Assembly: GCF_001375555.1 (NCBI RefSeq) | Contig: NZ_CTDZ01000009.1 | Location: 3,527,758 to 3,591,757, forward strand | From: Numidum massiliense | GTDB lineage: Bacteria; Bacillota; Bacilli; Thermoactinomycetales; Novibacillaceae | Length of the DNA: 64,000 bases | Direction of reading: 5' to 3' | Shown here: positions 1 through 64,000 of the stretch, in pieces | Layout of the letters: the number at the start of each line of letters is the position of its first letter | Numbering within the stretch: position 1 is the stretch's first letter | Notes under the pieces: generated by a model | Databases searched by the model: none | Seen by the model: the letters and a program-made list of their open reading frames with translations, nothing else | What the model was told of the DNA's origin: nothing | Program-made: the position numbers and the translations under genes

Positions 1-1
1 A

Positions 2-1258
2 CAAGCGGAAGCTGGCTTTATTCCGCAAGAAGCGGCGGCAGGAATTAAAGAAGGGGCGAAAATCGAGAACATCGATTTCGCCGAGATGGACCGCATTTAT
101 CGCAAAATCGGGCATGGTTTTGTCCCGTTTTTAAAAGTGCTCGTGAAAGCTTGCCCCGGTGACAGCGGCAAATACGTACACTACGGTATTACGACGCAAA
201 ATATTCAACAGAGCTCCCAACTGTACATGGTTAAAACAGTACATGAAAAATATATGCAACTGTTGGGGGAAATTTTAAGCAACTTAAGTAAGCTGGCGGA
301 AGAGAATAAAAATGCGGTCATGCCGGGAAGGACGCACGGCCGCCACGCCATTCCGATCACGTACGGTTACAAAGTAGCGGTGTGGATTAGCGACTTTATC
401 GCTTGCTCCGAACGGATGCGCGAAGTTGAAAAGCGCGTATTCCAAGTAATGATGGGGGGAGCCGTCGGTACGTTTAGTTCCATGCCCGAAGTCGGTGTAC
501 AAGTGCAAAAGCGCGTCGCCGAATTAGTCGGGATGTACCCGATGGAAGTGCCGTCGCGCAATATTAGTACGCACAAAGTAGAATACATGATGAACTTAGC
601 GTTAATGGCGAACGTGTGCCATAAAATTGCCGAGGAAGTGTACAGCACGACGTTGGAAGAAATCGCTGAAGTATCGGAGGGATTTAGCAAAGGGACGGTC
701 GGCAGCAGTACGATGCCGCACAAGATTAACCCGAAACTGGCGAAAGGTATTATCGCCAACTCGCAAAAACTGTATTCGTTACCCGGCGTCGGCATGTACT
801 CGGCGGTAAGACCGTACGAAGGCGATAGCAGTTCTTACATGTTATTCGACGGGATCTTGGAAGAAGCGCTCGAGTTGACAACAGAAATTTTACTGCGCTG
901 TGAAGAATTAACCCGGACGCTTGTGCCGCACAGAGAGCGTATGCTTCACAATGCCATGCGCAATAAAGGATTAGACAACAGTGAGTACGTCATGATGAAA
1001 CTGTCGGAGAAGCTGGGGAAAGATCAAGCCCACGGGCTTATGTACGAAATTGCGATGAAGACGGCTGCTGAAGGTGAAGACTTCTATACGAATTTAATCG
1101 CCAACGATGTAATTGCGCGTGAGTTCAGCGAAGAGGAAGTGCGGGCGATGATTGATCCGCGCAACTATACTGGGCTATCGGTACAATTGGCAGAAAAAGA
1201 AGCGGCGCGCGCGAAAGAGACAGCAGCAAAAATCGCGGCACAGTACAGCGCGTCGTAA
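2..1258 (+). CDS. Fumarase/aspartase-superfamily lyase (adenylosuccinate-lyase-like), 5' partial
   Basis: The reading frame is open from the first bases of the window to a TAA, giving 418 visible residues, so the N-terminus is missing. The superfamily signature GSSTMPHKINP lies at about visible residue 234; it is the mobile loop carrying the catalytic Ser. An upstream segment with HYGITTQNIQ and GRTHGRHAIP matches the other two conserved regions of the family. Members cleave C-N or C-O bonds and release fumarate or a related acid. The MPHKINP form is closer to the PurB/3-carboxymuconate branch than to fumarase (MPGKVNP) or argininosuccinate lyase (MPQKKNP). It sits 86 bp before malic enzyme and is not in a purine operon, so a catabolic role on a dicarboxylate is plausible. 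The substrate is unknown. Confidence 0.85.
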   Translation, partial: QAEAGFIPQEAAAGIKEGAKIENIDFAEMDRIYRKIGHGFVPFLKVLVKACPGDSGKYVHYGITTQNIQQSSQLYMVKTVHEKYMQLLGEILSNLSKLAEENKNAVMPGRTHGRHAIPITYGYKVAVWISDFIACSERMREVEKRVFQVMMGGAVGTFSSMPEVGVQVQKRVAELVGMYPMEVPSRNISTHKVEYMMNLALMANVCHKIAEEVYSTTLEEIAEVSEGFSKGTVGSSTMPHKINPKLAKGIIANSQKLYSLPGVGMYSAVRPYEGDSSSYMLFDGILEEALELTTEILLRCEELTRTLVPHRERMLHNAMRNKGLDNSEYVMMKLSEKLGKDQAHGLMYEIAMKTAAEGEDFYTNLIANDVIAREFSEEEVRAMIDPRNYTGLSVQLAEKEAARAKETAAKIAAQYSAS

Positions 1259-1283
1259 GAATTTGTTTTTTGAAGGTTAGTCG

Positions 1284-1320
1284 CCCTTTCCTTTCTTCTT
1301 GAAAGGAGAGGGATTTTTCT
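1284..1320 (+). terminator. Rho-independent terminator after the lyase gene
   Basis: A 12-bp stem (arms 1284-1295 and 1301-1312, one G-U wobble) with a 5-nt loop is followed by ATTTTTCTT. It ends just before the ribosome binding site of the malic enzyme gene, so it may only attenuate transcription. Confidence 0.7.
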
Positions 1321-1344
1321 TGGAAAATTAAAAGGAGTAGACTG

Positions 1345-2556
1345 ATGAATAAGCAAACACCGGCTTTGCAAATGCACGCAGCTAACAAAGGGAAAATATC
1401 TATTGTCAGTAAGGTAAGAACGGCCAATAACGAAGATTTAGCCCTCGCCTATACGCCTGGAGTAGCAGAGCCTTGCGAAGCGATTGCCGAAGACCCTGCT
1501 GCTTCTTACGAGTACACCGCAAAGGGAAACTTAGTCGCTGTCGTCTCCGACGGATCCGCTGTTTTGGGGATGGGCAATGTCGGACCAGAAGCAGCGATGC
1601 CTGTCATGGAAGGAAAAGCGATTTTGTTTAAGGCGTTCAGCGGTGTAGATGCGATGCCGATTTGTTTGGATACGCAAAAACCAGGTGAAATCATTGAGAC
1701 GGTGCGGCGGTTAGCCCCTACTTTTGGCGGCATTAACTTGGAAGACATCGCTTCGCCCCAATGCTTTGCCATCGAAAAAGCGCTCGACGAAACGTTAGAT
1801 ATTCCCGTGTTTCACGACGACCAGCACGGCACCGCGATCGTCGTTGCCGCGGCTGTGCTAAACAGTTTAAAACTGACAGGGAAAAAAATCGACGAAGTGA
1901 AAGTCGTCCTAAACGGACCAGGTTCCGCCGGCACCGCCATAATGAACATGTTGCTCACGATGGGTGTCCGACGAGCACGAGTTTGCGACGAACACGGCAT
2001 ATTGGCTGCCAACCGCTCGGCACCGCTCGCTGCACATAAAAAGGAGCTGGCGCTCGCGACGAATCCGAGCGGTGAACAAGGGACGTTAGCCGATGCCATC
2101 GTCGATGCGGACATTTTTATTGGCGTGTCGGTCGGGAATGTGTTGACGAAAGAGATGATTGCAACGATGAAGGGTGAGCCGATCGTTTTTGCGTTGGCGA
2201 ATCCGATTCCGGAAATCATGTACGATGAGGCAAAGGCCGCCGGAGTGCGCGTCATGGGCACGGGGCGCTCTGATTTTCCAAACCAAATCAACAACGTGCT
2301 CGCCTTCCCAGGTATCTTCAAAGGCGCCTTGTCGGTGCGCGCGACGACAATTAACGCTGCGATGAAAATCGCAGCCGCCCACGGGATCGCCGATTTAGTG
2401 CCTGCTGACGAACTGAGTGACACGTACATTATTCCAAATCCGTTCGATGAACGGGTAGCCCCGCAAGTAGCGGCGTACGTCGCCGAAGCGGCGCAGAAAA
2501 CTGGGGTCAGCCGATTGCAGCAGGGCGGCCGTAGGAGACCGCAAAACTATCGCTAA
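1345..2556 (+). CDS. NAD(P)-dependent malic enzyme (oxaloacetate-decarboxylating)
   Basis: This 403-residue protein is the usual length of the short bacterial malic enzymes (YtsJ/MaeA type, about 410 aa), which convert L-malate to pyruvate and CO2. Motifs in order are LAYTPGVAEPC near residue 33, VSDGSAVLG near 68, EGKAILFK near 90, HDDQHGTA near 157 and the dinucleotide-binding motif GPGSAG near 191. The last departs from the common GAGAAG but keeps the three glycines. The ATG follows AAAAGGAG at good spacing. The C-terminal tail is basic and Gln-rich. With the neighbouring methylcitrate-cycle genes it could feed C4 acids back to pyruvate; that link is inferred from proximity only. Cofactor preference cannot be read from the sequence. 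Confidence 0.9.
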   Translation: MNKQTPALQMHAANKGKISIVSKVRTANNEDLALAYTPGVAEPCEAIAEDPAASYEYTAKGNLVAVVSDGSAVLGMGNVGPEAAMPVMEGKAILFKAFSGVDAMPICLDTQKPGEIIETVRRLAPTFGGINLEDIASPQCFAIEKALDETLDIPVFHDDQHGTAIVVAAAVLNSLKLTGKKIDEVKVVLNGPGSAGTAIMNMLLTMGVRRARVCDEHGILAANRSAPLAAHKKELALATNPSGEQGTLADAIVDADIFIGVSVGNVLTKEMIATMKGEPIVFALANPIPEIMYDEAKAAGVRVMGTGRSDFPNQINNVLAFPGIFKGALSVRATTINAAMKIAAAHGIADLVPADELSDTYIIPNPFDERVAPQVAAYVAEAAQKTGVSRLQQGGRRRPQNYR

Positions 2557-2558
2557 CA

Positions 2559-2599
2559 ATCGTCCCGACGACACGTTCACGCCGTGTCGTCGGGACGAT
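2559..2599 (+). terminator. Strong hairpin after malic enzyme, no U-tract
   Basis: A perfect 17-bp inverted repeat (2559-2575 with 2583-2599) encloses a 7-nt loop and starts 3 nt after the stop codon. It is very stable, but CCTATAGG follows rather than a T run. It may act as an mRNA 3' stabiliser or a weak terminator. Confidence 0.6.
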
Positions 2600-2671
2600 C
2601 CTATAGGTCGTGTGCGTTATACTCCCATTAAAGCCGTTTAGCCGTCCCTGGCAACAAGTTGAGCGCGAACT

Positions 2672-2700
2672 GTGACATTTTCGTTAAAAATTGATACAAT
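2672..2700 (+). promoter_or_regulatory. Sigma-A-like promoter for prpC
   Basis: GTGACA (2672-2677, 5/6 to TTGACA) and TACAAT (2695-2700, 5/6 to TATAAT) are separated by 17 bp. The site lies about 130 bp upstream of the citrate/methylcitrate synthase start and downstream of the malic enzyme hairpin. Confidence 0.65.
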
Positions 2701-2833
2701 ACAGGTGGCGCCAGCGGATGCCATGTCGTCAGCGCCGCACGCGTTGAAAACGCTCACTATGGCAGATCGGTGAATGACAGCTTAGAAAGGGGCGTTCATG
2801 CGCAAACTGAACGAGCGTAAAGGAGAGGATCGA

Positions 2834-3949
2834 ATGGAGACGCAGCAAACGTTTCGTCCCGGGCTAGAAGGCGTCATTGCGAGTGAGACACGCATTTCTT
2901 ACCTCGATGTCGCCGGTGAAGAAATCGTTATTCGTGGTTACGACTTAATTGAACTGGCGAAGAAAGTGTCGTATTTAGACGTCGTCGCGCTCATACTCGA
3001 CGGCGCCTTACCGTCAGACGAGGTGCGGGAGAAGCTTGCCCAAAGCTTGCAAGCCGAGTACGAACTGCCGGAAGCGGTTTTGACCGTACTTAAGTCACTG
3101 CCGCCAGAAACGCACGCTATGGACGGCCTTAGGACAGGCATTTCCGCGCTGGCAGGCTTCGACCGTGACCTTGAAGACCGTTCCGCAGAAGCTAACAGGC
3201 GTAAAGCGATTCGGCTATTAGCGAAGGTACCGGCGATTGTCGCCAACAGTTATCATTTAAAAGAAGGGCACGCCGCCGTCACACCGCGCCAAGATTTAGC
3301 GTACAGCGCCAACTTCTTGTACATGATTACTGGTCAAGAACCGAGCGATGCGGAGCGGTGGGCGTTTGAACAGTCGCTCATCGTCTACAGCGAACACGAA
3401 ATGCCCAACTCGACCTTTGCGGCACGCGTCATCGCTTCGACACAGGCTGACCTTTACGGCGCGTTGACTGGTGCCGTCGCTTCGCTCAAAGGAACACTGC
3501 ACGGCGGCGCGAATGAAGCGGTGATGAAAATGTTGCTCGAAGCGAAAACGAAAGAGAACATCGAGCCGCTCATCTTGCAGAAGCTGGCCAACAAAGAACG
3601 GATTATGGGCTTCGGACACCGCGTCTACATGCGTAAGATGGATCCCCGTGCGGAGTTAATGAAGGAAGCACTCGTCAAACTGGCCGCGGAAAAAGATGCC
3701 GGGGAGCTGTTTGAAATGTGCGAGATCGGGGAGCGCGTGATGCATCGCGAGAAAGGACTGTACCCGAACCTCGACTACTACGCTGCCCCAGTTTACTATT
3801 TGTTAGGGATTCCGATCGAGCTGTACACGCCGATTTTCTTAGCGGCGCGCACAGTCGGCATCGCGGCGCACGTCAGCGAACAGCACGACAACAACCGTTT
3901 GTTTCGACCGCGCGTCAACTATTTAGGACCGCGTAACTTGCACCCGTAA
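2834..3949 (+). CDS. prpC: 2-methylcitrate synthase / citrate synthase
   Basis: The 371-residue product matches MmgD/PrpC-type citrate synthases (about 372 aa). These condense oxaloacetate with propionyl-CoA (or acetyl-CoA) to methylcitrate (or citrate). The N-terminal FRPGLEGVIASETRIS block, LHGGANEAVM and GFGHRVYMRKMDPRA carry the expected active-site histidines. An ATG at 2798 also has a purine-rich stretch upstream, but ATG 2834 follows AAAGGAGAG with 6-nt spacing and gives the family N-terminus, so I chose it. The next two genes encode methylcitrate dehydratase and methylisocitrate lyase, which favours the methylcitrate role (mmgD-mmgE-yqiQ order in B. subtilis). The C-terminus NYLGPRNLHP is slightly unusual. 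Confidence 0.9.
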   Translation: METQQTFRPGLEGVIASETRISYLDVAGEEIVIRGYDLIELAKKVSYLDVVALILDGALPSDEVREKLAQSLQAEYELPEAVLTVLKSLPPETHAMDGLRTGISALAGFDRDLEDRSAEANRRKAIRLLAKVPAIVANSYHLKEGHAAVTPRQDLAYSANFLYMITGQEPSDAERWAFEQSLIVYSEHEMPNSTFAARVIASTQADLYGALTGAVASLKGTLHGGANEAVMKMLLEAKTKENIEPLILQKLANKERIMGFGHRVYMRKMDPRAELMKEALVKLAAEKDAGELFEMCEIGERVMHREKGLYPNLDYYAAPVYYLLGIPIELYTPIFLAARTVGIAAHVSEQHDNNRLFRPRVNYLGPRNLHP

Positions 3950-4164
3950 CCGCTTGCGCACAGGGGTCTATATACACCTACAAAAGTCATTGACTGAAGC
4001 TAACTGCAGTAAACGCTTCAGCAGCTTGAACGCGCACAACGACTCATGCATTCGTCGAACTAATACATCTGTCAACGTTGCTACATTTGTTAGCGCTTCA
4101 CAGGCGATGAAGTTTTTGATTGTATCCTTTCATTAGCTACAATAGAGGAGGAGTTGGAGAGACT

Positions 4165-5595
4165 ATGGCTGTAAACCGTCCTGCACCTGATCACCTACTT
4201 ACAGAAATTGCTGATTTTGTCTTGAACACCGTTATTGACAGCGAGGAAGCGTACGATACGGCTCGTTACTGTTTAATGGATACGCTCGCTTCCGGATTCC
4301 TCGCTTTGCGTTATCCGGAATGTACGAAACACTTGGGTCCGATCGTTCCCGGGACTGTGGTGCCGAACGGGGCGCGCGTCCCGGGGACGCAGTTCGAGCT
4401 CGACCCGGTACAGGCCGCCTTCAACATCGGTTGCATGATCCGCTGGTTAGACTTTAACGATACGTGGCTCGCGGCAGAATGGGGACATCCGTCGGACAAC
4501 CTCGGCGGCATTTTAGCTACGGCCGATTTCATCGACCGCCAGCGACTAGTAGAAGGGAAAGACCCGCTCACCGTGCGCGACGTTTTGAATGCGATGATTA
4601 AAGCGCACGAAATTCAAGGCGTACTAGCGTTAGACAACAGCTTGAACCGCGTCGGTCTCGACCATGTCCACTTCGTTAAAGTCGCTTCCACTGCTGTCGT
4701 CGCCGCGCTGTTAGGCGGGACGAAAGACGAAGTGATCAACGCGCTATCTAACGCGTGGATCGACGGTGCAAGCTTGCGCACGTACCGCCACTTCCCGAAC
4801 ACCGGGTCGCGTAAATCGTGGGCGGCCGGTGATGCGACGAGCCGCGCCGTACGCTTAGCCCTCATGGCGTTAAAAGGAGAAATGGGATACCCGACTGCGA
4901 TGTCTGCACCGACGTGGGGATTCCAAGACGTGTTGTTTAATGGGAAAGAAGTGACGTTGGCGCGTCCACTCGGGTCGTATGTCATGGAAAATGTGCTGTT
5001 CAAAATCTCTTTCCCGGCCGAGTTTCACGCTCAAACGGCTGTCGAGTGTGCCTTCCAGCTGCACGAGCAAGTGAAAGACCGTCTGGACGAGATCGAAAAG
5101 GTGACGCTGACGACGCACGAATCGGCGATCCGCATTATCGACAAAACGGGACCGCTCCACAATCCAGCCGACCGGGACCACTGCTTGCAGTACATGGTGG
5201 CGATCGGACTCATTTTTGGCGACTTGACCGCCGACCATTACGAAGACGACGTCGCCAAAGACGCGCGCATAGACGCCCTGCGGGAAAAAATGGTCGTCGT
5301 CGAAGACGAGCGGTACAGCCGCGAATACCTCGACGCCGACAAACGCTCCATCGCTAACGCGGTACAGGTGCACTTCACTGATGGGAGTGCGACGGAAAAA
5401 GTAGCCGTCGAGTATCCGATCGGCCATCGTCGGCGCCGCAGCGAAGGTATCCCGAAGCTCGTTGAAAAATTCGAGGACAGCTTAGTGACACGTTTTCCGG
5501 AAAAACAAGCGGCGGCGATTCGCGAGCTGTGCCTCGATCGGGAGCAGTTAGAGGCGACGCCGGTGCATACCTTCATGGAAAAATTCATCATTTGA
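4165..5595 (+). CDS. prpD: 2-methylcitrate dehydratase (MmgE/PrpD family)
   Basis: A 476-residue MmgE/PrpD-family protein (B. subtilis MmgE is about 472 aa). It dehydrates 2-methylcitrate to 2-methylaconitate and has no Fe-S cysteines. Family features include the early LMDTLASG segment, the LDFNDTW motif and a [10 protein letters not shown] stretch near residue 110. The frame is open from ATG 4120, but ATG 4165 follows GAGGAGGAG and gives the expected N-terminus. It lies 215 bp after prpC and 45 bp before prpB. Some family members act as cis-aconitate decarboxylases, but the flanking synthase and lyase make the propionate pathway the best fit. Confidence 0.9.
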
Positions 5596-5640
5596 CGTTT
5601 GTCTGTTAAGGATGACGCACGCGTTTAAGGAGGAAGGACA

Positions 5641-6558
5641 TTGTCTTGGCTCATCGAGAATAATCGTTCACAGCAAGAATTGGCCACAGCGTTCCAGCAG
5701 TTAATGAAAGCCCCCGACATACTTAAACTTCCGGGGGCTCACGACGGCATGGCCGGGCGCGTGGCGAAACACGTCGGTTTTTCCGCCTTGTACTTGTCCG
5801 GGGCGGCGTACACGGCGAGCCGCGGTCTGCCCGATTTAGGGATTGTCTACTCGAACGAAGTCGCTGATCGCGCGCGCGACATCGTCCGGGCGACCGGGCT
5901 ACCGCTGCTAGTCGACATTGACACCGGCTTCGGCGGTGTACTAAACGTGGCGCGCACGGCAAAAGAAATGGTCGAAGCAAAAGTTGCCGCGGTGCAAATC
6001 GAAGACCAGGATTTGCCGAAGAAGTGTGGCCACCTCAACGGGAAGAACCTCGTCACGCCGGAAGAGATGGTGCAAAAAATCCGTACGATCAAAGAGGTAG
6101 CGCCGTCGCTCCTCGTCGTCGCTCGCACCGATGCGAAGGGCGTCGAAGGGATCGACGCAGCGATAGCCCGCGCGCAGCAATACGTCGCCGCAGGGGCGGA
6201 CGCCATTTTTCCTGAGGCGCTCGTCGGCGAGGCGGAGTTTAAGCGCATTCGCGCAGCGGTAGACGCGCCCTTACTCGCCAACATGACCGAGTTCGGCAAG
6301 ACGCCGTACTATACCGCGGAGCAGTTCGCCGTGTGGGGCTACGATATGGTCATCTATCCAGTCACGTCGCTCCGCGTCGCGGCGAAGGCGTACGAACGCG
6401 TCTTCACCGAGATTAGGGACAAGGGCACGCAAGCGGATGCGCTCGGAGACATGCAGACGCGCGAAGAGCTGTACGAGGCGATTAACTATTACGACTACGA
6501 AGATCTCGACGGCAAAATCGCGAAGACCGTCCTGCCCGACATCGGGAAAGAAAGCTGA
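5641..6558 (+). CDS. prpB: 2-methylisocitrate lyase
   Basis: A 305-residue member of the isocitrate lyase/PEP mutase superfamily that splits methylisocitrate into pyruvate and succinate. The catalytic loop KKCGHLNGK (about residue 123) contains the essential Cys. LVDIDTGFGG and VQIEDQ provide the metal-binding acidic residues, and VARTDAKG follows. The start is a TTG directly preceded by TAAGGAGGAAGGACA, an excellent ribosome binding site. It is the last gene of the three-gene methylcitrate block and is followed by a terminator hairpin. No dedicated regulator such as PrpR is visible. Confidence 0.93.
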   Translation: MSWLIENNRSQQELATAFQQLMKAPDILKLPGAHDGMAGRVAKHVGFSALYLSGAAYTASRGLPDLGIVYSNEVADRARDIVRATGLPLLVDIDTGFGGVLNVARTAKEMVEAKVAAVQIEDQDLPKKCGHLNGKNLVTPEEMVQKIRTIKEVAPSLLVVARTDAKGVEGIDAAIARAQQYVAAGADAIFPEALVGEAEFKRIRAAVDAPLLANMTEFGKTPYYTAEQFAVWGYDMVIYPVTSLRVAAKAYERVFTEIRDKGTQADALGDMQTREELYEAINYYDYEDLDGKIAKTVLPDIGKES

Positions 6559-6607
6559 AGCTCTGAAACAGTCCAGTAGGACGATAAAAATGCGAGATAA
6601 TTCTTTA

Positions 6608-6650
6608 ACACGGCTATCAGTGTTCCGGCACTGGTAGCCGTGTGTTTATA
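6608..6650 (+). terminator. Terminator of the prpCDB block
   Basis: A 15-bp stem (6608-6622 and 6629-6643, one G-U wobble) closes a 6-nt loop and is followed by GTTTATAATTA. The T-tract is short but the stem is strong. Confidence 0.65.
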
Positions 6651-6727
6651 ATTAGTCGGGCGTATTGATATCCGTTGAAATACGGACGGGCCTGTGCGCA
6701 TACGTTGGGGTAAGGGGGGATGGGCCC

Positions 6728-7534
6728 GTGTTGTTCAAGTCGCCCGCGAAGCGGTGGAAACGGCGTACGATTTTTTTATTTGCTCTATTCTTTGTGCTGT
6801 TAAGCGGCGCTTATACACTGCTTAAAGTCATCGAACACAACGTGCAACCGGTCATGACGGCGCTTGCTGAGACGCAAGTGCGGCAAATAGCGGCTGACGC
6901 GATTAGCGAAGCGTTGAATCGGCAAGTTGTCGCCAAGCAGGAATTTGACGGGCTCATCAAATTTGAAAAAGACAACAACGGCAAAGTGCAAGGGGTCATT
7001 ATCGATCAATACAAACAGACAAAACTGCAAGAAGACACCCTCACGCGCATTCAACAGTACTTACTGACGGAAATGTATCCGCGCATGCAAGAAGAGGGGC
7101 GCGATAAAATGGACATTTACTTCGGGCAGATGTTCAAGAGCAAGTTGTTTGCCGACAAAGGTCCTTCTCTCTCCGTTACAATTATTCCGAAGGGCTCGGT
7201 AGAAGTGACGCTCAACCCGACAATCGAAGCAGCTGGTATTAATATGGTGCTCGTCAACTTGTTTATCGACATTAAAATGAAAGTTGGCTTGGTTGCTCCC
7301 TTTCCGTCGAAGGCGGTGACGGTGACAGCGAGTTACCCGATTGCGACGGCGATGGTCGTCGGCGATACCCCGAAGTGGTACTGGAATAGCGGCGATGCGG
7401 GCAAAGGGGCGGGCGGAAATATACCTGGGCTGCCGATCACGCCAGCACTCCCCGACAATTCGACGCCGCCCGGCGCCGAATTGAACGACCAATCGAACGA
7501 TCGACAAGTGGATCGCGGAGGAAATGGGAACTAA
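6728..7534 (+). CDS. yunB: Sporulation protein YunB
   Basis: A 268-residue protein with one N-terminal membrane segment (about residues 13-33, after KRWKRR) and a long external domain. YunB of B. subtilis (254 aa) is a sigma-E-controlled sporulation protein of unknown biochemistry. The frame is open from 6665, but GTG 6728 follows AAGGGGGG at 8-nt spacing, so I start there. The C-terminal 50 residues are Gly/Pro/Asn-rich and probably disordered. In B. subtilis yunB lies next to lytH (yunA); here a sodium symporter gene sits between them. That conserved neighbourhood supports the call. Confidence 0.85.
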   Translation: MLFKSPAKRWKRRTIFLFALFFVLLSGAYTLLKVIEHNVQPVMTALAETQVRQIAADAISEALNRQVVAKQEFDGLIKFEKDNNGKVQGVIIDQYKQTKLQEDTLTRIQQYLLTEMYPRMQEEGRDKMDIYFGQMFKSKLFADKGPSLSVTIIPKGSVEVTLNPTIEAAGINMVLVNLFIDIKMKVGLVAPFPSKAVTVTASYPIATAMVVGDTPKWYWNSGDAGKGAGGNIPGLPITPALPDNSTPPGAELNDQSNDRQVDRGGNGN

Positions 7535-7793
7535 ATCATAAGGATAAAAAGACGGACAAATAGAGACAATGATGCGGCTTAGTGGTATAATAGGCTATAA
7601 GCTACAAGTGTCTAATTATTTCGATTTAACCTGTTTTTGTATCTTTACATCATAAGAGGGGATTTTAAATTTTCTGGGAAGGAGGAGTACGACGAGCCGA
7701 ACAGCAAATGTCAGTGTACATCTTACATTTATGTTTTCATGTTCTTTTATCATTAAAATTGTTTCAATGTTCAAAACGAGGGGGAGTTGACGT

Positions 7794-9299
7794 ATGGAAC
7801 AGCGAGAACAATGGGGGAGCCGTGCCGGTTTCATTTTGGCTGCCGTCGGTTCCGCCATCGGTTTGGGTAACATTTGGCGCTATCCTTACATTGCTTATGA
7901 AAACGGTGGGGGCGCGTTTCTCATTCCTTATTTATTTGCACTTTTAACGGCAGGGATTCCGATTCTCATTTTAGAGTATGCTGTCGGGCAAAAAATGCGT
8001 GGCTCGGCACCGCTGTCGTTCCGGCGGCTGCGGGAACGGTGGGAGTGGCTTGGTTGGTGGCAAGTGGGGATTAGTTTCTTCATTTTGACGTATTACACGG
8101 TCATCGTCGGCTGGGCCCTCAGTTACACGTATTTTTCCATTGGTCAACAATGGGGGAACAAACCGGAAGAATTTTTATTTGGGAGTTACCTCGGTTTAAC
8201 GGAAACGGGAGGGAACATCTGGAACCTAGTCGGGATTAAGTGGGGTGTGTTTTTGCCTGTTGCTATTATTTGGGCAATCACGTTTTTCATTTTGTTCCGG
8301 GGGATTCGTCGCGGCATCGAGGTGACGACGAAAATATTAATGCCGATCCTCGTCATCGTCATGATTGTCATTACGATTCGCGCCGTGACGTTACCAGGTG
8401 CTGCCGAAGGGTTAAACACACTGCTGCAGCCAGACTGGAAAGCGATGGCCAATCCGAAAGTGTGGGTGAGCGCGTACGGGCAAATTTTCTTCTCTTTAAG
8501 CATCGCCTTTGCCATTATGATTACGTACGCCAGCTACTTGCCGAAAAAATCGGATCTCGCGAACAACGGGTTTATTGCTGCCTTTGCGAACAGCGGCTTT
8601 GAGTTTTTAGCTGCTTTTGCCGTCTTCGGCGCGCTCGGGTTTTTGGCTCAAGTACAAGGTGTGCCGGTTAAAGAAGTGGCTAAAGCGGGGATTGGGCTCG
8701 CCTTTGCCGTCTTTCCGGAAATTATTAACCAAATGCCGGCGTGGAACGATTTGTTCGGTGTGTTGTTTTTCGGGGCACTCACCGTCGCTGGCCTCACCTC
8801 GTCCATTTCGATTGCCGAAGTGAGTATTACGGCCATTCGCGAGAAGTTTAACTTGACGCGTACGCAAGCCGTTAGCTGGGTGTGCGGCGCCGGCTTTTTT
8901 GTCAGCCTCCTTTACACGACGTACGCTGGCATGGGCTACTTGGACATTGTCGACAACTTCATCAACAATTACAGCATCGTGCTCGCGGGGCTCGTCGAAG
9001 TGGTGTTACTCGGTTGGTTCTTTAAACTGTCGACGCTGCGTACACACATTAACGGCTTGTCCGACATTAAAATCGGTACGTGGTGGGACGTTTGCTTAAA
9101 GGTGATCACTCCGCTCGTGTTAATTACGATGAGCGTGCTCAACGTGTACAACGAGGTGTTCGTCAAATACTATGGCGCTGACGATTACACGTTTAGCCAA
9201 GTGCTCGTCGTCGGTTGGGGCGCCGCGCTCGCAGCTTTAGTCATCGGTTTTGTGTTCCGGGCGTTACAGTGGAAAGGTGAGGAGGGATTGAGCCAATGA
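7794..9299 (+). CDS. Sodium-dependent NSS/SNF-family amino-acid transporter
   Basis: A 501-residue polytopic membrane protein of the neurotransmitter:sodium symporter family. The diagnostic N-terminal block with GSAIGLGNIWRYPY (TM1 unwound Na+/substrate site) and ENGGGAFLIPY is intact. About 11-12 hydrophobic segments follow. GTG and TTG alternatives are unnecessary because ATG 7794 has GAGGGGGAG upstream. Such transporters import amino acids or osmolytes with Na+. The stop codon overlaps the start of a 46-codon gene for a MetS-like small subunit, which points to a MetP/MetS-type methionine/alanine importer. The substrate is inferred from that partner only. Confidence 0.92.
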   Translation: MEQREQWGSRAGFILAAVGSAIGLGNIWRYPYIAYENGGGAFLIPYLFALLTAGIPILILEYAVGQKMRGSAPLSFRRLRERWEWLGWWQVGISFFILTYYTVIVGWALSYTYFSIGQQWGNKPEEFLFGSYLGLTETGGNIWNLVGIKWGVFLPVAIIWAITFFILFRGIRRGIEVTTKILMPILVIVMIVITIRAVTLPGAAEGLNTLLQPDWKAMANPKVWVSAYGQIFFSLSIAFAIMITYASYLPKKSDLANNGFIAAFANSGFEFLAAFAVFGALGFLAQVQGVPVKEVAKAGIGLAFAVFPEIINQMPAWNDLFGVLFFGALTVAGLTSSISIAEVSITAIREKFNLTRTQAVSWVCGAGFFVSLLYTTYAGMGYLDIVDNFINNYSIVLAGLVEVVLLGWFFKLSTLRTHINGLSDIKIGTWWDVCLKVITPLVLITMSVLNVYNEVFVKYYGADDYTFSQVLVVGWGAALAALVIGFVFRALQWKGEEGLSQ

Positions 9300-9436
9300 G
9301 TGTGAGTGCGTGGATTATGTTCGGAGTGGGTGCCGTCTTGCTGTGGGGCGGTTTGATTGCCTCGATCGTCCATGCGATGCGGGCGAGTAAGAAGCGTGCA
9401 CATAAGGAGGATACCCATTCAACGGTATCTTCATAA
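9296..9436 (+). CDS. Small membrane subunit of NSS transporter (MetS-like), 46 aa
   Basis: This short gene starts with ATG inside an ATGA overlap with the symporter stop codon and encodes 46 residues. It begins MSVSAWIMFGVGAVLLWGG, forms a single hydrophobic helix (about residues 5-27) and ends in a basic/polar tail (HAMRASKKRAHKED). This is the layout of the small partner of methionine/alanine NSS transporters (MetS of Corynebacterium). It is too short for most gene finders, and the 4-bp overlap implies translational coupling. What it does for transport is not visible in the sequence. Confidence 0.8.
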   Translation: MSVSAWIMFGVGAVLLWGGLIASIVHAMRASKKRAHKEDTHSTVSS

Positions 9437-9571
9437 GCGAATTGATCGAGCGAGTTACGGCAGCGACATGCGCGTTACATGACGATCGGGCTGTAGACGA
9501 TCGCAACGTCTAAGTGTCATGCATCGTTTAAATCGTAAATCGTCATCGGATCGGGTTACCCGCAAGCATAA

Positions 9572-9624
9572 AGGGGTTATCGTAAGTTTAACCCCTCTAG
9601 TGCTGCGGGGGCCCCTTTTTTTTA
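9572..9624. terminator. Convergent terminator region after the symporter operon
   Basis: An 8-bp hairpin (9572-9579 with 9589-9596) is followed by a G5C4 self-complementary stretch at 9607-9615 and eight T residues (9616-9623). It lies between convergent genes. The + strand end is the clearer terminator. Confidence 0.6.
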
Positions 9625-9679
9625 TTCCTTCTGCTGTCTTCCTTCCACGCCGGAGATATTTGTGCGGGCTTGGGATTTT

Positions 9680-10768
9680 TTATTGATACTGCTGCGTGCG
9701 CTTCTTTTGCCGCGTCTCTTTTTCCCATACGCGTAAATACGGATACGGGTCAAAGGACCATTCCGTTTTACCGTTAAATTTGTACATGCCGTAATGCAGG
9801 TGTGGGGGGAATTTGCCGGCCGTCCCCGGTGGGCCGTAACCCGAATTGCCGACGTAGCCGATTAACTCTCCGGGCCGCACGACTTTCCCGACGCGAATGG
9901 CTTTGTCAAAACTGCCGAGGTGGGCGAAGTAATGGTAATTGTTGTGTACGTCGCGAATACCGAGGCGCCAACCGCCGTATTTGTTCCACCCTTTTGCTTC
10001 GACATAGCCGTAACACGTACTGTAGACGGGCGTGCCGTGGTGGGCGAATATGTCTGTGCCTTCGTGAATACGTCGCCCGCCCCAGCCGCGTGTCGCGCCC
10101 CACGTACTGCGGTATGTGTAATTGTGCCGCAATGAAACGGGAAAGTGGTTTTCCTGTACATTCATCGTTTGCATCGCCCTATAAATGGTCGCGATGTGGC
10201 TGACTGTGTCGACGGCGCTCGGATGTTTGTACAAGTCCCATACTGCCGTACGCAAACTGAGCCAGTCCACGCCGTACGTTTGTAAGTACAAAATAAGTGC
10301 GTACAGCGCGTCCGTTTCCGATTCACGCTGCGCGAGCCCGTCGCCGTCGCCGTCGGCACCGATCCCGCCGAAGAAACGAATCGTGTGTGGGTCCGTATCG
10401 TCCTTAAGGGGATTAAGTAATCCTACCCACTGCTCAGTCGGTAGTTGAACGGCAAGTAACTGCTCGTGGGGGACATCGGGTAAATCGCGCCGGGAGTTGC
10501 GGACGTTGCGCTCAAACTGGTCAATTGCAGCGAGAAAGTACCACGGGATGCCGTACAGCGTCTCAATGCGGCGAAACAGTCGCTCCCGCTCTAACAGTCG
10601 GTTCTCGGCTGTCTGATCGGCAGTGCCGGTACTTTGGCTTGTAACTCTAACATTAGGAGTATTCACGCTAAAGATAGTAAGGCGATTCGTAGCATACACC
10701 TTGTGCGTACGGGCATCCGCAAGGAAAAATACGAACAATACAAGCAAAATAACGACCTTTTTTCGCAT
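9680..10768 (-). CDS. lytH: M23 metallopeptidase, probable sporulation L-Ala-D-Glu endopeptidase LytH
   Basis: A 362-residue exported peptidase. It has an N-terminal signal/anchor (MRKKVVILLVLFVFF), then a helical region, and an M23/LytM domain in the last 130 residues. The zinc-site motifs are HEGTDIFA, YHYFAHL and HLHYGM, all intact. LytH of B. subtilis trims spore cortex side chains during sporulation; it is next to yunB there and on the other side of yutC, as here. The frame extends 7 codons upstream to a GTG, but the ATG at 10768 follows AGGTGAAGG. The middle region carries an acidic DGDGDG stretch that may bind calcium. Confidence 0.8.
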   Translation of the reverse strand: MRKKVVILLVLFVFFLADARTHKVYATNRLTIFSVNTPNVRVTSQSTGTADQTAENRLLERERLFRRIETLYGIPWYFLAAIDQFERNVRNSRRDLPDVPHEQLLAVQLPTEQWVGLLNPLKDDTDPHTIRFFGGIGADGDGDGLAQRESETDALYALILYLQTYGVDWLSLRTAVWDLYKHPSAVDTVSHIATIYRAMQTMNVQENHFPVSLRHNYTYRSTWGATRGWGGRRIHEGTDIFAHHGTPVYSTCYGYVEAKGWNKYGGWRLGIRDVHNNYHYFAHLGSFDKAIRVGKVVRPGELIGYVGNSGYGPPGTAGKFPPHLHYGMYKFNGKTEWSFDPYPYLRVWEKETRQKKRTQQYQ

Positions 10769-10870
10769 AACACCTTCACCTGTCGTCACGACGAGATATT
10801 TTGCGCTTAGTGTGTAACAGATAGCAGGTGCTTAGCAATCCTTTTTATGGTTCTAACCGCCTTAGCGGGC

Positions 10871-11383
10871 CTAACCGTGGAAGGAATAACCGCTCTTTAT
10901 CGGTTTAGCGGGAAGGATGCGCATATCGACGGCGGTGAACAACAGTACGAACAACCCGAACAGGCATTGCAGCAAGTTAATCATTTGCGTATACGACTGA
11001 AGTTTGGTGAATTGTTTGACGTCTGAGGTTGCGCTTTTGAACGATGTGATTTTCCCCTGCAGTGCATCCATTTGCGGCAACACGATAAACGTAGCGACAC
11101 AATTTAAGGCAAACATCATTAAAAGCAACAGCACGATCCACTTGAGCAACCGTTTTGGCCGCTCAGCGCGCAACGTGCGGAACAGCGCGATTAAGAGGAC
11201 GAGTAGGCCGACCACTAATCCTAACTGGTAAGGGATGGGCCGGACGACGTTAAGTACTTCATAATATTGGTGAATCGAGATAGCCGTTTTCAGTTTTGGG
11301 ATGAGCAGTAGTTCAAAAAACATTACCGATCCGAGCCAACAGACGATCGATAGTAGAAACAACCAATTTACAATAGCACGCAT
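10871..11383 (-). CDS. DUF4149-type four-helix membrane protein
   Basis: A 170-residue protein with four hydrophobic segments (about residues 5-27, 52-72, 82-104 and 136-158) and short loops. The first helix contains the WLGSVMFFELLLIP pattern typical of DUF4149/TMEM205-like proteins. No function is established that I know of. The ATG at 11383 is preceded by GAGGAGG with 8-nt spacing; the in-frame TTG just before it is not needed. It has its own likely promoter and sits alone between lytH and the terminator of yutC. Confidence 0.65.
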   Translation of the reverse strand: MRAIVNWLFLLSIVCWLGSVMFFELLLIPKLKTAISIHQYYEVLNVVRPIPYQLGLVVGLLVLLIALFRTLRAERPKRLLKWIVLLLLMMFALNCVATFIVLPQMDALQGKITSFKSATSDVKQFTKLQSYTQMINLLQCLFGLFVLLFTAVDMRILPAKPIKSGYSFHG

Positions 11384-11419
11384 CAAAGAGCCTCCTCATT
11401 TTTTCGGCAATCTCTGTTC

Positions 11420-11448
11420 ATTGTATCACGATATGTTTTTCAGGAAAA
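11420..11448 (-). promoter_or_regulatory. Possible promoter for the DUF4149 gene
   Basis: Read on the minus strand, TTTTCC and TACAAT (5/6) are separated by 17 bp, about 40 bp upstream of the start. The -35 box is weak. Confidence 0.4.
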
Positions 11449-11483
11449 ATGCAATCAGCATTTAGGGTATAATGGGAATATGG

Positions 11484-11520
11484 AAAAACAGCCACAGTTA
11501 AAGTAACCGTGGCTGTTTTA
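11484..11520 (-). terminator. Terminator of yutC
   Basis: A 13-bp stem (11488-11500 with 11504-11516, one mismatch) is followed on the minus strand by GTTTTTCC, 13 nt past the yutC stop. The other strand also has a T-rich flank. Confidence 0.75.
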
Positions 11521-11532
11521 TAAAAAAAAATG

Positions 11533-12261
11533 TTAGCGGCTAGTGCTAGGAGTTATCGGGGTACGATTATTCATATTTATTCTACCGTCTTGGCTGCGGA
11601 CGGGAGTCGGATCGCCCATTTTGCGCAGCAACGCACTAAGGTCATCTCGATATTGGGTAACGGTGCCCCCGTTAGCCAATTTACGTCCTATTTTTGTCAT
11701 TTGCTTGTGCAATTGTTTGTCCGTCGTCACGTGCACGCGGTAATAGCGCGGCGTGATCGCCAAGGCGGACTTACGGACTTTTTCGACGGTAGCAGCGTCA
11801 AGTTTTTTCCCGATGTCATCGATACCGACAAAGACGCGGTCATCGGTGACGAGTACAGTGGATTTACGCACTTGTGGATACGTCGTTACGAGGTACCCGA
11901 TCTGATTTGCAAGCGCGTTGCGGTTTACTTGTAGGTTGGATGCGGTGACGCGAACGCCGTCGCGGGTGCGAAAGTCGTCGGGTGTAAAACTGCTAAAGCC
12001 GACTTCGTTCTGGCCGCGCACCACCGGGTTGACGGTGCCGCGATAGCCGTAACGATAGGGGATCGTTCCCGTTCCCGTTCCCGTTTGATTGCGATACGAG
12101 GTAAAGCGGTTGTCAATACCTGTCGTGCGGTCGACGTATAAGGAATTGTCATACGCATTCGTCGTCGGACGCTGTGCCATCGGTGGACGCTGCGTCGCCG
12201 GCGTACAGGCGACGGAAAAGACAATCACCCCGACAATCGGGAGTACCCATTTAGGTAACAC
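11533..12261 (-). CDS. yutC: YhcN/YlaJ-family sporulation lipoprotein (YutC-like)
   Basis: A 242-residue lipoprotein. A short hydrophobic signal ends in the lipobox FSVAC with the lipidated Cys at residue 19. A low-complexity Thr/Arg/Tyr linker follows, including a run of GT repeats, then the C-terminal YhcN/YlaJ domain (about residues 100-220). That domain has ALANQIGYLVTTYPQV and VLVTDDRVFVGI, the usual pattern. Such proteins sit in the inner spore membrane and influence outgrowth. The GTG start has AGGAGGTGG upstream. Divergent yutD lies about 100 bp away, the same pairing as in B. subtilis. The exact role is not known. Confidence 0.8.
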   Translation of the reverse strand: MLPKWVLPIVGVIVFSVACTPATQRPPMAQRPTTNAYDNSLYVDRTTGIDNRFTSYRNQTGTGTGTIPYRYGYRGTVNPVVRGQNEVGFSSFTPDDFRTRDGVRVTASNLQVNRNALANQIGYLVTTYPQVRKSTVLVTDDRVFVGIDDIGKKLDAATVEKVRKSALAITPRYYRVHVTTDKQLHKQMTKIGRKLANGGTVTQYRDDLSALLRKMGDPTPVRSQDGRINMNNRTPITPSTSR

Positions 12262-12364
12262 TTAACCACCTCCTATCGCTAGCGTATCCTTACGCCAGCA
12301 GGCCAACCCTGACAAATAACGTGTCACTTGCCAAAAATATAGGTACGGTAAGGAATGAGGACAA

Positions 12365-12670
12365 ATGATACGCATACAATCGAACGCGTACGAATTAGTG
12401 ATCGATTATCGGAACGGCTGGAATCAAGAAGCATTTAAGCAGCGCTATAGCGAAATATTAGGAAAGTACGACTTCATCGTCGGCGATTGGGGATATGGGC
12501 AATTGCGTTTGAAAGGATTTTTTGCCGACAAAAACCCGAAAGCGAAGCGCGACAACCGCATTTCACAGCTAGAGGAATACGTTCACGAATATTGCAATTT
12601 CGGATGCGCCTATTTTATTTTGCGTAAAGTGTCAGACAAAAAAATAAAAAAAACCGTCCACGACCTGTAA
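12365..12670 (+). CDS. yutD: YutD family protein
   Basis: A 101-residue soluble protein of the YutD family (DUF1027). The conserved core FIVGDWGYGQLRLKGF (about residues 37-52) and the closing YCNFGCAYFILRK are recognisable. The family is widespread in Firmicutes and has no firm biochemical role that I know. The ATG follows GAATGAGGACAA. It is divergent from yutC. Three 12-bp direct repeats lie immediately downstream. Confidence 0.85.
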   Translation: MIRIQSNAYELVIDYRNGWNQEAFKQRYSEILGKYDFIVGDWGYGQLRLKGFFADKNPKAKRDNRISQLEEYVHEYCNFGCAYFILRKVSDKKIKKTVHDL

Positions 12671-12677
12671 AGTTCGC

Positions 12678-12740
12678 AAACGGAAGTAACGGATGTGTAT
12701 AGTCGTAAACGGAAGTAAGTGTCTCCTTAAACAGAAGTAA
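12678..12740 (+). repeat. Three direct 12-bp repeats after yutD
   Basis: AAACGGAAGTAA occurs at 12678-12689 and 12707-12718, and AAACAGAAGTAA at 12729-12740. They fill the short gap between convergent genes. No hairpin terminator is seen there. Confidence 0.7.
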
Positions 12741-12751
12741 TCGGTATGAAG

Positions 12752-13036
12752 TTAAAGTTCTTTGTCTTGCTCCGGATCGTCGTGCGTCTGGTGAGCGATC
12801 GGATCTTGCCGCACGATTCCTTCGTGGAACTCGCGGTTTTCATACGTGTATTGCGGACTCGCGTGCTGTGAGGCGAGGTACGGCGTATCTTTGCCGAGCT
12901 TATCGTTACGCGGGTTGCCGTAGGCACCTTCGGGAAACTCCTCTGCCACGAGTTCGTTGCGCTGCGACTCGACGGTAGCGAGATCGGTAAGCGGTGTGTT
13001 TCTTTTCTCCTTCAAAAAGAACAACCCCTTTTTCAC
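12752..13036 (-). CDS. Small acidic conserved protein ('cytosolic protein' family)
   Basis: A protein of up to 94 residues, hydrophilic and probably largely unstructured. The segment VESQRNELVAEEFPEGAYG and the end HQTHDDPEQD match a short Bacillales family that databases often call 'cytosolic protein'; no function is known. The N-terminus is uncertain. GTG 13036 lies inside the loop of an upstream terminator-like hairpin and has no clear ribosome binding site. The fourth in-frame leucine codon, a TTG at 13015, has AAAGGGG nine bases upstream and is the better candidate. Confidence 0.65.
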   Translation of the reverse strand: MKKGLFFLKEKRNTPLTDLATVESQRNELVAEEFPEGAYGNPRNDKLGKDTPYLASQHASPQYTYENREFHEGIVRQDPIAHQTHDDPEQDKEL

Positions 13037-13061
13037 CTAACATGTGCGTGAGAAAGGGGTT
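13010..13061 (-). terminator. Terminator of the DUF3055 gene
   Basis: On the minus strand, a 9-bp stem (13061-13053 with 13031-13023) with a 21-nt loop is followed by GTTCTTTTTG. It overlaps the 5' end of the next gene, so some readthrough or a separate start is needed for that gene. Confidence 0.6.
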
Positions 13062-13091
13062 TTATACGTTATTGCGATTAAACGAGGTCGT

Positions 13092-13367
13092 CTAGACGAG
13101 AATGTCGGACAAAAACTGCGTGAGCTCCGCGGCTTCTTCCGGCGATACATTGTAAGCGCGTTCTAAATAGCCCGCTTCTTCCAAGTCGTCCTGTCCGAGT
13201 ACGGCAAATTTATTCGACTGCATGTTGAGAACTAACTTTTTGCCAAAGAAGCGATCGGTTGTGATAATGCATAAGTCAAAGCGGTTCGTCTCCCCAACAA
13301 AACTGACAAAGCGCGACTCCGTATTTTCTGTTTCATCATAAAGAAAGAAAACATCGTCTCCGGTCAT
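13092..13367 (-). CDS. DUF3055 domain protein
   Basis: A 91-residue protein beginning MTGDDVFFLYDETE, with the family features RFVSFVGETNRFDL, LVLNMQSNKFAVLGQDDLEEAGYL and a C-terminal helix. DUF3055 (SAV0927-like) proteins are small, conserved in Firmicutes, and of unknown function. The frame is open further upstream, but a TATAAT box lies there (13399-13404 on the minus strand), which would put the transcript start just before ATG 13367. AAAGGA lies 12 nt upstream of that ATG, a long spacing. Confidence 0.7.
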   Translation of the reverse strand: MTGDDVFFLYDETENTESRFVSFVGETNRFDLCIITTDRFFGKKLVLNMQSNKFAVLGQDDLEEAGYLERAYNVSPEEAAELTQFLSDILV

Positions 13368-13511
13368 GTAGCGACATCGTCCTTTCCTGAGCGTTCCTTC
13401 CATTATACACAAATATAGCAAAAAACTGCTGCATCTGTGCATCGTTCGTAGTAAAAAAGAACGCCCACCGCCTGATCGTCCGTTTCGTCGTCCGCGAACC
13501 GTCTAAAAGCG

Positions 13512-14120
13512 CTAGCGGAAAAGTTGCGAGAGACGGAGTGCGCCCGATTTTTTACGTTTACCGCGGCTGTCTTCGCCTGCGGCTTCGAGGCGCTGGTCAA
13601 ACGTGGCGTTACGGATTTCTAGTTTTAGGTGTTCCTGTTTTTTGCGCACATCTTCGATCTGTTCGTGCAACTGTTCGAGCAGTTGCAGCGTCGTTTGTTG
13701 GTTCGCTTCGATGTGGGACAAATGTTCGGTTAGCGCCTGTCGGTCGTTCGTCAACAAATGTTCAGTGACCGCGCGTCGTTCCGTCGCCGCTAACCGCTCG
13801 CCAATGGCTTTCAGCTGTTGCGTCACACTTTCTGCCAAGAGGTGAAAATCGTCTTTTGTCTCTTCGTGTACTGTGGGCGGTGCTGCTGGGATATGACCGT
13901 TCTTAACTAACTCGACGCGAACTTGCCGCAACGATTTGTTCCCGCTTTTCAGCTGTTCCCGGATCATTTGTAACGCCTGTAAGCTTGCATCGCTCAATTC
14001 GTAATGACCGCGTCCGTTCACCTCGGGTTGGACAAAGTCGGCAAAGGAGTCAATCCATTTGCGCACCGTGCGCGCGTGTACGTGCAACTGTTCCGCAGCT
14101 TCTTTCGTCGTGTATTTCAC
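13512..14120 (-). CDS. MerR-type DNA-binding protein with C-terminal coiled coil (RacA-like)
   Basis: A 202-residue protein. The N-terminal helix-turn-helix (YTTKEAAEQLHVHARTVRKW, about residues 3-22) is of the MerR type, followed by a wing segment GHYELSD. Residues 90-180 are strongly helical, Gln/Glu/Leu-rich and probably a coiled coil. The C-terminus is basic (GKRKKS). This layout resembles RacA, which anchors chromosomes at the pole during sporulation. A plain MerR regulator is also possible. The start is GTG 14120, preceded by GGGAGGAG; a longer frame exists but has no ribosome binding site. Confidence 0.7.
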   Translation of the reverse strand: MKYTTKEAAEQLHVHARTVRKWIDSFADFVQPEVNGRGHYELSDASLQALQMIREQLKSGNKSLRQVRVELVKNGHIPAAPPTVHEETKDDFHLLAESVTQQLKAIGERLAATERRAVTEHLLTNDRQALTEHLSHIEANQQTTLQLLEQLHEQIEDVRKKQEHLKLEIRNATFDQRLEAAGEDSRGKRKKSGALRLSQLFR

Positions 14121-14249
14121 GATAACTCCTCCCATACGATAAAAGTAATACATACTATTCGCGGGGAAAAGGGTAACTCCTGCCTGCCCGACAAACGAAG
14201 TCAACAGGTGGCAAAGGTAGTCATGTTGCGACAAAGCGGTGCTAAAAAT

Positions 14250-14291
14250 CGACGAAAACGGCAGCCCCCGACCATCTGGGTGCTGCCGTTT
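14250..14291 (-). terminator. Terminator of the spore-coat gene pair
   Basis: A perfect 10-bp stem (14256-14265 with 14282-14291), extended by a CCC/GGG pair, is followed on the minus strand by TTTTCG. It lies about 85 nt past the stop of the CotF-like gene. Confidence 0.65.
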
Positions 14292-14376
14292 CTGTCAACT
14301 ACCACTTCGTCAAGTTGGCAAGCGGCAAGTTCGATTGTCCAGCAATGTCTGTACGTGCGAAAATAAGGGGAGTCGC

Positions 14377-14709
14377 TCAAGCGTACGGAAACTGGGTTTG
14401 ATAGTTGCTGAACTGTTCGAACGTCTGGCTAATTTGCGCGGGGTTAGCGGGATCGACTTTGTACCAGCCTTTTTTCGACATTAACAGAAACAAGTTGTGC
14501 TGGCAGTCGTGCAAGGCATTCAAAATTTGCAGCTGGTCTTTGTACAGCCACGGTGTACTCGCTTCGTTGACGGCGACGTTGTAGCCGCTCGTCAAATACT
14601 TTTCCATCGACAACACGTCGTTGAGGCGGTCGCGGTCATTCATTTCTGCCCCTTTAACGACGGGCATCGTCGCCTGTTGCTGTTGTTGTCCCTGAGTCGG
14701 TTGGACCAT
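14377..14709 (-). CDS. Spore coat protein, CotF family
   Basis: A 110-residue protein with a Gln-rich N-terminus (QGQQQQQ) and a ferritin-like CotF helical domain. The segments MNDRDRLNDVLSMEKYLTSGY, DCQHNLFLLMSKKGWY and the end NYQTQFPY are typical of CotF-like coat proteins. These are mother-cell proteins deposited on the spore. The ATG follows AAGGAGG. It is the second gene of a pair with the smaller coat protein 83 bp upstream, and both are probably transcribed late in sporulation, although no sigma-K promoter could be assigned with confidence. Confidence 0.8.
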   Translation of the reverse strand: MVQPTQGQQQQQATMPVVKGAEMNDRDRLNDVLSMEKYLTSGYNVAVNEASTPWLYKDQLQILNALHDCQHNLFLLMSKKGWYKVDPANPAQISQTFEQFSNYQTQFPYA

Positions 14710-14792
14710 ACGGATAAACCTCCTTATTTAAAGCTCGTGGTTCAATGTTTGCACATTACGTGCAAATCTTTGGCGCTCGATCTTAAAGTCCT

Positions 14793-15002
14793 CTACTGCA
14801 CGGGTGCCGTACCGCTCGGATTGAGGTGGTTGAGCAACATTTCATAATGCGCTTGGTGCATGCGCCCGACTTGCTCAAGTTGCTTTTGTATTTCTTGATC
14901 TTGACACTCTCCGGCATAGTGGTGGCATTTTTTCATTGCTAACAGTTCCCACGACAGCTGGTCTTTGACGTAATGTAAATCTTTGCTGCTCAGCTGGTCC
15001 AT
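14793..15002 (-). CDS. Small ferritin-like spore-coat-associated protein
   Basis: A 69-residue helical protein: SKDLHYVKDQLSWELLAMKKC, then a second helix ending MHQAHYEMLLNHL. This two-helix pattern, with an invariant Lys-Lys-Cys turn, matches the small coat-associated proteins that usually accompany CotF-like genes in Bacillales. Four His and two Cys residues are notable for its size. The ATG has GAGGGA upstream. It is first in the coat gene pair. Confidence 0.7.
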   Translation of the reverse strand: MDQLSSKDLHYVKDQLSWELLAMKKCHHYAGECQDQEIQKQLEQVGRMHQAHYEMLLNHLNPSGTAPVQ

Positions 15003-15082
15003 CGTCGGTGTCCCTCACTTTCAATGATTAATCAGTCTTAACTTGCGCGGATTTAAGGATAATTATTCTTCACTGCAGACTA

Positions 15083-15098
15083 TGTTCATATGTGAACA
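15083..15098. promoter_or_regulatory. Operator-like dyad TGTTCA-N4-TGAACA
   Basis: Perfect 6-bp arms around TATG, located between the divergent coat genes and yutE, about 55 bp upstream of the yutE -35 box. The binding protein is unknown. Confidence 0.4.
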
Positions 15099-15154
15099 AA
15101 GTCTTACAAAAGCCGCTTCTGATAGTGTTTGTAACGTAATTGTAAGCAAACGCA

Positions 15155-15184
15155 TCGACATTTCTTTTAAAACTCGTCTATACT
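15155..15184 (+). promoter_or_regulatory. Sigma-A-like promoter for yutE
   Basis: TCGACA (5/6) at 15155-15160 and TATACT (5/6) at 15179-15184 with an 18-bp spacer, about 85 bp upstream of the yutE start. Confidence 0.55.
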
Positions 15185-15267
15185 AAGAATTATAGTTTAC
15201 TTAAATTGTTCGGCATTCACATGAGGTGCCGATGCATACGGTGACGATGTAGAGGAGGGAACTATTT

Positions 15268-15702
15268 TTGTACAACGTAGACACAACACGCATTGAACAG
15301 CAATTGACTCAGTTAAAAACGTGTGTCGATGTGCTAGCTGAATTGCCCCCGCTAAGTGCTAGCGAGACGGGGATCGTTGAACAGTTTGCGGCTGCACGGG
15401 CGTTCCACGTGGCGATCGAATGCGTAACCGATGTCGGTAACGCGTTGATCGACGGGTTTATTATGCGTGATCCAGGAAGCTATGAAGATATATTGGAAAT
15501 TATGCTAGACGAGCGCGTGCTGCCAGCCGCGGAAGCGACACAACTTAAGCGTCTCGTCGAAAAGCGAAAGAAACTCGTCATTTTCTACACTGAAATAACA
15601 GTCGACGAGTTAGTGCAGATGGGGGAGAGCGTATCGGCACTGCGCGCGTTTCCGGAGCAGGTGCGCCGTTATTTGCAACAAGAGTTGGGAGCGGGAGTGT
15701 AG
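15268..15702 (+). CDS. yutE: YutE, HepT-like (DUF86) protein
   Basis: A 144-residue all-helical protein of the DUF86/HepT-like family. The conserved DGFIMRDPGSYEDI stretch (about residues 65-78) is the YutE hallmark. HepT toxins use an R-x4-6-H motif for RNase activity. Here the matching segment reads EKRKKLVIFY, so the His is absent, and there is no MNT nucleotidyltransferase antitoxin gene beside it. A toxin role is therefore unlikely. The start is TTG 15268 behind AGAGGAGGGA. The SufR-like gene begins 40 bp downstream and may be cotranscribed. Confidence 0.75.
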   Translation: MYNVDTTRIEQQLTQLKTCVDVLAELPPLSASETGIVEQFAAARAFHVAIECVTDVGNALIDGFIMRDPGSYEDILEIMLDERVLPAAEATQLKRLVEKRKKLVIFYTEITVDELVQMGESVSALRAFPEQVRRYLQQELGAGV

Positions 15703-15742
15703 GTTTGCGATCGTAAAAACTAACTAGGGGAAGGTGAGTGTC

Positions 15743-16399
15743 ATGGCTGCAAAAGTACCGACGACTCGTAAGCAAATCCTCAATATGTTAAAGTTCCAAG
15801 GAAAAATGTCCGTCAGCGAGATGGCTAGTCAGTTAAGTATTACGGAAATGGCTGTGCGGCGCCATTTGAATACGTTAGAGCGCGATGGGCTAATCTATTC
15901 TACCCTCGTACGGCAATCGATGGGGCGTCCGACGAATATGTATATGTTGACGGATACAGCTGACGATTTATTCCCAAAAAATTACTATGGGCTCACGCTC
16001 GAATTGTTGGAGGACTTAGCTAATACGGAAGGGAAAAAAGTGGTTGACGAGCTGTTCGTGCGACGGAAAGAGCGGATGACGGAGGCGAATCGCCACCACA
16101 TTGACGGCGAGCTGCTGGAAGAGCGCGTGGAACAGTTGGCCGAACTGCAGAACAGTAAAGGCTATATGGTCAAATGGGATAAAATAAGCGAAGGTAAATA
16201 CCGTGTAGTCGAACACAACTGCCCGATTGCGCGGGTGGCGAATAAGTTTAATCAAGCGTGTGCGTGCGAACTAAGTTATTTCCGCGATATTTTAGGAGAC
16301 GCTGCTACTGTCGTACGCCCAGAATGTAAATCGAGTGGCGACGCCAACTGCGTGTACGTGATTGAAGAAAAAACCGTAGAGAAAGCGAAGGAAGCATGA
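15743..16399 (+). CDS. SufR-like winged-helix regulator with Cys-rich C-terminus
   Basis: A 218-residue protein. The N-terminal winged helix (RKQILNMLKFQGKMSVSEMA then ITEMAVRRHLNTLERDGLI) is DeoR/ArsR-like. A central helical linker follows. The C-terminal domain has cysteines arranged C-x12-C-x-C (from HNCPIARV to ACACEL) and two more in PECKSSGDANC. This matches COG2345/SufR-type repressors that bind a [4Fe-4S] cluster and control Fe-S assembly genes. ATG 15743 is preferred over GTG 15734 because AAGGTGAG precedes it. No suf genes are in the window, so the regulon is unknown, but nifU- and erpA-like genes are nearby. Confidence 0.75.
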   Translation: MAAKVPTTRKQILNMLKFQGKMSVSEMASQLSITEMAVRRHLNTLERDGLIYSTLVRQSMGRPTNMYMLTDTADDLFPKNYYGLTLELLEDLANTEGKKVVDELFVRRKERMTEANRHHIDGELLEERVEQLAELQNSKGYMVKWDKISEGKYRVVEHNCPIARVANKFNQACACELSYFRDILGDAATVVRPECKSSGDANCVYVIEEKTVEKAKEA

Positions 16400-16425
16400 G
16401 TTGTCATCGTCGCCCATCCATCCGG

Positions 16426-16470
16426 CCCCTGCACCGTACGTAAAAACGTATGGTGAAAGGGGTTGTTTTT
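16426..16470 (+). terminator. Terminator of the SufR-like gene
   Basis: A hairpin with CCCC (16426-16429) pairing GGGG (16459-16462) and an inner 10-bp stem of CACCGTACGT with ACGTATGGTG (one wobble) is followed by TTGTTTTT. Confidence 0.75.
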
Positions 16471-16570
16471 GTTTACAATAAGGGAGAACGCAAGTTTAGT
16501 AACATATTAAAGGAGCCATTCCTGTAATGAATTAATTTGAGGTTTGCACAAAAAAAGTGCCTCCAGTAAG

Positions 16571-16619
16571 CTTGGGTTAGAATGTAGCGCTACACTCATT
16601 CATCCCAAGGCAAAAGGAG
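16571..16619 (+). other. Structured leader just upstream of the IS110 transposase
   Basis: CTTGGG (16571-16576) pairs with CCCAAG (16614-16619) around a perfect 12-bp palindrome at 16583-16594. It ends 3 nt before AAAAGGAGA, the transposase ribosome binding site, so it could limit translation. Confidence 0.5.
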
Positions 16620-16627
16620 ACACTCAC

Positions 16628-17923
16628 ATGAAGTATAAGATGAAACAGAAGAAAAATCAACGCATTTTACGCATGACCGAAAAAACCTTAATCGTTGGGG
16701 CAGACATTGCCAAGCAGACACACGTCGCTCGTGCGATCGACTTTCGGGGGATCGAACTCGGAAAAGACTGCGTGTTCGAGAATACGCACCAAGGGCTAAC
16801 CAAACTGGTGAAGTGGATGAAGGACTTAAAACAGGTTCACAACAAAACAGATGTGCTGTTTGGCGTTGAACCAACTGGACACTATTGGTTTCCTTTAGCG
16901 GCATTTTTAAAAGAAGAAGGCATCAAAGTCGTTGTGGTTAACCCACATCATGTCAACCGAAGTAAAGAGTTGGAAGACAACTCACCGACGAAAAACGACT
17001 ACAAAGATGCCAAAGTGATCGCGGATCTTATCCGCAACGGTCACTACGCTGAACCGAAGTTCCCGACACAGGTTTATGCCGATTTACGGATCATCATGAA
17101 CCTGCGAGAAAAAGTAATGGTGAACTTTAATCAAGCAAAACTGCGTATTCAGAACTGGCTAGACCGCTTCTTCCCTGAGTACCATCAAGTGTTTAAAGAC
17201 TGGGAAGGCAAAGCATCGCTAATGACCTTGCGTGAATTTCCAATGCCCAATGAGATTGTCGCTTTAGGCGCCGAAGCCATTCTCAAGCATTGGAAATCGG
17301 AAGTGAAGCGGGCTGTCGGGATAAAGCGCGCCGAGAAGTTGGTGAAAGTAGCGACAACTTCTATCGGGCTTACAGAAGGCATGTATGCCGCGAAGATTGA
17401 ATGTTCGATGCTGCTAGATCAGTACACCTTGTTAGCTGACCAACTAGAAGAGATCATGCGGCAAGTGGAGCAACTGCTTGAGAAAATCCCCGGTACCGAA
17501 GCAATGATGACCATTCCCGGTGTGGGCATTGTCACACTCGCTGGTTTTCTAGCAGAAGTGGGTGATTTAAATGACTACGACCACGGGCAACAAATCATCC
17601 GCTTGGCGGGGTTGAATCTCAAAGAGAATAGCTCAGGCAAGAAGAAGGGGAAAGCGAGTATTAGTAAACGAGGACGTGCAAGGTTACGTGCCCTGCTATT
17701 CCGATGTGTCCTCCCGATGGTCGCTAAAAATGCCGAGTTTAAAGCGATGCATCGTTACTACACGACACGTCGTCACAATCCCCTGAAAAAGAAGCAATCG
17801 CTTATTGCCCTATGCTGCAAACTGATCAAAGTTCTGCATACGCTCGGTACGAGGCAGATTGCGTATGATGCGAAGGATGTTCTGGGTCCAGTGCGCCAGC
17901 AACAGTTACAGATGGCTGCTTAA
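16628..17923 (+). CDS. IS110-family DEDD transposase
   Basis: A 431-residue recombinase. The N-terminal RuvC-like DEDD domain shows VGADIAKQTH (Asp), FGVEPTGHYW (Glu) and DYKDAKVIADL (Asp). The C-terminal transposase_20 domain shows IPGVGIVTLAGFLAEVGD and GKASISKRGRARLRALLF with the conserved Ser. Both are complete, so the enzyme may be active. ATG 16628 follows AAAAGGAGA; an in-frame ATG further upstream has no ribosome binding site. IS110 enzymes are known to work with a structured non-coding RNA from the element flank that pairs with target and donor DNA. Confidence 0.93.
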   Translation: MKYKMKQKKNQRILRMTEKTLIVGADIAKQTHVARAIDFRGIELGKDCVFENTHQGLTKLVKWMKDLKQVHNKTDVLFGVEPTGHYWFPLAAFLKEEGIKVVVVNPHHVNRSKELEDNSPTKNDYKDAKVIADLIRNGHYAEPKFPTQVYADLRIIMNLREKVMVNFNQAKLRIQNWLDRFFPEYHQVFKDWEGKASLMTLREFPMPNEIVALGAEAILKHWKSEVKRAVGIKRAEKLVKVATTSIGLTEGMYAAKIECSMLLDQYTLLADQLEEIMRQVEQLLEKIPGTEAMMTIPGVGIVTLAGFLAEVGDLNDYDHGQQIIRLAGLNLKENSSGKKKGKASISKRGRARLRALLFRCVLPMVAKNAEFKAMHRYYTTRRHNPLKKKQSLIALCCKLIKVLHTLGTRQIAYDAKDVLGPVRQQQLQMAA

Positions 17924-18170
17924 AACGAATTAGCCAATCGTCGTGTGACCTTAAGTTTTTCCGTAGGGAAGGCAAAGACAACTGAAGCACGGAGTAGCCG
18001 CAGTACAATTTCCATAAGGGCAACGACCCAGTAAGGGAGCAAGAAGCGGCCTCCACCCCTTGAGAGGTAGAACGAAGGAATGTAAGGGCAATAGACCCCG
18101 TGTGACATGGGAGGGTAAACCGCAAGGGTGAAAGTGGAGATCCAGGGTGCGATCATCGCATAATGACTGG
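17924..18170 (+). ncRNA. Candidate IS110 bridge/seek RNA region
   Basis: About 250 nt with no gene follow the transposase stop. The stretch is purine-rich and full of short complementary segments: GCCGC near 17992 with GCGGC at 18046, a CCCGTG/CATGGG hairpin near 18096-18111, and a TGCGAT-C-ATCGCA palindrome at 18148-18160. A 15-nt motif (TAAGGGCAACGACCC at 18015) recurs in near-identical form at 18083, and its start recurs at 18032. Two similarly built loops are what a guide RNA with target and donor loops would show. No promoter or exact ends can be named. The role is inferred from the family. Confidence 0.5.
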
Positions 18171-18339
18171 GGGAATATGGAATTTAGTGTTATTTCTCTG
18201 TTCCCGCACCAAACCCCGATCCCATAAAAACACAGTTATGCACTTATTATCCATCACACTCAAATGTCAAGGGCTGAAATACGGTGAATGAGTGAGGAAA
18301 CACGAGATAAAACTAATTTATAGTGGGAGGAAGTGTCTG
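18171..18339 (+). other. Gap between the IS110 3' region and the peroxiredoxin gene
   Basis: CGCACC at 18205-18210 can pair with GGTGCG at 18146-18151, so the element may extend to about 18210. A TATAGT box near 18320 could be the peroxiredoxin -10, but no good -35 is seen. Nothing else is recognisable. Confidence 0.4.
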
Positions 18340-18810
18340 ATGAGCGTGACCGTTGGTCAACAAGCTCCCGACTTTACGTTGAAAGCTACGGGGGACAAAG
18401 AAACAATTAGTCTGGCCGATTACCGAGGGAAAAACGTCGTCGTGCTGTTCTATCCGTTTGCGTTTAGTCCGGTGTGTACCGATGAGTTGTGCGGTTTAAG
18501 TGACGGTTTATCCGACTACAGTCAATTAGGCGTGGACATCGTTGCGATCAGCGTCGACAGTCCCTTTGCGAACGCAGCGTTTGCAGCCGAGCAAAATATC
18601 CAGTTGCCGCTGTTGAGTGATTTTAATAAAGAGGTGTCGGCTGCATACGGCGTGTTGTACAACTTAGGCGACTTCCAAGGGGTCTCCAAACGGTCTGCCT
18701 TCGTCGTCGATAAAAACGGTGACGTACAGTATGCGTGGTCGTCGGACGATCCGAAGCAGCTGCCCGATTTTGCCGCGATTAAACGCACGTTGGAGCAGTT
18801 GAACGGCTAG
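18340..18810 (+). CDS. Peroxiredoxin (AhpC/TSA, AhpE-like)
   Basis: A 156-residue thiol peroxidase. The thioredoxin-fold start VTVGQQAPDFTLKATG and the active site PFAFSPVCTDELCGLSD are clear; the first Cys (about residue 47) is the peroxidatic one and a second Cys lies five residues later. The C-terminal half contains SKRSAFVVDKNGDVQY. It reduces H2O2 or organic peroxides in the cytoplasm. ATG 18340 has GGGAGG upstream; an in-frame start 16 codons earlier lacks a ribosome binding site. A stand-alone terminator follows at 18911. Confidence 0.88.
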   Translation: MSVTVGQQAPDFTLKATGDKETISLADYRGKNVVVLFYPFAFSPVCTDELCGLSDGLSDYSQLGVDIVAISVDSPFANAAFAAEQNIQLPLLSDFNKEVSAAYGVLYNLGDFQGVSKRSAFVVDKNGDVQYAWSSDDPKQLPDFAAIKRTLEQLNG

Positions 18811-18856
18811 AGCTACTGGTACCGTCTAAAGCTGTCTCTGAACGGCTAAAGCTACT
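18800..18856 (+). repeat. Imperfect 18-bp direct repeat at the end of the peroxiredoxin gene
   Basis: TGAACGGCTAGAGCTACT (18800-18817) recurs at 18839-18856 with one change, a 39-bp period. It looks like a small duplication covering the last codons and stop. Confidence 0.6.
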
Positions 18857-18910
18857 AATATCGTTTAATGCTACCGATCATACAACTGTTATGAATGATT
18901 CAAGCTACAT

Positions 18911-18938
18911 AAGCGTCCTTGTGCGAGGATGCTTTTTT
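18911..18938 (+). terminator. Terminator after the peroxiredoxin gene
   Basis: AAGCGTCC (18911-18918) pairs with GGATGCTT (18927-18934), one wobble, followed by TTTT. Confidence 0.75.
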
Positions 18939-19056
18939 GTATGCGTATAGCACGTGTCTTTTTGTAGTATGCACCTCGTGCGCATGCCTTTTTGCTAATT
19001 GGGTATAATATCCAAAATGCGTGCGGTACTCCGGTTGAAAAAGGTAGGTGGTGTGG

Positions 19057-20460
19057 ATGGGAAATTTTTTAGCGGCAATGGCAGCGTCTTTTGTTGCTGT
19101 GGCACTTTTCTTTACTATTGTTTATATGTTGCATCGCAAACTGGTGAAGGCGTTCGTGCAGCGCTTTTTAACGCGACTGTTAACGGATGAATATGTGGAA
19201 AACATTTGGGAGATTGTATCGGCGCTGAGGCGCTCAGGGGCGCAAAATGTGTTTGAGAACAGTTTGCGGGCCGAATTCGGAACCGTCATTAAGCGTCCGC
19301 TAGGCAGTCCGCGGGCGTTTTTACACTTTGACGGACTGATGTTCAATCCAGCGCAAATTTACCGTTTAACCGTTTCGGAAGATGCCGATGTCGATACGCG
19401 CGTCATTATCGGTCCACGAGCCAAAAAGCCGTTAACGTTGCAAACTCCGCTCATCGTCGCTGCATTCGGTTACGGGGTCGGTGTGAGTGAGAAGGTGAAA
19501 CTAGCCTTAGCGAGGGGCGCGCGGCAAGTGGGTACGGCGTCGAATACGGGCGAGGGGCCTTTTTTGCAATCAGAGCGAGATGCTGCGGATTTTCTAATCG
19601 TCCAGTATCATCGCGGCGCATGGCTGAAAGAGGATCGTTATTTGACGCAAGCTGACGCGATCGAAATTCATTTCGGTCAAGGGGCGACAGCGGGCCTAGA
19701 AAGTGTCACGCCGCCGGAGTTACTGACGCCAGAAGCCCAGCAAATGATGGGACTCAAGGCAGAGGAGTCTGCGGTCATTCGCGCCAATTTCCCAAATATC
19801 AAGGATAGTAAAGATTTACGGCACGTCGTCCACGAGCTGAAGGAGATGACGGGTGGGGTGCCGATCGGAGTGAAGATGCTTCCGACGCACGATTTAGAAC
19901 GAGATTTACAACTGGCGGTCGAAGCGGGTGTCGATTTTGTGACACTCGACGGCGCGCAAGCGGCGACGAAAGGGTCGCCGATCATTATTGAGGACAATTT
20001 TGGGTTACCGACTGTTTACGCTCTTTGTCGCGCGGCACGCTTCTTAAAGGAGAAAAAGTTGCAGTCGCGCGTGTCTCTACTCGTCTCCGGTGGGTTGTCT
20101 GAACCGGGACACTATTTGAAGGCGCTCGCCCTCGGTGCCGACGCGGTCTACATCGGCTCCGCACTGCTGTTTGCGATGACACACGTACAAGTAACGAAAT
20201 CGGTGCCGTGGGAAAACCCACTCGAACTCGTGCTCGACGACGGCAATCAGGCAGAAGCCTTCGATGCGGATGAGGCCGAGCGGTGTGTCGTCAACTTTTT
20301 TACGTCTTCTGTCGAAGAAATGAAACTCGGCGTCCGGGCGCTCGGGAAGCGAGCGATTAGCGAGGTGAACCGCTCCGATTTGTGCGCCTTGGACAGTTGG
20401 ACGGCGGACGTGACTGGAGTCGGGTTGTGTTATGGGGCAGGTGTGGGACGTCGCACGTAA
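19057..20460 (+). CDS. FMN-binding glutamate-synthase-like protein (YerD-like)
   Basis: A 467-residue protein with one N-terminal membrane helix (about residues 3-24) and a GltB-like TIM barrel. Visible barrel motifs include IVAAFGYGVGVSEKVKLALA, GTASNTGEGPFL, DFVTLDGAQAATKGSP and GADAVYIGSALLFAMTH, the FMN-binding end. The amidotransferase and Fe-S cysteine signature of true glutamate synthase are absent, as in YerD. The substrate is not known. GTG-GTG-TGG-ATG precedes the body; I chose ATG 19057 behind AGGTGG, but GTG 19051 is possible. It stands alone. Confidence 0.8.
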   Translation: MGNFLAAMAASFVAVALFFTIVYMLHRKLVKAFVQRFLTRLLTDEYVENIWEIVSALRRSGAQNVFENSLRAEFGTVIKRPLGSPRAFLHFDGLMFNPAQIYRLTVSEDADVDTRVIIGPRAKKPLTLQTPLIVAAFGYGVGVSEKVKLALARGARQVGTASNTGEGPFLQSERDAADFLIVQYHRGAWLKEDRYLTQADAIEIHFGQGATAGLESVTPPELLTPEAQQMMGLKAEESAVIRANFPNIKDSKDLRHVVHELKEMTGGVPIGVKMLPTHDLERDLQLAVEAGVDFVTLDGAQAATKGSPIIIEDNFGLPTVYALCRAARFLKEKKLQSRVSLLVSGGLSEPGHYLKALALGADAVYIGSALLFAMTHVQVTKSVPWENPLELVLDDGNQAEAFDADEAERCVVNFFTSSVEEMKLGVRALGKRAISEVNRSDLCALDSWTADVTGVGLCYGAGVGRRT

Positions 20461-20580
20461 AAAAATATACGTTGGGCTTTAAACCTTTTTTCTTTCCGAT
20501 CCGTTATATAAGTACTTACAGCAGGAAGTGATCGCGATCTACCGCTGTGAGTAATAACGAGAGGGAAGTAGGCATTCGCA

Positions 20581-21453
20581 ATGATCGAAATGAAACGTGT
20601 CAGTAAGCGCTACGGAAAAACGTACGCACTAAAAAATATCGATTTATCGATCGGCAAAGGGTTGTTCGGTTTACTCGGCCCGAACGGCGCCGGCAAGACG
20701 ACGTTAATGCGCATCCTCGTCACTTTGCTCAAACCGACGGAAGGAGAGGTGACCGTCAACGGTCTCTCCCTCACGAAAAAACCTGATGCCGTACGGGAGC
20801 AAATTGGCTATTTACCGCAGACATTTCACTTATACCCGCATTTGACCGGGCGCGAGTTTCTCGACTATGTCGCCGTCATGAAAGGGATAAACGCGAAACG
20901 GGAACGGACGAAAGTGATCGATGAGCTGTTGGAGCAGGTAAACTTGACCGACAAGTCTAGACGCAAAATTAAGACGTACTCCGGCGGGATGCGGCAGCGG
21001 CTCGGCATTGCGCAAGCGCTGTTAGGGGACCCACACGTGCTCGTCGTCGACGAGCCGACGGCGGGTTTGGACCCGGAAGAGCGTGTGCGCTTCCGCAACC
21101 TCCTGTCGCAAATTAGCGTCAACCGCGTCGTCATTTTGTCGACACACATCGTCGCCGACATCGAAAGCAGCTGTAACCGCCTTGCCGTCATGGATCGCGG
21201 CCGCGTGGTCACGACCGGGACGCTAGCTGACTTGCGGCATGAAGCCGAAGGAATCGTTTGGGAGATTACCGCGAGCGATGAAGAATACGCTGCGCTCGAG
21301 TCACATGTGAAAATTGTGTCCACGCGCCGCACGGACACGGGGATACAATTGAAAGTGATCGCCCGCGATAACCCCCTCGGACGGGGGACGCCGCTTAAAC
21401 CGACGCTCGAAGACGGGTATATGGCGCTGTTAGGTGGGACGTCTCATGCTTAA
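20581..21453 (+). CDS. ABC transporter ATP-binding protein
   Basis: A 290-residue nucleotide-binding subunit. Walker A GPNGAGKT (about residue 34), Q-loop GYLPQTFH, signature YSGGMRQRLGIAQ, Walker B VLVVDEP and the H-loop STHIV are all intact, so it should hydrolyse ATP. The C-terminal 70 residues form a variable domain as in ABC-2 type exporters. It overlaps the next gene by 8 bp and heads a run of five co-directional genes with two permeases, an ECF sigma factor and a membrane protein. An export or sensing function is likely; the cargo is unknown. Confidence 0.9.
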   Translation: MIEMKRVSKRYGKTYALKNIDLSIGKGLFGLLGPNGAGKTTLMRILVTLLKPTEGEVTVNGLSLTKKPDAVREQIGYLPQTFHLYPHLTGREFLDYVAVMKGINAKRERTKVIDELLEQVNLTDKSRRKIKTYSGGMRQRLGIAQALLGDPHVLVVDEPTAGLDPEERVRFRNLLSQISVNRVVILSTHIVADIESSCNRLAVMDRGRVVTTGTLADLRHEAEGIVWEITASDEEYAALESHVKIVSTRRTDTGIQLKVIARDNPLGRGTPLKPTLEDGYMALLGGTSHA

Positions 21454-23653
21454 GTGGTTTAGGCAGTTTCGGATGGAGTGGCGGCACATTGGGCGCAACT
21501 GGTTTTTTCTGTTGGCTGTACCTGGCTTTGTCGCATCGTGCATCTACTATTTACAGCCGAACGTCTCCATCACGGAAACGAGCAATTATTATACACATCT
21601 GTACGGATTTTCCTATCTAGGACAAACGATGACCGTCGGTGTGGCCATCATGCTCGGCATGTTGGCGATCCGTCGCGACACGCGGCAGCGGACGGCGGAG
21701 GTGCTCGAATCGTGGCCGCTCGGCAACGGTACGTGGTTGACGGCGAAGTATGTCGCCTGCTATACGTACTTGTCGCTGTTCACGCTGGCATTCGCCGTCA
21801 TCGGGGTCACCGTGTACGCGCAGCACGGTATGTCCGCGGCCAAAACGTGGCAAGACATCTCGTTTTTGGTCGGGCAGTACGCGATGTCCTACGCGGTCAG
21901 TCTCGCCTTAGGGATGGCGCTGGCGACGTGGATTCGCCACCGCATCGTCTATTTGATCGGCTTTTGTGCGTGGATGTTCGGCACCTTTTTTATGGAAATG
22001 TATATGATCGACCGCTACGACTGGCAGTTTTTGCGCACGTTCCACCTTAATCAGCTGTTACGCGGCACGGACTGGGCGCACGACGTGTGGGGAGCGGCCC
22101 TCGCTTCCGATGAGTTGCTCCGTTCGCGTCTATTCGTCGCCTTATTCACCCTCACGCTTCTCGCGGCGATCGTCATCACGCGCTACGTGCGGCGACCGGG
22201 ACGGGCAGCGCGATTGTGGCAAGTGGGCGGTGTTGTCGTCTGCTGTGCAATGCTCGCAGCCGGTACGTGGTATCAACTGTTGTGGAGTGAGCGGGCGGAA
22301 ACGAAAGACCTCGTCTACCGATTATGGGTGGAGAGAGGAGAAGAAGAAGACAGTGTGTGGGAAAACACCGACAAGACAGCTGCACGCGTCACATCGTACG
22401 CGATCGATGTGATGAAAACGGGACAACGCGGCCTGACAGTCGGCGCGCAGTTCGACCTCGACTTGCAAGGCCTCGGACAAAAGGCAAAAGAGGTACCGTT
22501 TACGTTAGAACCGCTGTTTCAGCTCGAATCGGTGGCAGTTGACGGGAAGAAGGTTAAGTTCCACCGTTCGAAAAACTTATTGACAATCCCACGCGACCAG
22601 TTTCCAGAGGGAGCGCAAAAAGTAACCGTGAATGTGCGATACTCTGGCGACGTGTTCGTCATGTCGCGAGACAAGACTGTGGCCTTCGTCCACGATAAGC
22701 AACTGTTATTACTGGGTTCTTATTTAGATTGGTACCCGTTGCCATATAACGATCAATTTGAGAACAGCATAGCGGGCATGGCAGAAAAGCAGAAAGACCG
22801 TGTGCCATTTAAGGTCACCGTGGGTGGGTTTCCGGGACGTGTGTACAGTTCACTCGCCAAAGCCGAGGGCCGCATTGGGAGACAGACGTTTAGCGGCGAC
22901 GCGTGGAATAGACTGTCGTTAGTCGCTGGCGATGTGACGGACATCGCCTATAAAGGGTTACACGTTATTGCGTCGCCGTGGCACGTAGAGGAAGGGAAGA
23001 AAATGTTGCGCTACCTCGCCGACGATGCCTACCCATACTACGATGCGTGGTTAGGAAATCGTTATAAAGACAGGCGGCCAACGACATTTTTCTATTTGCC
23101 GCTCGAACGGGCTTACTTTTCGTTAAGCTGGCTAAAGGAAAATAAGGTGGCCTTCATCCATACATGGCCGAATCGTTCCCTCGAAATTTATGCTGAAATG
23201 GCTGAGAAGCCACATCGACGGGACGAATACTTGGCGAACGTGCGCGAGCAGCTATACGACCACTTGTTTAAAAACAATGAAATTTATGTCGATGACGAAA
23301 ATAAAGATAAGAACGATGTCACCGAATCGGTGCGCGGCGCTTATGTGTACATGTATTTACGGGAAAAAAAGGGCTGGACACACGATGAAGTGACGGAGTT
23401 ATTCATCAATACTTACGCGGGGGAGGGCGACGGCGAGGTCGACGACCAAAAAACGGCGAAGCTGCCGCGCTCAAAAGTGTTTGCGATGCTCGGTCGGGCG
23501 TTTGACGACGGTAAGAGCGCTCAAGTAAAAAAACTGCTGCGTGCCTACTACCCGCAATGTGCCGCGTACGGTTACGACGATTCAAAAGTCGGCTACGGAC
23601 CACGCATTATGTGGGACGAGTGGCAGGCGAAGTGGAAGGAGTTTGGATTATAA
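21446..23653 (+). CDS. ABC-2-type permease fused to an M1-aminopeptidase-like extracytoplasmic region
   Basis: A 735-residue protein. The first ~285 residues hold about seven hydrophobic segments of ABC-2 permease type. The remaining ~450 residues form a soluble region with beta-rich and then helical character. Stretches such as YLDWYPLPYN and VTVGGFPGRVYSS recall the N-terminal domain of M1 aminopeptidases, but neither HExxH nor GAMEN is present, so no zinc peptidase activity is expected. ATG 21446 follows AGGTGGG and overlaps the ATPase gene by 8 bp. Permease/M1-like fusions occur in other phyla. Its job here is unknown; substrate capture or envelope sensing is a guess. Confidence 0.75.
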   Translation: MLKWFRQFRMEWRHIGRNWFFLLAVPGFVASCIYYLQPNVSITETSNYYTHLYGFSYLGQTMTVGVAIMLGMLAIRRDTRQRTAEVLESWPLGNGTWLTAKYVACYTYLSLFTLAFAVIGVTVYAQHGMSAAKTWQDISFLVGQYAMSYAVSLALGMALATWIRHRIVYLIGFCAWMFGTFFMEMYMIDRYDWQFLRTFHLNQLLRGTDWAHDVWGAALASDELLRSRLFVALFTLTLLAAIVITRYVRRPGRAARLWQVGGVVVCCAMLAAGTWYQLLWSERAETKDLVYRLWVERGEEEDSVWENTDKTAARVTSYAIDVMKTGQRGLTVGAQFDLDLQGLGQKAKEVPFTLEPLFQLESVAVDGKKVKFHRSKNLLTIPRDQFPEGAQKVTVNVRYSGDVFVMSRDKTVAFVHDKQLLLLGSYLDWYPLPYNDQFENSIAGMAEKQKDRVPFKVTVGGFPGRVYSSLAKAEGRIGRQTFSGDAWNRLSLVAGDVTDIAYKGLHVIASPWHVEEGKKMLRYLADDAYPYYDAWLGNRYKDRRPTTFFYLPLERAYFSLSWLKENKVAFIHTWPNRSLEIYAEMAEKPHRRDEYLANVREQLYDHLFKNNEIYVDDENKDKNDVTESVRGAYVYMYLREKKGWTHDEVTELFINTYAGEGDGEVDDQKTAKLPRSKVFAMLGRAFDDGKSAQVKKLLRAYYPQCAAYGYDDSKVGYGPRIMWDEWQAKWKEFGL

Positions 23654-24343
23654 GTGAGTAAGTGGCAAAAGGAATTCGCAAACGTCTTAAGCTGGCCCGG
23701 CATGTTGATCGCCGCCTACCTCCTGTTACTCCTTTGGACGATCCTCACGTCAGACAAAACGCGCAGTCTCGTCAACTACAGCGAACTAGCGATGATGCCA
23801 GTGGCGGTGATGGTGACGTTCTTGGCGTTTCAGCGGGAAATTGGCAGTGGCTTTATGGAAATACTCGCGACATACCCGTTGTCGCTGCCACGCTTGCTTC
23901 TGCACAAATGGCTACTGAGCATACTGACCTTCACCGCTTGCCACGCGGTGGTAGTCGGCGTATACTACTGGCAGTTTCAGCAGCTCAAGATGGATATCTA
24001 TCCGTGGCAGGGTGGGGAGTCTGTTTGGCGGACGGTCAGTTGGTGGGAAGTGTACGTGCAAGCACTGCCAGGCTTCTTGTTTATGTCGGCGCTCGCCGTG
24101 TTCGGCTTTATGGTGACGCGGCAAGTGTACGGCGGCTTGATTCTCCCATTCGCCTACTGGCTGCTGGAAATGTTGATGGGAGGACTGTGGCTGCCGCTGC
24201 ATACGATGTTTTTGCAGGAAACGGATATGTTCGTCGTTAACCGTCTATCGCATATTGTGGCGGTTGTCGTGCTCATCGGGTCGTCACTTGTTCTGTTCAA
24301 TCGGCGAACGCGCTGGATTGCTGCTGAGAGTGACGTGGCGTAG
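23654..24343 (+). CDS. ABC-2-type permease subunit
   Basis: A 229-residue membrane protein with six predicted helices (starting about residues 16, 45, 83, 133, 157 and 193). The GTG start follows the stop of the preceding gene with no gap, indicating translational coupling. It has no signature beyond the permease pattern FQREIGSGFMEILATYPLSL, typical of the first cytoplasmic loop in ABC-2 exporters. It most likely pairs with the fused permease and the ATPase to form one transporter. Confidence 0.75.
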   Translation: MSKWQKEFANVLSWPGMLIAAYLLLLLWTILTSDKTRSLVNYSELAMMPVAVMVTFLAFQREIGSGFMEILATYPLSLPRLLLHKWLLSILTFTACHAVVVGVYYWQFQQLKMDIYPWQGGESVWRTVSWWEVYVQALPGFLFMSALAVFGFMVTRQVYGGLILPFAYWLLEMLMGGLWLPLHTMFLQETDMFVVNRLSHIVAVVVLIGSSLVLFNRRTRWIAAESDVA

Positions 24344-24389
24344 CAGCTTGAACGAAGGTAACAATTAGCAAAGAAAGGGGGAGTTGACC

Positions 24390-24989
24390 GTGCTCGCAGA
24401 TCGCACGCTAGCAGAACAAGTCGCCCGCGGCGACCAGGCGGCGCTGGAAACACTCGTCTACCGTTATCACGCGCCGCTACACGGATATTTAGAACGTATG
24501 CTGCGCGACCGACAAAAAGCAGAGGACGTCACACAAGAGGTGTTCGTGCGCTTTATTCGACAAGCGAGGGAGCGCCAAGTGCCGACGCAAGTAAAAGCGT
24601 GGCTGTACCGCGTCGCGACGAACTTGTGCCGCGACTACTGGCGCAGTGCCAGTTACCGCTCCGAATGTTTCGTACAGGAGCAACTGCCGCCGCAAGTGGA
24701 CGAACGCTCCTCCGTCGTAGACATTTTTGAACGGCAAGAGCTGCGGCAAGAAGTGTTGACCGCGCTTAACATATTGTCCGACACGCAGCGGACGATCGTC
24801 ATTTTACGTTTTTACCAGGATATGAAGTTACAAGAAATCGCCGATGCGTTGCAAATACCACTCGGATCGGTGAAATCGAGTTTGTACCACGCGATGCGGT
24901 ATTTAAAAAAGGAGCTACTAAAAGAGCGCAAGGCCGATACCGTAGACGAAGCCAATATGTCACTCAGTGAAAGGAGGAAATCGCGGTGA
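24390..24989 (+). CDS. ECF-type RNA polymerase sigma factor
   Basis: A 199-residue extracytoplasmic-function sigma factor. Region 2 shows LVYRYHAPLHGYLERMLRDRQKAEDVTQEVF and WLYRVATNLCRDYWR; region 4 shows LSDTQRTIVILRFYQDMKLQEIADAL and GSVKSSLYHAMRYLKKEL. Both are complete. The N-terminal TTG at 24384 is too close to AAAGGGGGAG, so GTG 24390 (6-nt spacing) is preferred. The gene follows the two permease genes by 46 bp and overlaps the next gene by 4 bp (GTGA). That partner would normally be an anti-sigma factor. Confidence 0.9.
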   Translation: MLADRTLAEQVARGDQAALETLVYRYHAPLHGYLERMLRDRQKAEDVTQEVFVRFIRQARERQVPTQVKAWLYRVATNLCRDYWRSASYRSECFVQEQLPPQVDERSSVVDIFERQELRQEVLTALNILSDTQRTIVILRFYQDMKLQEIADALQIPLGSVKSSLYHAMRYLKKELLKERKADTVDEANMSLSERRKSR

Positions 24990-25807
24990 TGAAGGAAGGG
25001 GAACAGTTTGTGTGGACTGAAGCGCAAGAACAGGAGTTTCACCAATTAGAACGCGAACTTGAACCAGCGTTACAATCCGTACTCGTGTCGCAACCTAGTC
25101 AGGGGGAGACACAGGCGCTATTGACGTCGCTACTTTCCTCGCTAGAAGATGAAGATCGAGAGGAAGCTGACGTCTGGCAAACGAGACAGCGGGAGGCGCC
25201 TGCTCTGTGGCCACAAGTTAAGGCGCAAGCAAAAATGCACGGCAAATCCTTTTGGATCGTCAGTGCGCTTTTGTTTACGCTACTGACAATCATGATGCAA
25301 GACGCAGTAGTTACGCCGGAGGCGACGGGTTTGATTGCCTTATGGTTCACGCCGCTCGTGCTGCTTACCAGTCTCGTGTACAGTTTTCGTACGTGGGATG
25401 CGGGCATGCGCGCAGTTGAAAGTGTTACTGTTTTTCCGCCAGCTTTGTTGCTGTTAAGCCGGTTTCTCGTCGTATTACTCCTCGACCTCGCCCTCGTGCT
25501 AATCGGGAGTGTCTATATTTTGTTAACCGCAAAGTTTACGAGTCTCGCTGTGCACCCGTTTATGTTCGTCATCGGTTGGATGACCCCGCTACTCTTCTTT
25601 TTTGGGGTGACCGCAAATGTTATGCTATATAAAGGCGTTAAAACCGGGATGGTTACGGCTACCGCCTTGTGGCTCTTCACTTGTGCACTCGTCGTCAGCG
25701 ACACACTCGCGCTCGTCGTCGTCCCCGTCTGCTTTTTGCTGGGTACGCTACTTTCAATTCGCGCGTATGTCCACGCAAAAAGGCTTTTTCGCGTCACGGT
25801 GAGTTAA
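24986..25807 (+). CDS. Six-helix membrane protein coupled to the ECF sigma gene, possible anti-sigma
   Basis: A 273-residue protein. The first ~90 residues are cytoplasmic, acidic and Gln-rich (HQLERELEPALQ). About six hydrophobic helices follow from residue 90 on. No zinc-binding HxxxCxxC motif of the ZAS anti-sigma class is present. Gene order, the 4-bp GTGA overlap and the soluble N-terminus followed by membrane helices all suggest an anti-sigma or signal-transducing role, but that is inference from position. The ribosome binding site AAAGGAGG lies within the sigma gene. Confidence 0.6.
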   Translation: MMKEGEQFVWTEAQEQEFHQLERELEPALQSVLVSQPSQGETQALLTSLLSSLEDEDREEADVWQTRQREAPALWPQVKAQAKMHGKSFWIVSALLFTLLTIMMQDAVVTPEATGLIALWFTPLVLLTSLVYSFRTWDAGMRAVESVTVFPPALLLLSRFLVVLLLDLALVLIGSVYILLTAKFTSLAVHPFMFVIGWMTPLLFFFGVTANVMLYKGVKTGMVTATALWLFTCALVVSDTLALVVVPVCFLLGTLLSIRAYVHAKRLFRVTVS

Positions 25808-25879
25808 GTCTGTCGCAGCGTAACGTGTACGGAAAAACTTATGCCGCACGGTGTCTCTTAATAAAACGTCTGTCCCGGG

Positions 25880-25898
25880 GGGATGTTATAATTATCCC
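25880..25898 (+). promoter_or_regulatory. Putative P450 promoter -10 box inside a dyad
   Basis: TATAAT (25887-25892) is enclosed by GGGAT (25880-25884) and ATCCC (25894-25898), about 27 bp before the start codon. The -35 region is poor. The dyad may be an operator. Confidence 0.45.
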
Positions 25899-25918
25899 AC
25901 CATTAAAGGAGGACTACG

Positions 25919-27265
25919 ATGGATGCGGCACAATTAACAGGTCCGACGGGTCTTTTACTGACTGGCAATTTACTCGCCTTCAGGAAAGACCCGCTCGCCT
26001 ATTTGATGAAAACGGCGCACGATTACGGCGAGATCGCGCGCTTGCGCTTCGGTCTGAAACAGAACGTCTATCTCATCAACAGCCCTGACGACATTCACGA
26101 AATACTCGTAAAGAAACAAGATCACTTTCACAAGACGACAACGTTAAAAATTGCAAAAGTCGCCCTGGGGGCAGGGCTGCTGACGAGTGAAGGCGAGGCG
26201 CATATGCGGCAGCGCCGACTCATGGCACCAGCGTTTGCGCGGAAACATATCGGAACGTACGCCGATACGATGGTTAACTACGCCTCCCAAGAAATTGCCG
26301 CGTGGCAAGACGGTGAAGAGCGTGACATAAACCGCGCGATGATGGAAATTACGTTGTCAGTCATTACAGAGACGATGTTCGGTACGCAAATCTCACAAGG
26401 CTTCCGCCAAGTGGCTGAGGCGATTGAAATGGGCATGCGCTACATCACCGAGCGGGCGCGGGCCATTGTTTATTTGCCAGAGGAAATTCCGACGCCGAAA
26501 AGTAAAAAGTTCCACGAAGCGATTACCGGCCTAAACAAGGTCATTTATGAGATTATTGAGGAGCGGCGCCAGCACCCGGAATTGAATGAACGCGGCGATT
26601 TGCTCGCGACGTTGCTACGCGCGCGAGACGAAGACGACGGAAGTGGGATGACGGACGAACAGGTGCGCGATCAAGTGTTCACTATCTTTATGGCCGGACA
26701 CGAGACGACGGCGAACACGCTGTCATGGGTGTTTTATTTGTTAGCGAAGCACCCTGAAATAGTGGAAAAACTGGAACGAGAAGTGGACGACGTGTTGCAA
26801 GGGCGGCTGCCTACGCTAGACGACTACGACAAACTAACCTATGTGCAACACGTGATTAGTGAGACGTTGCGCCTTTATCCCGCCGCTTGGAAAATAAGCC
26901 GCGAGGTCGTATCGACAGTAGAAATTGGCAGTCACCAGTTTGTCCCGGGAGAAATTTTGCTCATGAGCCAGTACGTCATGCACCGCAACCCGCGTTTTTA
27001 CGACGACCCCGCCGACTTTCGACCGGAACGGTTTGCGGGCGACATGTTGAAACGGATCCCGAAGTTCGCTTATTTTCCGTTTGGCGGCGGGGCGCGCATC
27101 TGTATCGGCAACCATTTTGCCTTACTCGAGGCGGCTCTCGTGCTAGCAACGATTGTGCAGAAGTTCCGTCTCTCTTTACCGGAAGACCGTCAAGAAGTTA
27201 AACCGGAGCCGCTCATTACGCTCCGTCCGCAAGGTGGTTTGCCTATGGTTGTCTCCGCCAGATAA
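25919..27265 (+). CDS. Cytochrome P450
   Basis: A 448-residue soluble P450. The I-helix oxygen-binding motif AGHETTANTL (about residue 260), the K-helix ETLRLYP, and the heme-thiolate loop FGGGARICIGNHFAL (Cys at about residue 396) are all intact. It inserts oxygen into an organic substrate using external electrons. No ferredoxin or reductase gene is next to it, although the YumC-type ferredoxin reductase is encoded elsewhere in the window. ATG follows AAAGGAGG. It lies 112 bp after the ECF/membrane-protein pair and 100 bp before an orphan ABC ATPase. The substrate is unknown; fatty acid or terpenoid hydroxylation is common in Bacillales. Confidence 0.93.
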   Translation: MDAAQLTGPTGLLLTGNLLAFRKDPLAYLMKTAHDYGEIARLRFGLKQNVYLINSPDDIHEILVKKQDHFHKTTTLKIAKVALGAGLLTSEGEAHMRQRRLMAPAFARKHIGTYADTMVNYASQEIAAWQDGEERDINRAMMEITLSVITETMFGTQISQGFRQVAEAIEMGMRYITERARAIVYLPEEIPTPKSKKFHEAITGLNKVIYEIIEERRQHPELNERGDLLATLLRARDEDDGSGMTDEQVRDQVFTIFMAGHETTANTLSWVFYLLAKHPEIVEKLEREVDDVLQGRLPTLDDYDKLTYVQHVISETLRLYPAAWKISREVVSTVEIGSHQFVPGEILLMSQYVMHRNPRFYDDPADFRPERFAGDMLKRIPKFAYFPFGGGARICIGNHFALLEAALVLATIVQKFRLSLPEDRQEVKPEPLITLRPQGGLPMVVSAR

Positions 27266-27364
27266 GGGGAGTCGCAAGGTATAGGGGCAGGGAACGGTGT
27301 GACCCGTGTGCGCACTTGTGTGTTATGTACGAACCTATAGAAGTAGCTGAACGGAGAGGAAGTT

Positions 27365-28252
27365 ATGATCCAATTAGAGGGTGTGCAAAAGCAGGTTGGC
27401 AGTTTCCAGCTAAACGTAAATGCGTTGAAGGTGGGACCAGGTTTAACGCTCGTTGTCGGCAAGAACGGGGCTGGTAAGTCGACCCTGTTGAAAGTGTTAG
27501 TCACGGCCCTGGCTGCTGACCAGGGCACGATTACGTACGCCGGGAAGCGGGCAGAAGACGACTTGGCCCTCATTCGCAGTCGTCTCGGCTATTTACCGAC
27601 AGATATCGACTATTACCCGCAGATGACAGTCGGACAGTTGCTCGCGCACATCGGGGAATTAAAAGGACTGCCACCGCAAGATTTAGAAGAAGATACCCGT
27701 TACTTGCTAAAACAGTTTGCCCTTGCCGATGTCGCTGGCGAACGCATCGCCAATCTATCTGAAGGAAGGCAGCGCAGTCTCGGCATCGTGCAGGCGCTGC
27801 TCGGGCAACCGGTCTTTCTTTTTCTCGACGAACCGTTAACGAGTCTCGACATCGTTGAGCAAAAGCGGGCCGTATCGTTTTTGTACCGTTACGCGGCACG
27901 TCGCTACGTCGTCGTCGTCAGTCACGAACTGTATTGTTGGGAAGGTCAGTGCGACAGTATCGTGTGGATCGACGAAGGGGGAGTTGCCTTCCACGGGACG
28001 CCAGAGGAGTGGGTAGCCCACCCCGACCTCGCCGTTTGGGAAGGGACCGTGTCACTGCGCGAGGCGGATGACTTGCAGCGCCGCTACCGCGTCGTGCGGC
28101 GGCAACAAGTGGAAGGTGGAGGACAAGGCGACCCGCTCGCACAACACGTGCGCTTAATCGCGGCTGAATGCCCGGGGGCGTCATTTTCCCCCGCAGCTGG
28201 CACGCTGGAAGACGGTTACTTTTTACGTACCAAACACGTCGTCGACCGCTAA
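27365..28252 (+). CDS. Orphan ABC ATPase with divergent Q-loop and signature
   Basis: A 295-residue ATP-binding subunit without an adjacent permease. Walker A GKNGAGKS (about residue 37) and Walker B FLFLDEP are normal. The segment corresponding to the Q-loop reads GYLPTDIDYYPQ, so the usual Gln is replaced by Thr, and the signature reads LSEGRQRS instead of LSGGQ. The switch His is kept (VVVSHEL). A 100-residue C-terminal extension follows. The fold and YLP segment resemble the ATPase at 20.6 kb, so the two may work together with the permeases there. ATG follows GGAGAGGAAGTT. A terminator ends the unit. Confidence 0.8.
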   Translation: MIQLEGVQKQVGSFQLNVNALKVGPGLTLVVGKNGAGKSTLLKVLVTALAADQGTITYAGKRAEDDLALIRSRLGYLPTDIDYYPQMTVGQLLAHIGELKGLPPQDLEEDTRYLLKQFALADVAGERIANLSEGRQRSLGIVQALLGQPVFLFLDEPLTSLDIVEQKRAVSFLYRYAARRYVVVVSHELYCWEGQCDSIVWIDEGGVAFHGTPEEWVAHPDLAVWEGTVSLREADDLQRRYRVVRRQQVEGGGQGDPLAQHVRLIAAECPGASFSPAAGTLEDGYFLRTKHVVDR

Positions 28253-28263
28253 GGACACTATCA

Positions 28264-28307
28264 CCTCGCTTCACGATAATTTTAATGCTTCGTGTGGCGA
28301 GGTTTTT
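28264..28307 (+). terminator. Terminator after the orphan ABC ATPase
   Basis: CCTCGC (28264-28269) pairs with GCGAGG (28297-28302), extended inward by TCACGA/TCGTGT pairs, then five T residues. Confidence 0.75.
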
Positions 28308-28390
28308 GTGTACAATAGAGAAAGAGTCAGACGAGCTACTATTTCCCTTAGTAGGGGCTTAAAACCATACTGAAGAAAAGGAGGATAACA

Positions 28391-28792
28391 ATGAAAAGTA
28401 AGATTGAACAACTGAATGAAACGGGAACGATCGTCGATGCGCTCGGGATCCAAATGGTCGAAGCGTCACCAGACAAAATGGTGATGACGATGCCCGTCAA
28501 CGGAAACACGCGGCAGCCCTTTGGCTTGTTGCACGGCGGTGCCTCGGTCGTGCTTGCGGAGACGATCGCCAGCTACGGTGCGTGGCTCAATGTCGACCAG
28601 AAAAAAGAGGCAGTTGTCGGGTTAGAAATTAACGCTAACCACGTGCGCAGCAAACAGGACGGGATGGTGACCGGCATCGGCGTGCCACTGTTTCGCGGTC
28701 GCAAGACGATGGTGTGGGAAATAAAAATTGTCGACGAAGCGGAAAAGCTCATCTGTATTTCTCGTTGCACAGTTGCCGTTATCCCACAATAA
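28391..28792 (+). CDS. Hotdog-fold thioesterase (PaaI / YuxO-MenI type)
   Basis: A 133-residue single hotdog-domain protein. The PaaI motif GLLHGGASVVLAETIAS (about residues 46-62) carries the active-site Gly/His/Glu, and VGLEINANHVR follows. The length and motif match YuxO (MenI), the 1,4-dihydroxy-2-naphthoyl-CoA thioesterase of menaquinone synthesis, but PaaI-like enzymes with other acyl-CoA substrates look the same at this level. ATG follows AAAAGGAGG. No menaquinone genes are nearby. Confidence 0.85.
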   Translation: MKSKIEQLNETGTIVDALGIQMVEASPDKMVMTMPVNGNTRQPFGLLHGGASVVLAETIASYGAWLNVDQKKEAVVGLEINANHVRSKQDGMVTGIGVPLFRGRKTMVWEIKIVDEAEKLICISRCTVAVIPQ

Positions 28793-28937
28793 GCTGGCAC
28801 GCGGATGTACGTCGCTTTCGCTTTCGTCAAACATCGCGCAAGATAACAATTGGCCGCGAAAACTAACCGAGTAAGTCGCAATATTTGTAAACGCTCGCAA
28901 GATGCGCGGCACGCCCCGTTTGCGTACGCCGTTATTT

Positions 28938-28955
28938 ACCTTTATACGTAAAGGT
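28938..28955. promoter_or_regulatory. Operator-like dyad ACCTTTA-N4-TAAAGGT
   Basis: Perfect 7-bp arms around TACG, about 30 bp upstream of a TACAAT box (28986-28991) for the MBL gene. The binding factor is unknown. Confidence 0.4.
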
Positions 28956-29006
28956 GTGCGGGCACGGGTGGTCTGCGTTGTATGATACAATAGTCGAAGG
29001 AGTGGA

Positions 29007-29987
29007 TTGAGCGTGGAACTAGAGACGTTAACTAAGTGGGAAGACGGCTGGCGGGTGAGATTGCCGTTGCCGTTTCAATTAAAGTGGATTCATTCATACT
29101 TGTTTCGCGGGGCGGAAGGCTATACGATCGTCGACTGCGGCCTGAACGACGATCGAGCGTGGGCGACGTGGCAACAAGTTTTTGCGCATTTGCGGATCGA
29201 ACCGCAACAAATTACGCGCATCGTCCTTACGCATTACCACCCTGACCATTACGGTTTGGCCGGCAAATTGCAAGAACTGACTGGGGCGGAGGTATGGATG
29301 TCCCGCCTCACATATGAGCAAGCGCAGCTGTTTTGGGGAGAAAAAAACAAGCACATTGACGACATTGCCATGTTTTTCCGTCGACATGGCTTGCCGAATG
29401 ACGTCGCGTGTGACTTGGAAGACAATTTGCAGAAGTTTATCGGTTATGTCACACCGCACCCCGACCCGCAGTTTCTCGAGCCGGGTGAGACGGTGATGCT
29501 CGGTGACCGCCCGTATGACGTATGGCATACGCCGGGACACGCGGAAGATCACCTCAGCTTCTTTGATTCCGAGCGGCAGTGGCTAATCGGCGGCGATGTA
29601 TTGCTTCGTAAAATCACCCCGAATGTAAGCTTGTATCAAGCAGGTGATCAAAACCCGCTGGAAACGTTTTTGACGACGTTAAAGCAATTGAAGAAAAAAC
29701 CGATTCGCCGCGTGTTGCCGGCGCACGGTCCTCTGTTTACCGACGTCGCGACGCGCATTGAGGAGATTTTGGCGCATCACGACGAGCGGCTACAGCAAAT
29801 GAAACAACTTGTCGACGGTAAGCGGACGGCTTACGACATTTGCCTACTCGCGTTTGGGAACAACCTTTCCGTCCACAATTTGCGCTTTGCTCTCGCGGAG
29901 ACGCTTGCCCACTTGGAGTATTTGCGACAAAAAGGTGAATTATTGTGCGCAGACGGGCAAGAAATAACGGTCTATCGACAAGCTTAG
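29007..29987 (+). CDS. MBL-fold metallo-hydrolase
   Basis: A 326-residue metallo-beta-lactamase-fold hydrolase. The metal site THYHPDHYG (about residue 77) is the HxHxDH motif; later ligands are WHTPGHAEDH, GGDVLL and PAHGP. A C-terminal helical/winged region of about 90 residues (from ARIEEILAHHDERL) is the extension seen in many YqjP/glyoxalase-II-like enzymes. The substrate is not known; thioesters or lactones are typical. TTG 29007 or GTG 29013 could be the start: AAGGAG ends 4 or 10 nt upstream. Its stop overlaps the convergent yutG stop. Confidence 0.85.
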   Translation: MSVELETLTKWEDGWRVRLPLPFQLKWIHSYLFRGAEGYTIVDCGLNDDRAWATWQQVFAHLRIEPQQITRIVLTHYHPDHYGLAGKLQELTGAEVWMSRLTYEQAQLFWGEKNKHIDDIAMFFRRHGLPNDVACDLEDNLQKFIGYVTPHPDPQFLEPGETVMLGDRPYDVWHTPGHAEDHLSFFDSERQWLIGGDVLLRKITPNVSLYQAGDQNPLETFLTTLKQLKKKPIRRVLPAHGPLFTDVATRIEEILAHHDERLQQMKQLVDGKRTAYDICLLAFGNNLSVHNLRFALAETLAHLEYLRQKGELLCADGQEITVYRQA

Positions 29988-30493
29988 TGCGCCCGGCCAT
30001 GGGCGAGGCGAGCAGCGGCGGCAGCGGCAATCGCCCCGACGATATCGTCGAGAAACGTATGCACCTCGCCGGTTGAGAGATCGTTAAGGCGTTCGAGTAT
30101 ACCGGGCTTTATTTTATCGACGTAACCAAAATTCGTAAAGCCGATACTGCCGTATATGTTGATAATGGCAAAAGCTAACACTTCGTCGATGCCGTACAAA
30201 CTTTCGTCGCGGGCGACCATCGTTTGCAATGGCTCGTCGAGCTGCTTCTGTTCGGCTAAGTAATCCAACTGTACACCGGTTAAGATCGCGTTTTGAACTT
30301 CTCGTTTCGAGAGTACTTTTTCGACCTGTTCTCGGCATTCGTTCCGGGTCAGGTCTGGGTAGTACTCTGCTTGTAAAAAAATGACGAGGTCGATCAGGTG
30401 ATCCATCGTGACGCCGCGTTTTAATAAATAGTGACGGGATGCATCGCGAACAGACCGTTCGCTTGCACCCGTACGCAAGTGTTCATTGTTCAT
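29984..30493 (-). CDS. yutG: Phosphatidylglycerophosphatase A-like protein (YutG)
   Basis: A 169-residue protein of the PgpA family (YutG subgroup). Conserved acidic segments include GIDEVLAFAIINIYGSIG and the C-terminal FLDDIVGAIAAAAAARL. PgpA dephosphorylates phosphatidylglycerophosphate; the YutG subgroup lacks the membrane helices of E. coli PgpA, so the actual substrate is uncertain. ATG 30493 follows AAAGGG. The gene ends in a 4-bp convergent overlap with the MBL gene. yutG belongs to the yut neighbourhood of B. subtilis. Confidence 0.8.
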   Translation of the reverse strand: MNNEHLRTGASERSVRDASRHYLLKRGVTMDHLIDLVIFLQAEYYPDLTRNECREQVEKVLSKREVQNAILTGVQLDYLAEQKQLDEPLQTMVARDESLYGIDEVLAFAIINIYGSIGFTNFGYVDKIKPGILERLNDLSTGEVHTFLDDIVGAIAAAAAARLAHGRAH

Positions 30494-30623
30494 AAGGGCT
30501 CGCCCTTTCTAAAAAAGTGGTGACCAAATCGTTGTTATTATTCCCGTATCTAACTGCGACCATTACCCGCCAATCATTTCTTTTAAGTGGCAAGCAGCGA
30601 GGTTCGAGTATGGGAACGAGAGG

Positions 30624-31406
30624 ATGTTGTACAAGGTGCGTGTCGCAATCGTTACAGGCAGTTCGCGCGGACTAGGGAAAAAAACGGCTCTTGCGCTCGC
30701 CGCGGACGGTTTTCGCATTGTCGTGAATTACCGCGACGATGCTGAGGCAGCTGCGGACGTCGTCACAGACATTCGCGCGGACGGTGGTGAAGCGATGGCC
30801 GTGAAGGCCGATGTAACTAAACGGGAGAACGTGCAGCAGCTAGTCGCCCAAGTGATGGCGGCGTGGCAACGCATCGACGTGTTAGTTAACAACGTCGGCC
30901 CGTTCATGCGCGAACGTAAGCGGTTCGCCGCTGTGACAGCGGCGGAAACAGATGTCCTGTTAGACGGCAATTTACGTAGCGCGCTCGACCTCGTGCGCGA
31001 AGTGCTCCCCCATATGCGCCACAACGGGTGGGGACGGATCGTCCAATTCGGCTTCGGGCGGGCGGTAGAAGCGCCTGCGTGGCCAGACCGGGCCGTCTAC
31101 GCTGCCGCTAAAGTCGCCTTAGTTAGTTTCACAAAATCGTTAGCAGTAGAAGAAGCGCCGTACGGCATTACGGTGAACATGATTTGTCCCGGCGATATCG
31201 TCGGTGCGAATAAAGAAAAGGACATTGCCGACGTACGCCACCTAACCGATCCGGAAGCGCCGCGCGGACGCCCTGGCGCAGGAGAAGACGTGGCACGCGT
31301 CGTACGCTTTTTATGTGAAGAAAACGCCGATTTTCTAACTGGAAACATCATCAACGTCACCGGTGGCCTCGATGTCATTCACCCCGTATCCAAAGCGCCC
31401 ATGTAA
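30624..31406 (+). CDS. SDR-family protein lacking the catalytic Ser
   Basis: A 260-residue short-chain dehydrogenase/reductase. The cofactor motif TGSSRGLG (about residue 12), NNVG in place of NNAG, and the catalytic YAAAK are present. The Ser that normally lies 13 residues before the Tyr is missing: the segment reads VQFGFGRAVEAPAW with no Ser. The C-terminal DFLTGNIINVTGG is typical of FabG-like members. A reductase role is uncertain. The start is unclear, because GAGAGG directly touches ATG 30624 and GTG 30636 is possible. A GACCGCT/AGCGGTC hairpin at 31468-31489 follows without a T-tract. Confidence 0.8.
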   Translation: MLYKVRVAIVTGSSRGLGKKTALALAADGFRIVVNYRDDAEAAADVVTDIRADGGEAMAVKADVTKRENVQQLVAQVMAAWQRIDVLVNNVGPFMRERKRFAAVTAAETDVLLDGNLRSALDLVREVLPHMRHNGWGRIVQFGFGRAVEAPAWPDRAVYAAAKVALVSFTKSLAVEEAPYGITVNMICPGDIVGANKEKDIADVRHLTDPEAPRGRPGAGEDVARVVRFLCEENADFLTGNIINVTGGLDVIHPVSKAPM

Positions 31407-31637
31407 TCCTTCACGCATTTTCTGCGTTCATCATACATTATGGCATAGCAAATGGCATAACAGCCTAGACCGCTCTGGCGGTAGCGGTCCTACGGGCAGG
31501 ATGTCGGGGCTCGTTTCACTTCTCTGCGGGGAAGTTGCGCCTTGCGTCGGAACGCAAATAGCCGTGTGCTGTACGAGCGAATATACCGCTGCTAGGGCAG
31601 AAAAGGCGTGAAGGGGAATATAACGGAGGTGGGGGTC

Positions 31638-32720
31638 GTGCCGAAACGCGAGTTACATCATGCGGGGAGTGATCTTCCCGAGCCTCGCTTAACCGAGTTA
31701 ATGGCGTATCATTACGATTTGACTGTACGGGGGGTACGACCAGCACCTCACGGATGGCACCTTGTGACTGACCGCGGTCTGGTGACGATGTGTCCTGTTA
31801 AAAACAGAAAAAAAGCGTATTGGGAATGGCTGGACGGGTTACTTGCGCACCTGCGACAGCAGGGGTTAACGCAATTGCCGCACCTCGTGCGAACACAGCG
31901 AGGGAAACTGTCCTTTAGCGGCTTCCGCGGCAACTATGCGCTTTGGTTAAATAAGGAGGGTCAGCCGTGTCAATGGCGCGATGCCGCGACGTGGTCGCGT
32001 GTGGCACAAACGTTAGCGGCCATTCACCGTGCCTCGCGCGACATGTCACTGGCGAGCGCCCCTCGTCGAGTCCTTACAAGAAGAAATTGGCGGGCACGGT
32101 GGGAGGAAGACCTCGCCTTCCTGACAACGGTTCGCACCGCGTGCACGGTGGTCACTAACCGTACAGCTGTCGATCGCCTCTGGTTAAACAGTTACACATA
32201 TGTCGCGACGTTGTTGGAGACAGCACGCAACTATTTAGATCGGCTCGGCAGTGAGCGCGACGTACGAGCGTCCCTTAAGCGTGGAACCGTCACCCAGCGG
32301 CATTTATCGCGCAAAATGTGGGTCAGGCGCGCGAGCGGTGCCTACAGTTACCTCGACTGGGACGATACAGTCGTCGACAGCCCCGTCACTGACCTTGCGC
32401 AACACATTCATCTCGCCGCCGGAAAAAGGAGTGTCTTCATCGAGCGCTTGCACCACCTGTTAGGTGGTTACGAAACCGTTAACCCGTTAAAAGAGAACGA
32501 CTGGGGGTTACTATATGCGCGTCTTTTGTACCCCGAGCAGCTTGTGCGCGCCGTGAGCCGCATTTACTTACAACGCGGTATTTCCGAGGAAGATGCTGCG
32601 ACGCACCTTGCGCGTGCCCTCGAAGAGCAACGGCGGCGCGAGTACCACTTACGCCTCATCCCCTCCTTGTTTAAAGACACTTTTCATCGTTCCATTCCAG
32701 AAGTAGACTGGCTAAAGTAG
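31638..32720 (+). CDS. yutH: YutH/CotS-like spore coat protein (kinase-like fold)
   Basis: A 360-residue protein of the CotS/YutH group, which shares the aminoglycoside-phosphotransferase fold. Family features are the N-terminal beta-rich part, LAAIHRASRD (about residue 128), LKRGTVTQRHLSRKMW in the catalytic-loop position, and YLDWDDTVVDSPVTDLAQHI for the metal-binding part. The usual HGD motif appears as TQRHLS, so kinase activity is doubtful. It is likely a coat protein. The frame is open from 31608, but GTG 31638 follows CGGAGGTGGGG. It is highly Arg-rich. Confidence 0.75.
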   Translation: MPKRELHHAGSDLPEPRLTELMAYHYDLTVRGVRPAPHGWHLVTDRGLVTMCPVKNRKKAYWEWLDGLLAHLRQQGLTQLPHLVRTQRGKLSFSGFRGNYALWLNKEGQPCQWRDAATWSRVAQTLAAIHRASRDMSLASAPRRVLTRRNWRARWEEDLAFLTTVRTACTVVTNRTAVDRLWLNSYTYVATLLETARNYLDRLGSERDVRASLKRGTVTQRHLSRKMWVRRASGAYSYLDWDDTVVDSPVTDLAQHIHLAAGKRSVFIERLHHLLGGYETVNPLKENDWGLLYARLLYPEQLVRAVSRIYLQRGISEEDAATHLARALEEQRRREYHLRLIPSLFKDTFHRSIPEVDWLK

Positions 32721-32805
32721 AAGAACTCCTGTATCCAGGCCGTACATATTATGCGGTAACTCGGGGTATACGAACCATAAACAGCAGAAATCGAGGGATA
32801 TTTGC

Positions 32806-33375
32806 ATGAATTGGTATGAGAAACTCGCGAAGTACTTTCCGGAAGAAGAAATGAAGAGTAAAGAACATATGGAGCGTCTGCTTGCGGACAAACCACATAT
32901 TTATAAAAAGGATGTCGGTCCGGAGCACGTCGTCATGTACGCGGAGTTTCCGGATTTCCTCTTTGTCGACTATTTACTCGTCGCCAAGGAGGGCCGCAGC
33001 AAAGGGTTAGGCAGTCAGCTGATCGAAAAAATGAAGCGTAAACAGAAGCCAATCATTTTAGAAGTGGAGCCGATCGACTATACGGATAGCGACACGGTGA
33101 AGCGGCAACGGTTTTATAAGCGGATTGGGTTTCACAAGGCCCAATTGATCAACTACTGGCCGACCGATATAGAAACGGGCAAACCGTATGAACTGGAAAT
33201 CCACTATTGGAGTCCGACGAACGAATCCGAACAGGCGATTTACAAAAAGATGAAACACGTGTACAACAACATCCACACGTATAGAGACAAGGAGATTTAC
33301 GGAAAGGAGGATAAACCAGTGGAAGAAATATTGACATTGGACGAGGAACCGCCAGTTGAGAATCAGATCGGGTAA
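32806..33375 (+). CDS. GNAT acetyltransferase (YjbC-like)
   Basis: A 189-residue GNAT protein. The acetyl-CoA-binding motif is GRSKGLGSQLIEKM (about residue 64); the opening YEKLAKYFPEEEMKSKEHME and the LEVEPIDYTDSDTVKRQRFYKRIGF segment resemble YjbC of B. subtilis, a stress-linked putative acetyltransferase. The last 50 residues are acidic and poorly structured. The substrate is unknown. The upstream ribosome binding site GAGGGATATTTGC is moderate. Confidence 0.8.
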   Translation: MNWYEKLAKYFPEEEMKSKEHMERLLADKPHIYKKDVGPEHVVMYAEFPDFLFVDYLLVAKEGRSKGLGSQLIEKMKRKQKPIILEVEPIDYTDSDTVKRQRFYKRIGFHKAQLINYWPTDIETGKPYELEIHYWSPTNESEQAIYKKMKHVYNNIHTYRDKEIYGKEDKPVEEILTLDEEPPVENQIG

Positions 33376-33387
33376 TGTGAGATCAAA

Positions 33388-33418
33388 GAAGGGCCGCCTT
33401 TTTGTAGGGCGGTTCTTT
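33388..33418. terminator. Terminator between the GNAT and DUF3899-like genes
   Basis: An 11-bp stem with wobbles (33388-33398 with about 33408-33418) lies between convergent genes, 12 nt after the GNAT stop. Confidence 0.65.
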
Positions 33419-33453
33419 CGCTCACGGTACAGAGTGTCGATACGAGTTCGAGT

Positions 33454-33831
33454 TCAACTATAAGCGACCATTACAATTAATAAAATAGAAACGAACACAT
33501 CGACGATGCCGGCAAAGAATGTGATGAGCATAATGTTGCCGGCCAATCGTTTTGTATGTCGCTGATCATTTGTTTGGTTGTGTTCGTCAATAGCGGGGGT
33601 TGTATCAGCCATGTCTTTGGCCGTAAACAGCAAACGGAAACCATGCCATACACCATGGCCGAATTTGCCAGATAAGAGGAGTGTACAAGCAGCAACGATT
33701 AACAACGCGATTCCGCATAGAAAAAGCCGATCACTAAATGAAAGCACATTAACAGGGGTATAAAAAGCGATAAAAAATGTCATGGAAATGACACTAACTA
33801 TACCAATAAGTACTGTTTTTAATTTTACCAT
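33454..33831 (-). CDS. Small membrane protein (DUF3899-like)
   Basis: A 125-residue protein with four hydrophobic segments (about residues 5-24, 33-52, 53-70 and 100-122) and a hydrophilic loop (DEHNQTNDQRHTKR). The third contains GKFGHGVWHGFRLLF, a pattern I associate with DUF3899. No function is known. ATG 33831 is preferred because GGAAGGTGA precedes it; an upstream in-frame ATG lacks a ribosome binding site. Base composition is more A+T-rich than the neighbours. Confidence 0.6.
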   Translation of the reverse strand: MVKLKTVLIGIVSVISMTFFIAFYTPVNVLSFSDRLFLCGIALLIVAACTLLLSGKFGHGVWHGFRLLFTAKDMADTTPAIDEHNQTNDQRHTKRLAGNIMLITFFAGIVDVFVSILLIVMVAYS

Positions 33832-33965
33832 TATTGCTTTCACCTTCCCATTTAAGATAATATTACTCATAACTATAACTGACCCTTGTGGATTTTTTAG
33901 CTTTGGTTGCCATCAGTCTATTTTGCAAGCAATCTAAACACTATGTTACAAGAAATCACAAATAA

Positions 33966-33980
33966 TAAAAAGCGCTTTAC
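33966..33980. promoter_or_regulatory. Possible CcpA (cre) site
   Basis: AAAAAGCGCTTTAC resembles the cre core (AAGCGCTTT). It lies about 280 bp upstream of oppA and would fit catabolite control of the opp operon. Confidence 0.35.
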
Positions 33981-34062
33981 AAATAGAGGTAATAGGTTTA
34001 TGATTGCATATAACAGAAAAGGGTTTGTTATTGCATAAGGCGCTACAGGGAGTTAATTTTGT

Positions 34063-34090
34063 TTTACCTTGCAATTGGATGCGCTATCAT
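34063..34090 (+). promoter_or_regulatory. Possible oppA promoter
   Basis: TTTACC (4/6) and TATCAT (5/6) with a 16-bp spacer, about 160 bp before the oppA start. Confidence 0.4.
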
Positions 34091-34254
34091 TTTATGTAAA
34101 AATGAAAGTTCTCGTGAACCCTTTACTAAACAACGCATAACGAAGGAGTCTGCACAAGTAAGATGGTTGAAAGGGGGGCGATGCTGCCGATTATCAAGAC
34201 GGTAAAGAAATGTGAGAACGTGTGTATCTAGCTTAATTTTAGGGGGGTTAATTA

Positions 34255-35946
34255 GTGAATAAAAAATTTTTACTGCTTAGTATTGTGTTTGTCCTCATCT
34301 TAACAACGTTTGCTGCGGGGTGTGGGCAAAAAAGTGCCAACGAGGGCGACGGTCAAGGGAAGCAAGCAGCGAACGGCGAGGGGAAGAGTGCGGAGAAAGG
34401 TAAAAATGACAAGCCGGCGAAAGAGCAAGTGATTCACATGAATGAACGGGCCGAGCCGCCGGATCTCGACAGTGCGACATCGACCGATGCGGCTTCACAC
34501 ATGATTCTTTCGAATGTCATGGAAGGATTAGTGATACTGGATAAAGATATGAAACCGATTCCAGGAATGGCGGAAGAATTGCCGGAAATAAGTGACGACG
34601 GAAAGACGTACACGTTTAAACTGCGAGACGCCAAGTGGAGTGACGGTTCCCCGGTGACAGCGAACGATTTCGAGTACGCGTGGAAGCGGGCTTTAAACCC
34701 AGAGACGAAATCACAGTATGCTTTCATATTTTCCGAAATTAAAAACGCTGAAGCGTACAATAAAGGAAAAGCAAAAGCGGAAGATGTCGGTGTCAAAGCG
34801 GTCGATGAAAAGACTCTCGAAGTCACGTTAGAACATCCAGTGCCGTACTTTACGTCGAAAATGGCTTTCAGTACGTTTTATCCACAAAAGCAAGAATTTG
34901 TCGAGAAAATGGGGAAGAAATACGCGAAAGAAGATGACGCACTCCTTTACAATGGGCCGTTTAAATTAGCTAACTGGAAGCACGAATCTGGATGGGAGTA
35001 CGTGAAAAACGAAAACTACTGGGATGTTGACTCGGTGAAGTTAGATAAGGTGACGTGGGATGTCGTTAAGGATACTTCCACGGGGATCGACTTGTACGAA
35101 ACTGGTAAATTCGATGTCACTTTGCTCAGCCAAGATTTTGTGACCCAGTACAAAGATCGCGAAGACTTCACGACGCGACCAGAATTTGTAACTGCTTATT
35201 TAGAGTTTAACTTATTGGATCCGTTCCTCAAGAATGACAAAATCCGAGCGGCGATCGCCGGTGCTTTCGATAAAGAAACGCACGCCAAGGTCATCATGAA
35301 CGACGGCTCGACTGCTGCTTACGGTTTCGTTCCTCCTGGAATGGCAGGACCCGAAGGGACGGATGGTGAGCCGTACCGCGAGTACGTCGGGGAAATTAAG
35401 ACCGCGCAAAATGTCGAGGAAGCGAAAAAGCTTTTCAAAGAAGGACTTAAGGAGCTAGGTTTGTCGAAACCGCCCAAACTGGAGTATTTGACCGACGACA
35501 ACGATACTGCTCGGAGGACTGCAGAGTTTCTGCAAGAGGAGTTTAAGAAAAACCTCGGGTTGGAAATCGAAATTAACCAACAAACGTTTGCTGCGCGATT
35601 AGACCTCGCCCGCGAAAAGAAATTCCAGCTTTACCTTTCGCTGTGGGGTGCAGATTACAACGACCCGCTGTCCTTTATGGATCTGTTCGTAACAGATGGG
35701 CCGTACAATGACGCTAGCTGGAGTAACAAAACGTTCGACGAGGCGATCAAGTTCTCCCAGACGTCAGGCGATCAAAAAGCTCGGGTAGATAAAATGGCGG
35801 AAGCAGAGAAACTTTTGATCAAAGAGGCTCCGATTGCCCCGCTGTACTATCGTCACCGCGCGTATTTGTGGCGACCGGAAATCAAAGAATTAATTAGGCC
35901 GCCATACGGACCGGGCTTTTACTTCAAATGGGCCTACGTCGAGTGA
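34255..35946 (+). CDS. oppA: Oligopeptide-binding lipoprotein
   Basis: A 563-residue solute-binding protein of family 5. The signal peptide ends in the lipobox FAAGC (Cys about 23), followed by a Gly/Lys/Ser-rich linker of some 35 residues. The SBP_5 core shows the usual KWSDGSPVTANDFEYAWKR, YNGPFKLANWKHESG and DYNDPLSFMD segments of OppA/DppE proteins. It captures peptides outside the cell for the OppBCDF permease encoded next. The GTG start follows AGGGGGG. Length is typical (545-600 aa). Confidence 0.92.
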   Translation: MNKKFLLLSIVFVLILTTFAAGCGQKSANEGDGQGKQAANGEGKSAEKGKNDKPAKEQVIHMNERAEPPDLDSATSTDAASHMILSNVMEGLVILDKDMKPIPGMAEELPEISDDGKTYTFKLRDAKWSDGSPVTANDFEYAWKRALNPETKSQYAFIFSEIKNAEAYNKGKAKAEDVGVKAVDEKTLEVTLEHPVPYFTSKMAFSTFYPQKQEFVEKMGKKYAKEDDALLYNGPFKLANWKHESGWEYVKNENYWDVDSVKLDKVTWDVVKDTSTGIDLYETGKFDVTLLSQDFVTQYKDREDFTTRPEFVTAYLEFNLLDPFLKNDKIRAAIAGAFDKETHAKVIMNDGSTAAYGFVPPGMAGPEGTDGEPYREYVGEIKTAQNVEEAKKLFKEGLKELGLSKPPKLEYLTDDNDTARRTAEFLQEEFKKNLGLEIEINQQTFAARLDLAREKKFQLYLSLWGADYNDPLSFMDLFVTDGPYNDASWSNKTFDEAIKFSQTSGDQKARVDKMAEAEKLLIKEAPIAPLYYRHRAYLWRPEIKELIRPPYGPGFYFKWAYVE

Positions 35947-36010
35947 TCAAAACCATGAGTGTATTAGCATAGGGTATTAGCATAATAAGGTGTGCATCTT
36001 AGCGGCAAAT

Positions 36011-36040
36011 GGGGAGGATATGTGACGAGTATTCCTCCCC
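36011..36040 (+). other. Hairpin between oppA and oppB
   Basis: An 8-bp stem GGGGAGGA/TCCTCCCC (36011-36018 with 36033-36040) with no T-tract. It may stabilise the oppA mRNA or reduce readthrough into oppB, as commonly seen after binding-protein genes. Confidence 0.6.
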
Positions 36041-36173
36041 TACTCACGAACAAAACATGTCATCCGGTTGGAAACTATTTTTAATAGTGATGTGATGACA
36101 ATCGTATGAACGGTACGACGGTATTTTTCCTAGCGAATGAACGACATGTTTAGGGGATTAGTGGGGTGACAGA

Positions 36174-37103
36174 GTGGCGCGGTATATATTCACACGTTTT
36201 TTGTATGCGTTAGTTGCATTTTGGCTCATTGTTACAGTGACTTTTTTTACGATGCACTTGCTGCCAGGTTCGCCACTGCAAAATCAAGCGAAACTACCAG
36301 CTGATATGCGGGAGCAGATTGAGGAACATTACGGGCTGAAAGATCCGCTTCCCGTTCAATACGTAAGATACTGGGGTGATTTGCTCCAAGGAAACCTAGG
36401 ATTATCTTTTACTTTTGCTGGCCGTAGTGTGAATCAGATTATCGAAGAACGAATTTGGCCTTCAGTCTTGGTCGGGCTTCAGGCGATCGTTTTTGGGACG
36501 GTTGCCGGGGGGATTCTCGGAGTTATTGCCGGCCTCAAGCAAAATACGTGGTATGACTATATGGCAATGGTCATCGCGATCCTCGGAGTGTCTGTCCCGA
36601 GTTTTGTAATTGCCGTTATTTTACAGTACTTACTCGGTGTCAAATGGGGGTTGTTACCTGTTGCTTTATGGGGTGACTACGAGCATACGATTATGCCGTC
36701 ATTTTGTTTATCAATGTCGATTGTGGCGATGATGGCACGCTTTATGCGAACAGAAGTCATCGAAGTAATTGGACAAGACTATATAAAAACAGCGAAAGCA
36801 AAAGGTATTTCGACACCAGGTATTATACGGAGACACGTCATCCGCAATGCACTGTTCCCGGCAATTACTGTATTGGGAACTATTGTCATTGGAGTGGTCA
36901 CAGGATCGATCGTCATTGAACGGTTGTTTAGCATCCCAGGAATCGGTGAACAATTTGTTACATCGATCTTGGCTAAAGACTTGTATGTCATCATGGGATT
37001 AACGATTTTGTATAGTGCGTTGTTTATTGTGACTATTTTCATTACCGATGTGATGTACAGTGTGATTGATCCCCGCGTACGCTTGGCGGAGGTGAAAAGT
37101 TAA
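36174..37103 (+). CDS. oppB: Oligopeptide ABC transporter permease OppB
   Basis: A 309-residue permease with six helices. The N-terminal half has the OppB hallmark LPGSPLQNQ and HYGLKDPLPVQYVRYWGDLLQGNLG; the EAA loop is QDYIKTAKAKGISTPGIIRRHVIRNAL (about residues 202-228), which contacts the ATPase. The GTG start has GGGGTGA upstream, a modest site. Its stop overlaps oppC by one base (TAATG). Confidence 0.93.
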   Translation: MARYIFTRFLYALVAFWLIVTVTFFTMHLLPGSPLQNQAKLPADMREQIEEHYGLKDPLPVQYVRYWGDLLQGNLGLSFTFAGRSVNQIIEERIWPSVLVGLQAIVFGTVAGGILGVIAGLKQNTWYDYMAMVIAILGVSVPSFVIAVILQYLLGVKWGLLPVALWGDYEHTIMPSFCLSMSIVAMMARFMRTEVIEVIGQDYIKTAKAKGISTPGIIRRHVIRNALFPAITVLGTIVIGVVTGSIVIERLFSIPGIGEQFVTSILAKDLYVIMGLTILYSALFIVTIFITDVMYSVIDPRVRLAEVKS

Positions 37104-38035
37104 TGAGTGAGTTACAAGCTAAAACGTATCGTCCGGAAGACTTTATGTCCGCCAACATTAGCCAAACAGCGAAAGAGCAGATAACCCGTGTGCCTACTTC
37201 ACTCTTAATAGATGGGTGGATGCGCTTGAAACGGAACCGAGGCGCGTTAATCGGGCTAATCGTTCTAACCGCCTTGTTCGTAATGGCTCTTGTTGGTCCG
37301 CACGTGGCGAAGTATACGTACCACGAGCAGCACTTAACGGATACGAATAAAAGTCCAAGTGCGGAGTACTATTTTGGTACAGACCATCTGGGGCGCGACA
37401 TGTTTGCACGCGCGTGGGAAGGCCTGCGTGTGTCTATGCTAATCGCCTTTATTGCGGCGTCGCTCGATCTTTTAATCGGCTTAACATATGGTAGTATTTC
37501 TGCTTTTTATGGAGGACGCATCGATAACGTGATGCAGCGCATTATCGAGGTGTTGTACGGTATTCCGAATTTAATCGTGATTATCTTAATGATGATGATC
37601 TTACAACCCGGTATTATTGCGATAGCGTTTGCGATGGTGATTACTGGGTGGGTGCCAATGGCGCGAATTGTTCGCGGTCAAATTCTTAAATTGAAAAACC
37701 AAGAATATATTATGGCGTCACGAACGCTGGGAGCTAGTAATGCACGATTAATTTGGAAGCACCTTATACCAAACACGTTAGGTCCAGTCATTGTCAACTT
37801 GACATTTACTATTCCGACAGCGATTTTTTTTGAAGCCGTTCTTAGCTTTATCGGCTTAGGTTTGCAGCCCCCGAATACGAGTCTCGGCGTTATGATCAAT
37901 GAGGGATTTCGTATGTTACGTTTTTATCCCCATGAGACAATCATACCCGGCGCAATGATCGCTTTACTCATGTTAGGCTTTAATCTATTGGGTGATGGGC
38001 TGCGTGATGCGTTTGACCCGAAATTGCGTAGATGA
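37103..38035 (+). CDS. oppC: Oligopeptide ABC transporter permease OppC
   Basis: A 310-residue permease. The OppC N-terminal domain (about 30 residues before the first helix near 50) is present, and FGTDHLGRDMFARAWEGLRVSM is the conserved block. The EAA loop is QEYIMASRTLGASNARLIWKHLIPN. About six helices. The start overlaps the oppB stop, so translation is coupled. Confidence 0.93.
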   Translation: MSELQAKTYRPEDFMSANISQTAKEQITRVPTSLLIDGWMRLKRNRGALIGLIVLTALFVMALVGPHVAKYTYHEQHLTDTNKSPSAEYYFGTDHLGRDMFARAWEGLRVSMLIAFIAASLDLLIGLTYGSISAFYGGRIDNVMQRIIEVLYGIPNLIVIILMMMILQPGIIAIAFAMVITGWVPMARIVRGQILKLKNQEYIMASRTLGASNARLIWKHLIPNTLGPVIVNLTFTIPTAIFFEAVLSFIGLGLQPPNTSLGVMINEGFRMLRFYPHETIIPGAMIALLMLGFNLLGDGLRDAFDPKLRR

Positions 38036-38046
38036 GGTGTCATAAG

Positions 38047-39063
38047 ATGGGCAAGATACTAAAAGTAGACGACCTACACATTTCGTTTGACACCCATGCG
38101 GGTGAAGTTCATGCAGTTAGGGGTGTTCAATTTGACCTTGAAGAAGGGGAAACACTAGCCATTGTCGGAGAATCTGGATGCGGAAAAAGCGTGACTGCTC
38201 TCAGTATCATCGGCTTAATTCCCGTTCCCCCGGGGCGTTACAAGAGCGGGAGTATCCAGTTTGGGGGTAAAAACCTTACCGATTTATCTGAAAAGGAAAT
38301 ACAAAAAATACGCGGTGCAGAAATATCGATGATATTTCAAGACCCGATGACCTCTCTTAATCCGACGATGACGGTCGGAAAGCAGATTGTAGAAGGAATC
38401 GTCAGGCATCACAAGATTAGTCGAGACGTGGCGCGCAGTCGGGCGATTGAAATGTTAAAGCTCGTCGAAATCCCTAATGCGGAAGTACGAATTGACCACT
38501 ATCCGCACCAATTTAGCGGAGGAATGAGACAACGTGTCATGATTGCGATTGCACTCGCGTGTGAACCGAAGATTCTCATAGCCGACGAGCCGACGACTGC
38601 ACTAGACGTAACGATCCAGGCGCAAATTCTCGATCTGATGAAAGGGTTGCAGCGCAAAAAGAAAACATCTGTTATTTTGATCACGCACGATCTAGGGATT
38701 GTCGCCGATGCCGCGCATCGCGTCGTGGTGATGTACGCTGGAAAGGTAGTTGAGACGGGGACGATTAACGACATATTTTATCATCCAAAGCATCCATACA
38801 CTTGGGGATTGTTGACGTCCGTTCCTCGACTTGATGCATCACGAGATAAACCTTTAATACCAATCTTAGGGACACCGCCTGATTTGCTTTCGCCTCCGAA
38901 AGGATGTCCCTTTGCTGCGCGATGTCCGTATGCGATGACTATTTGTCAGGAAGAGATGCCTGCATATTCATACGTTTCTACTGGACATACGGTTACGTGT
39001 TGGCTGGAGCACCCCATGGCCCCTCCTGTCAGTCCCCCGGAAACAATTGCAGGAGTGAAATAA
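38047..39063 (+). CDS. oppD: Oligopeptide ABC transporter ATP-binding protein OppD
   Basis: A 338-residue ATPase with Walker [10 protein letters not shown]-loop IFQDPMTSLNPT, signature [12 protein letters not shown], Walker [13 protein letters not shown] and H-loop ITHDLG. The C-terminal oligopeptide domain carries cysteines (CPFAARCPYAMTIC and a later Cys) that in related OppD proteins bind an Fe-S cluster. ATG 38047 follows GAGGTG; the ATG at 38032 overlapping the oppC stop has no ribosome binding site. Confidence 0.92.
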   Translation: MGKILKVDDLHISFDTHAGEVHAVRGVQFDLEEGETLAIVGESGCGKSVTALSIIGLIPVPPGRYKSGSIQFGGKNLTDLSEKEIQKIRGAEISMIFQDPMTSLNPTMTVGKQIVEGIVRHHKISRDVARSRAIEMLKLVEIPNAEVRIDHYPHQFSGGMRQRVMIAIALACEPKILIADEPTTALDVTIQAQILDLMKGLQRKKKTSVILITHDLGIVADAAHRVVVMYAGKVVETGTINDIFYHPKHPYTWGLLTSVPRLDASRDKPLIPILGTPPDLLSPPKGCPFAARCPYAMTICQEEMPAYSYVSTGHTVTCWLEHPMAPPVSPPETIAGVK

Positions 39064-39258
39064 ACATACGTTTGAACGTAGCTTTCAGGCAGCGGATGGC
39101 TATCTCAACCCTTGGTTTACGACGCCTAAACTGCTAATATTGAAAGAAAAGTAGCGTGAAACCGATGTCAAAGCGTCAAGGCCAGGCTAGGTAGATTCAC
39201 CCTGACAGCTGTGCGACGCGATCGGTCGATGAAAGGTTTACGGACGAGGAGGAACACA

Positions 39259-40221
39259 GTGAGCGCAGAACGCATTCTTGACGTACAACACGTAAAAAAA
39301 TACTTTACCGTCGAACGGGGCGCACAATTGCGCGCGGTGGACGACGTCTCCTTTTATATCCGGCAGGGGGAGACGTTCGGTCTCGTCGGCGAATCCGGTT
39401 GCGGCAAATCGACGTTAGGTCGCACGATCATTCGCTTGTACGAAGCGACAGCGGGGAAAGTACTGTACAAAGGAAAAGAAGTGCACAAAAAGACGAACAA
39501 ACAAATGCGTCAGTTTAACCGGGAAATGCAAATGATTTTTCAAGACCCCTATGCGTCGCTCAATCCGCGCATGCCGGTTGGCGACATTATTGCGGAAGGG
39601 ATCGACATTCACGGCTTGGCTGGCAGTAAACAGGAGCGGCAAAGTCGTATTTACGAGTTGCTAGAAACGGTCGGTTTGAACCGGGAACACGCCAATCGCT
39701 ATCCGCACGAGTTTAGCGGCGGCCAGCGGCAGCGGATCGGCATCGCCCGCGCACTCGCCGTAGAGCCGGAATTTATCGTGGCGGACGAGCCGATTTCTGC
39801 GTTGGACGTGTCGATTCAAGCGCAAGTCGTTAATTTGTTGCGCCAATTACAGCGTGAAAAAGGGCTTACGTATTTGTTTATTGCGCACGACTTATCGATG
39901 GTTAAGCACATTAGCGACCGCGTCGGTGTCATGTACTTAGGGAGCTTAGTCGAAGTGGCAAACAGTGAAGATTTGTACGATGAGCCCCTCCACCCGTATA
40001 CACATGCACTGTTATCGGCAATCCCGATTCCCGATCCCGAAGTAGAGCAAGGGAGGGAGCGCATCGTGCTCGAAGGGGATGTTCCCAGCCCGATCAATCC
40101 GCCGAGCGGCTGTCGCTTTCGCACGCGCTGTCCCCACGCGATGCCCGTTTGCGCGGAGCAGTCGCCGACGTTTGCGGAAGTGAAACCGAATCACTGGGTC
40201 GCTTGCCACTTAGTCGGCTAG
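39259..40221 (+). CDS. oppF: Oligopeptide ABC transporter ATP-binding protein OppF
   Basis: A 320-residue ATPase and heterodimer partner of OppD. Walker [35 protein letters not shown], Walker [14 protein letters not shown] and AHDLSMV are intact; the C-terminal [14 protein letters not shown] cysteine cluster is kept. The frame is open from 39211, but GTG 39259 follows GAGGAGGA. The 195-bp gap after oppD and the higher G+C and codon style compared with oppBC suggest that it may have a different history. Confidence 0.9.
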
Positions 40222-40352
40222 ATCGTACATCACTACTCAATGGCATGATCGCCCGCCCACCAGTATTTTAGTCATATTCCCCGGGGACAAGCATACATTG
40301 CTTGTAACGAATGGTGGACAGGTTATTGACCTGACCATAGGGGGAGATGACT

Positions 40353-42140
40353 ATGGGAAAACGCAAAAACACGAGTGAGGCGAAGAAGTGGCTACTCATT
40401 ACTGGAACAGTGTTTTTGTGTGCGAGTCTCATTTTGGCCTTCGGTGCCTTGTTTATGAAAGGATGGCAGCAACCGACGACCGCCGAGCGAGCAGCGAATC
40501 GTTCAACGGGTGAGAAAAACGCCGATCATGCCGCTAGTAGCGAAGGGTTGGACAAGCCTACACCCGGCGGCAGTGTGGCGATCCCGCTGTATGAAGCTAT
40601 TCCGCAAGAGCTACACCCGCTTGAGCCGACCAACAGTGCAGCGAAAACGGTGACAAACTTACTTTTCGAACCGCTCGTACGCGTACAGCCCGACGGCCAA
40701 GCAGAAGGTGTGCTCGCGAGCGAGTGGGACATCTCACCCGATCGGCGTACTCTTACCGTCCGCGTGCAACGCGGGGTGAAGTGGCATGACGGTCAGCCAC
40801 TAACGGCTCAAGACGTCGTGTTTACGTACCACCAACTCGCTTCCCCCACTTACAAAGGTCCGTACCGGCACGCGGTCAAAAACATTGTCGGTTTCCAGGC
40901 GTTTAACTCCGGAAAGGCGAAACAACTAAAAGGGATCGAACGGTCGTCAAAAGGCGGTGGGGCGATCGTGTTTCACTTACAACGGCCGCTCGCACAATCA
41001 CTCGATTTACTGCAAGTCCCCGTAATCCCAGAGCACGTATACAGCCAACCGCAAGCGAACGCTCGAAACAAAGTGAAGGATCACGCCAAACATGCACGCA
41101 ATGACCAAGTTGTACGCAACGACCAAGCTAAATCGAATGAGCAAAGGATGTTAACGCTTATCGGTTCAGGACCGTATCAATTAACAGCACAGTCAGAGCG
41201 AAACGGGATTGAGTTGGAAAAGTTCCTTCACTATCGGCAGACAGATATCACCTACCTTGAGCGGATCACCTTTCGCCCGCTGTCCGTAACGGAGGCGGCA
41301 ACTGAATTTGCCCAGGGGAATGTGGACGTGTTGCCGTATTTAGACGCGGCACTCATCGAAGCAGACAAGCAGGTCGCTCACTCGGTTGCAGGAGAGACAA
41401 AAGACATTGTCCAAGTGACGTGGCCCGGAGAACTATTCCACTATGTCGCCTTTAACCCGGAGCAAAAGCTGTGGGGGGACCGCGCCTTGCGTCAGGCGGT
41501 CGGACAAGTGATCGATAAAGAGCAACTCGTACAGCAGTGGTTAAACGGTTACGGTGAACCGATCGACACCCCCCGCGGCACGACAGTGGCAGCAGCGAAC
41601 GGAGAAGGCGAACAGCAACAGGCACGGGATCTCTTGCGCCATAAGCTAAAAAAGAAAACGATTCGGTTACATTATGCGTCCGAATGGGTCGAACGGGAAC
41701 GGTTAGCCGATCAGTTGCAACAGCAGTGGGAGGCCGCTGGTTTGTCCGTCAAACTGGTCAAACATAAGCGCGTCGCCGAGTTAGCGGAAGCTCTACAAGA
41801 AGGGGAGGCCGACTTGTTCTTAATGTCAGATTGGATCCGCGCGGATGCAGACCCACTTGTCAAGTGGTGGACGGATGGGGAGTGGCGCCATTGGACGCGT
41901 TGGCCGACACCGAACTTGCAAAAAACACTTAAGAAGTGCTTAATTGCGCCTGCCGCGAAACGCGAGCGCCTATTGGCGGAATGGGAAGCGCAATTTGTCC
42001 GCGAGGCGCCGCTGATCCCGCTCGTCCAGCCCCAGTCGATTGCGTTGGTTAACAGCAAGTTGCGGGATGTCGGCGGCGGTGACTTTAAAACTGATTATTT
42101 GCGCCTTTACAATTGGTGGGTGAAAAAAAGCAGCTCCTGA
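40353..42140 (+). CDS. Peptide-binding protein (SBP family 5), membrane-anchored
   Basis: A 595-residue family 5 binding protein. Instead of a lipobox it has a non-cleaved-looking helix (about residues 12-34, LLITGTVFLCASLILAFGALF) after a basic N-terminus. The Cys inside the helix is not in a lipobox context. The core has LEPLVRVQPDGQAEGVLASEWDISPD and GVKWHDGQPLTAQDVVFTYHQL. An insert rich in Asn/Lys/Asp (about residues 225-270) is unusual. It probably feeds peptides or a related ligand to the Opp system upstream. ATG 40353 follows GGGGGAG. Its stop lies within a terminator stem. Confidence 0.82.
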   Translation: MGKRKNTSEAKKWLLITGTVFLCASLILAFGALFMKGWQQPTTAERAANRSTGEKNADHAASSEGLDKPTPGGSVAIPLYEAIPQELHPLEPTNSAAKTVTNLLFEPLVRVQPDGQAEGVLASEWDISPDRRTLTVRVQRGVKWHDGQPLTAQDVVFTYHQLASPTYKGPYRHAVKNIVGFQAFNSGKAKQLKGIERSSKGGGAIVFHLQRPLAQSLDLLQVPVIPEHVYSQPQANARNKVKDHAKHARNDQVVRNDQAKSNEQRMLTLIGSGPYQLTAQSERNGIELEKFLHYRQTDITYLERITFRPLSVTEAATEFAQGNVDVLPYLDAALIEADKQVAHSVAGETKDIVQVTWPGELFHYVAFNPEQKLWGDRALRQAVGQVIDKEQLVQQWLNGYGEPIDTPRGTTVAAANGEGEQQQARDLLRHKLKKKTIRLHYASEWVERERLADQLQQQWEAAGLSVKLVKHKRVAELAEALQEGEADLFLMSDWIRADADPLVKWWTDGEWRHWTRWPTPNLQKTLKKCLIAPAAKRERLLAEWEAQFVREAPLIPLVQPQSIALVNSKLRDVGGGDFKTDYLRLYNWWVKKSSS

Positions 42141-42162
42141 AACGCGGGAGCTGCTTTTTTTT
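42129..42162. terminator. Bidirectional terminator between the SBP gene and nifU-like gene
   Basis: A 9-bp perfect stem (42129-42137 with 42147-42155) with A7 before it and T8 after it. It includes the SBP stop codon and also serves the convergent gene. Confidence 0.9.
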
Positions 42163-42394
42163 AAAAAACTTGTTCGACTTCAGTAATTCCTTTAACTTCC
42201 TCGACAAGTGCGCGCTCGATACCTGCTTTGAGGGTAATCGTTGAAGCGGGGCAGCTGCCACACGCACCGAGTAGGCGAACTTTTACGATCCCGTCTTCGA
42301 CGTCGACGAGTTCGACGTCGCCACCGTCGCGCTGGATAAATGGGCGCAGTTTATTGAGGACTTCCTGTACTTGCACGATTTGTCCTGTAGACAT
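42161..42394 (-). CDS. yutI: NifU-like Fe-S scaffold protein (YutI)
   Basis: A 77-residue NifU C-terminal (Nfu) domain with the cluster-binding CGSC motif in [16 protein letters not shown] (about residues 42-57). The family carries and transfers [4Fe-4S] clusters. Length is typical of YutI (about 80-110 aa). ATG follows AAAGGAG. With the A-type carrier and the SufR-like regulator it makes the third Fe-S related gene in the window. Confidence 0.92.
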
Positions 42395-42763
42395 AGTGCT
42401 CGACTCCTTTCCCTTCGTAAGATTGTTTATAACAGATGTTCAAAAAGTCCGAGAAAGTATTCAGCGGCGCTATTTGAACGAATTTATTCGCTAACGATTT
42501 ACAGTAGACGGCATCAAACGATTAGTCGATTAGCTATTGCGATCACTTAGCAATCGCTTGGCAATCACTAAGAATCATTGAGCGATAAACTGAGCAATCA
42601 CTGCGCGATCATCGGTGAACGTTTTGTTAACGCTACTTTCATTTTACTCGATTAACCGTACATTGACAAATGGTTTATGCCCCGCGCTTTCGGCCACAGA
42701 CGATAAATGATAAGATATAAGTGCAACAATATGCTGGAATGTTCTGTGGAGAGGGAGTAGTGG
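42395..42763 (+). other. Divergent intergenic region between yutI and mccA
   Basis: This 369-bp gap contains seven short tandem repeats (annotated separately) and a TTGACA at 42663. No matching -10 box is found 17 bp downstream of it. A TAAGATATAA stretch at 42711 may contain the -10. No riboswitch or T-box was recognised. Confidence 0.6.
42539..42615. repeat. Seven degenerate 11-bp tandem repeats upstream of mccA
   Basis: Units begin at 42539, 42550, 42561, 42572, 42582, 42594 and 42605, with lengths of 11, 11, 11, 10, 12, 11 and 11. The shared pattern is GC(A/G)ATCACTNN. The period is about one helical turn, so all units face the same side of the DNA. They could be a regulator array or a bending element. 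Confidence 0.7.
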
Positions 42764-43690
42764 ATGAGGCATATCGCAAACAACGTTCAGGAACTGATCG
42801 GCCGTACGCCGATGATCCGCATACGGCATTTTTCTTTGCCCCATGGGGTTAACCTTTATGCTAAATTGGAAATGTTCAATCCGGGAGGAAGTGTGAAAGA
42901 CCGTCTTGGCGTCGCGCTCATAAAAGCGGGGGAAAAAAGTGGCGCCCTCGTCCCGGGAGGTACCATTATTGAGCCGACAGCTGGAAATACCGGTATAGGC
43001 CTAGCGTTGGCCGCAGTCGGGACAACGTATCGCGTCATCTTCGTCGTCCCAGAAAAGTTTTCACAAGAGAAGCAACAACTAATGCGCGCTTTAGGTGCGG
43101 AAGTCGTCAATACGCCGACGCAGCTCGGGATGAAAGGGGCAATCGCACACGCGCAAAAGTTAACAGAGGAAATCCCGAACGCCTATTGTCCGCAGCAATT
43201 CGGTAACCCGGCCAACCCCGAGGCACACTATCTAACGACCGGACCTGAAATTTGGGAACAGCTGGAGGGCAGCGTCGATGTGTTCGTCGCGGGTGCCGGC
43301 TCGGGCGGAACGTTTATGGGCGCCGCGCGCTTTTTAAAAGAGCAGCGAGAAGACGTCCGAACCGTCATCGTCGAGCCGGAAGGATCGGTCATAAACGGCG
43401 GCGAAGCGGGGTCACACCGGACCGAAGGGATTGGCATGGAGTTTTTACCCGACTATATGGACCGCTCATATTTTGACGACGTCCATACGATTACCGACGA
43501 AGACGCGTTTTACTACGTACGCGAGTTAGCGAAGCGGGAAGGCTTGCTCGTCGGCAGTTCCTCTGGGGCGGCATTCGCTGCGGCGTTACGCGAAGCGCAG
43601 CAAGCAAAAGTCGGCACGAATATCGCCGTTATTTTTCCCGACGGCAGCGAGCGCTATTTAAGCCAAAACATTTATGACTTCCCATCTTGA
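42764..43690 (+). CDS. mccA: O-acetylserine-dependent cystathionine beta-synthase
   Basis: A 308-residue PLP enzyme of the cysteine synthase family (MccA of B. subtilis is about 307 aa). The PLP Lys is in GGSVKDRLG, the substrate loop is EPTAGNTGIG, and the phosphate site is GAGSGGTFMG. Plain cysteine synthase CysK is similar, but the next gene encodes an MccB-type lyase and the pair in that order makes cysteine from homocysteine (reverse transsulfuration). ATG follows GAGGGAG. In B. subtilis the pair is under CymR/S-box-linked sulfur control. Confidence 0.82.
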   Translation: MRHIANNVQELIGRTPMIRIRHFSLPHGVNLYAKLEMFNPGGSVKDRLGVALIKAGEKSGALVPGGTIIEPTAGNTGIGLALAAVGTTYRVIFVVPEKFSQEKQQLMRALGAEVVNTPTQLGMKGAIAHAQKLTEEIPNAYCPQQFGNPANPEAHYLTTGPEIWEQLEGSVDVFVAGAGSGGTFMGAARFLKEQREDVRTVIVEPEGSVINGGEAGSHRTEGIGMEFLPDYMDRSYFDDVHTITDEDAFYYVRELAKREGLLVGSSSGAAFAAALREAQQAKVGTNIAVIFPDGSERYLSQNIYDFPS

Positions 43691-43812
43691 GGGCGCTTAC
43701 GTCGCGAATGTTATAACGATTCGGTAGAGGCTATTACCGACAACTGTTATCCGTCAACTGACGCAAACGGTATTCGTTCTTATATTTTTTTGTATAAGCG
43801 CGATATCATTGA

Positions 43813-44991
<1,179 letters not shown>

Positions 44992-45066
44992 TAGAAGTGT
45001 AGCATAGCGGTTAAGCGTGAGGCGTGCAAATGTATGAAAGTGTGCCTTCGTTTCAAGTGCGTGGCT

Positions 45067-45112
45067 TGCAGTGACTTGCGCTGCAGTGACTTGCGCTGCG
45101 GTGAGTTCGCGC
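45067..45112 (+). repeat. Three 15-bp tandem repeats before yuzD
   Basis: TGCAGTGACTTGCGC occurs twice exactly (45067-45081 and 45082-45096) and a third degenerate copy ends at 45112. They lie just upstream of the yuzD ribosome binding site. Confidence 0.75.
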
Positions 45113-45130
45113 TATAAGGGGGGTAGCAGC

Positions 45131-45472
45131 ATGATACAACAACGAGAGACGGTCGAGCTTGTCGTTTACGGAGCGAAACAAATATGTGCGAGTTGTATTA
45201 ACCAACCGTCGTCGGAAGAAACGGTTAGTTGGTTACAGGCGGCGCTAAGCCGCGATTACGGGGATACTGTACACGTCCGTTACATTGATGTGGAGGAAGT
45301 GCCCGAGGCGGCGAGTGAAAGTGAGCAGCGCTTTATCGAAGGTATTATGCAGGACGAATACGCTTATCCGTTAATCGTCTTGAACGATGAAGTCGTCGCC
45401 GAAGGAAACCCGCGCTTAAAGGTGATCCGCAGCAAGTTGGAGCAACTCGGGATTAGGCGAACGTCTCGATAG
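45131..45472 (+). CDS. yuzD: YuzD family protein (DUF1462)
   Basis: A 113-residue protein with a thioredoxin-like fold pattern: VELVVYGAKQICASCINQPSS, with a CxxC at about residues 18-21, then a helix and VHVRYIDVEEV. The end YPLIVLNDEVVAEGNPRL is the conserved YuzD C-terminal strand. A redox or metal role is plausible; none is proven. ATG 45131 follows AAGGGGGG; an in-frame ATG 20 codons earlier falls in the tandem repeats and is unlikely. YuzB follows. Confidence 0.85.
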   Translation: MIQQRETVELVVYGAKQICASCINQPSSEETVSWLQAALSRDYGDTVHVRYIDVEEVPEAASESEQRFIEGIMQDEYAYPLIVLNDEVVAEGNPRLKVIRSKLEQLGIRRTSR

Positions 45473-45549
45473 CGAATTGCAACGAGATTGACTCCATTAC
45501 ACCGATAGTTGTACGATATGTGCGGTGGTTAGAATGGAGTGATGGACAC

Positions 45550-45816
45550 ATGCGGCCACTTGTGGAATTTTGCGTAAGCAATTTAACGCCAGAAGTGGAG
45601 AAAGTGAAAGAGGAACTCGAACGAGACGATGATATAGATGTGGTGGAATACAGCTGCTTAGGAAATTGCACGGAGTGTTACGTACGACCGTATGCGCTTG
45701 TCGATGGCGAATTTATCGCAGCCGATTCGGGTCCAGAACTACTCGTCGCGATTCGAGAAGCGATCAACGAGCAAACGAGTATGTGGGATGAACTAGACCG
45801 CCTGTTAGACGACTAA
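45550..45816 (+). CDS. yuzB: YuzB family protein (DUF1450)
   Basis: An 88-residue protein with a conserved Cys arrangement: VEFCVSN near the N-terminus and YSCLGNCTECY (about residues 35-45), which looks like a metal or Fe-S binding loop. The end is acidic and helical. No biochemical role is known. ATG 45550 gives the family start RPLVEFC. The gene is next to yuzD as in B. subtilis. Its stop lies in the loop of the terminator. Confidence 0.87.
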   Translation: MRPLVEFCVSNLTPEVEKVKEELERDDDIDVVEYSCLGNCTECYVRPYALVDGEFIAADSGPELLVAIREAINEQTSMWDELDRLLDD

Positions 45817-45833
45817 AGTCACAGGCGGTTTTT
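45797..45833 (+). terminator. Terminator of yuzD-yuzB
   Basis: ACCGCCTGT (45797-45805) pairs with ACAGGCGGT (45821-45829), followed by TTTTT. The yuzB stop codon is in the 15-nt loop. Confidence 0.85.
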
Positions 45834-46120
45834 CGTATTTTTGGATCTACCTCATCGTTCTTCTTTCCTCCCTTGCCGCTCACCCTCATACACAACCAGC
45901 TCAGTTTTCTTCGTCCGCAGTGAGCGACACCGTTTGCTACACCCAGTAGACACTATAAAAAAGAAAGGAATCTCTCATTAAATCAATCAACCTGATTTTA
46001 AAATAGGTTAATCGAAAGTTAAACAAGAGTCATGTAATTTTTTGCGTATTACACGACTAGGAAAAGGCTTGTCTCAGTGAGGGGAATTAGAGTGCATCGG
46101 ATGGGACGTACGTCTTTCTG
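45834..46120 (+). other. Intergenic region without recognisable genes
   Basis: 287 bp with stop codons in all frames and no hairpin terminator. I see nothing in it beyond a pyrimidine-rich start. Confidence 0.6.
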
Positions 46121-46663
46121 TTAAAACTTCTCCTCAAAGTCGAAGTTGACCGGCACATCCGGTAAATCGTCTGTCGGTTCCAAGTTCGCCGACGAGACGG
46201 ACGAGTCGACTTCCGTTAGCTAGAACGCACCGAACCGTACGGTGCCTTGTTTCGGTTAAAAAGACGCCGATCCAAATCGATTTGCTACTAAGTGGTGTGA
46301 TCATATGCGAGTCATCCTTTCGCTCGATTAATCGTTGGAAAAAGCGACAGAATTGTCCGGGTGTCATTAAGTGATACTGTTTGAATGCGCGTATAAACGC
46401 TTCGTACGATCCAAATTAGTACGAGAGGGCGATGTCAATCAGCGGCCCTTCGCCGTAAATTAAATCGCTCGCCGCGTTCGTCAGACGACATTTATATGTA
46501 TATTCATACACTGATATTTTTACATGATGGCAAAAAATACGATGAAAATTACAAAGTAAAAAATGACGTGTTTTGCTATATCTTTAATCATAATGATTTT
46601 ATTTAAGTGGTTTTTAATACAATCGATCGCCGCGTGTACGGTCGCTTCATGTACTTTGTACAC
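46121..46663 (-). pseudogene. AraC-family transcriptional regulator pseudogene
   Basis: Read on the minus strand, this stretch encodes both helix-turn-helix motifs of an AraC-type regulator in two frames. The first gives AIDCIKNHLNKIIMIKDIAKHV and stops. One extra T in the T6 tract near 46555 would join it to the second frame: FHRIFCHHVKISVYEYTYK, then RLTNAASDLIYG and DIALSY. An in-frame TAA (plus-strand TTA, 46416-46418) sits where CAA would be expected, followed by FGSYEAFIRAFKQYHLMTPGQF. After the HTH the frame seems to change again; a short frame ending at 46121 reads DDLPDVPVNFDFEEKF. The C-terminal part is not identified. Confidence 0.75.
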
Positions 46664-46922
46664 GCATCGTTTTTTGATATTTTTTGCGGTCTTTACAGCC
46701 GGAAAAGCATGTTAGTTGAGCGCATTCACTTTCGAACATTGTCCCTCAATTGGCAAAACTCTTCAAACAGCACACGGACGCTGGGACTACGGCGAACCAC
46801 AGACGGTGTAGGCAAAGTTGAAAAGAAATGCTTACTTATTTTGTCGGATTAATGTTGATATAGTTATAACAGAGTAGTAAAATGAACATAGAACGTATAT
46901 TCTACAGGAGGAATCAGACATA
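46664..46922 (+). other. Intergenic region before the Spo0E-like gene
   Basis: A run of 80 open codons exists here, but its composition and overlap with the AraC remnant argue against a real gene. A GTTGATATAGTTATAACAGAG segment near 46852 may hold the promoter of the Spo0E-like gene; boxes cannot be assigned firmly. Confidence 0.5.
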
Positions 46923-47171
46923 GTGAATCAGTTGGAAGACGCGATCGAACACTTGCGGGAGCAAATGGTAACGCTTGCGTTACGCGTTGGGCTAGACCAC
47001 CCGGAGGTGTACCGATTGAGTCGGCAAATCGACCAATTACATACGGAATGGTGTCACCTTAAACGCGGCGAGGCGCGTGCAGATGTGCGGGCAGATGCGG
47101 GCAACACATACAGCATTAACCGCTTTACATCCAAATTGCGCGAAGAACGGGCGGCACTCGCTTTTGCGTAA
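46923..47171 (+). CDS. Spo0E-family aspartyl-phosphate phosphatase
   Basis: An 82-residue protein. The first 45 residues fit the Spo0E pattern: LEDAIEHLREQM, VGLDHPEVYRLSRQIDQLH with the S-x3-D signature (SRQID), then TEW. These proteins dephosphorylate Spo0A~P and delay sporulation. The Ala/Arg-rich C-terminal part is an extension not needed for activity. The GTG start has GGAGGAA about 11 nt upstream, a wide spacing. Confidence 0.8.
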   Translation: MNQLEDAIEHLREQMVTLALRVGLDHPEVYRLSRQIDQLHTEWCHLKRGEARADVRADAGNTYSINRFTSKLREERAALAFA

Positions 47172-47243
47172 GGTTGAGCAACACCGTTTTTCTTTGTATA
47201 CTTAAAGTACATAAAAACATCTCAACCACCGAGAGGGGGAAAG

Positions 47244-47603
47244 ATGATGATTCACATTAGTGAACAAGCTAGCTTCAAAATTAAAGATATGATGGCGGAA
47301 TTAGGCGATAGAGACAACTTATACTTGCGAATTGGCGTGAAAGCCGGTGGCTGCAGCGGCTTTACGTACGGCATGGGATTCGATAAAGAAAAGCACGAGG
47401 ACGATCAATTGTTTACAGAACAGGGGCTCTCTGTCGTCGTCGACGCAGAAAGCTTACCGTTAATTGACGGCTTAGAAGTCGACTATAAAGAGTCGATGAT
47501 GGGTGGCGGCTTTACATTAACGAATCCGAACGCGATCGCCACGTGTGGCTGTGGGACGTCGTTTCGTACGGCGAAGCGAGAGGGACAGCCGGAGGAGTGC
47601 TAG
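47244..47603 (+). CDS. erpA: A-type iron-sulfur cluster carrier (ErpA/YutM-like)
   Basis: A 119-residue HesB/IscA-family protein. The three cluster cysteines are in KAGGCSGFTYGM (about residue 37) and the C-terminal CGCGTSF (about residue 102). It passes Fe-S clusters to target enzymes. Two ATGs start the frame; GAGAGGGGGA precedes them. yutM is close to yutI, yuzB and yuzD in B. subtilis, in agreement with this window. A long terminator hairpin follows. Confidence 0.92.
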   Translation: MMIHISEQASFKIKDMMAELGDRDNLYLRIGVKAGGCSGFTYGMGFDKEKHEDDQLFTEQGLSVVVDAESLPLIDGLEVDYKESMMGGGFTLTNPNAIATCGCGTSFRTAKREGQPEEC

Positions 47604-47631
47604 TCACTAACTGCATGGCGTACAATAAAAA

Positions 47632-47722
47632 AAACACACCAACCTACATTGTGATAAAACGCGCGAACGGCTGTCCGATCAGTCAGCAGTTGCGTGACAG
47701 TGGTGGATGGTGTGTTTTTTTG
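47632..47722. terminator. Long-loop bidirectional terminator after erpA
   Basis: AAACACACCA (47632-47641) pairs with TGGTGTGTTT (47708-47717), with A-rich and T-rich flanks on the outer sides. The 66-nt inner part can form further pairs. It serves the convergent zinc-ribbon gene as well. Confidence 0.7.
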
Positions 47723-47743
47723 TTATAGGGCGCACAAATGCCT

Positions 47744-48013
47744 TTACGGCATTTGTGTCTCTTGGATACCGAGCGATTCTTCTTTGCCGCACCGTTTGCA
47801 ATAAAAGACGTGCATACAGTGCGACGCTTCCAGATCGACGTAACGGTTCGTCAGGCGCAAGTCATCGCTTTCGCGGTAAGGGCTGTAGTTCGCAAAGTAA
47901 TCTTGCAGTTTACCGGCATCTGTCATTGGCCGTTCACACGTCGGGCACGGTGCGACTGCCGCTTTTAAGCCGTTACAGACGGGGCAGCCGAAAGGAACGT
48001 TACTTTCGCTCAC
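47744..48013 (-). CDS. Small zinc-ribbon protein, function unknown
   Basis: An 89-residue protein that I cannot assign to a named family. It has three CxxC motifs: CPVC (about residue 10), CPTC (23) and CKRC (72), the last after HCMHVFYC. That is enough for one or two structural zinc sites. The middle part is rich in Tyr/Asp/Arg. The GTG start has GGGAGTGA upstream, inside the end of the preceding 2-TM gene, only 7 bp apart, so the two are probably coexpressed. Confidence 0.65.
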   Translation of the reverse strand: MSESNVPFGCPVCNGLKAAVAPCPTCERPMTDAGKLQDYFANYSPYRESDDLRLTNRYVDLEASHCMHVFYCKRCGKEESLGIQETQMP

Positions 48014-48020
48014 GTCGATG

Positions 48021-48236
48021 TCACTCCCGCCGATTTAACGCGCGCGTCTTCCCGACGTACAACGCTAACAGCAGTAAAGTAAGTAACGCTACGGCTGCAC
48101 CGAAAAAGATGCGGCTGCCGTCGAGCCAAAAGGCACCGAAAATCAATAGAGGAATACCGATCGTTGCGATGACGAGAAATGCATGGTACATGCGGGCTTT
48201 AAACAATCTGTGCGCATTGCTTTGCTCCGAGTTCAC
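48021..48236 (-). CDS. Small two-helix membrane protein, function unknown
   Basis: A 71-residue protein with two hydrophobic helices (about residues 17-37 and 43-63) and short charged ends (HRLFKARMYH, KTRALNRRE). No family was recognised. The GTG start has AAGGAGG 11 nt upstream. It precedes the zinc-ribbon gene in a likely two-gene unit. Confidence 0.6.
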   Translation of the reverse strand: MNSEQSNAHRLFKARMYHAFLVIATIGIPLLIFGAFWLDGSRIFFGAAVALLTLLLLALYVGKTRALNRRE

Positions 48237-48447
48237 GGCATCTGCCCTCCTTGCCGCTAGTATGAAGCAAGGGGGCGTGTTTTACGCACGAGACTATACT
48301 ACCAATATACGCCAAGTACACCGCCGTTTAACTTGGCACACCCACATACGCTAATCGGTTACACTATTTCGGTTGCAACAATCTGTCGCATGAATCGGTT
48401 ACGCCATTGGTAGCAGTTTGACAGTTGAATATGTTGGCGTTGTAGTC

Positions 48448-49449
48448 TCAAAAGCTCATATTAGAACTGTGACCGGGTTGTAACTTCGCTTCCGGATCGA
48501 TATACTGCTTGGCGTTGTTCACGGCCGTCGGCGCCTCGCCGAAGCCGCTGGCGATTAGCTTGACCTTCCCGGGGTACGTGCTTATGTCTCCCGCGGCGTA
48601 TATACCGGGAATATTCGTCTCCATTTTCGAATTGACGACGATGGATCCTTTCTCGATCTCTAGTCCCCAATCTTTAATCGGACCGAGCGAGGAAATAAAA
48701 CCGTAATTGACGATGAGTGAGTCGACTTCCACGTCAGTCGTTTCTTTACTTTTCTTATCGATGAGAGTGATGCGTTCGATTTTGTCCCCGCCGTGTAAAC
48801 GGGCAATTTCTTTTGGGGTGACGATGTTGACGCTCGAGTTGAACAAGTTTTCCACACTGTGTTCGTGGGCGCGAAATTGGTCGCGTCGGTGTACGAGCGT
48901 CACTTCGTCGGCGATTGGTTCTAGCATGAGCGCCCAGTCGACGGCGGAATCTCCGCCTCCGGCAATCATGACGCGTTGCCCTTGAAACGATTGCATATCA
49001 CTCACAAAGTAGTGTAAGTTTTTACCTTCATACCGCTCGGCATCCGGCAGGCGTAACTTACGCGGTTCGAAGGCACCGACGCCAGCGGTAATAATAATCG
49101 TTTTAGCAAGATGGGTTCCTTTTTGCGTCGTCATTAAAAAATGGTCGCCTTGCTTCTCGACGTTCAGCACTTTCTCTTCGAGGCACACCGTCGGATTAAA
49201 GTGGCGGGCTTGTTCGGTTAAGTTGTCCACTAACTCTTTGGCGCGCACTTTCGGGAATCCGGCGACGTCGTATATGTACTTTTCTGGATATAGTGCCGCT
49301 AGCTGCCCGCCGAGTTGCGGCATACTGTCCAATATTTTAACCGACGCGTTTCGCATCCCCCCGTAAAATGCTGCGAAAATTCCGGTCGGTCCACCGCCAA
49401 TGATCGTAATATCGTACAGTTTTTCTTCACGAAAAGCGTCTTCGGCCAT
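48448..49449 (-). CDS. yumC: Ferredoxin/flavodoxin-NADP+ reductase (YumC type)
   Basis: A 333-residue FAD enzyme of the thioredoxin-reductase-like FNR class (B. subtilis YumC is 332 aa). FAD motif [17 protein letters not shown] (about residue 17), NADP motif [13 protein letters not shown] (about 162) and the C-terminal ATG-like [25 protein letters not shown] are clear. The redox-active CxxC of thioredoxin reductase is missing, as expected. It could supply electrons to the P450 at 26 kb; that is inference. GGAGGTG precedes the ATG. yumB lies divergently. Confidence 0.93.
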
Positions 49450-49753
49450 GTGTCATAAACACCTCCGTCATTTTGCATCCAGTAACTATTATAAGTGTTA
49501 TCCGTATTGATTAAAAGGATTTTGGAAAAAGCGGTAATGAGATAAAAAATGTAACAAAAAAGACAACAATTTCATGGAACATCGCGAGGAAAAACCTTTC
49601 TTATTAGCGAATATGAAGCGTTTACCTGTTGCAAAATACTTGTGAACGATTTATCATAGATACTGTTGTGAGGGATTTGTGAACGGATAATCACACTAGT
49701 GAATTTGTGAGCAGTCACACACACTGTTACTACATTTGGGAAGTGATCAAAGG
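49450..49753 (+). other. Divergent region between yumC and yumB
   Basis: The 304-bp gap holds the TTGTGA repeat cluster (annotated separately) near the yumB side. Nothing else is recognisable on the yumC side. Confidence 0.55.
49640..49720. promoter_or_regulatory. Cluster of TTGTGA/TCACAC elements upstream of yumB
   Basis: TTGTGA starts at 49640, 49666, 49677 and 49705; TCACAC at 49691 and 49715. Two dyads result: TTGTGA-N8-TCACAC and TTGTGA-N4-TCACAC. The half-site equals that of Rex and CRP/FNR-like regulators, but the spacing differs from the usual N6. Rex control of NADH dehydrogenase is known in Bacillus. Confidence 0.5.
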
Positions 49754-50959
49754 ATGAGTCAATTGAAGAAGATCCTCATTTTGGGTGCGGGTTACGGCGG
49801 CATTGTGACCGCGATTAATTTACAAAAACAACTCGGCTTCAATGAGGCAGAAGTGACACTTGTGAACATCAACGATTACCATTACATTACGACACACCTG
49901 CACGCGCCGGCTGCAGGGACGTTTCCGCACGACAAGACGCGCGTCAAGATCGACGACCTTCTCGACGGAAACAAAGTTAACTTTATACAGGACGCCGTGA
50001 CGAAAATTCGTCCAGACGACCAACTCGTCGAATTGAAAAACCGCGAAGAGCCGCTTGCGTACGACTATTTGGTCGTCGGATTAGGGAGCGCGCCTGCAAC
50101 GTTCGGCATTGAAGGTCTGTTAGAAAACTCGATGGTCATTCGTAACATTAACAGCGTGCGCATGATTCGGACGCACATTGAGTATATGTTTTCCCGTTAT
50201 CGCAATGAGCCGGACCGCGATGACTTAGTGACAATCGTCGTCGGCGGCGCTGGCTTTACCGGCATCGAATTTGTCGGCGAATTGGCATACCGCATGCCGG
50301 AGCTATGCAAGGAGTACGACATTCCCCGGGAAAAGGCGCGCATCATTAACATTGAAGCAGCGCCAACGGCACTCCCCGGTTTTGACAAAGAGCTCGTCGA
50401 ATACGCGATGGAGACGCTCGAACGACGCGGCGTCGAATTTATGATCGGTACACCGATTAAAGCGTGTCAAGAAGACGGTGTCGTCGTCGGCGATGACGAA
50501 GAAAAGATTAAAGCGGCGACCGTCGTTTGGACCGGTGGGGTTACCGGAAACCCCCTTGTCGCTGACGCAGGTTTTGAGGTGAACCGCGGCCGCGTACAAG
50601 TGGACGAATATTTGCGTGCCCCGAATTACGACAACGTGTTTATCGTCGGGGACTCCTCGCTCATTTTCAACGAGGAAACGGGACGTCCATTCCCGCCAAC
50701 AGCACAAATGGCGACGCAGCAAGGCATCAATTTGGCCAAAAACTTAGTGACACTCGTCCGCGACGGGGGAGCGCTCACGACGTTTAAATACGAGCCGAAA
50801 GGAACCGTAGCCTCCCTCGGTAAAGGGGAAGGGATCGGCGTCGTCGGCAAGAAGAAACTGTTCGGCTGGCAAGCAGCGCAAATGAAGAAAATAATTGACT
50901 TGCGCTACTTGTACATGATCGGCGGCATATCCCTCGCGATGAAGAAAGGACAGTTCTAA
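49754..50959 (+). CDS. yumB: Type II NADH dehydrogenase (YumB-like)
   Basis: A 401-residue monotopic NAD(P)H:quinone oxidoreductase. FAD motif ILGAGYGGIVTAINL, NADH motif VVGGAGFTGIEFVGEL (about residue 160) and the C-terminal VFIVGDSSLIFNEETGRPFPPTAQMATQQG are typical. The amphipathic C-terminal helix for membrane contact is present. It oxidises NADH and reduces menaquinone without pumping. ATG 49754 is chosen over TTG 49736; GGAAGTGA lies upstream. yumB neighbours yumC in B. subtilis. Confidence 0.9.
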   Translation: MSQLKKILILGAGYGGIVTAINLQKQLGFNEAEVTLVNINDYHYITTHLHAPAAGTFPHDKTRVKIDDLLDGNKVNFIQDAVTKIRPDDQLVELKNREEPLAYDYLVVGLGSAPATFGIEGLLENSMVIRNINSVRMIRTHIEYMFSRYRNEPDRDDLVTIVVGGAGFTGIEFVGELAYRMPELCKEYDIPREKARIINIEAAPTALPGFDKELVEYAMETLERRGVEFMIGTPIKACQEDGVVVGDDEEKIKAATVVWTGGVTGNPLVADAGFEVNRGRVQVDEYLRAPNYDNVFIVGDSSLIFNEETGRPFPPTAQMATQQGINLAKNLVTLVRDGGALTTFKYEPKGTVASLGKGEGIGVVGKKKLFGWQAAQMKKIIDLRYLYMIGGISLAMKKGQF

Positions 50960-51019
50960 TATAAGCGAACGATTATAGGTCATCAGCTAATAAATGGAAA
51001 ATAAATGAGTGATCTTGTA

Positions 51020-51050
51020 GCCGGATCCGTGCGGGTTCGGCTTTCTTTTT
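51020..51050 (+). terminator. Terminator of yumB
   Basis: A 9-bp stem with wobbles (51020-51028 with 51033-51041) followed by TTCTTTTTCC. Confidence 0.75.
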
Positions 51051-51119
51051 CCGATTGCTAACGGGACTGTTTTTCTGTACACTTAATGTGATTTGCCTCT
51101 GTAAGGGAGTGAGTACCGA

Positions 51120-51386
51120 ATGCAAATGAATATATACCAATTTATAGTTTCCATTCCACTATTTATGGTGTTGGCCTTTGGACTCGGGTTTATTTTAAAC
51201 ATGATCGTGAAAACGACGTGGATGCCGATCGTTTTATATTTCCTCATTGCGGGTTATTCCGTGTTTGACCGCATCGGCGAGCTACGCACCTCCGATTATG
51301 TCATTCTCATATCTGGTTTGGTCGGAGTCGCACTCAGCAGTTACGTCATTGTCCTACTACGCAAAAAAGGGTTTCGCATGTTTTGA
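51120..51386 (+). CDS. yuiB: YuiB family membrane protein
   Basis: An 88-residue protein with three hydrophobic helices (about residues 5-28, 33-50 and 58-80). The region with GLGFILNMIVKTTWMPIVLYFLIAGYSVFD matches the YuiB pattern. Function is unknown. ATG is preceded by AAGGGAG. It stands between yumB and the 3D-domain gene as yuiB does in B. subtilis. Confidence 0.8.
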   Translation: MQMNIYQFIVSIPLFMVLAFGLGFILNMIVKTTWMPIVLYFLIAGYSVFDRIGELRTSDYVILISGLVGVALSSYVIVLLRKKGFRMF

Positions 51387-51447
51387 CAGCGGCTTACGCA
51401 TACTGCACACACTCTGCCAGCGACGCTTCTGCCGCGACGCAGCTTGG

Positions 51448-51474
51448 ACCGGTTCATGGTGAACCGGTTTTTTT
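51448..51474 (+). terminator. Terminator of yuiB
   Basis: A perfect 9-bp stem ACCGGTTCA/TGAACCGGT (51448-51456 with 51460-51468) with a 3-nt loop and T6. Confidence 0.9.
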
Positions 51475-51548
51475 GTGTATATTTTTCTTCCCCCTAACAG
51501 AAGCTAACGGCTGATTAAAAATCCCAGATGCTTAAGGAGGGGGAGTCT

Positions 51549-52337
51549 ATGTTTAGTCTCTTGTATAGGAGAAGAAAAACAGTGCTGCTTCTCTTAGGTG
51601 CATCGTCCATCGTGCTAGCTGGAAGTTATGCCGTAGCCCCGCACATCACGAATGAGCGCGCTGGTCAGCCACAAGGCGCGAGCGTGTCGTCCGCAAAGGA
51701 GAGAAAGGATCGAACAGCTCGCGCAACAAACGAGTCAGAAATAAAGAAGCCGAAAGCGAACGAGTCGGACGCGACAAAATCAGCAGTAAATAAGCTAAAA
51801 GTAAATAAGGCGAAGGTAACTAAGCCAAAAGTAAGTAGGGCAAAGGTAACTAAGCCAAAAATAAGTAGGGCAAAGGTAAATAGGTCAAAAGGTAAAGTGG
51901 TGAAGGCGACGAAAGCGACGCTACCTCACCCGCCGGGCGAGTTGTCTCGTTACGAACGGGTCGAAGTAGTAGCGACAGGTTATACGGCAGGCTATGAATC
52001 GACTGGAAAAACAGTGTCCCATCCGGCATACGGGATCACGAAGTCCGGCGTACACGTCCATCGGGGGATTTACTCGACGATCGCCGCCGACCCCGACGTC
52101 TTTCCGATTGGTTCCATTTTGTACATTCCCGGCTACGGCTACGGCATCGTCGCCGATACCGGTTCCGCCATAAAAGGGAACCGGATCGACCTCTACTTCG
52201 ATACAGTAGACGATGTGTATCGGGAGTGGGGGAAAAAGGCGACTGCGGTATACGTCCTTGAACGCGGGAGCGGGGAGCTCACTCAAGAGAGGTTTGAATC
52301 TTACAACCGCTTTGCCGAAATGAACGGTTCGTACTAA
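51549..52337 (+). CDS. yuiC: 3D-domain cell-wall protein (YuiC-like)
   Basis: A 262-residue exported protein: N-terminal anchor/signal helix (about residues 12-30), a Lys-rich linker with pentapeptide repeats, then a 3D (Asp-Asp-Asp) domain in the last 120 residues. The domain reads [38 protein letters not shown], and [10 protein letters not shown], including the conserved aspartates (D-D-D). This fold is that of MltA/Sps lytic transglycosylases. YuiC of B. subtilis is such a stationary-phase protein. ATG 51549 follows AAGGAGGGGGAG. Confidence 0.87.
51786..51890 (+). repeat. Seven 15-bp repeats encoding Lys-rich pentapeptides in yuiC
   Basis: Units start at 51786 and every 15 bp. They encode [30 protein letters not shown] and VNRSK. 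The last copies repeat as a 30-bp dimer. Likely a variable-length wall-spanning linker. Confidence 0.85.
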
Positions 52338-52816
52338 TTCATGATCCAGTCGATGGCGAAAGCGATGAAAATGCCGAACCACGCCCCGACGAACACTTCG
52401 ATCGGTTTATGTCCTAACAGCTCTTTCAAACGCGTCCGATTTTCCGGAGGGGTGCGCTGTTTCATCGTCTTTAAATTTTGCACCATTAAGTTAAACTCCT
52501 TGACGAGTTGGTTTAATAGTGCCGCGTGCATCCCCGCCTGACGGCGGACACCGGTAGCGTCGTACATGACGATAATGGCGAAGACGACGCTCAAGGCAAA
52601 CAAGTGCGAATCGATGCCGTCTGCGATGCCGATTGCTGTTGCAAGTGCGGTCACGGCTGCCGAGTGTGAGCTGGGCATACCACCGGTGCTGAAGAGAAAC
52701 CGCCATTCCCAGCGGCGTTGAAGGGCGTAATACAGGGGAACCTTGATTGCTTGGGCTGCCCCGATCGCAAGTAAAGCCGCTATGAGGGGGTAATTAATAA
52801 GCTGATTTGTCCACAC
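52334..52816 (-). CDS. yuiD: Divergent PAP2-family membrane phosphatase (YuiD)
   Basis: A 160-residue membrane protein (YuiD about 158 aa) of the divergent PAP2 family. [16 protein letters not shown] is the conserved acid-phosphatase-like core, and [12 protein letters not shown] is the second motif; about four helices. The exact substrate, perhaps a lipid phosphate, is unknown. Several starts are possible; GTG 52816 with AAAGGA 8 nt upstream fits the family N-terminus, although ATG 52825 is in frame. It overlaps the 3D-gene stop by 4 bp. Confidence 0.83.
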
Positions 52817-53033
52817 CCGGACCATCCTTTCTAAAGGCTTTCTTTCATCATAAACGATATGAACGCCACATACCACAACCCGCGTATTAAGGATTATTTA
52901 AAAAAAGTTCTTCCTACAGTAAGGCTACTGTCGGCGCGAATGTTAGCGCTCACTTAATAACAATAGTAACAGATAAAGTTGAAAAAGTTGTTGCCTTATT
53001 ATTTTGTGCGTGCTATATTAGTTACTGAACGTT

Positions 53034-53056
53034 TGACCATAACGGTTTTTTGGTCA
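53034..53056. promoter_or_regulatory. Inverted repeat TGACCA-N11-TGGTCA before the TetR gene
   Basis: Perfect 6-bp arms at 53034-53039 and 53051-53056, about 20 bp before the start codon. TGACCA recurs at about 53668, just upstream of yhgE. Likely autoregulatory operator of the TetR protein. Confidence 0.5.
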
Positions 53057-53076
53057 TAAAAGAGGGAGGCATAAGG

Positions 53077-53649
53077 GTGGCTGTTGATCGAAAGCAACAA
53101 ATTCTTGAAGCGGCCTACGGATCTTTTGCACAATTCGGCTACAAAGCGACAACGATGGATCAAGTGGCGAAAATGGCCGATGTCGGCAAAGGGACGATAT
53201 ACACGTTTTTTAAAAATAAAGAAGAGCTCTTCCAAGAGATCATTGAGCAAGTGATCGGGGAGATGCAGCGGGTCGTCGACGAAGTGATCGACCGCGAGCG
53301 ACCGTTCTTCGACAATTTACATCGCTTGTTGTACCGACTGCTCGACTTTCGCGCGCAACACGAGTTACTCATTCGCTTGCTGCACGAAATGGTATCCGTT
53401 GGGACAGTCGCTTCGAAGCGCGCGTTAGACCGGTTAGAGCGCGCCATTATCGACATATTGGCGAAAGAAATTGAACGTGGGATCGTGCGAGGGAACGTGA
53501 AAGATTGTGATCCTGAAGTGACGGCTTTTGTCATGTTGAAGTTGTACATCGCGCTCGTATCCGATTGGAAAAAAAGTCGAGAACCGTTTAGCAAGGAGGA
53601 GATTGCGCGGCTATTTCAACTGTACGTCGTTGAAGGTGTCGCGAAGTAA
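53077..53649 (+). CDS. TetR/AcrR-family regulator (YhgD-like)
   Basis: A 190-residue repressor. The N-terminal HTH (RKQQILEAAYGSFAQFGYKATTMDQVAKMADVGKGTIYTFFKNKEELF in successive segments, residues 6-53) is standard TetR. The C-terminal ligand domain has no recognised specificity. GTG 53077 follows GAGGGAGG; an earlier in-frame start lacks a ribosome binding site. yhgE starts 62 bp downstream, as in the B. subtilis yhgD-yhgE pair, so it probably represses yhgE. Confidence 0.85.
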   Translation: MAVDRKQQILEAAYGSFAQFGYKATTMDQVAKMADVGKGTIYTFFKNKEELFQEIIEQVIGEMQRVVDEVIDRERPFFDNLHRLLYRLLDFRAQHELLIRLLHEMVSVGTVASKRALDRLERAIIDILAKEIERGIVRGNVKDCDPEVTAFVMLKLYIALVSDWKKSREPFSKEEIARLFQLYVVEGVAK

Positions 53650-53711
53650 CTTTTTTTGCCCTAAAATGACCAAGTGAACAAAACAGTCAATGTTGTGGAA
53701 GGTGATAAGAG

Positions 53712-56102
53712 ATGCGTGGAATGCGACTATTTGCATCGGAAATGAAGAGAATATTGACGGATAAAAAGGTACTTGTTGCCGTGATGGCTGTACTATTTAT
53801 ACCGGTCCTGTACAGCTCCCTCTTTTTGTGGGCCTTCTGGGATCCTTACGAACGGCTTGAAGAGCTCCCCGTGGCGGTGGTCAACCTCGATCAAGGCACC
53901 GTCTACAACGATGAAAAGATTCATGCTGGGAAGGATTTAGTCGAGAAGATGAAGGAGGAAGGAGAAGAGGGGTTTAAATGGGACTTCGTCGACAAAAAGA
54001 CGGCGGCAAACGGGATGAAAGATAACAAATACTACATGACGATTGTAATACCGAAAGAGTTTTCGGATCATGCGGTCACCGTGCTCGACGACGAGCCTAA
54101 CCCGATGCAACTCGAATTTATCCCGAACGGCGATTTTAACTTCTTGTCGGCACAAATTGGTGAAACGGCGATGGACAAGTTGAAGGAAAAGGTCTCCAAA
54201 CGCGTCACCGAGATGTATACCGAAGTGTTGTTCGACAACCTGACCAAAATTTCCGATGGGATGTACACGGCGAGCGACGGCGCGAAAAAATTAGCCGACG
54301 GGTCCGATAAAGCGTTAAGCGGCGCTTTAGAAATTAATGAACATATGCGCGACCTCGTCGACGGATCCTCTGCGATTTCCGGCGGTTTGAACGACGCGTT
54401 CGCCGGCAGCAACGAACTAGTGACAGGGTTGCAGACGGTCGAAGAAGGAACGCGCGAGTTAATGAATGGGATGAAGGAAAAATCCGGTTCGCTAGGAGAA
54501 TTGCAAAAAGGTGGTAAAGAACTCGACCAAGGGACTCAGACGCTGGCAGACGGGCTAAACCAACTTGCGGAAGGTGTCGCTCCACTTAAAAAAGGGATCA
54601 ACCAATCGCAAAAGGGTGCCTCGGCCTTACAAGACGGTGCGCACCGCGTGTTGGACGGCATTAATGAAGCCCACTCAGGCGTAAACGCCTTGAGTGACGG
54701 GACGGGTAAACTACAGTCCGGGACAGCGGCATTAGCCGAAGGGACCGCGACGTGGCAAGAGAACGCGGCACAAGCGCAGCAAGGCGCTAGCCAGCTTTCC
54801 CAAGGGCTAAAAGGCCTCGCCGCAAAAAACCCGGAATTGGCGAAGGATCCGATGTTCCAACAATTGCTCGGCGCCAGTGAACAACTCGCCGGCGGCATCG
54901 GAGAATTGAGCAAAGGTGCAGAAAAAATTGGCGTCAGTGCACAGCAAATTGCTGGTGGTATGACGGAGGTGCAGAAAAACCAGCAAAAGTTAGTCGAAGG
55001 ACTCGGTAAATTAGCCGAAGGTCAAGGTCAAGTGGCCTCTGGGATCGACAGTTTAGCAGGCGGGCAGCAGAAATTGGCCGACGGTGCGAATGTGTTGGAA
55101 GAGAAGTTGCAAGAAGCGGCTGCCGGCGGGAACAAATTAGCTGACGGATCGGCTAAACTTGCCGATGGGATCGATACGGCGGCAGCAGGCTGGCAAACGG
55201 TCATCGGTCACTTAGAGCAGCTTGCCGACGGTGGACGTCAGTTGACTGAAGGCGGAAAATCGTTAAACGACGGGTTGTCGAAGTTAACGGACGGATCAGG
55301 CAAATTGACTGACGGCGCGCAGCAACTCGAAGAAGGGTCGGGCAAACTAGCGGACGGCTTGTCCTCTGTCGCCGAAGGAAACACCGAATTGGCGGATAAA
55401 TTGGCCGACGGCGCGAGAGAAACCTCTGAGACCAAAGGTAAAGATTCGCTGTACGACATGTTTGCCGAACCAGTACGCGTGTCCAAAGACGATCAATACG
55501 AAGTACCGAACTACGGGACAGGGTTCACGCCATACTTCTTATCACTCGGTTTGTTCGTCGGGGCGTTACTCATTACGATCGTGTTGCCGATTCGCGAACC
55601 GGCTGTATTACCTAAGTCGCCTTTAAGCTGGTTTATTTCTAAGTTTGGTATGTTGGCATCGGTCGGGATTATACAAGCCTTCATTGCCGCAACGGTGCTG
55701 TTGTACGGGCTCGGCGTAGAGGTAACGAGTGTGCCGAAGTTTTACTTGTTTAGTATATTGACGAGTTTAACGTTTATGGTGCTCATCCAGTTTCTCGTCA
55801 CCTGCTTTGGCGACGCGGGGCGGTTCATGGCGATTCTCATTTTAATCCTGCAATTAATTTCGAGCGCGGGGACATTCCCACTCGAATTAGTTCCGGAAAG
55901 CTTACAGGTTCTCAACGCCTGGTTGCCGATGACTTACAGTGTCGTTGGGTTTAAAGCGATCATTTCCAGCGGGAACATGGCCTTCATGTGGCAAAGCGCG
56001 ATCGCGCTGTTCGTCTTCATCGCACTCTCGATGGTCGGTACGATGGTGTACTTCACACTGAAGCTGAAACAGTTGAAGGCAGAAGCAGCCGAAGCTCAAT
56101 AA
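53712..56102 (+). CDS. yhgE: YhgE/Pip family membrane protein
   Basis: A 796-residue protein. An N-terminal helix (about residues 17-40) is followed by a YhgE extracellular part, then from about 180 to 580 a long array of 7-residue-type repeats of the kind KLADG, QLTEG, KLTDG, ELADK, which should form an extended coiled structure. The last 200 residues contain five helices of ABC-2-like type. Pip of Lactococcus is a phage receptor, and relatives are linked to small-molecule or virulence-factor export. ATG follows GAAGGTGATAAG. The LADG repeats are long but typical. Confidence 0.9.
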   Translation: MRGMRLFASEMKRILTDKKVLVAVMAVLFIPVLYSSLFLWAFWDPYERLEELPVAVVNLDQGTVYNDEKIHAGKDLVEKMKEEGEEGFKWDFVDKKTAANGMKDNKYYMTIVIPKEFSDHAVTVLDDEPNPMQLEFIPNGDFNFLSAQIGETAMDKLKEKVSKRVTEMYTEVLFDNLTKISDGMYTASDGAKKLADGSDKALSGALEINEHMRDLVDGSSAISGGLNDAFAGSNELVTGLQTVEEGTRELMNGMKEKSGSLGELQKGGKELDQGTQTLADGLNQLAEGVAPLKKGINQSQKGASALQDGAHRVLDGINEAHSGVNALSDGTGKLQSGTAALAEGTATWQENAAQAQQGASQLSQGLKGLAAKNPELAKDPMFQQLLGASEQLAGGIGELSKGAEKIGVSAQQIAGGMTEVQKNQQKLVEGLGKLAEGQGQVASGIDSLAGGQQKLADGANVLEEKLQEAAAGGNKLADGSAKLADGIDTAAAGWQTVIGHLEQLADGGRQLTEGGKSLNDGLSKLTDGSGKLTDGAQQLEEGSGKLADGLSSVAEGNTELADKLADGARETSETKGKDSLYDMFAEPVRVSKDDQYEVPNYGTGFTPYFLSLGLFVGALLITIVLPIREPAVLPKSPLSWFISKFGMLASVGIIQAFIAATVLLYGLGVEVTSVPKFYLFSILTSLTFMVLIQFLVTCFGDAGRFMAILILILQLISSAGTFPLELVPESLQVLNAWLPMTYSVVGFKAIISSGNMAFMWQSAIALFVFIALSMVGTMVYFTLKLKQLKAEAAEAQ

Positions 56103-56178
56103 GCGTTTACCGGTAGTAAAAGACGCCAGTAGTAATGACTTACGGTGACAATCGCCATTGGCGATCACTGTTCCAGGG

Positions 56179-56231
56179 GGATCGACCGAGCGAGTACACG
56201 TTTAGTGGCTCCGCACGGTCGGTCCTTTTTT
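56179..56231 (+). terminator. Terminator of yhgE
   Basis: A 10-bp stem (56179-56188 with 56216-56225, one wobble), a 27-nt loop with an inner GAGC/GCTC pair, and T6. Confidence 0.75.
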
Positions 56232-56264
56232 GCTATTTAAAAGTAAACTTTCATAACAAATCTA

Positions 56265-56293
56265 TTGTTTTATTGTTGCGATAGTTTTACAAT
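56265..56293 (+). promoter_or_regulatory. Possible promoter of the lipase gene
   Basis: TTGTTT and TACAAT with a 17-bp spacer, about 110 bp upstream of the start codon. Confidence 0.45.
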
Positions 56294-56401
56294 AGGGAAA
56301 GCAACGCCGCCGCGGCTCACATGTATCCAATATACTGTATGTTGGGAAAATGGTTGCTTGCTAAAAGGAAACGATCAAATGGGTTGAAGGAGGAGTTAAG
56401 G

Positions 56402-58033
56402 ATGAAAAAACGATACTTTTCGTTAGTGCTCACATTGCTAGTTTTGGTAGTACTCGTCTTTCCTACCGCAGTAACTGAAGCCGGCGGGCTATTTCCGAAG
56501 CCAGGTAAAGGACGCCCAGGGGATATTTATTACGGGGAGCTACCGGATGACGTTGATCCGAACAAGCCCGCTGTCGTGTTTGTACAAGGGTTGACGAATG
56601 ACGCCAGTATTTGGTATGAGGGGAATGACATGTACGAGCGCGCACGCCGCGCTGGGTTTGAGACGGCGTTTGTCGAGCTGTACGATTCGGCGGGGACACC
56701 GAAGAGCAACTGGACGAACGGCGAAATGCTAGCGGGACAGCTAGAGCAAATCTCTGCGCACTTCGGCGGGAAAAAATTAGTCGTCATCGGTTATAGTAAA
56801 GGTGGGGTCGACGTACAGACGGCACTCGTCCATTACGGAAAACATCCGCTCGTTTCGAATGTGGTGACGATCGGTTCACCGCACTGGGGGACACAGTTGG
56901 CCGACCTTGCGTACAGCGATTGGGTATGGTGGCTTTCCGAGTTGCTCGGTTCGCGAAATGAAGGCGTTTACAGCATGCAAACTGGCGTGATGAACGCTTT
57001 TCGCGAGCAAACTGATTCCCGACCGGAAGTGAGGCGCAATAGTTATTATACGCTGGCGGGCGAAAGCTGGGGTAAAGTCGGCTCGTCCAGTTGGTTTGGC
57101 GGGTTGTACTTATCGTCGTGGGGAAAAAGTGACGGTGTTGTTCCAGTGGCCAGTGCGTCTCTCGCGGGCGGGACAGTGTTAGCTGTCGGCAAATGGGACC
57201 ACACTGCGATTCGCCAAGGGAAAAACACGTTCAATCTGTTTAGGGACCGCCTAACGCTTGCACAAGGCGCTACAAAGACTGCGGTGGAAACTTCAGCTAA
57301 CGGCGGTGCTACGGCGGCCGAACGGGAAACGGCGGCTTCCGTAGAACAGCAAACGTTCGCGGTGCCGAAAGGGGAGCCACGTGCAGCCTCTGACCTGTTC
57401 GTGCGCGGCGGGGAGCAGCACGGATCGGCTGCGGAAACGTTTTACGTCGAGAACGGCGTGCGTGAACTGACTGTCGATTGGTTGAGTGCGACGAAGGTCG
57501 GCGCAGTTGAGCTAGTCGATCCTAACGGCAAGGTCGTCGAGGCGCCCGTTCGCACGTGGCTAGACGACGACTTGTTTCACGGTGCGTATCACCATGTCGC
57601 GACACTAAAAATGCCACTTGCGGGGAAATGGGAGATTCGCACGCGCTCAGCCGTTAAGACCGCCTATGCGTTCGTGGCCCAATTTGATTCGCAACTGTCA
57701 GAGCAGCTAAAGTTACACAAGAAAGCGGACAGTCTCCGTTTAAGTCTTGCAGTAGACGACAGTAGGGCCCAGAAGAAAATGAAAGATGTGCAGGCGACGT
57801 ACAACGTAGCGTTCATTCCCGAATACAATAATGCGAATAAAGCAAAGAGCAAAGATATCACCCCGAAAAATGGCGTTAACTTGCAAAAAGGGGAGACACT
57901 GAACATTCCGCTACAAGGGGCGGGTGTTTACAATGTGACGATGGACGTTACAGGGACGACAGCGGAAGGGAAGCCGTTCGCGCGGACGGTCATTCAAGCG
58001 TTTTACGTCGATGACAATGGGAAGGTTTACTAG
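56402..58033 (+). CDS. Secreted alpha/beta-hydrolase (lipase/esterase)
   Basis: A 543-residue exported enzyme. A signal peptide (MKKRYFSLVLTLLVLVVLVF...AVTEAGG) is followed by the hydrolase fold: VVFVQGLTND, the nucleophile elbow GYSKGGVD (Ser about residue 136), GSPHWGT, SDGVVP with the acid and WDHTAI with the catalytic His (about residue 267). The C-terminal half (about residues 340-543) is a separate beta-rich domain. ATG 56402 follows GAAGGAGGAG. A lipase or esterase is the best guess; polyhydroxyalkanoate depolymerase is less likely. Confidence 0.82.
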   Translation: MKKRYFSLVLTLLVLVVLVFPTAVTEAGGLFPKPGKGRPGDIYYGELPDDVDPNKPAVVFVQGLTNDASIWYEGNDMYERARRAGFETAFVELYDSAGTPKSNWTNGEMLAGQLEQISAHFGGKKLVVIGYSKGGVDVQTALVHYGKHPLVSNVVTIGSPHWGTQLADLAYSDWVWWLSELLGSRNEGVYSMQTGVMNAFREQTDSRPEVRRNSYYTLAGESWGKVGSSSWFGGLYLSSWGKSDGVVPVASASLAGGTVLAVGKWDHTAIRQGKNTFNLFRDRLTLAQGATKTAVETSANGGATAAERETAASVEQQTFAVPKGEPRAASDLFVRGGEQHGSAAETFYVENGVRELTVDWLSATKVGAVELVDPNGKVVEAPVRTWLDDDLFHGAYHHVATLKMPLAGKWEIRTRSAVKTAYAFVAQFDSQLSEQLKLHKKADSLRLSLAVDDSRAQKKMKDVQATYNVAFIPEYNNANKAKSKDITPKNGVNLQKGETLNIPLQGAGVYNVTMDVTGTTAEGKPFARTVIQAFYVDDNGKVY

Positions 58034-58183
58034 AGTGTTGTCGATTGAGAGATGGCTGCGTGTCGCTTGGCGCAACTTTATAGCAAAGTGAAACTAGCAA
58101 ATTGGGCGATCTTTTATCGCGATTTGTAGCAACTTTTCATAGTTTCGTCATAAGATACTATTAACCGTATCCACCATCTCCCT

Positions 58184-58224
58184 CTTTGCCCGCGGTGCAT
58201 CCTCCTTTTTCTGTTCGGGCAAAG
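58184..58224. other. Inverted repeat CTTTGCCCG/CGGGCAAAG
   Basis: Perfect 9-bp arms (58184-58192 and 58216-58224) with a 23-nt loop, next to the lipase terminator. No T-tract follows on either strand. Confidence 0.55.
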
Positions 58225-58228
58225 GAAA

Positions 58229-58260
58229 TTCCCCGTCGCATAACAGACGGGGATTTTTTT
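58229..58260. terminator. Terminator between the lipase and kinase genes
   Basis: TTCCCCGTC/GACGGGGAT stem around 58229-58253 with an 8-nt loop and T7. It lies 195 bp after the lipase stop, in front of the convergent kinase gene. Confidence 0.8.
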
Positions 58261-58277
58261 GAACGTTTGCCAATCGA

Positions 58278-59783
58278 CTACATTGGGCTGTCACCGATAT
58301 TTCTTACCTCGTTGTGCGCGTTACCGTGTAGCCGCTCTCGCGCTGGAATCCTAAAGGCGAAGCGGACGCCGCTTAAATCTGGTAAATTGCGGCCGTAAAT
58401 CGTTCCGCCGTGTAAGTGGACGAGCTCTGCCGCGATCGCTAGCCCGAGGCCTGTGCCGCGTTGCGAGCGCGACTTGTCCACCTTTGTGAACCGTTCGAAC
58501 ACGTACGGCAGCTCTTGTTCCGGTATCGTTGTGCCGCTGTTTTCGACAGCGATTTCGACGAAGGTTCGCTCGGGCGTTTGCTCGCTGGGCAAATGAAGTG
58601 GCTGACGTTCCGGATGCTGTACAGGATCGCTTGCCGCTCTAGCGGAAATGCGCACCCGTTCGCGCTCTGGCGAATGTTGCACGGCGTTACCGATTAAGTT
58701 GAGCAGTATTTGTTGCAGGCGGTCTTCGTCCGCGTATACGGACAGGTGCGGTGGTACGGTCACTTCAAGGTGTAAGTTTTTTTGTTCCGCTTGCGGCATA
58801 AGCCGCTCGACGGCGCTTTCCACGGCAGATGCGAGCGGTAGCTGTTCGCGCGAGAGCGCAATTTTGCCCGTCTGTAACCGCGACAAGTCGAGTGATTCGT
58901 GTACGAGGCGACTTAAGCGGTCAACGTCGGTGCGCATCATCGCAATGACTCGCGCGCGGTCGCGGTCCGGAATTTTATTTTGTTCGAGCAATTCGAGGAA
59001 ACCGCCGAGCGAAGTGAGCGGGATGCGAAATTCGTGGGACACGTTGGAAATAAATTCTTTGCGGAGCTGGTCAAGGCGCGCTTGCTCAGCGATCGTCTCT
59101 TCCACGCGGTCGACCGTCTGGTTGTACGTCTGTGCCAAATCTTGCAATTCATCATACGTCTCCAGCTGCACGCGATGCCGAAAGTCGCCGCGTACGACTT
59201 GGCGGGCGACGGTCTGTATTTGGCGAATCGGCGCTAAAATGTAGCGTGCCGTACCGTACGAGATGAGCACGGCCAACACGAGGGCGATGACACTCGAATA
59301 AAGCACGGTGCGCCGCATGTTGGCGACTGTTTTCGCCGCGTCTTTCATCGGGTTTTTCAATAAGATAAGGCGCTTGTGGGCAGAATCGACTAAATACAGC
59401 TCCAGTTCGGGTAGGCTGAACCAGCCGTTCCCCTTCTTACGGAACAGTTGGCGTTCGTTGCGCAGTTGCATGAACTGTTTGTCTGTGAGCCGCAAACTGT
59501 GGACCGCTTCTGGTGGGAAGGCGTACACTTCGATGCCGGCTAAGTTGAGCGTGTCAACAATGACTGACTGTTCAGAACGAATAATATAAGAACCTTCGTC
59601 ACCTGGGACGACGACTTCGCGCGCCACCGCGGACACTCTGTCGACGAGGCGCGACGTTTCCTCACTAACGAGGAAGAGGCGGAAAAACGTATCCGCCGCG
59701 AGGCCGATCGCCGCCACAGCGATGAGGACGACGATGGCGTGGGATGTCATGAGGCGCATGAACAGCGAATTATTCTTTTTCAT
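58278..59783 (-). CDS. Sensor histidine kinase (PhoR/ResE-like)
   Basis: A 501-residue kinase. Two helices (about residues 13-31 and 165-185) enclose an extracytoplasmic sensor domain of about 130 residues. A HAMP domain (ARYILAPIRQIQTVARQVVRGDF) follows, then the phosphorylation site NVSHEFRIPLTSLGG (His about residue 251; Ile replaces the common Thr), and an ATPase domain with NLIGNAVQHS and GTGLGLAIAAELVHLHGG. An insert rich in Pro/His/Gln (about residues 400-420) interrupts the ATPase domain. Its start lies inside the response-regulator gene (14-bp overlap). The signal is unknown. Confidence 0.92.
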   Translation of the reverse strand: MKKNNSLFMRLMTSHAIVVLIAVAAIGLAADTFFRLFLVSEETSRLVDRVSAVAREVVVPGDEGSYIIRSEQSVIVDTLNLAGIEVYAFPPEAVHSLRLTDKQFMQLRNERQLFRKKGNGWFSLPELELYLVDSAHKRLILLKNPMKDAAKTVANMRRTVLYSSVIALVLAVLISYGTARYILAPIRQIQTVARQVVRGDFRHRVQLETYDELQDLAQTYNQTVDRVEETIAEQARLDQLRKEFISNVSHEFRIPLTSLGGFLELLEQNKIPDRDRARVIAMMRTDVDRLSRLVHESLDLSRLQTGKIALSREQLPLASAVESAVERLMPQAEQKNLHLEVTVPPHLSVYADEDRLQQILLNLIGNAVQHSPERERVRISARAASDPVQHPERQPLHLPSEQTPERTFVEIAVENSGTTIPEQELPYVFERFTKVDKSRSQRGTGLGLAIAAELVHLHGGTIYGRNLPDLSGVRFAFRIPARERLHGNAHNEVRNIGDSPM

Positions 59784-60462
59784 TGCGCATCACTTCGAAC
59801 GCGTAACCGCTGCCCCACACGGTGCGGATGTAGCGATACGGGGTCGTCCGCGATTCCAGTTTTTCGCGCAGCCGTTTAATGTGTGTGTCGACGGTGCGCG
59901 TGTCGCCGAGGTAGGCATAGTCCCATATTTTAGCAAGTAAATGTTCGCGGCTAAATATTTGTCCGCTGTACGTCGCTAAATACAACAGTAAATCAAATTC
60001 TTTTCGCGTTAATGGGACAGGCTCCCCCTTCGCCTTTGCCAACCGCTCGTCGCGCAAAATTGTCAAGTTCGGCCAACTGAGCACTTGTTGCTCTTTCGGT
60101 TCGGTGCGCCGCAAGACAGCGCGGATACGGGCGATGAGTTCACCGGGGCTAAAGGGCTTGGCGATGTAATCGTCGCTCCCTAATTCGAGTCCTTTTATTT
60201 TATCTTCGACCTCACCTTTTGCCGTGAGCATAATGACTGGCGCCGAACTGCGCAGGCGAATGCGTTCTAGCACTTCCCAACCGTCTAAATCGGGTAACAT
60301 GATGTCTAACAAGACGAGATCGGGAGTCACTTGTTCGAACAATTCCAACCCCTCGCGGCCCGTCGCCGCTTTGCTGACGCGGTATTGTTCGCTTTCCAAC
60401 GTATATGTCAAAACTTCAGCTATGTGAGCGTCGTCTTCGACGACGAGGATGTGTGTGTGCAT
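59770..60462 (-). CDS. OmpR/PhoB-family response regulator
   Basis: A 230-residue regulator. The receiver domain has the acidic pair VVEDDAH, the phospho-acceptor in LLDIMLPDLDGW (Asp about 53), and the Lys in AKPFSP. The C-terminal winged helix has LTRKEFDLLLYLATYSGQIFSREHLLAKIWDY and TRTVDTHIKRLREKL. ATG 60462 follows GGAGGGA; an in-frame extension of 25 codons is not needed. A TATAAT box is visible on the minus strand at 60529-60534. It and the kinase form a two-component pair. Confidence 0.94.
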   Translation of the reverse strand: MHTHILVVEDDAHIAEVLTYTLESEQYRVSKAATGREGLELFEQVTPDLVLLDIMLPDLDGWEVLERIRLRSSAPVIMLTAKGEVEDKIKGLELGSDDYIAKPFSPGELIARIRAVLRRTEPKEQQVLSWPNLTILRDERLAKAKGEPVPLTRKEFDLLLYLATYSGQIFSREHLLAKIWDYAYLGDTRTVDTHIKRLREKLESRTTPYRYIRTVWGSGYAFEVMRNEKE

Positions 60463-60573
60463 GTGTATCCCTCCATACGTCGATGATAACACGGACGGCA
60501 CAATTTCTGCATCGTTAGGAGAAGTCATTATAGGCAAAGTGGCGTAACATGTGGTAAACTAGTGGCAACATAG

Positions 60574-60586
60574 CGGGAATTTCCCG
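60574..60586. promoter_or_regulatory. Palindrome CGGGAA-T-TTCCCG
   Basis: A perfect 13-bp palindrome between the two-component operon and dppD. A similar GGGGGAAATCCC lies at about 60616. Possibly an operator for either gene set. Confidence 0.4.
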
Positions 60587-60714
60587 TAATGATATTGTTT
60601 GGAGTAGGTGATATCGGGGGAAATCCCACCCTTTTACTATTGTGATACGTTTTATAACTTTCGCTAGCTTCGTGGAATTGTTAGTCGGAATAACTTCGAG
60701 AGAGGGGTGGAGAA

Positions 60715-61770
60715 GTGAGTGACCCCGTTATTTACATCGAGCAGTTGCGTACATCCTTCCTTACGGACGACGGGGAAATACCGGCGGTTGACGGCGTCGA
60801 CCTCGCACTTTACCCGGGGGAAATATTAGGGGTTGTCGGCGAGTCAGGCTGTGGTAAAAGCGTCACCTCGTTATCGATTATGGGGTTAATTCCGTCGCCT
60901 CCAGGGAAGGTCGTCGGTGGAACGCTCACGTTCAAAGGGGAAGATTTAACGCAAGCGTCCGAGCGGCGCATGCGCCAACTGCGGGGCAATGAGATTGCGA
61001 TGATTTTTCAAGAGCCGATGACGTCACTCAATCCTGTATTTACGATCGGCGACCAACTCGTGGAAGCGTATCGCCTGCACGAACGCGTAGGACTTAAGCA
61101 GGCGCGTGAACGGGCGGTTGAGATGCTAAAACTCGTCGGGATGCCGCGCGCGAAGGAGCTGTTAAAGCATTACCCGCACCAACTGTCCGGCGGCATGCGG
61201 CAACGGGTAATGATTGCGATGGCGATGCTGTGCAACCCGGATGTGCTCATCGCCGACGAACCGACGACTGCTCTCGACGTGACGATTCAAGCGCAAATTT
61301 TGCACTTGATGAAGCAGTTGAACAAACAGTTTAACACCGCCATTTTATTGATTACGCACGACCTCGGCGTCGTCGCGCAAATGTGTAAGCGCCTTATCGT
61401 CATGTACGCCGGGCAAGTTGTCGAAGAAGGGGCTACGACGCGCATCTTTAAACAGCCGAAGCACCCGTACACCGTCGGTCTGCTTAAATCGGTACCGGAC
61501 TTGCGGGGACGGAAAAAACAGCTTTACTCCATCCCTGGCAACGTGCCCAAACCGGGCGCGATCCGCGATGGGTGCCGTTTTGCCCCACGTTGTGAACACG
61601 CCCTAGCCCGCTGTTTTGAAACATTGCCACCACTTATTGCTATGGAAGACGGGTCGCGCGTGCGCTGCTGGTTACACGACGCATCGATTGAAAGCGATTT
61701 CGGTAAACGCGCCTCCGGAACTGCCGAAAAAGTGACAGCCACGGCTACTTTACGAGCAAAGGGGGACTAA
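60715..61770 (+). CDS. dppD: Dipeptide/oligopeptide ABC transporter ATP-binding protein DppD
   Basis: A 351-residue ATPase with Walker [10 protein letters not shown]-loop [12 protein letters not shown] (QEP in place of QDP), signature [16 protein letters not shown], Walker [13 protein letters not shown] and ITHDLG. The C-terminal [14 protein letters not shown] cysteine cluster is present. The last 40 residues are a Lys/Ala tail. The GTG start has GAGGGGTGGAG. The second ATPase gene starts 1 bp after its stop codon. Confidence 0.92.
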
Positions 61771-61771
61771 C

Positions 61772-62743
61772 ATGGACGACGCCATCCTTACGGTCAAACA
61801 TTTAAAAAAGTCCTTCCCGGTGAAAGGCGGCATATTCGGGAAAAGAGTCGGCAGCGTACAGGCAGTGGACGATGTGTCCTTCTCGCTTAAAAAAGGGGAA
61901 ACGCTCGGCTTAGTCGGTGAATCGGGCTGTGGGAAGTCGACGACTGGCCGCATGTTACTGCGTCTCATCGAACCGACGTCGGGCGACATTACGTTTCAAG
62001 GGAAAAACATGACGGAACTGTCGCCACGGGCATTGCGCGAGGTGCGCAAACAGATGCAAATGATTTTTCAAGACCCGTACGCGTCGCTCAACCCGCGCCA
62101 TTCGGTAGAGAAAATTATCGAAGAACCGTTGAAAGTTCATGGCTTTGGCAGTTCAGCCGAGCGTAAGAAACGCGTGCGCGAACTGCTAGAAGTCGTCGGG
62201 TTAAGTAGTTACCATGCGAAACGGTACCCGCACCAGTTCAGCGGTGGCCAGCGGCAGCGCATCGGCATCGCACGGGCATTGGCTATTAAGCCACAATTAA
62301 TCATTGCCGACGAACCGGTGTCGGCGCTCGATGTCTCCATTCAAGCGCAAGTGATCAATTTGCTGCAGCAGTTGCAACGCGAGTTTCAACTGACGTACGT
62401 GTTGATCGCTCACGACCTCGGGGTCGTGCGGCAAATTAGCGACCGCGTCGGCGTCATGTACTTAGGGCGGCTCGTCGAGCTCGCCGACGGTGAACAGTTG
62501 TATGCACAGCCGAAACACCCGTACACGGAAGCGTTACTCGCAGCAGTGCCTGTGCCGGATCCGGAACTGCAGCGGGAACAAATTATTTTGTCTGGCGACG
62601 TGCCGAGCCCGGCCAATCCGCCGCGGGGTTGTGCTTTCCACACCCGCTGTCCCGCACGGCAACCGGAATGCCGCGAGGTACGGCCGGAGTTTCGCGAAGT
62701 TGAACTAGGGCATTATGTTGCTTGTCATCTTTATAACGCGTAA
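61772..62743 (+). CDS. dppF: Dipeptide/oligopeptide ABC transporter ATP-binding protein DppF
   Basis: A 323-residue ATPase with [46 protein letters not shown] and AHDLGVV motifs. The C-terminal [14 protein letters not shown] cluster is kept. The start is ATG directly after AAAGGGGGACTAAC, so it is translationally coupled to dppD. The binding-protein gene follows within 40 bp. Permease genes are expected beyond the right edge. Confidence 0.93.
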
Positions 62744-62779
62744 GGAGTAAGCATAGCAAAAAGCGATGGAGGGAAAAAG

Positions 62780-64000
62780 ATGAAACGGGGATTTTTGTTA
62801 GCGATCACCTTTTTGTTACTGTTCTCATTGGCACTCGTCGGCTGTCAAGCGAACGACGGCGGTAGCGCGAAAAACGAAGAAAAGGCCGGGGGAAGTGAGG
62901 AGAAAGGTAAGGAAAAAGATAGCGCCAAGGGCGGGGAAGGACAAGATCTACTCGTCTACGGGCGCGGCTCAGATTCTGTCTCGCTCGACCCAGCTGTCGT
63001 CACCGACGGGGAATCGCTAAAAGTGACGAAGAACATTTACGACACGCTCGTCGATTACGGGGAGCAAGATACGACGATCCACGAAGCGCTGGCGACGGAG
63101 TGGGACGTCTCCGACGACGGCTTAACGTACACGTTTAAACTGCGGGAAGGGGTCAAGTTTCACGACGGCACCGATTTTAACGCCGACGCGGTCGTCAAAA
63201 ACTTCGACCGCTGGATGAATGCGAAGGACAAAAATGCGTTTGCCTACTATGCGTCGCAGTTTGGCGGTTTTAAAGGCGATAAAGGACACGTCATTAAAGA
63301 AGTGAAAGCGGACGGCGACTATAAAGTCGTCATTGCGCTCAACCGTCCCCAAGCGCCGTTTTTACAAAACATTGCCATGTCGCCCTTCGGCATTATCAGT
63401 CCGGCGGCGTTGGAAAAATACGGGGACAAAATCGGGGAAAACCCAGTCGGTACTGGCCCTTACGCGTTTAAAGAGTGGAAGCGCAACGAAACGATCACGC
63501 TGACGAAAAACGATAATTACTGGCAAGAGGGCGCGCCGAAGCTGAACACGTTAATTTTCCAAGTCATCCCAGACAACTCGGCGCGGTTGACGGCACTAAA
63601 AACGGGTGAAATCGACCTCATGGACGGCGTCAATCCGAGCGACGTCGCCGGAGTGGAAAAAGAAGACGGGTTGCAGATTATCTTGCGTCCGCCGATGAAC
63701 GTTGGCTACCTCGGGTTTAACGTAGAGAAAAAGCCCTTTGACGACAAAAAGGTGCGACAAGCGCTTAACCACGCCGTCGATAAACAGGCGTTAATCGACG
63801 CCTTTTACGCCGGAAACGCCGATCCGGCGAAAAACCCGATGCCCGACGTGATCGCTGGCTATAACGATAAGATCGATCCATACCCGTACGACGTGGAAAA
63901 AGCGAAGAAGCTACTTGCGGAGGCAGGGTTTAAAGATGGGTTTGAGATGGAGCTGTGGGCAATGCCGCTGCCGCGCGACTACATGCCGGAACCGCAAAAA
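62780..64000 (+). CDS. Peptide-binding lipoprotein (SBP family 5), 3' partial
   Basis: The frame runs to the window edge (407 codons so far). The signal peptide ends in LVGC (Cys about residue 20), then a Gly/Lys/Glu-rich linker of about 30 residues. The core shows LATEWDVSDDGLTYTFKLREG, VKFHDGTDFNADAV, NPVGTGPYAFKEW and VGYLGFNVEKKPFDD, typical of DppA/AppA. ATG follows GGAGGG. ATPases come first and the binding protein third, which is the app/dpp order of some Bacillales. The rest lies beyond 64000. Confidence 0.9.
   Translation, partial: MKRGFLLAITFLLLFSLALVGCQANDGGSAKNEEKAGGSEEKGKEKDSAKGGEGQDLLVYGRGSDSVSLDPAVVTDGESLKVTKNIYDTLVDYGEQDTTIHEALATEWDVSDDGLTYTFKLREGVKFHDGTDFNADAVVKNFDRWMNAKDKNAFAYYASQFGGFKGDKGHVIKEVKADGDYKVVIALNRPQAPFLQNIAMSPFGIISPAALEKYGDKIGENPVGTGPYAFKEWKRNETITLTKNDNYWQEGAPKLNTLIFQVIPDNSARLTALKTGEIDLMDGVNPSDVAGVEKEDGLQIILRPPMNVGYLGFNVEKKPFDDKKVRQALNHAVDKQALIDAFYAGNADPAKNPMPDVIAGYNDKIDPYPYDVEKAKKLLAEAGFKDGFEMELWAMPLPRDYMPEPQK

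What the first reader, a model, noticed from the sequence alone, without database searches (positions are those of the whole stretch)
17924..18210. Long structured 3' flank of the IS110 element, a candidate bridge/seek RNA
IS110/IS1111 recombinases are known to use a non-coding RNA from the element flank to choose donor and target. Here the 5' flank is short and the 3' flank long (IS1111-like). The 3' flank has several hairpins, and a 15-nt motif (TAAGGGCAAC/TA-GACCC) occurs twice, at 18015 and 18083, as two related loops would. TAAGGGAG at 18032 also matches the left flank at 16480, but an 8-nt match is expected by chance. The transposase looks intact, so the system may be active.
Basis: partly seen in the sequence, partly recalled or inferred. 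Interest (0 to 1): 0.65.

Follow-up and report, generated by a model that had tools for sequence, protein, structure and literature searches.

The report
Bridge RNA of ribosome-site-targeting IS110 element
The long tail of this jumping gene very probably encodes a guide RNA with two matching loops, one reading the landing site and one reading the element's own ends, and the landing site it seeks is the ribosome-binding site in front of host genes, which the element rebuilds at its right edge after inserting.

Summary
The observation and its interpretation hold up. The element is 16512-18329 (1818 bp). The genome holds five identical copies and one cut by a contig end; two intact empty sites show insertion at a single GGAG. 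The 406-nt 3' flank holds a ~172-nt RNA (17985-18156) with strong covariation, found in 78 of 400 genomes of the class and absent from Rfam.

The target loop matches the right (AATTTCC) and left (GTAAGGGAG) target halves; the donor loop matches LE (GGAATG) and RE (TGGGAG). Guides covary with targets and ends in relatives (0/5000 permutations; RE guide 82 of 84 concordant).

Beyond the finding: the target is the Shine-Dalgarno. Of 120 sites, 65% lie 3-12 nt before an open start codon (10-17% in neighbouring intervals). The right end regenerates the Shine-Dalgarno, and the tnp leader can hide its own ribosome site in read-through transcripts.

RNA-guided IS110 elements are known and IS900 targets translation signals, so this is a new variant of a known kind, with mixed IS110/IS1111 features.

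The parts
16512..18329 (+). IS110-family element as inserted, GGAG core at both ends
   Evidence: Five copies in the own genome identical over exactly this stretch with different flanks; empty site with single GGAG
16507..16515 (+). Left target half plus core, TTAAAGGAG
   Evidence: Flank of the left junction; partner of the left target guide
16512..16515 (+). Left GGAG core
   Evidence: Shared by all copies; single in the empty site
16517..16522 (+). Left-end donor sequence CATTCC, read by donor guide GGAATG
   Evidence: Complementary; changes to CAGTCC in L202/L203 where the guide changes to GGACTG
16544..16572 (+). Promoter-like boxes TTGCAC, 17 bp, TAAGCT (weak here; TTGAAT/TATACT or TATGCT in relatives)
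   Evidence: Read from the sequence and the left ends of relatives; not listed by the scan
16556..16564 (+). 5' arm complementary to the tnp ribosome site (leader hairpin of read-through transcripts)
   Evidence: MFE fold and SD unpaired probability, real against shuffled
16616..16624 (+). 3' arm of the leader hairpin, GGAGACACT, holding the tnp Shine-Dalgarno
16628..17923 (+). DEDD transposase, 431 aa, with D26, E81, D124, D127 and S335/S336
   Evidence: Pfam, NCBIfam, alignment to IS621
17985..18156 (+). Conserved bridge/seek RNA region (model R1, 172 positions; true ends unknown)
   Evidence: Alignment A1, covariation, genome searches
17997..18050 (+). Target domain, closed by GCCGC (17997-18001) with GCGGC (18046-18050)
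   Evidence: Helix 1: 97.9% of cells paired, four of five pairs with changes on both sides
18007..18013 (+). Right-target guide AATTTCC, pairs with the top strand of the right flank
   Evidence: 114 sites, 42 guides, z = 5.1, 0/5000 permutations; register specific
18015..18029 (+). Cap of the target loop (GGG 18018-18020 with CCC 18027-18029)
   Evidence: Helix 2, 99.1% paired
18031..18039 (+). Left-target guide GTAAGGGAG, same as the top strand of the left flank plus core
   Evidence: 96 sites, 17 guides, 0/5000 permutations; natural reprogramming
18051..18139 (+). Donor domain, closed by CTCCAC (18051-18056) with GTGGAG (18134-18139)
   Evidence: Helices 3-5
18077..18082 (+). Donor guide GGAATG for the left end
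18083..18098 (+). Cap of the donor loop (GGG 18086-18088 with CCC 18096-18098), copy of the target-loop cap
   Evidence: Helix 6, 99.1% paired
18108..18113 (+). Donor guide TGGGAG for the right end
   Evidence: GGGAG/GAGAG concordant with RE in 82 of 84
18324..18329 (+). Right-end donor sequence TGGGAG with core GGAG
18326..18342 (+). Rebuilt Shine-Dalgarno (GGAGG) and ATG (18340) of the interrupted host gene, peroxiredoxin-like by eye
   Evidence: Sequence and anti-SD duplex energies

Best explanation
The 3' flank encodes the guide (bridge/seek) RNA of an IS110-family element. The RNA has two homologous domains. In the target domain a 5' guide pairs with the top strand of the right half-site and a 3' guide pairs with the bottom strand of the left half-site; in the donor domain the same layout pairs with LE and RE. 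Both share the core GGAG. With the DEDD transposase it would bring the joined ends of an excised circle to a matching site and recombine at GGAG. The site addressed is a Shine-Dalgarno sequence (AAAGGAGGA), so the element lands in the leader of a gene, in that gene's orientation, and its right end (TGGGAG|G) restores a ribosome site for the gene. Shown here by sequence: ends, empty site, conservation, covariation, guide-target and guide-end covariation, Shine-Dalgarno preference. Inferred: transcription, processing, binding by the transposase, circle intermediate, low cost to the host gene.
For: Identical multi-copy element and empty site. RNA: 24 pairs, 97.5% of cells paired, 14 pairs with changes on both sides, 0/500 shuffles, slid versions 27-54% paired; in 78 of 400 class genomes, own included. 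Left guide: 96 sites, 17 guides, 6.57 of 9 matches against 4.93 permuted, 0/5000; right guide: 114 sites, 42 guides, z = 5.1, 0/5000, z at most 2.1 in slid registers. Natural reprogramming of guide and site together: CGCTAAG, CGAGGAG, ATAGGAG, CGGGCAG, ACTAGAG. Donor guide against RE concordant in 82 of 84; LE change CAGTCC with guide change GGACTG. Start codon with at least 40 open codons 3-12 nt after GGAG in 78/120 sites against 12-20/120 in four neighbouring intervals; ATG alone 57 against 3-8. Anti-SD duplex -12.0 kcal/mol at empty sites, -11.5 at right junctions, -5.8 shuffled.
Against: No expression or binding data. The folding energy alone is no better than shuffles (z = 0.02). The window element's own guides match its sites imperfectly: GTAAGGGAG against ..AAGGAG at three of five sites, and the right guide matches only part of each flank. 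About a third of sites have no obvious start codon behind them. Related sequences are not independent, so the permutation p-values are optimistic.
Confidence: 0.9

Rival explanations
1. The conserved flank is DNA-level only: transposase-binding sites in the right end, with hairpins that the transposase recognises as DNA, and no guide RNA.
For: Transposon ends commonly hold protein-binding repeats, and the cap motif is repeated. No transcript evidence exists.
Against: Helices keep pairing through changes on both sides, and guide segments change together with insertion sites and ends in a fixed register, which binding sites for one protein would not do.
Confidence: 0.04
2. The RNA is a guide, but the Shine-Dalgarno preference is a by-product: insertions elsewhere are lost by selection, and the A/G-rich guide merely finds A/G-rich sequence.
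For: A third of sites are not upstream of a clear start codon, and one own-genome copy sits inside istB. Selection on surviving insertions cannot be excluded from genomes.
Against: Left guide plus core spells the Shine-Dalgarno, GGAG is nearly invariant in 91 left flanks of GGAG-core elements, and +1 is G in 87 of 114; elements in many genera share this guide. The two readings overlap: guide and selection may both act.
Confidence: 0.2
3. The 3' flank is an ordinary untranslated region or attenuator regulating transposase or host-gene expression.
For: It lies between tnp and a host gene in one direction and is structured.
Against: No terminator-like site in the flank; conservation is highest at segments that match target and ends; host genes behind it are unrelated.
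Confidence: 0.02

Closest known systems
Bridge RNA of IS621 and other IS110 elements (Durrant 2024, PMC11208160)
   Same: DEDD transposase; non-coding RNA with separate target and donor loops, each with two guide segments; short shared core
   Different: RNA lies in RE, not LE; guide order is the reverse of the IS110 order given in PMC11187229; transposase 431 aa against 328 aa for IS621; core GGAG
seekRNA of IS1111 elements such as ISEc11, ISPa11, ISKpn4 (Siddiquee 2024, PMC11187229)
   Same: RNA downstream of tnp; top-strand complement precedes bottom-strand match; natural reprogramming
   Different: No 11-13-bp subterminal inverted repeat above chance; transposase longer than the 330-350 aa stated for IS1111; a second, donor-specific loop visibly homologous to the first
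IS900 of Mycobacterium avium subsp. paratuberculosis (IS110 family; PMC8141618, which cites Doran 1997)
   Same: Targets translation initiation signals; motif CATGNNNNNNTCTCCTT, a Shine-Dalgarno-like stretch plus start codon on the other strand
   Different: The IS900 motif includes the start codon; here the site is the Shine-Dalgarno, insertion is inside it, the spacer is free and the element end rebuilds it. No sequence or guide comparison with IS900 was made

Membership tests
IS110 family (transposase) | DEDD_Tnp_IS110 and Transposase_20 domains; NCBIfam model transpos_IS110 above cut-off | tested here: met
IS110 family (transposase) | DEDD residues and conserved serine | tested here: met
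   E81, D124, D127 and the serine align with IS621; D26 lies outside that alignment and is read from VGADIA
IS110 family (element) | Short core shared by both ends, no long target duplication | tested here: met
   Empty site has a single GGAG
Bridge/seek RNA | Guide segments complementary to both strands of the target, covarying with it | tested here: met
Bridge/seek RNA | Separate donor guides complementary to the element ends | tested here: met
   fewer independent changes than on the target side
Bridge/seek RNA | RNA expressed, bound by the transposase and needed for recombination | not testable with these tools
   Needs small-RNA sequencing and transposition assays
IS1111 group | Long non-coding region with the RNA downstream of tnp | tested here: met
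   LE 116 bp, RE 406 bp
IS1111 group | Top-strand complement precedes bottom-strand match | tested here: met
   18007-18013 then 18031-18039
IS1111 group | Subterminal inverted repeats of 11-13 bp, perfect or nearly so | tested here: not met
   Best is ATGAATTAATTT/ATAAATTAGTTT (10 of 12); 37 of 300 shuffles do as well
IS1111 group | Transposase of 330-350 aa | tested here: not met
   431 aa

The most novel reading that the evidence does not exclude
A widespread Bacilli branch of IS110 elements uses its bridge RNA to read the cell's translation signal itself, the Shine-Dalgarno. It lands in gene leaders, rebuilds the ribosome site at its right edge so that the host gene stays translatable, and keeps its transposase silent on host read-through transcripts through a leader hairpin that hides the tnp ribosome site: three linked traits that let it live in front of active genes.
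Probability: 0.6. Interest if true: 0.7.

Novelty: new variant of a known kind. Interest (0 to 1): 0.58.

Why it matters
It adds a bridge-RNA family that Rfam lacks, with two visibly duplicated loops and many naturally reprogrammed guides, so that guide rules can be read from sequence. It describes an element with mixed IS110 and IS1111 traits. It offers a guide-level explanation for an IS that targets ribosome-binding sites, a habit known from IS900, and suggests how such an element could avoid harming the genes it lands in front of.

Tried and rejected
Rfam: no family at gathering threshold in the window, and only chance-level hits near the element. Folding energy as evidence: z = 0.02, not used. 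RNAalifold pairs 51-52/59-60, 97/145 and 104-108/136-139 run through guide segments or are isolated and were left out of the model. RNAalifold on the left-end alignment gave no consensus structure (energy 0), so the leader hairpin rests on single-sequence partition functions with a shuffle control and on paired changes seen by eye, not on a formal covariation count. Promoter/terminator scan: no excess over shuffles. A promoter across the circle junction was looked for by eye only; nothing convincing. Filing the element as IS1111 was rejected on inverted repeats and transposase length. No relative of the RNA in phage records. No structure prediction was made; it would not have changed the verdict.

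Full report
Element and ends. A DNA search of the window's own genome found five full copies of the element (the window's included), identical over 1818 bp, a sixth cut off by a contig end and one decayed relic. Flanks differ outside 16512-18329, so the ends are sharp. Both ends carry GGAG. One copy (L002) interrupts an istB-like gene of another mobile element; that sequence occurs twice more in the genome uninterrupted, and the two flanks joined by a single GGAG give 404 of 404 identical bases. The element therefore inserts at GGAG, leaving one GGAG at each end. The transposase (16628-17923, 431 aa) has both IS110-family domains. Aligned to IS621 (PDB 8wt6) it keeps E81, D124, D127 and the serine; D26 is read from the VGADIA motif.

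A conserved RNA. Forty-four loci from GTDB genomes and 24 of 100 relatives carry the element or parts of it. In several of them little of the transposase gene aligns as DNA while 90-180 bases of the 3' flank are 73-89% identical. An alignment of 38 sequences (A1) with 24 pairs in six helices has 97.5% of cells paired and 14 pairs with changes on both sides; no shuffle of 500 reaches any of the five measures, and sliding the partners by one to three columns drops pairing to 27-54%. A covariance model finds the RNA in 78 of 400 genomes of the class, the own genome included. Rfam has no such family.

Two homologous guide loops. In the target loop the 5' guide AATTTCC (18007-18013) is complementary to the top strand of the right flank, and the 3' guide GTAAGGGAG (18031-18039) resembles the left flank plus core. 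In the donor loop GGAATG (18077-18082) is complementary to the left end CATTCC (16517-16522) and TGGGAG (18108-18113) equals the right end (18324-18329). Coordinates were checked.

Guides follow targets. I fetched 100 regions around RNA copies, set ends by comparing copies and tabulated guides with flanks. Over 96 left sites and 17 guides, matches average 6.57 of 9 against 4.93 when guides are dealt out anew, with 0 of 5000 permutations reaching it; within GGAG elements only, 2.58 of 4 against 1.85, again 0 of 5000. Over 114 right sites and 42 guides, 3.31 of 7 against 2.78, z 5.1, 0 of 5000; slid registers give z at most 2.1. Relatedness makes these p-values optimistic, but the reprogrammed cases are plain: CGCTAAG, CGAGGAG, ATAGGAG, CGGGCAG and ACTAGAG appear in guide and site together. 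The donor side agrees: GGGAG or GAGAG at the right end matches the RNA in 82 of 84 elements, and one genome with left end CAGTCC has guide GGACTG.

The target is the Shine-Dalgarno. The left flank of GGAG-core elements reads AAGGAG by majority, and the right flank begins with G in 87 of 114 sites. Of 120 distinct sites, 78 have a start codon followed by at least 40 open codons 3-12 nt after GGAG, against 12-20 in each of the next four intervals; for ATG alone 57 against 3-8. In the window the gene behind the element starts at 18340 and looks like a peroxiredoxin (by eye, no domain search). The computed pairing with the 16S tail averages -12.0 kcal/mol at empty sites, -11.5 at right junctions and -5.8 for shuffled sites: the element rebuilds a ribosome site for the gene behind it.

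Leader of tnp. Relatives have a promoter-like pair in the left end, and the stretch between its boxes is complementary to the tnp ribosome site. In 53 leaders that site is unpaired with mean probability 0.07 in a read-through transcript and 0.40 when transcription starts inside. Shuffling the first 36 nt raises 0.07 to 0.40. Arms change together by eye, but no formal covariation count was made. Such read-through protection is known from IS10 and IS50 (own knowledge). It would suit an element that always lands in transcribed leaders in the sense direction. This part is inference.

Placement. By position of the RNA and order of guides the element is like IS1111; by transposase length and lack of long subterminal repeats it is not (PMC11187229). 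Durrant et al. (PMC11208160) report that many IS1111 bridge RNAs have potential donor-binding bases in a multiloop, which resembles the donor domain here. IS900 sets a precedent for targeting translation signals (PMC8141618). I found no open-access paper describing a ribosome-site target for a Bacilli IS110 element, but subscription papers, preprints and ISfinder were not searchable. I therefore rate it a new variant of a known kind.

Noticed in passing
window 16544-16624 and left ends of 53 relatives: Promoter-like boxes and an arm complementary to the tnp ribosome site: a leader hairpin that only read-through transcripts could form, which would keep tnp silent. The window's -10 box (TAAGCT) is weaker than that of relatives.
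   Followed up: partly
L007:1501-1920 (own genome C9:2006733-2007152): Decayed relic of the element with an internal deletion that removes most of the RNA.
   Followed up: no
L042:4193-4220, right flanks of L132 and L150: Tandem right ends: elements inserted into or next to the right end of another copy, whose GAGGAAAT-like sequence is itself a target.
   Followed up: no
L065, about 3740-3790: The RNA is interrupted in the donor loop; the sequence that follows (GCATTCCTGTA) resembles a left end, as if a related element had inserted there.
   Followed up: no
L075 (868 bp) and L080 (685 bp): Short elements with both ends but little of the transposase, possible non-autonomous copies.
   Followed up: no
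L140, L141, L153-L157, L210: A sub-branch (genomes G325, G383, G155) whose target-loop cap reads CGACC...GAGTC instead of CGGGC...GACCC; not captured by the guide pattern used here and so not in the statistics.
   Followed up: no
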